DNA of 6,093 nucleotides from Bryobacterales bacterium (GTDB lineage: Bacteria; Acidobacteriota; Terriglobia; Bryobacterales; Bryobacteraceae). The stretch's first letter is position 1. Each line of letters opens with the position of its first letter. The translations under genes and the position numbers were made by a program. The notes under the pieces were generated by a model. The model was not told the DNA's origin, did no database searches, and saw nothing but the letters and a program-made list of their open reading frames with translations. Where the stretch lies: positions 1-6,093 of the forward strand of contig PKYZ01000621.1 of assembly GCA_003132865.1 (NCBI GenBank), given 5' to 3'. Shown here piece after piece: positions 1 to 6,093 of the stretch.

Positions 1-422
1 ACGTCACGACCTAATATGCCCTGTTGCAAGGCGGGGTTCTGGTCGTCTGTAGATACGCGGGCGTAGCCGTATATCATGCCGCCCATTTTGACCCGGAGAT
101 ATGACATACGTCAACCCCTCTGTTTACAGGCGTTCCAGCGACGTGTCAGAACTTACCCTTTGTGAGACACGGCGGGGCTGCGGGGAATGCCGTCGATGTA
201 CGATTGACTTATATGCCTACAAATCCTGAAAGCGTGGAAGTCGGTCGCTGCTGCTCTACTACCACTAACCAGCATCAATCAACGGGTCACAGCAAAATCC
301 GCGGCGAAGGTCACTTACGAATCGTGGGGTGGAAACGTGGGATACCAAGGTGGCAGTCTTTCCCGCACCACGGTTAGCCTAGATGGCTTCGCGGAAGCGG
401 TGGATAAAAAAATCCCATGTGA
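1..422. other. Region without a recognisable gene, probably decayed
   Basis: I see no convincing gene here on either strand. Open frames are short, have no recognisable domain and are broken by stops. The stretch looks less GC-rich than the rest of the window and lacks its codon habits. A small interrupted inverted repeat (TGAC-ATAC-GTCA) lies near 103-114. In the last 120 bases one plus-strand frame reads RTTVSLD (around 361-381), which faintly recalls the start of VapB/ribbon-helix-helix antitoxins, and the PIN-toxin relic follows directly. This could be the remains of a toxin-antitoxin locus or of a mobile element, but nothing here proves either. Confidence 0.5.
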
Positions 423-641
423 CCCGAAGCTGCCACGCTCGAAGCTGCTCTCAACTTGGTGGATGTCCTGGTTCCCTCAAGAGAACTGTACGGCGAAGCA
501 TTTCTGCTGGCCCGGACTACGCGCCGACCCGCGTACGACATGTTCTACGTGGCACTGGCACGCCGTGAGGATGCCACTCTCCTCACCACCGGCGTCCAAT
601 TGCGAAAAGAAGCGGAGCGCCAGGGTATCCGCGTGGCTTAA
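423..641 (+). pseudogene. PIN-domain (VapC-like) toxin, C-terminal remnant
   Basis: The frame is open from just after a TGA at 420-422 to the TAA at 639-641 and gives about 72 residues. They resemble the last half of a VapC-type PIN ribonuclease. Seen: a helix-rich stretch PEAATLEAALNLVDVLVPS, then PAYDMFYVALARRE, matching the family's conserved YDxxYxALA block whose Asp is one of the acidic metal ligands, then the strand TLLTTG and a final helix. In active PIN domains that strand usually ends in TAD or TxD; here the Asp is a Gly. The N-terminal half with the first catalytic Asp is absent, and no other upstream frame supplies it clearly. The only in-frame start is a TTG at 456, well inside the fold. 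I read it as a dead relic. An intact small protein from the TTG cannot be excluded but would lack the active site. Confidence 0.6.
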
Positions 642-655
642 GCTTAATTAAGCTT
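640..655. repeat. Perfect 16-bp AT-rich palindrome
   Basis: AAGCTTAATTAAGCTT is identical to its own reverse complement. It overlaps the last two bases of the PIN relic's TAA stop and lies in the 121-bp gap before the convergent end of the NHL gene. It contains two AAGCTT sites around TTAATTAA and stands out in GC-rich surroundings. A second small inverted repeat, GCTCA-CGCGT-TGAGC, follows at 659-673. Together they might form a weak terminator between convergent genes, but there is no U-run after a GC stem, so I do not call a rho-independent terminator. Confidence 0.6.
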
Positions 656-762
656 GGCGCTCACGCGTTGAGCCGCGGCGTCGCTGTTGGTTTTCCGCCA
701 CCGGCCGGGCTGGCAACAAAAGCGACCTGGACCTGGCCTCCGGCACAGCGCCCGCTATTGAT

Positions 763-3700
763 TCACTGGCGGACCCACAGAATCGCCGCGTTCGATGTAG
801 CGCCGCCAATTGAGATGACCACTGGCACTTCCTGAGCCGCACCCTGCGCGGACGCCGAACCAGGCACCTGAACGTTCACCTGGTACTCGCCTACAAGGCC
901 GGGAACAAGCCCGGCAAACGCGACCGGTGCGAACCCGCCGTTGACGGTTACCGTCGGCGTCGTGGTGGTCGTGGCCAGCGGGTTGCCCGGCGCCGGATGC
1001 CCCGTCGCCGGCTGATTAGTCACCGCCCCGAGGCCCGTGCAGAAGATCTGAACCGTGTCTCCCGGATTCGCTGGATTCGACGAACCCACCAGCCGGTATC
1101 CGGCATCCAGAATCGCGCCCTGTCCGCCGCCGCTTGCATCCATCGTAAAGATGGCTGGTGCAAATGGCGCGAGGTTCACGGTTCGTGCCGCGCTGGTCTG
1201 GCCGTTCACGCTGCCCACCAGAGACGCCTGCGTCTGCCCCGCCAGTTCCCACGGAACTTGCACGTTCACCTGGCCGCTGGACGCGTAAAACAACGGGGCG
1301 GCCACTCCGCCGAACTGTAGCGATAAACCGGAAAGGGTATTGGGCAGCGGCAGAGCCTGAGCGCTGGCCACGGAATTCAGCAGAAAGCTGCCAAACACCG
1401 CCGCGATGCTTCCCGGAGCGACCGATGCGGCATAGCTGCCCGCGTTTACGGCGCCGTCCGCCCCCACCGCCAGGCCGGCCGATGGCAGAGCAATCGTCGC
1501 CAGGTCACTCGCGCCAGTTGCCGGCGAACCGCCGCCCGTCACACTCACTTGGTTGATCGTCTGGCCCACCGGACTCACCTGCGCCGTTATGGCGATGGGC
1601 GCATAGCTGGCCCCCGCACTCAACCTATCGCTGCGAGTGCACGTGTTCGAAGCGCAACTCCACCCGTCGCCCGACATCCCTCCGACGGTCACACCGGCCG
1701 GCGGGATCTCGCTGACGCTCACCGCGCCGCTCGTGGCTCCGGCTCCAACGGCATTGCTCACCACCACGGACCATTTCGATCCCGGTTGCCCCGCCGTGAA
1801 ATTGCCGGCATGCGACAGCGTGGCGCCCAGAACGGCACGGGAGCCCAGCGGCACAAACATACGCACCGTGCCCGCGATGCCATCCGTGACGAACAGATCT
1901 CCCGCCCGGTCCACCGTCACGCCGTGGGGTAATACGATGCCCGATCCCGCCACGGTCGTGATTGTGCCATCCGGCGCCACCTGGCGCACGGGACCAAACT
2001 GGGAGTCGGCGATATACAGGTTGCCTGCGGCGTCCACGGCCACGTCATTGGGGCCGAGGAGCTGGGCCGCTGTCGCCAGTCCTCCATCGCCGGAAAAGCC
2101 ACCCACTCCCGTGCCCGCAATCGTCGTAATGCTGCCGTCCGTTGCCACTTTGCGGACCCGGTAGTTTCCCGTGTCGGCGATGTACACGTCGCCGGCGCCA
2201 TCCACGGCAACGCCGGACGGAAAGTTGAGCGCGGCAGCGGCGGCAGGGCCACCGTCGCCCGAGTAGCCTTGGCTTCCGGTCCCGGCAATTGTGCCGATCG
2301 TGCCGTCCGCCGACACTTTGCGGATCTGGCTTCCCCACGATTCGGCGACATAGAAATTGCCCGCTGCGTCCGTCGTCACACCAACGGGAACCATGAGCTG
2401 CGCGGCCGTCGCCGGTCCCCCATCACCGGCATCTCCCCACACGGCGCTACCCGCCGCCGTGCTGATGATCCCGGCTGGAGAGACCTTCCGAACCCGGGCG
2501 TTGTCGGAATCGGCGATCAGCAGGTTGTCTTCGGCGTCCACCGCTACTCCCTGGGGCGCATTCAGGCTGGCGCCGGTAGCCTGGCCTCCGTCCCCTGAAT
2601 AGCCTGCCGCGCCAGTGCCCGCGACTGTAGATATGACGCCGTCGGGGTTCACCCTGCGGACGCGGTTGTTCAAGGAGTCCCCGATATAAACGTTGCCGCC
2701 CCCATCCAGGGCCACGCCCCACGGAGAGTACAGCAAAGCGCTGGTGGCTGGACCTCCGTCGCCCCACCAGGCCGTGCCGTTGCCAGCGTATGTCGACAGT
2801 GCGCCTCCAGTGTTCACCTTGCGGATCCGGCTGTTCCACGTATCGGCAATATAATGGTTGCCAGCCGTATCTGCCGCGACGCCGTTCGGAAAACTGAGTT
2901 GTCCCGCGCCCGCCGGACCACCATCGCCTGCGTAACCGAGTTTCCCATCGCCAGCCACGGTGGTGATCGTGCCATTCGGCGCCACCCTGCGAATCACGTA
3001 GTTATTCGTGTCGGCGATGTACAGCGCACCGGCCGCATCCAGCGAGATGCCATTTGGAGAATTGAGCTGGGCCGCCGGCGCCGGACCGCCATCGCCGGAG
3101 TATCCCGCAACGCTCGTACCCGCCACGGTGTTAATGGTACCGTTGGCTCCGATCCTGCGGACCCGATTACTCATGTTTTCCGCAATGTAGACATTGCCGG
3201 ACGCGTCCACGGCGATGCCAGCCAGGGAGTTCAACTGAGCGCTCGTAGCCGGCCCTCCATCGCCCGAATCGCCGGTAACACCCGTGCCTGCGATGGTGGT
3301 TAACGCGCCGTTGGCAGCCACGCGAAGGACCGCGGCCGGCTCCGCAATGTAGAGGTTGCCGGACCCGTCCACAGCGACGGCCGTCGGATAGTCGAGGGAT
3401 GGGTTGAGCAACGGGCTGCGCACGCCAAAGTACGCCGAGGAGCCATTGAGGATCAGGGACGTGATCACCCCGTTCGGCCCAATCCGCCGGATGGTCCCGT
3501 TACCCGAGTCCGCGACGTAGAGATTGCCGGCGCCATCTATCGCAGGGCCCTGCGGATTGCTGAACTGGGCGCTGGTGGCCGGGCCTCCATCGCCGGAGTA
3601 CCCTGGGCTCGCCGAATTTCCGGCCACGCGCGTCGCGGTGCCGCCGGGATCCACCTGGAAAACACAGTTCATTGCCGTAAAATACAGGTTCCCCGACGAA

Positions 3701-3882
3701 TCAGCCACTATCGAATGCGGGTAAGCGACAGGCGTGCCCACAGCCGTGGCCGGCGTCGCAGGCAGGCCGCCCCCGGCAATCGTGGTTGCGACATATTGCG
3801 ACGTCTGTCCGAGGCACAGGCCCCCGGCAAAACAGACGAATGCTGCCACCGGCAGGCGGTGGACACCAGAATAAGCAGCCAT
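763..3882 (-). CDS. Secreted NHL-repeat beta-propeller protein with Solibacter-type C-terminal domain
   Basis: The product has 1039 residues. Residues 1-25 form a signal peptide: a short region with His and Arg, then a hydrophobic core LPVAAFVCFAGGLCLG. The Cys in GGLC is not a proper lipobox. Residues about 55-680 hold twelve NHL units of the type SPNGISLDAAGALYIADTN, most joined by a linker like GYSGDGGPATSAQL. NHL units form six-bladed propellers, so two domains in tandem are plausible. Residues 681-801 look like a DUF11-like beta-sandwich, with a likely disulfide in WSCASNTCTR. Residues 802-1039 match the C-terminal domain typical of Solibacter secreted proteins (TIGR03437 type): VNAGSYA near the start, GQVNVQVPWE, FCTGLGAVTNQPA and GEYQVNVQVP. 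It probably acts outside the cytoplasm, in binding rather than catalysis; no catalytic motif is visible and the ligand is unknown. The ATG at 3882 has a good ribosome site. It lies 164 bp downstream of the full zinc-ribbon frame of the sigma operon, on the same strand. Confidence 0.92.
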   Translation of the reverse strand: MAAYSGVHRLPVAAFVCFAGGLCLGQTSQYVATTIAGGGLPATPATAVGTPVAYPHSIVADSSGNLYFTAMNCVFQVDPGGTATRVAGNSASPGYSGDGGPATSAQFSNPQGPAIDGAGNLYVADSGNGTIRRIGPNGVITSLILNGSSAYFGVRSPLLNPSLDYPTAVAVDGSGNLYIAEPAAVLRVAANGALTTIAGTGVTGDSGDGGPATSAQLNSLAGIAVDASGNVYIAENMSNRVRRIGANGTINTVAGTSVAGYSGDGGPAPAAQLNSPNGISLDAAGALYIADTNNYVIRRVAPNGTITTVAGDGKLGYAGDGGPAGAGQLSFPNGVAADTAGNHYIADTWNSRIRKVNTGGALSTYAGNGTAWWGDGGPATSALLYSPWGVALDGGGNVYIGDSLNNRVRRVNPDGVISTVAGTGAAGYSGDGGQATGASLNAPQGVAVDAEDNLLIADSDNARVRKVSPAGIISTAAGSAVWGDAGDGGPATAAQLMVPVGVTTDAAGNFYVAESWGSQIRKVSADGTIGTIAGTGSQGYSGDGGPAAAAALNFPSGVAVDGAGDVYIADTGNYRVRKVATDGSITTIAGTGVGGFSGDGGLATAAQLLGPNDVAVDAAGNLYIADSQFGPVRQVAPDGTITTVAGSGIVLPHGVTVDRAGDLFVTDGIAGTVRMFVPLGSRAVLGATLSHAGNFTAGQPGSKWSVVVSNAVGAGATSGAVSVSEIPPAGVTVGGMSGDGWSCASNTCTRSDRLSAGASYAPIAITAQVSPVGQTINQVSVTGGGSPATGASDLATIALPSAGLAVGADGAVNAGSYAASVAPGSIAAVFGSFLLNSVASAQALPLPNTLSGLSLQFGGVAAPLFYASSGQVNVQVPWELAGQTQASLVGSVNGQTSAARTVNLAPFAPAIFTMDASGGGQGAILDAGYRLVGSSNPANPGDTVQIFCTGLGAVTNQPATGHPAPGNPLATTTTTPTVTVNGGFAPVAFAGLVPGLVGEYQVNVQVPGSASAQGAAQEVPVVISIGGATSNAAILWVRQ
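1843..3720 (-). repeat. Array of twelve NHL-unit coding repeats
   Basis: These bases encode the propeller part of the secreted protein. Each unit is about 50-55 residues including its linker, with the pattern xPxGVAVDxxGNLYIADxxNxRVRKVxxDGxITTVAG. The linker GDGG followed by x-A occurs nine times. It is missing between units 2 and 3, where a longer, different loop stands, and between units 11 and 12, where the spacing is short. Unit 12 (LPHGVTVDRAGDLFVTDG) is the most degenerate. The linker is nearly constant while blade surfaces vary (TNNYVIRR, TWNSRIRK, SWGSQIRK), as expected of unit duplication followed by divergence. Confidence 0.85.
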
Positions 3883-3888
3883 GGAGCG

Positions 3889-3895
3889 CCTCTTT
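3889..3895 (-). promoter_or_regulatory. Ribosome binding site of the NHL-protein gene
   Basis: On the minus strand AAAGAGG stands six bases before the ATG at 3882. It supports this start, which also gives a complete signal peptide; later starts would remove it. Confidence 0.6.
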
Positions 3896-3945
3896 CCGCG
3901 GACTCAACGTTGTTTTTCCCGCGAAACCGGTCGGAATACAGCGTT

Positions 3946-3963
3946 CGATCATGACAGTATCAC
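3946..3963 (-). promoter_or_regulatory. Candidate control element upstream of the NHL gene
   Basis: On the minus strand this reads GTGATACTGTCATGATCG, about 65 bases before the NHL start. It matches GGGATAGTGGTATGATCC upstream of the probable sigma-factor start (5625-5642) at 13 of 18 positions, in the same orientation. If the ECF sigma factor controls itself, as many do, a shared element would make the NHL gene part of its regulon. The match is short and could be chance. I see no convincing -35/-10 pair for the housekeeping sigma factor in this gap. Confidence 0.25.
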
Positions 3964-4046
3964 AGGGTTAAACGCTCCAGGCCGTGCAGCGGTTTCGATA
4001 ATCGTTGAGAATCACCGTCGGGAGTCGAGGCGGCCGTCGCCAGAGT

Positions 4047-4115
4047 TCACGCCGCCGTAAGCGATGCGCCGCAGTGCGCGCAGTGCGTCCAGTTCGGCTC
4101 CACGGCGCGGCGGCA
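4047..4115 (-). pseudogene. Severed second zinc ribbon beyond an in-frame amber stop
   Basis: Directly after the TAG at 4118-4116 the frame of the zinc-ribbon membrane protein continues for 22 sense codons to a TGA at 4049-4047. It reads CRRAVEPNWTHCAHCGASL and then TAA in one-letter amino acids. With the Cys two codons before the stop (HACP) this makes a second CxxC-x10-CxxC ribbon, with the same spacing as the first. The coding sense is preserved to the end, so it was part of the protein until recently, or is still made by readthrough or after correction of a sequencing error. It has no start of its own. Confidence 0.7.
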
Positions 4116-4529
4116 CTACGGGCAGGCATGCGCCAGAGCCCCGCCGCACTTCGGACAAAACGCGAAGCCCTGCCGCACCTGCGCGCCGCAATGCGTGCAA
4201 TTCACCAGCAACGGGTCGCGCAGGACGAAGTACAGGATGATCCCGATGGCGTTGGGGATCAGGGCCGCCAGCCAGGTCCACATCACGTAGCGCATGCCGC
4301 GCCGCTTCGCGTCGGCGTAGACGTAGCCGACCACCAATACCAAGGCGAACATCGATAGCCCCGGCAGCGCGGCCATCGCCATCTTACCTGCCAACGGCCA
4401 GTCGCGGAGCCCCGGATCGTGCCGGAAGGGCAGCAACATCATCAGCAGGAAGAACGCCAGCCACACGCACACGGCGATGGCGACCGCCGTGCGGGGCACT
4501 ATTTTCACTTCGTCTCGAAAGCGACTCAT
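4116..4529 (-). CDS. Membrane protein with C-terminal zinc ribbon, cut short by an amber codon
   Basis: As written the product has 137 residues. Three membrane segments can be seen at about 12-33, 54-73 and 82-103. The stretch DAKRRGMRYVMWTWLAALIP, followed by NAIGIILYFVLRDPLL, resembles small PLDc_N-like membrane proteins. A zinc ribbon follows: C111-TH-C114, ten residues, C125-PK-C128. The chain then ends at HACP with TAG, inside the first CxxC of a second ribbon; the full frame would be 160 residues (4047-4529). Every intact gene here stops with TGA, so the TAG is out of keeping. The start is well supported: ATG overlaps the anti-sigma TGA as ATGA, and GAGGAGG (4535-4541) lies five bases upstream. 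As the third gene of the sigma/anti-sigma operon it probably works at the membrane in the same signalling unit, through protein or nucleic-acid contacts of the ribbon. Its exact role is unknown to me. Confidence 0.8.
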   Translation of the reverse strand: MSRFRDEVKIVPRTAVAIAVCVWLAFFLLMMLLPFRHDPGLRDWPLAGKMAMAALPGLSMFALVLVVGYVYADAKRRGMRYVMWTWLAALIPNAIGIILYFVLRDPLLVNCTHCGAQVRQGFAFCPKCGGALAHACP

Positions 4530-5020
4530 AACGTCCTCCTCAATTCGCGGCGGCGTCTTCCCAGAGCGATGGCCGCCACCGCCGCGGTCATCCACACCAG
4601 CACAGTCGAGCCCGCGGACCAGGTTCCGAACCGGACCAAGTTGGCGCCCATGACGACCAGTTCGCCGCCGGTCACGATGCGCGCCACAAACCAGAAGGTC
4701 AGTCCCACGGTCCAGGCAAACAGGGCCAGGGCGCCCAGCATCAACTCGTCCCACCGGCGGTCGGCGGCGGCGGCGCGCTCCTGCACCAGGCGCGTCCGCG
4801 TGCGCTCCATCAACCGCGTGGGGATCGGCGGTTGGGGGAGCTGCCGCAGGCCCTGCGAATAGCCGCTCCAGATTTCCAACTCGCGCCGGCATGCCGGACA
4901 TTCCCGGGCATGCTCTTCCAGGCGCCGCTGCTCCTGGACATCGAGCGCTCCGGCGGCTGCCAGCGCCAACATCCCGGCGCTGGCTTGGTGGAATGCTTGA
5001 TGGGATTCCTGTTCGCTCAT
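4526..5020 (-). CDS. Membrane-bound zinc-binding (ZAS-type) anti-sigma factor
   Basis: The product has 164 residues. The N-terminal cytoplasmic part carries the zinc-associated anti-sigma signature H37-x3-C41-x2-C44 (HARECPAC), set in helices of the kind ALDVQEQRRLEEHA that wrap around ECF sigma factors in this family. A basic linker with PxP residues (about 60-90) leads to two membrane segments at about 94-116 and 137-153, and a short basic tail RRRRELRRTL. The inferred role is to hold the sigma factor encoded just upstream inactive at the membrane. With two close membrane segments and almost no periplasmic domain, sensing may happen in the membrane or through a partner, perhaps the third gene. 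Its ATG overlaps the sigma stop as ATGA, and AGGAGG (5030-5035) lies nine bases upstream within the sigma gene, so the pair is coupled and made in matched amounts. Confidence 0.88.
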   Translation of the reverse strand: MSEQESHQAFHQASAGMLALAAAGALDVQEQRRLEEHARECPACRRELEIWSGYSQGLRQLPQPPIPTRLMERTRTRLVQERAAAADRRWDELMLGALALFAWTVGLTFWFVARIVTGGELVVMGANLVRFGTWSAGSTVLVWMTAAVAAIALGRRRRELRRTL

Positions 5021-5613
5021 GCTCTCCGTCCTCCTGGAGACCGTGCGTCCATTGCCGCGCGCAACCCTTCCAGCGCGCGCCGCAAACGGCTTTTCACTGT
5101 CGAAAGCGGGACGCCGGCCACCTCCGCGATCTCCTCCAGCTTCATATCTTCTTCAAAGCGCAATGTCAGCACCTCGCGGTGGATGGCGGGCAATTCGTGC
5201 ATGCAAGCCGCCAGCATGGCGCCGCGCTCGAAGTCCAGCAGGCGCTCGAGCGCGTCCGGATCGCCGGTGCGCAGCCGCTCGCCGGGGGGCCCGCCGGAAT
5301 CGCCCGCATCACCTGCATCATGGAGGCTTTCGCCGCGCTTGCCGCGCCAGGAGTCGATGGCCAGGTTGTGGGCCACCGAAAATAGCCACGACTCAAAATT
5401 GCGGCGTGCGTCGTAGGGGCCAATCTTTTCCATCACCCGCAGCCAGGTTTGCTGAAACAGGTCGTCGGCCGCCGCGGGTTCCCGCACCAAGCGCAGCAAA
5501 TAGCGGTACAGCCTGTGCTGGTAGCGCGAGATCATGGCCGTCAATGCGTCTGGATCTCCCCGACGCATACGGGCGATGGCGTCTTGCGCGCCGCTGAATG
5601 CCTCCGGATTCAT
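5017..5613 (-). CDS. ECF-type RNA polymerase sigma factor (sigma-70 family)
   Basis: From the ATG at 5613 the product has 198 residues. Sigma region 2 covers about residues 28-92: LTAMISRYQHRLYRYLLRLV, the core-binding DDLFQQTWLRVMEKI, and the -10-recognising NFESWLFSVAHNLAIDSWR. A flexible Gly/Asp-rich linker follows (GDAGDSGGPPGE). Sigma region 4 covers about 138-186, with LPAIHREVLTLRF and the helix-turn-helix LEEIAEVAGVPLSTVKSRLR that reads the -35 element. It should direct RNA polymerase to its own set of promoters once released by the anti-sigma factor. The start is uncertain. In-frame ATGs lie at 5673, 5631 and 5613 and none has a good ribosome site. I prefer 5613 (MNPEAFSGAQ) because the 5673 start would leave only 30 bases to the divergent STAS gene; 5631 remains possible. 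First gene of the operon; the subgroup is not assigned. Confidence 0.9.
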   Translation of the reverse strand: MNPEAFSGAQDAIARMRRGDPDALTAMISRYQHRLYRYLLRLVREPAAADDLFQQTWLRVMEKIGPYDARRNFESWLFSVAHNLAIDSWRGKRGESLHDAGDAGDSGGPPGERLRTGDPDALERLLDFERGAMLAACMHELPAIHREVLTLRFEEDMKLEEIAEVAGVPLSTVKSRLRRALEGLRAAMDARSPGGRRA

Positions 5614-5703
5614 AGCCGCCGCGAGGATCATACCACTATCCCGTATACGGATGGCCCCCGCAAAAAGACCCATCCGGCATATACTGGTGGGGGACTGCGC
5701 TCA
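5614..5703. promoter_or_regulatory. Divergent control region between sigma operon and STAS gene
   Basis: These 90 bases must hold the promoters of both divergent genes if the sigma start is 5613. A perfect 10-bp palindrome, CCGTATACGG, lies at 5641-5650 and could be an operator. On the minus strand TTGCGG, 17 bases, GATAGT is a weak sigma-70-like pair; transcription would then begin close to the 5631 ATG, so a leaderless message is possible. On the plus strand TATACT (5680-5685) is a fair -10 but has no matching -35 and lies close to the STAS start. GGTGGGGG ten bases before 5704 may serve as the STAS ribosome site. The element similar to the NHL upstream region is at 5625-5642. All of this is read by eye. 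Confidence 0.35.
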
Positions 5704-6057
5704 ATGGCACTGGAAATCAATCAAAAAGAGGTCGCGCCCGCGACGGTGGTGATCTCGCTCGAAGGCAGCGTGATGCGCGGGCCGGAGGGCGAGCGAATCG
5801 AGGCGGTGTTGAATGGCGCACTTGCCCAAGGGCTGAAGCGCATCGTCTTCGACATGACCGGGGTCAAGCGCATCGACAGCACGGGCATCGGCCGGTTCAT
5901 CTACTGCCTGAATAAAGTGCAGGAGAGCGGCGGCAAGCTGTGGATGGCGGGCGCGCAGGGATACGTGCGCGAGTGTTTCCGGGTCACGCGCCTGGATACC
6001 ATCTTCCAGTTTTGCGGGACGGTGGAGGATGCTTTGGCCGCGAATCAACGCGGGTGA
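5704..6057 (+). CDS. STAS-domain protein, anti-sigma factor antagonist family
   Basis: The product has 117 residues, the usual size of a stand-alone SpoIIAA/RsbV-like STAS domain. Seen: the N-terminal strands VVISLEGSVMRGPEGERIEA, the helix EAVLNGALAQGL, the strand RIVFDMTGVKRID, and the diagnostic D58-S59-T-G-I-G loop where partner kinases phosphorylate the Ser in this family. The strand GGKLWMAGA and a final helix FCGTVEDALAANQ complete the fold. Known for the family: the unphosphorylated form binds an anti-sigma factor/kinase of the SpoIIAB/RsbW type and frees its sigma factor. No such kinase is encoded in this window, so the partner is unknown and probably elsewhere. It is transcribed away from the ECF operon. 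The ATG at 5704 is the first start outside the sigma gene; the in-frame extension upstream runs antisense through that gene and is not real. Confidence 0.88.
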   Translation: MALEINQKEVAPATVVISLEGSVMRGPEGERIEAVLNGALAQGLKRIVFDMTGVKRIDSTGIGRFIYCLNKVQESGGKLWMAGAQGYVRECFRVTRLDTIFQFCGTVEDALAANQRG

Positions 6058-6071
6058 CCACCCGGTGTGGG

Positions 6072-6088
6072 GCAGGCCCTCGGCCTGC
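6072..6088. repeat. Perfect GC-rich hairpin after the STAS gene
   Basis: GCAGGCC-CTC-GGCCTGC is a 7-bp perfect inverted repeat with a three-base loop, 14 bases after the STAS stop. It may end the STAS transcript, but the visible continuation (GGCGG) has no T-run, so it is not a standard rho-independent terminator. Short hairpins of this make also occur as dispersed intergenic (REP-like) repeats in GC-rich genomes. The window ends five bases later and hides any second half. Confidence 0.5.
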
Positions 6089-6093
6089 GGCGG

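What the first reader, a model, noticed from the sequence alone, without database searches (positions are those of the whole stretch)
4047..4529. In-frame amber codon splits a double zinc ribbon in the sigma-operon membrane protein
The protein ends at HACP-TAG, yet the next 22 codons in the same frame begin with Cys and complete a second CxxC-x10-CxxC ribbon with spacing identical to the first (C111/C114/C125/C128 versus C136/C139/C150/C153). The stop sits at an x position of a CxxC, where a single base change from codons such as CAG, AAG, TAC or TGG would give TAG. The intact genes here all end in TGA. Options: a very recent nonsense mutation, a sequencing error, or regulated readthrough giving a one-ribbon and a two-ribbon form. 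The two forms would differ in metal binding and could alter signalling.
Basis: partly seen in the sequence, partly recalled or inferred. Interest (0 to 1): 0.72.

Follow-up and report, generated by a model that had tools for sequence, protein, structure and literature searches.

The report
Lone stop codon in zinc-ribbon gene
A bacterial gene for a small membrane protein with two zinc-binding loops carries a stop codon just before its last 22 codons; the relatives compared here lack that stop, so it is most likely a fresh truncating mutation or a sequencing error rather than a new regulatory switch.

Summary
The minus-strand gene starting at 4529 meets TAG at 4118-4116 (codon 138), then stays open for 22 codons that complete a second CxxC-x10-CxxC ribbon and end in TGA at 4049-4047.

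The tail is once-coding sequence. Of the 120 listed homologues, 119 have a sense residue at 138 (Gln in 93); the other (P0106) diverges before it. Including the tail raises the best hit from 277 to 324 bits and lifts Pfam DZR over its cut-off. DNA similarity to the nearest genome (88%) ends at the downstream TGA. The tail shows no more decay than in intact relatives.

Nothing supports conserved recoding. No relative examined has a stop here, TAG ends this gene in 12 of 54 relatives, and no RNA fold stands out.

Best reading: a recent private nonsense change giving a one-ribbon protein. The main rival is a base-call or assembly error; no reads or whole genome are held. Eight of 56 distinct relatives naturally have one ribbon, so truncation may be tolerated. 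Ordinary; low interest.

The parts
4119..4529 (-). Open frame up to the stop: hydrophobic N-terminal part plus zinc ribbon 1, 137 codons; its ATG overlaps the stop of the anti-sigma gene (ATGA)
4146..4199 (-). Zinc ribbon 1, Cys 111/114/125/128
4116..4118 (-). In-frame TAG, codon 138, inside the CxxC that opens ribbon 2
4071..4124 (-). Zinc ribbon 2, Cys 136/139/150/153, split by the TAG
4050..4115 (-). 22 in-frame codons after the TAG, homologous to the C-terminus of the family
4047..4049 (-). TGA closing the longer frame (160 codons, the length of 66 of the 120 listed homologues); DNA similarity to L001 ends here
4526..5020 (-). Anti-sigma factor with zf-HC2 domain
   Evidence: PF13490 over cut-off
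5017..5673 (-). ECF-type sigma-70 factor
   Evidence: TIGR02937 over cut-off
5704..6057 (+). Divergent STAS-domain protein (anti-sigma antagonist-like)

Best explanation
The gene belongs to a family of membrane-anchored double-zinc-ribbon proteins that lie downstream of an ECF sigma factor and its anti-sigma factor. In this sequence it has acquired a private, recent nonsense codon inside the first CxxC of ribbon 2. If the base is real, the cell makes a 137-residue protein with ribbon 1 intact and ribbon 2 missing, with at most a little full-length protein from ordinary leaky termination. Shown: the anatomy, the ancestry of the tail, and the absence of the stop in the relatives examined. Inferred: that the base is real, that ribbon 2 is lost from most of the product, and that the short protein keeps part of its function, as one-ribbon relatives exist. 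What the protein does in the sigma pathway is not shown; a zinc- or redox-responsive partner of the anti-sigma factor is a guess from gene position.
For: Residue 138 is a sense residue in 119 of the 120 listed homologues (Gln 93, Lys 9, Arg 4, Asn 4, His 3, Glu 2, four singletons); the 120th, P0106, matches residues 1-92 and then diverges. Score of the best hit rises from 277 to 324 bits when the tail is included; Pfam DZR from 22.8 (cut-off 27.3) to 40.3 bits. Blastn to the nearest genome locus, L001, is 88% over 2030 columns and ends at window 4047. Tail-to-body divergence is 1.33 for the window and 0.84 to 1.54 for the ten closest listed proteins, so no sign of long decay. Four other genes in the window are open throughout. 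No stop inside any of 28 matches or any match row printed (172 of 399 genomes matched; list truncated). Eight of 56 distinct relatives carry one ribbon only.
Against: No second copy of the same strain across the stop was found, and no reads are held, so a base error is not excluded. Tail residue Asn146 is unusual (5 of 119 homologues), and second-codon-position differences to L013 (same genome and gene as L001) are somewhat higher in the tail (4 of 21 against 8 of 137, p = 0.056; other comparisons p = 0.17 to 0.77): this could hint at a slightly older stop or simply at a variable tail.
Confidence: 0.6

Rival explanations
1. Base-calling, consensus or assembly error: the organism has an intact two-ribbon gene and the TAG is not there.
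For: The tail is not measurably decayed, the stop is private to this record among the homologues listed, and the rest of the coding sequence is open, which is just what one wrong base would look like. P0106, a 704-bp contig identical over residues 1-92 and then different, suggests that assemblies can break in this gene.
Against: Nothing direct. No other frame break was seen in the five genes tabulated, so the record is not generally poor; one isolated error remains possible.
Confidence: 0.34
2. Regulated or programmed readthrough of TAG gives a one-ribbon and a two-ribbon form.
For: The tail still looks coding. In E. coli, unprogrammed readthrough reaches up to 6% under normal conditions, with TGA > TAG > TAA (PMC11126739; abstract, outline and 12 passages seen).
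Against: No relative examined has a stop here. TAG terminates this same gene in 12 of 54 relatives. The 100 nt from the stop on fold no better than shuffles (z 0.50; five relatives -2.10 to 0.20). In the same paper a T downstream of the stop lowered readthrough at the three positions tested; the base after this TAG is T. Pyrrolysyl-tRNA synthetase passes its cut-off in 0 of 237 genomes of the family of L001's genome (sub-cut-off matches in 202 of 237 and in control genomes).
Confidence: 0.05
3. The one-ribbon end is this lineage's normal, functional C-terminus and the tail is a chance open frame.
For: One-ribbon relatives exist: 8 of 56 distinct relatives, and 5 of the 6 of these that one search kept have a sigma gene upstream.
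Against: The closest relatives all have two ribbons; the tail matches them residue by residue, and shuffles never gave the Cys pattern. The one-ribbon relatives have no ribbon-2 remnant downstream and match at 33-56% identity only.
Confidence: 0.01

Closest known systems
Double zinc ribbon proteins (Pfam PF12773 DZR) beside ECF sigma / anti-sigma genes in Acidobacteriota
   Same: Same length (160 codons if the TAG is passed), same eight Cys, same gene order; nearest named record 'MAG: double zinc ribbon domain-containing protein [Bryobacteraceae bacterium]' (P0019); nearest genome locus L001, Bryobacterales bacterium bog_159
   Different: A TAG stands at codon 138 here and in no relative examined
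One-ribbon relatives in the same class (L014, L031, L032, L033, L036, L037, L038, L040)
   Same: One CxxC-x10-CxxC ribbon after the hydrophobic part; five of the six kept follow a sigma gene
   Different: Their ends show no trace of ribbon 2; here ribbon 2 is intact behind the stop
Ordinary nonsense alleles and recent pseudogenes
   Same: Private stop, undecayed downstream frame
   Different: Only the last 23 of 160 codons are affected, so a stable shorter protein is possible

Membership tests
Pfam DZR (PF12773) | Profile score over the curated cut-off of 27.3 bits | tested here: inconclusive
   Met only if the stop is passed as X: 40.3 bits; the 137-residue product scores 22.8
Pfam DZR (PF12773) | Two CxxC-x(n)-CxxC ribbons | tested here: met
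   At DNA level both ribbons are present, the second split by TAG
ECF sigma / anti-sigma operon | Sigma-70 regions 2 and 4, followed by a zf-HC2 anti-sigma gene | tested here: met
   PF04542, PF04545 and PF13490 over cut-off; ATGA overlaps between the three genes; among 54 relatives a sigma gene is found upstream on the same strand in 51 and a recognisable anti-sigma in 38
Programmed stop-codon readthrough | Stop conserved across relatives with a conserved downstream frame | tested here: not met
   0 of 119 homologues that cover the position have a stop there
Programmed stop-codon readthrough | Stimulatory RNA structure after the stop | tested here: not met
   z-score 0.50; only simple secondary structure was tested
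Programmed stop-codon readthrough | Extended protein detected | not testable with these tools
   No proteome data
Amber suppression or pyrrolysine decoding | Suppressor tRNA or PylS in the same genome | tested here: inconclusive
   No genome is held for the window; no tRNA in the window; PylS over cut-off in 0 of 237 related genomes

The most novel reading that the evidence does not exclude
A lineage-specific leaky amber codon has recently turned a two-ribbon regulator into a mix of one-ribbon and two-ribbon forms, set by termination efficiency (growth state, temperature).
Probability: 0.04. Interest if true: 0.55.

Novelty: new member of a known kind. Interest (0 to 1): 0.14.

Why it matters
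Little on its own: it shows that homologue comparison settles a stop-splits-domain observation quickly. If the stop is real, it is a natural test of whether ribbon 2 of this sigma-linked family is dispensable, a question that the natural one-ribbon relatives also raise.

Tried and rejected
Rejected: the tail as a chance open frame; TAG read as a sense codon throughout the genome (35 of 1,040 codons of the largest gene are Gln codons with no in-frame TAG there, none in the three other complete genes, and relatives use TAG as terminator); RNA-structure-driven readthrough; a viral source (7 stretches matched a pattern, none encodes a relative); an Rfam element (none at gathering score); a tRNA in the window (none).

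Led nowhere: whole-genome check of the window (none held); literature on ECF sigma plus zinc ribbon in Acidobacteria (0 papers hold all terms), on amber readthrough plus zinc ribbon (1 paper, on HIV, seen as a listing only), on premature stops in metagenome-assembled genomes (0). Searches gave listings of 3 and 12 papers; of these only PMC11126739 was opened (abstract, outline, passages).

L011 seemed to end at the same codon, but its contig ends there; the L063 row, also matched only to residue 137, appears to be the same place (same end coordinate and contig length as L011; not checked separately). Rows dropped before counts: loci with identical proteins; loci whose match ended before residue 130 (L031 and L033 among them). 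One search's 54 rows include six one-ribbon rows whose column 138 is not truly homologous.

Full report
Observation. On the minus strand the frame from ATG at 4529 runs 137 codons to TAG at 4118-4116, then 22 further codons to TGA at 4049-4047. Cys 111/114/125/128 and 136/139/150/153 form two CxxC-x10-CxxC ribbons; the TAG is the second x of the CxxC at 136-139. The window has no held genome and no tRNA or Rfam match at gathering score.

Surroundings. The gene is the third of an overlapping set: ECF sigma factor (5017-5673), zf-HC2 anti-sigma factor (4526-5020) and this gene, each joined by ATGA, with a divergent STAS gene at 5704-6057. Among 54 distinct relatives examined, a sigma gene lies upstream on the same strand in 51 and a recognisable anti-sigma in 38; the STAS gene is found only at L001. 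Two of the three rows without a sigma hit (L025, L057) begin within 50 bases of the locus start.

The tail is old coding sequence. Of 1385 homologues, the 120 listed were aligned. All eight Cys columns are Cys in every sequence that covers them (118 or 119 of 120). Position 138 is a sense residue in 119: Gln 93, Lys 9, Arg 4, Asn 4, His 3, Glu 2 and one each of Val, Gly, Ala, Ser. The remaining one, P0106, is identical to the window protein over residues 1-92 and then differs, so it says nothing about codon 138. Searching with the tail raises the top hit from 277 to 324 bits. Pfam DZR goes from 22.8 to 40.3 bits, cut-off 27.3. The read-through length, 160 codons, is the length of 66 of the 120 listed homologues. 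Blastn against L001 (Bryobacterales bacterium bog_159) is 88% identical over 2030 columns with 32 gap positions, from the end of the STAS gene to window 4047, the last base of the downstream TGA.

Age of the stop. Compared with the ten best homologues, the tail does not differ significantly more than the body (p 0.14 to 1.00). The ratio of tail to body divergence is 1.33 for the window and 0.84 to 1.54 for those ten intact relatives, so no relaxed decay is visible. Two small signs point the other way: Asn146 is rare (5 of 119), and second-position differences to L013 (the same gene as in L001) are 4 of 21 in the tail against 8 of 137 in the body (p = 0.056). The tail also differs more than ribbon 1 does, but so it does among the intact relatives on average (0.195 against 0.135). 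With 21 codons these tests have little power.

No sign of recoding. None of the 28 matches in 237 genomes of the family of L001's genome, and none of the match rows printed for 399 genomes of its class (172 with a match; the list was truncated; a few rows stop short of codon 138), has a stop inside. TAG is the normal terminator of this gene in 12 of 54 relatives (TGA 28, TAA 13, one contig end). Pyrrolysyl-tRNA synthetase passes its cut-off in 0 of 237 genomes; weaker matches occur in 202 and in control genomes and are, I infer, other class II synthetases. The RNA after the stop folds no better than shuffles (z 0.50; five relatives -2.10 to 0.20). Basal readthrough is known: up to 6% in E. coli under normal conditions, with TGA > TAG > TAA (PMC11126739, passages), so a trace of full-length protein is possible without any regulation.

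Could the short form work? Of 56 distinct relatives, 47 have two ribbons, 8 have one (none with a ribbon-2 remnant in 450 nt downstream) and 1 is cut by its contig end. The one-ribbon relatives match at 33-56% identity. Five of the six of them kept follow a sigma gene. So a one-ribbon protein in this genetic setting is viable in other lineages, and a real truncation here need not be a null allele. This is inference.

Verdict. A private stop in an otherwise intact, well conserved gene: a recent nonsense change (0.60) or a base or assembly error (0.34), with regulated readthrough at 0.05. Reads decide between the first two.

Noticed in passing
window 456-641 (+): A 61-residue ORF resembles the C-terminal part of a PIN domain (PF01850, E 0.0067, below its cut-off) with no N-terminal part in the same ORF; possibly the remnant of a VapC-like gene.
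   Followed up: partly
window 763-3882 (-): A 1039-residue NHL-repeat beta-propeller protein with the Solibacter C-terminal domain TIGR03437 lies downstream; the blastn shows no extended match to it in locus L001.
   Followed up: no
P0106 (ENA contig of 704 bases): Identical to the window protein over residues 1-92, then 16 unrelated residues, none of whose 5-letter words occurs in any frame of the window: a chimeric contig or a strain variant.
   Followed up: partly
L014, L031, L032, L033, L036, L037, L038, L040: Relatives with one zinc ribbon in place of two; whether ribbon 2 was lost or never gained there was not resolved.
   Followed up: partly
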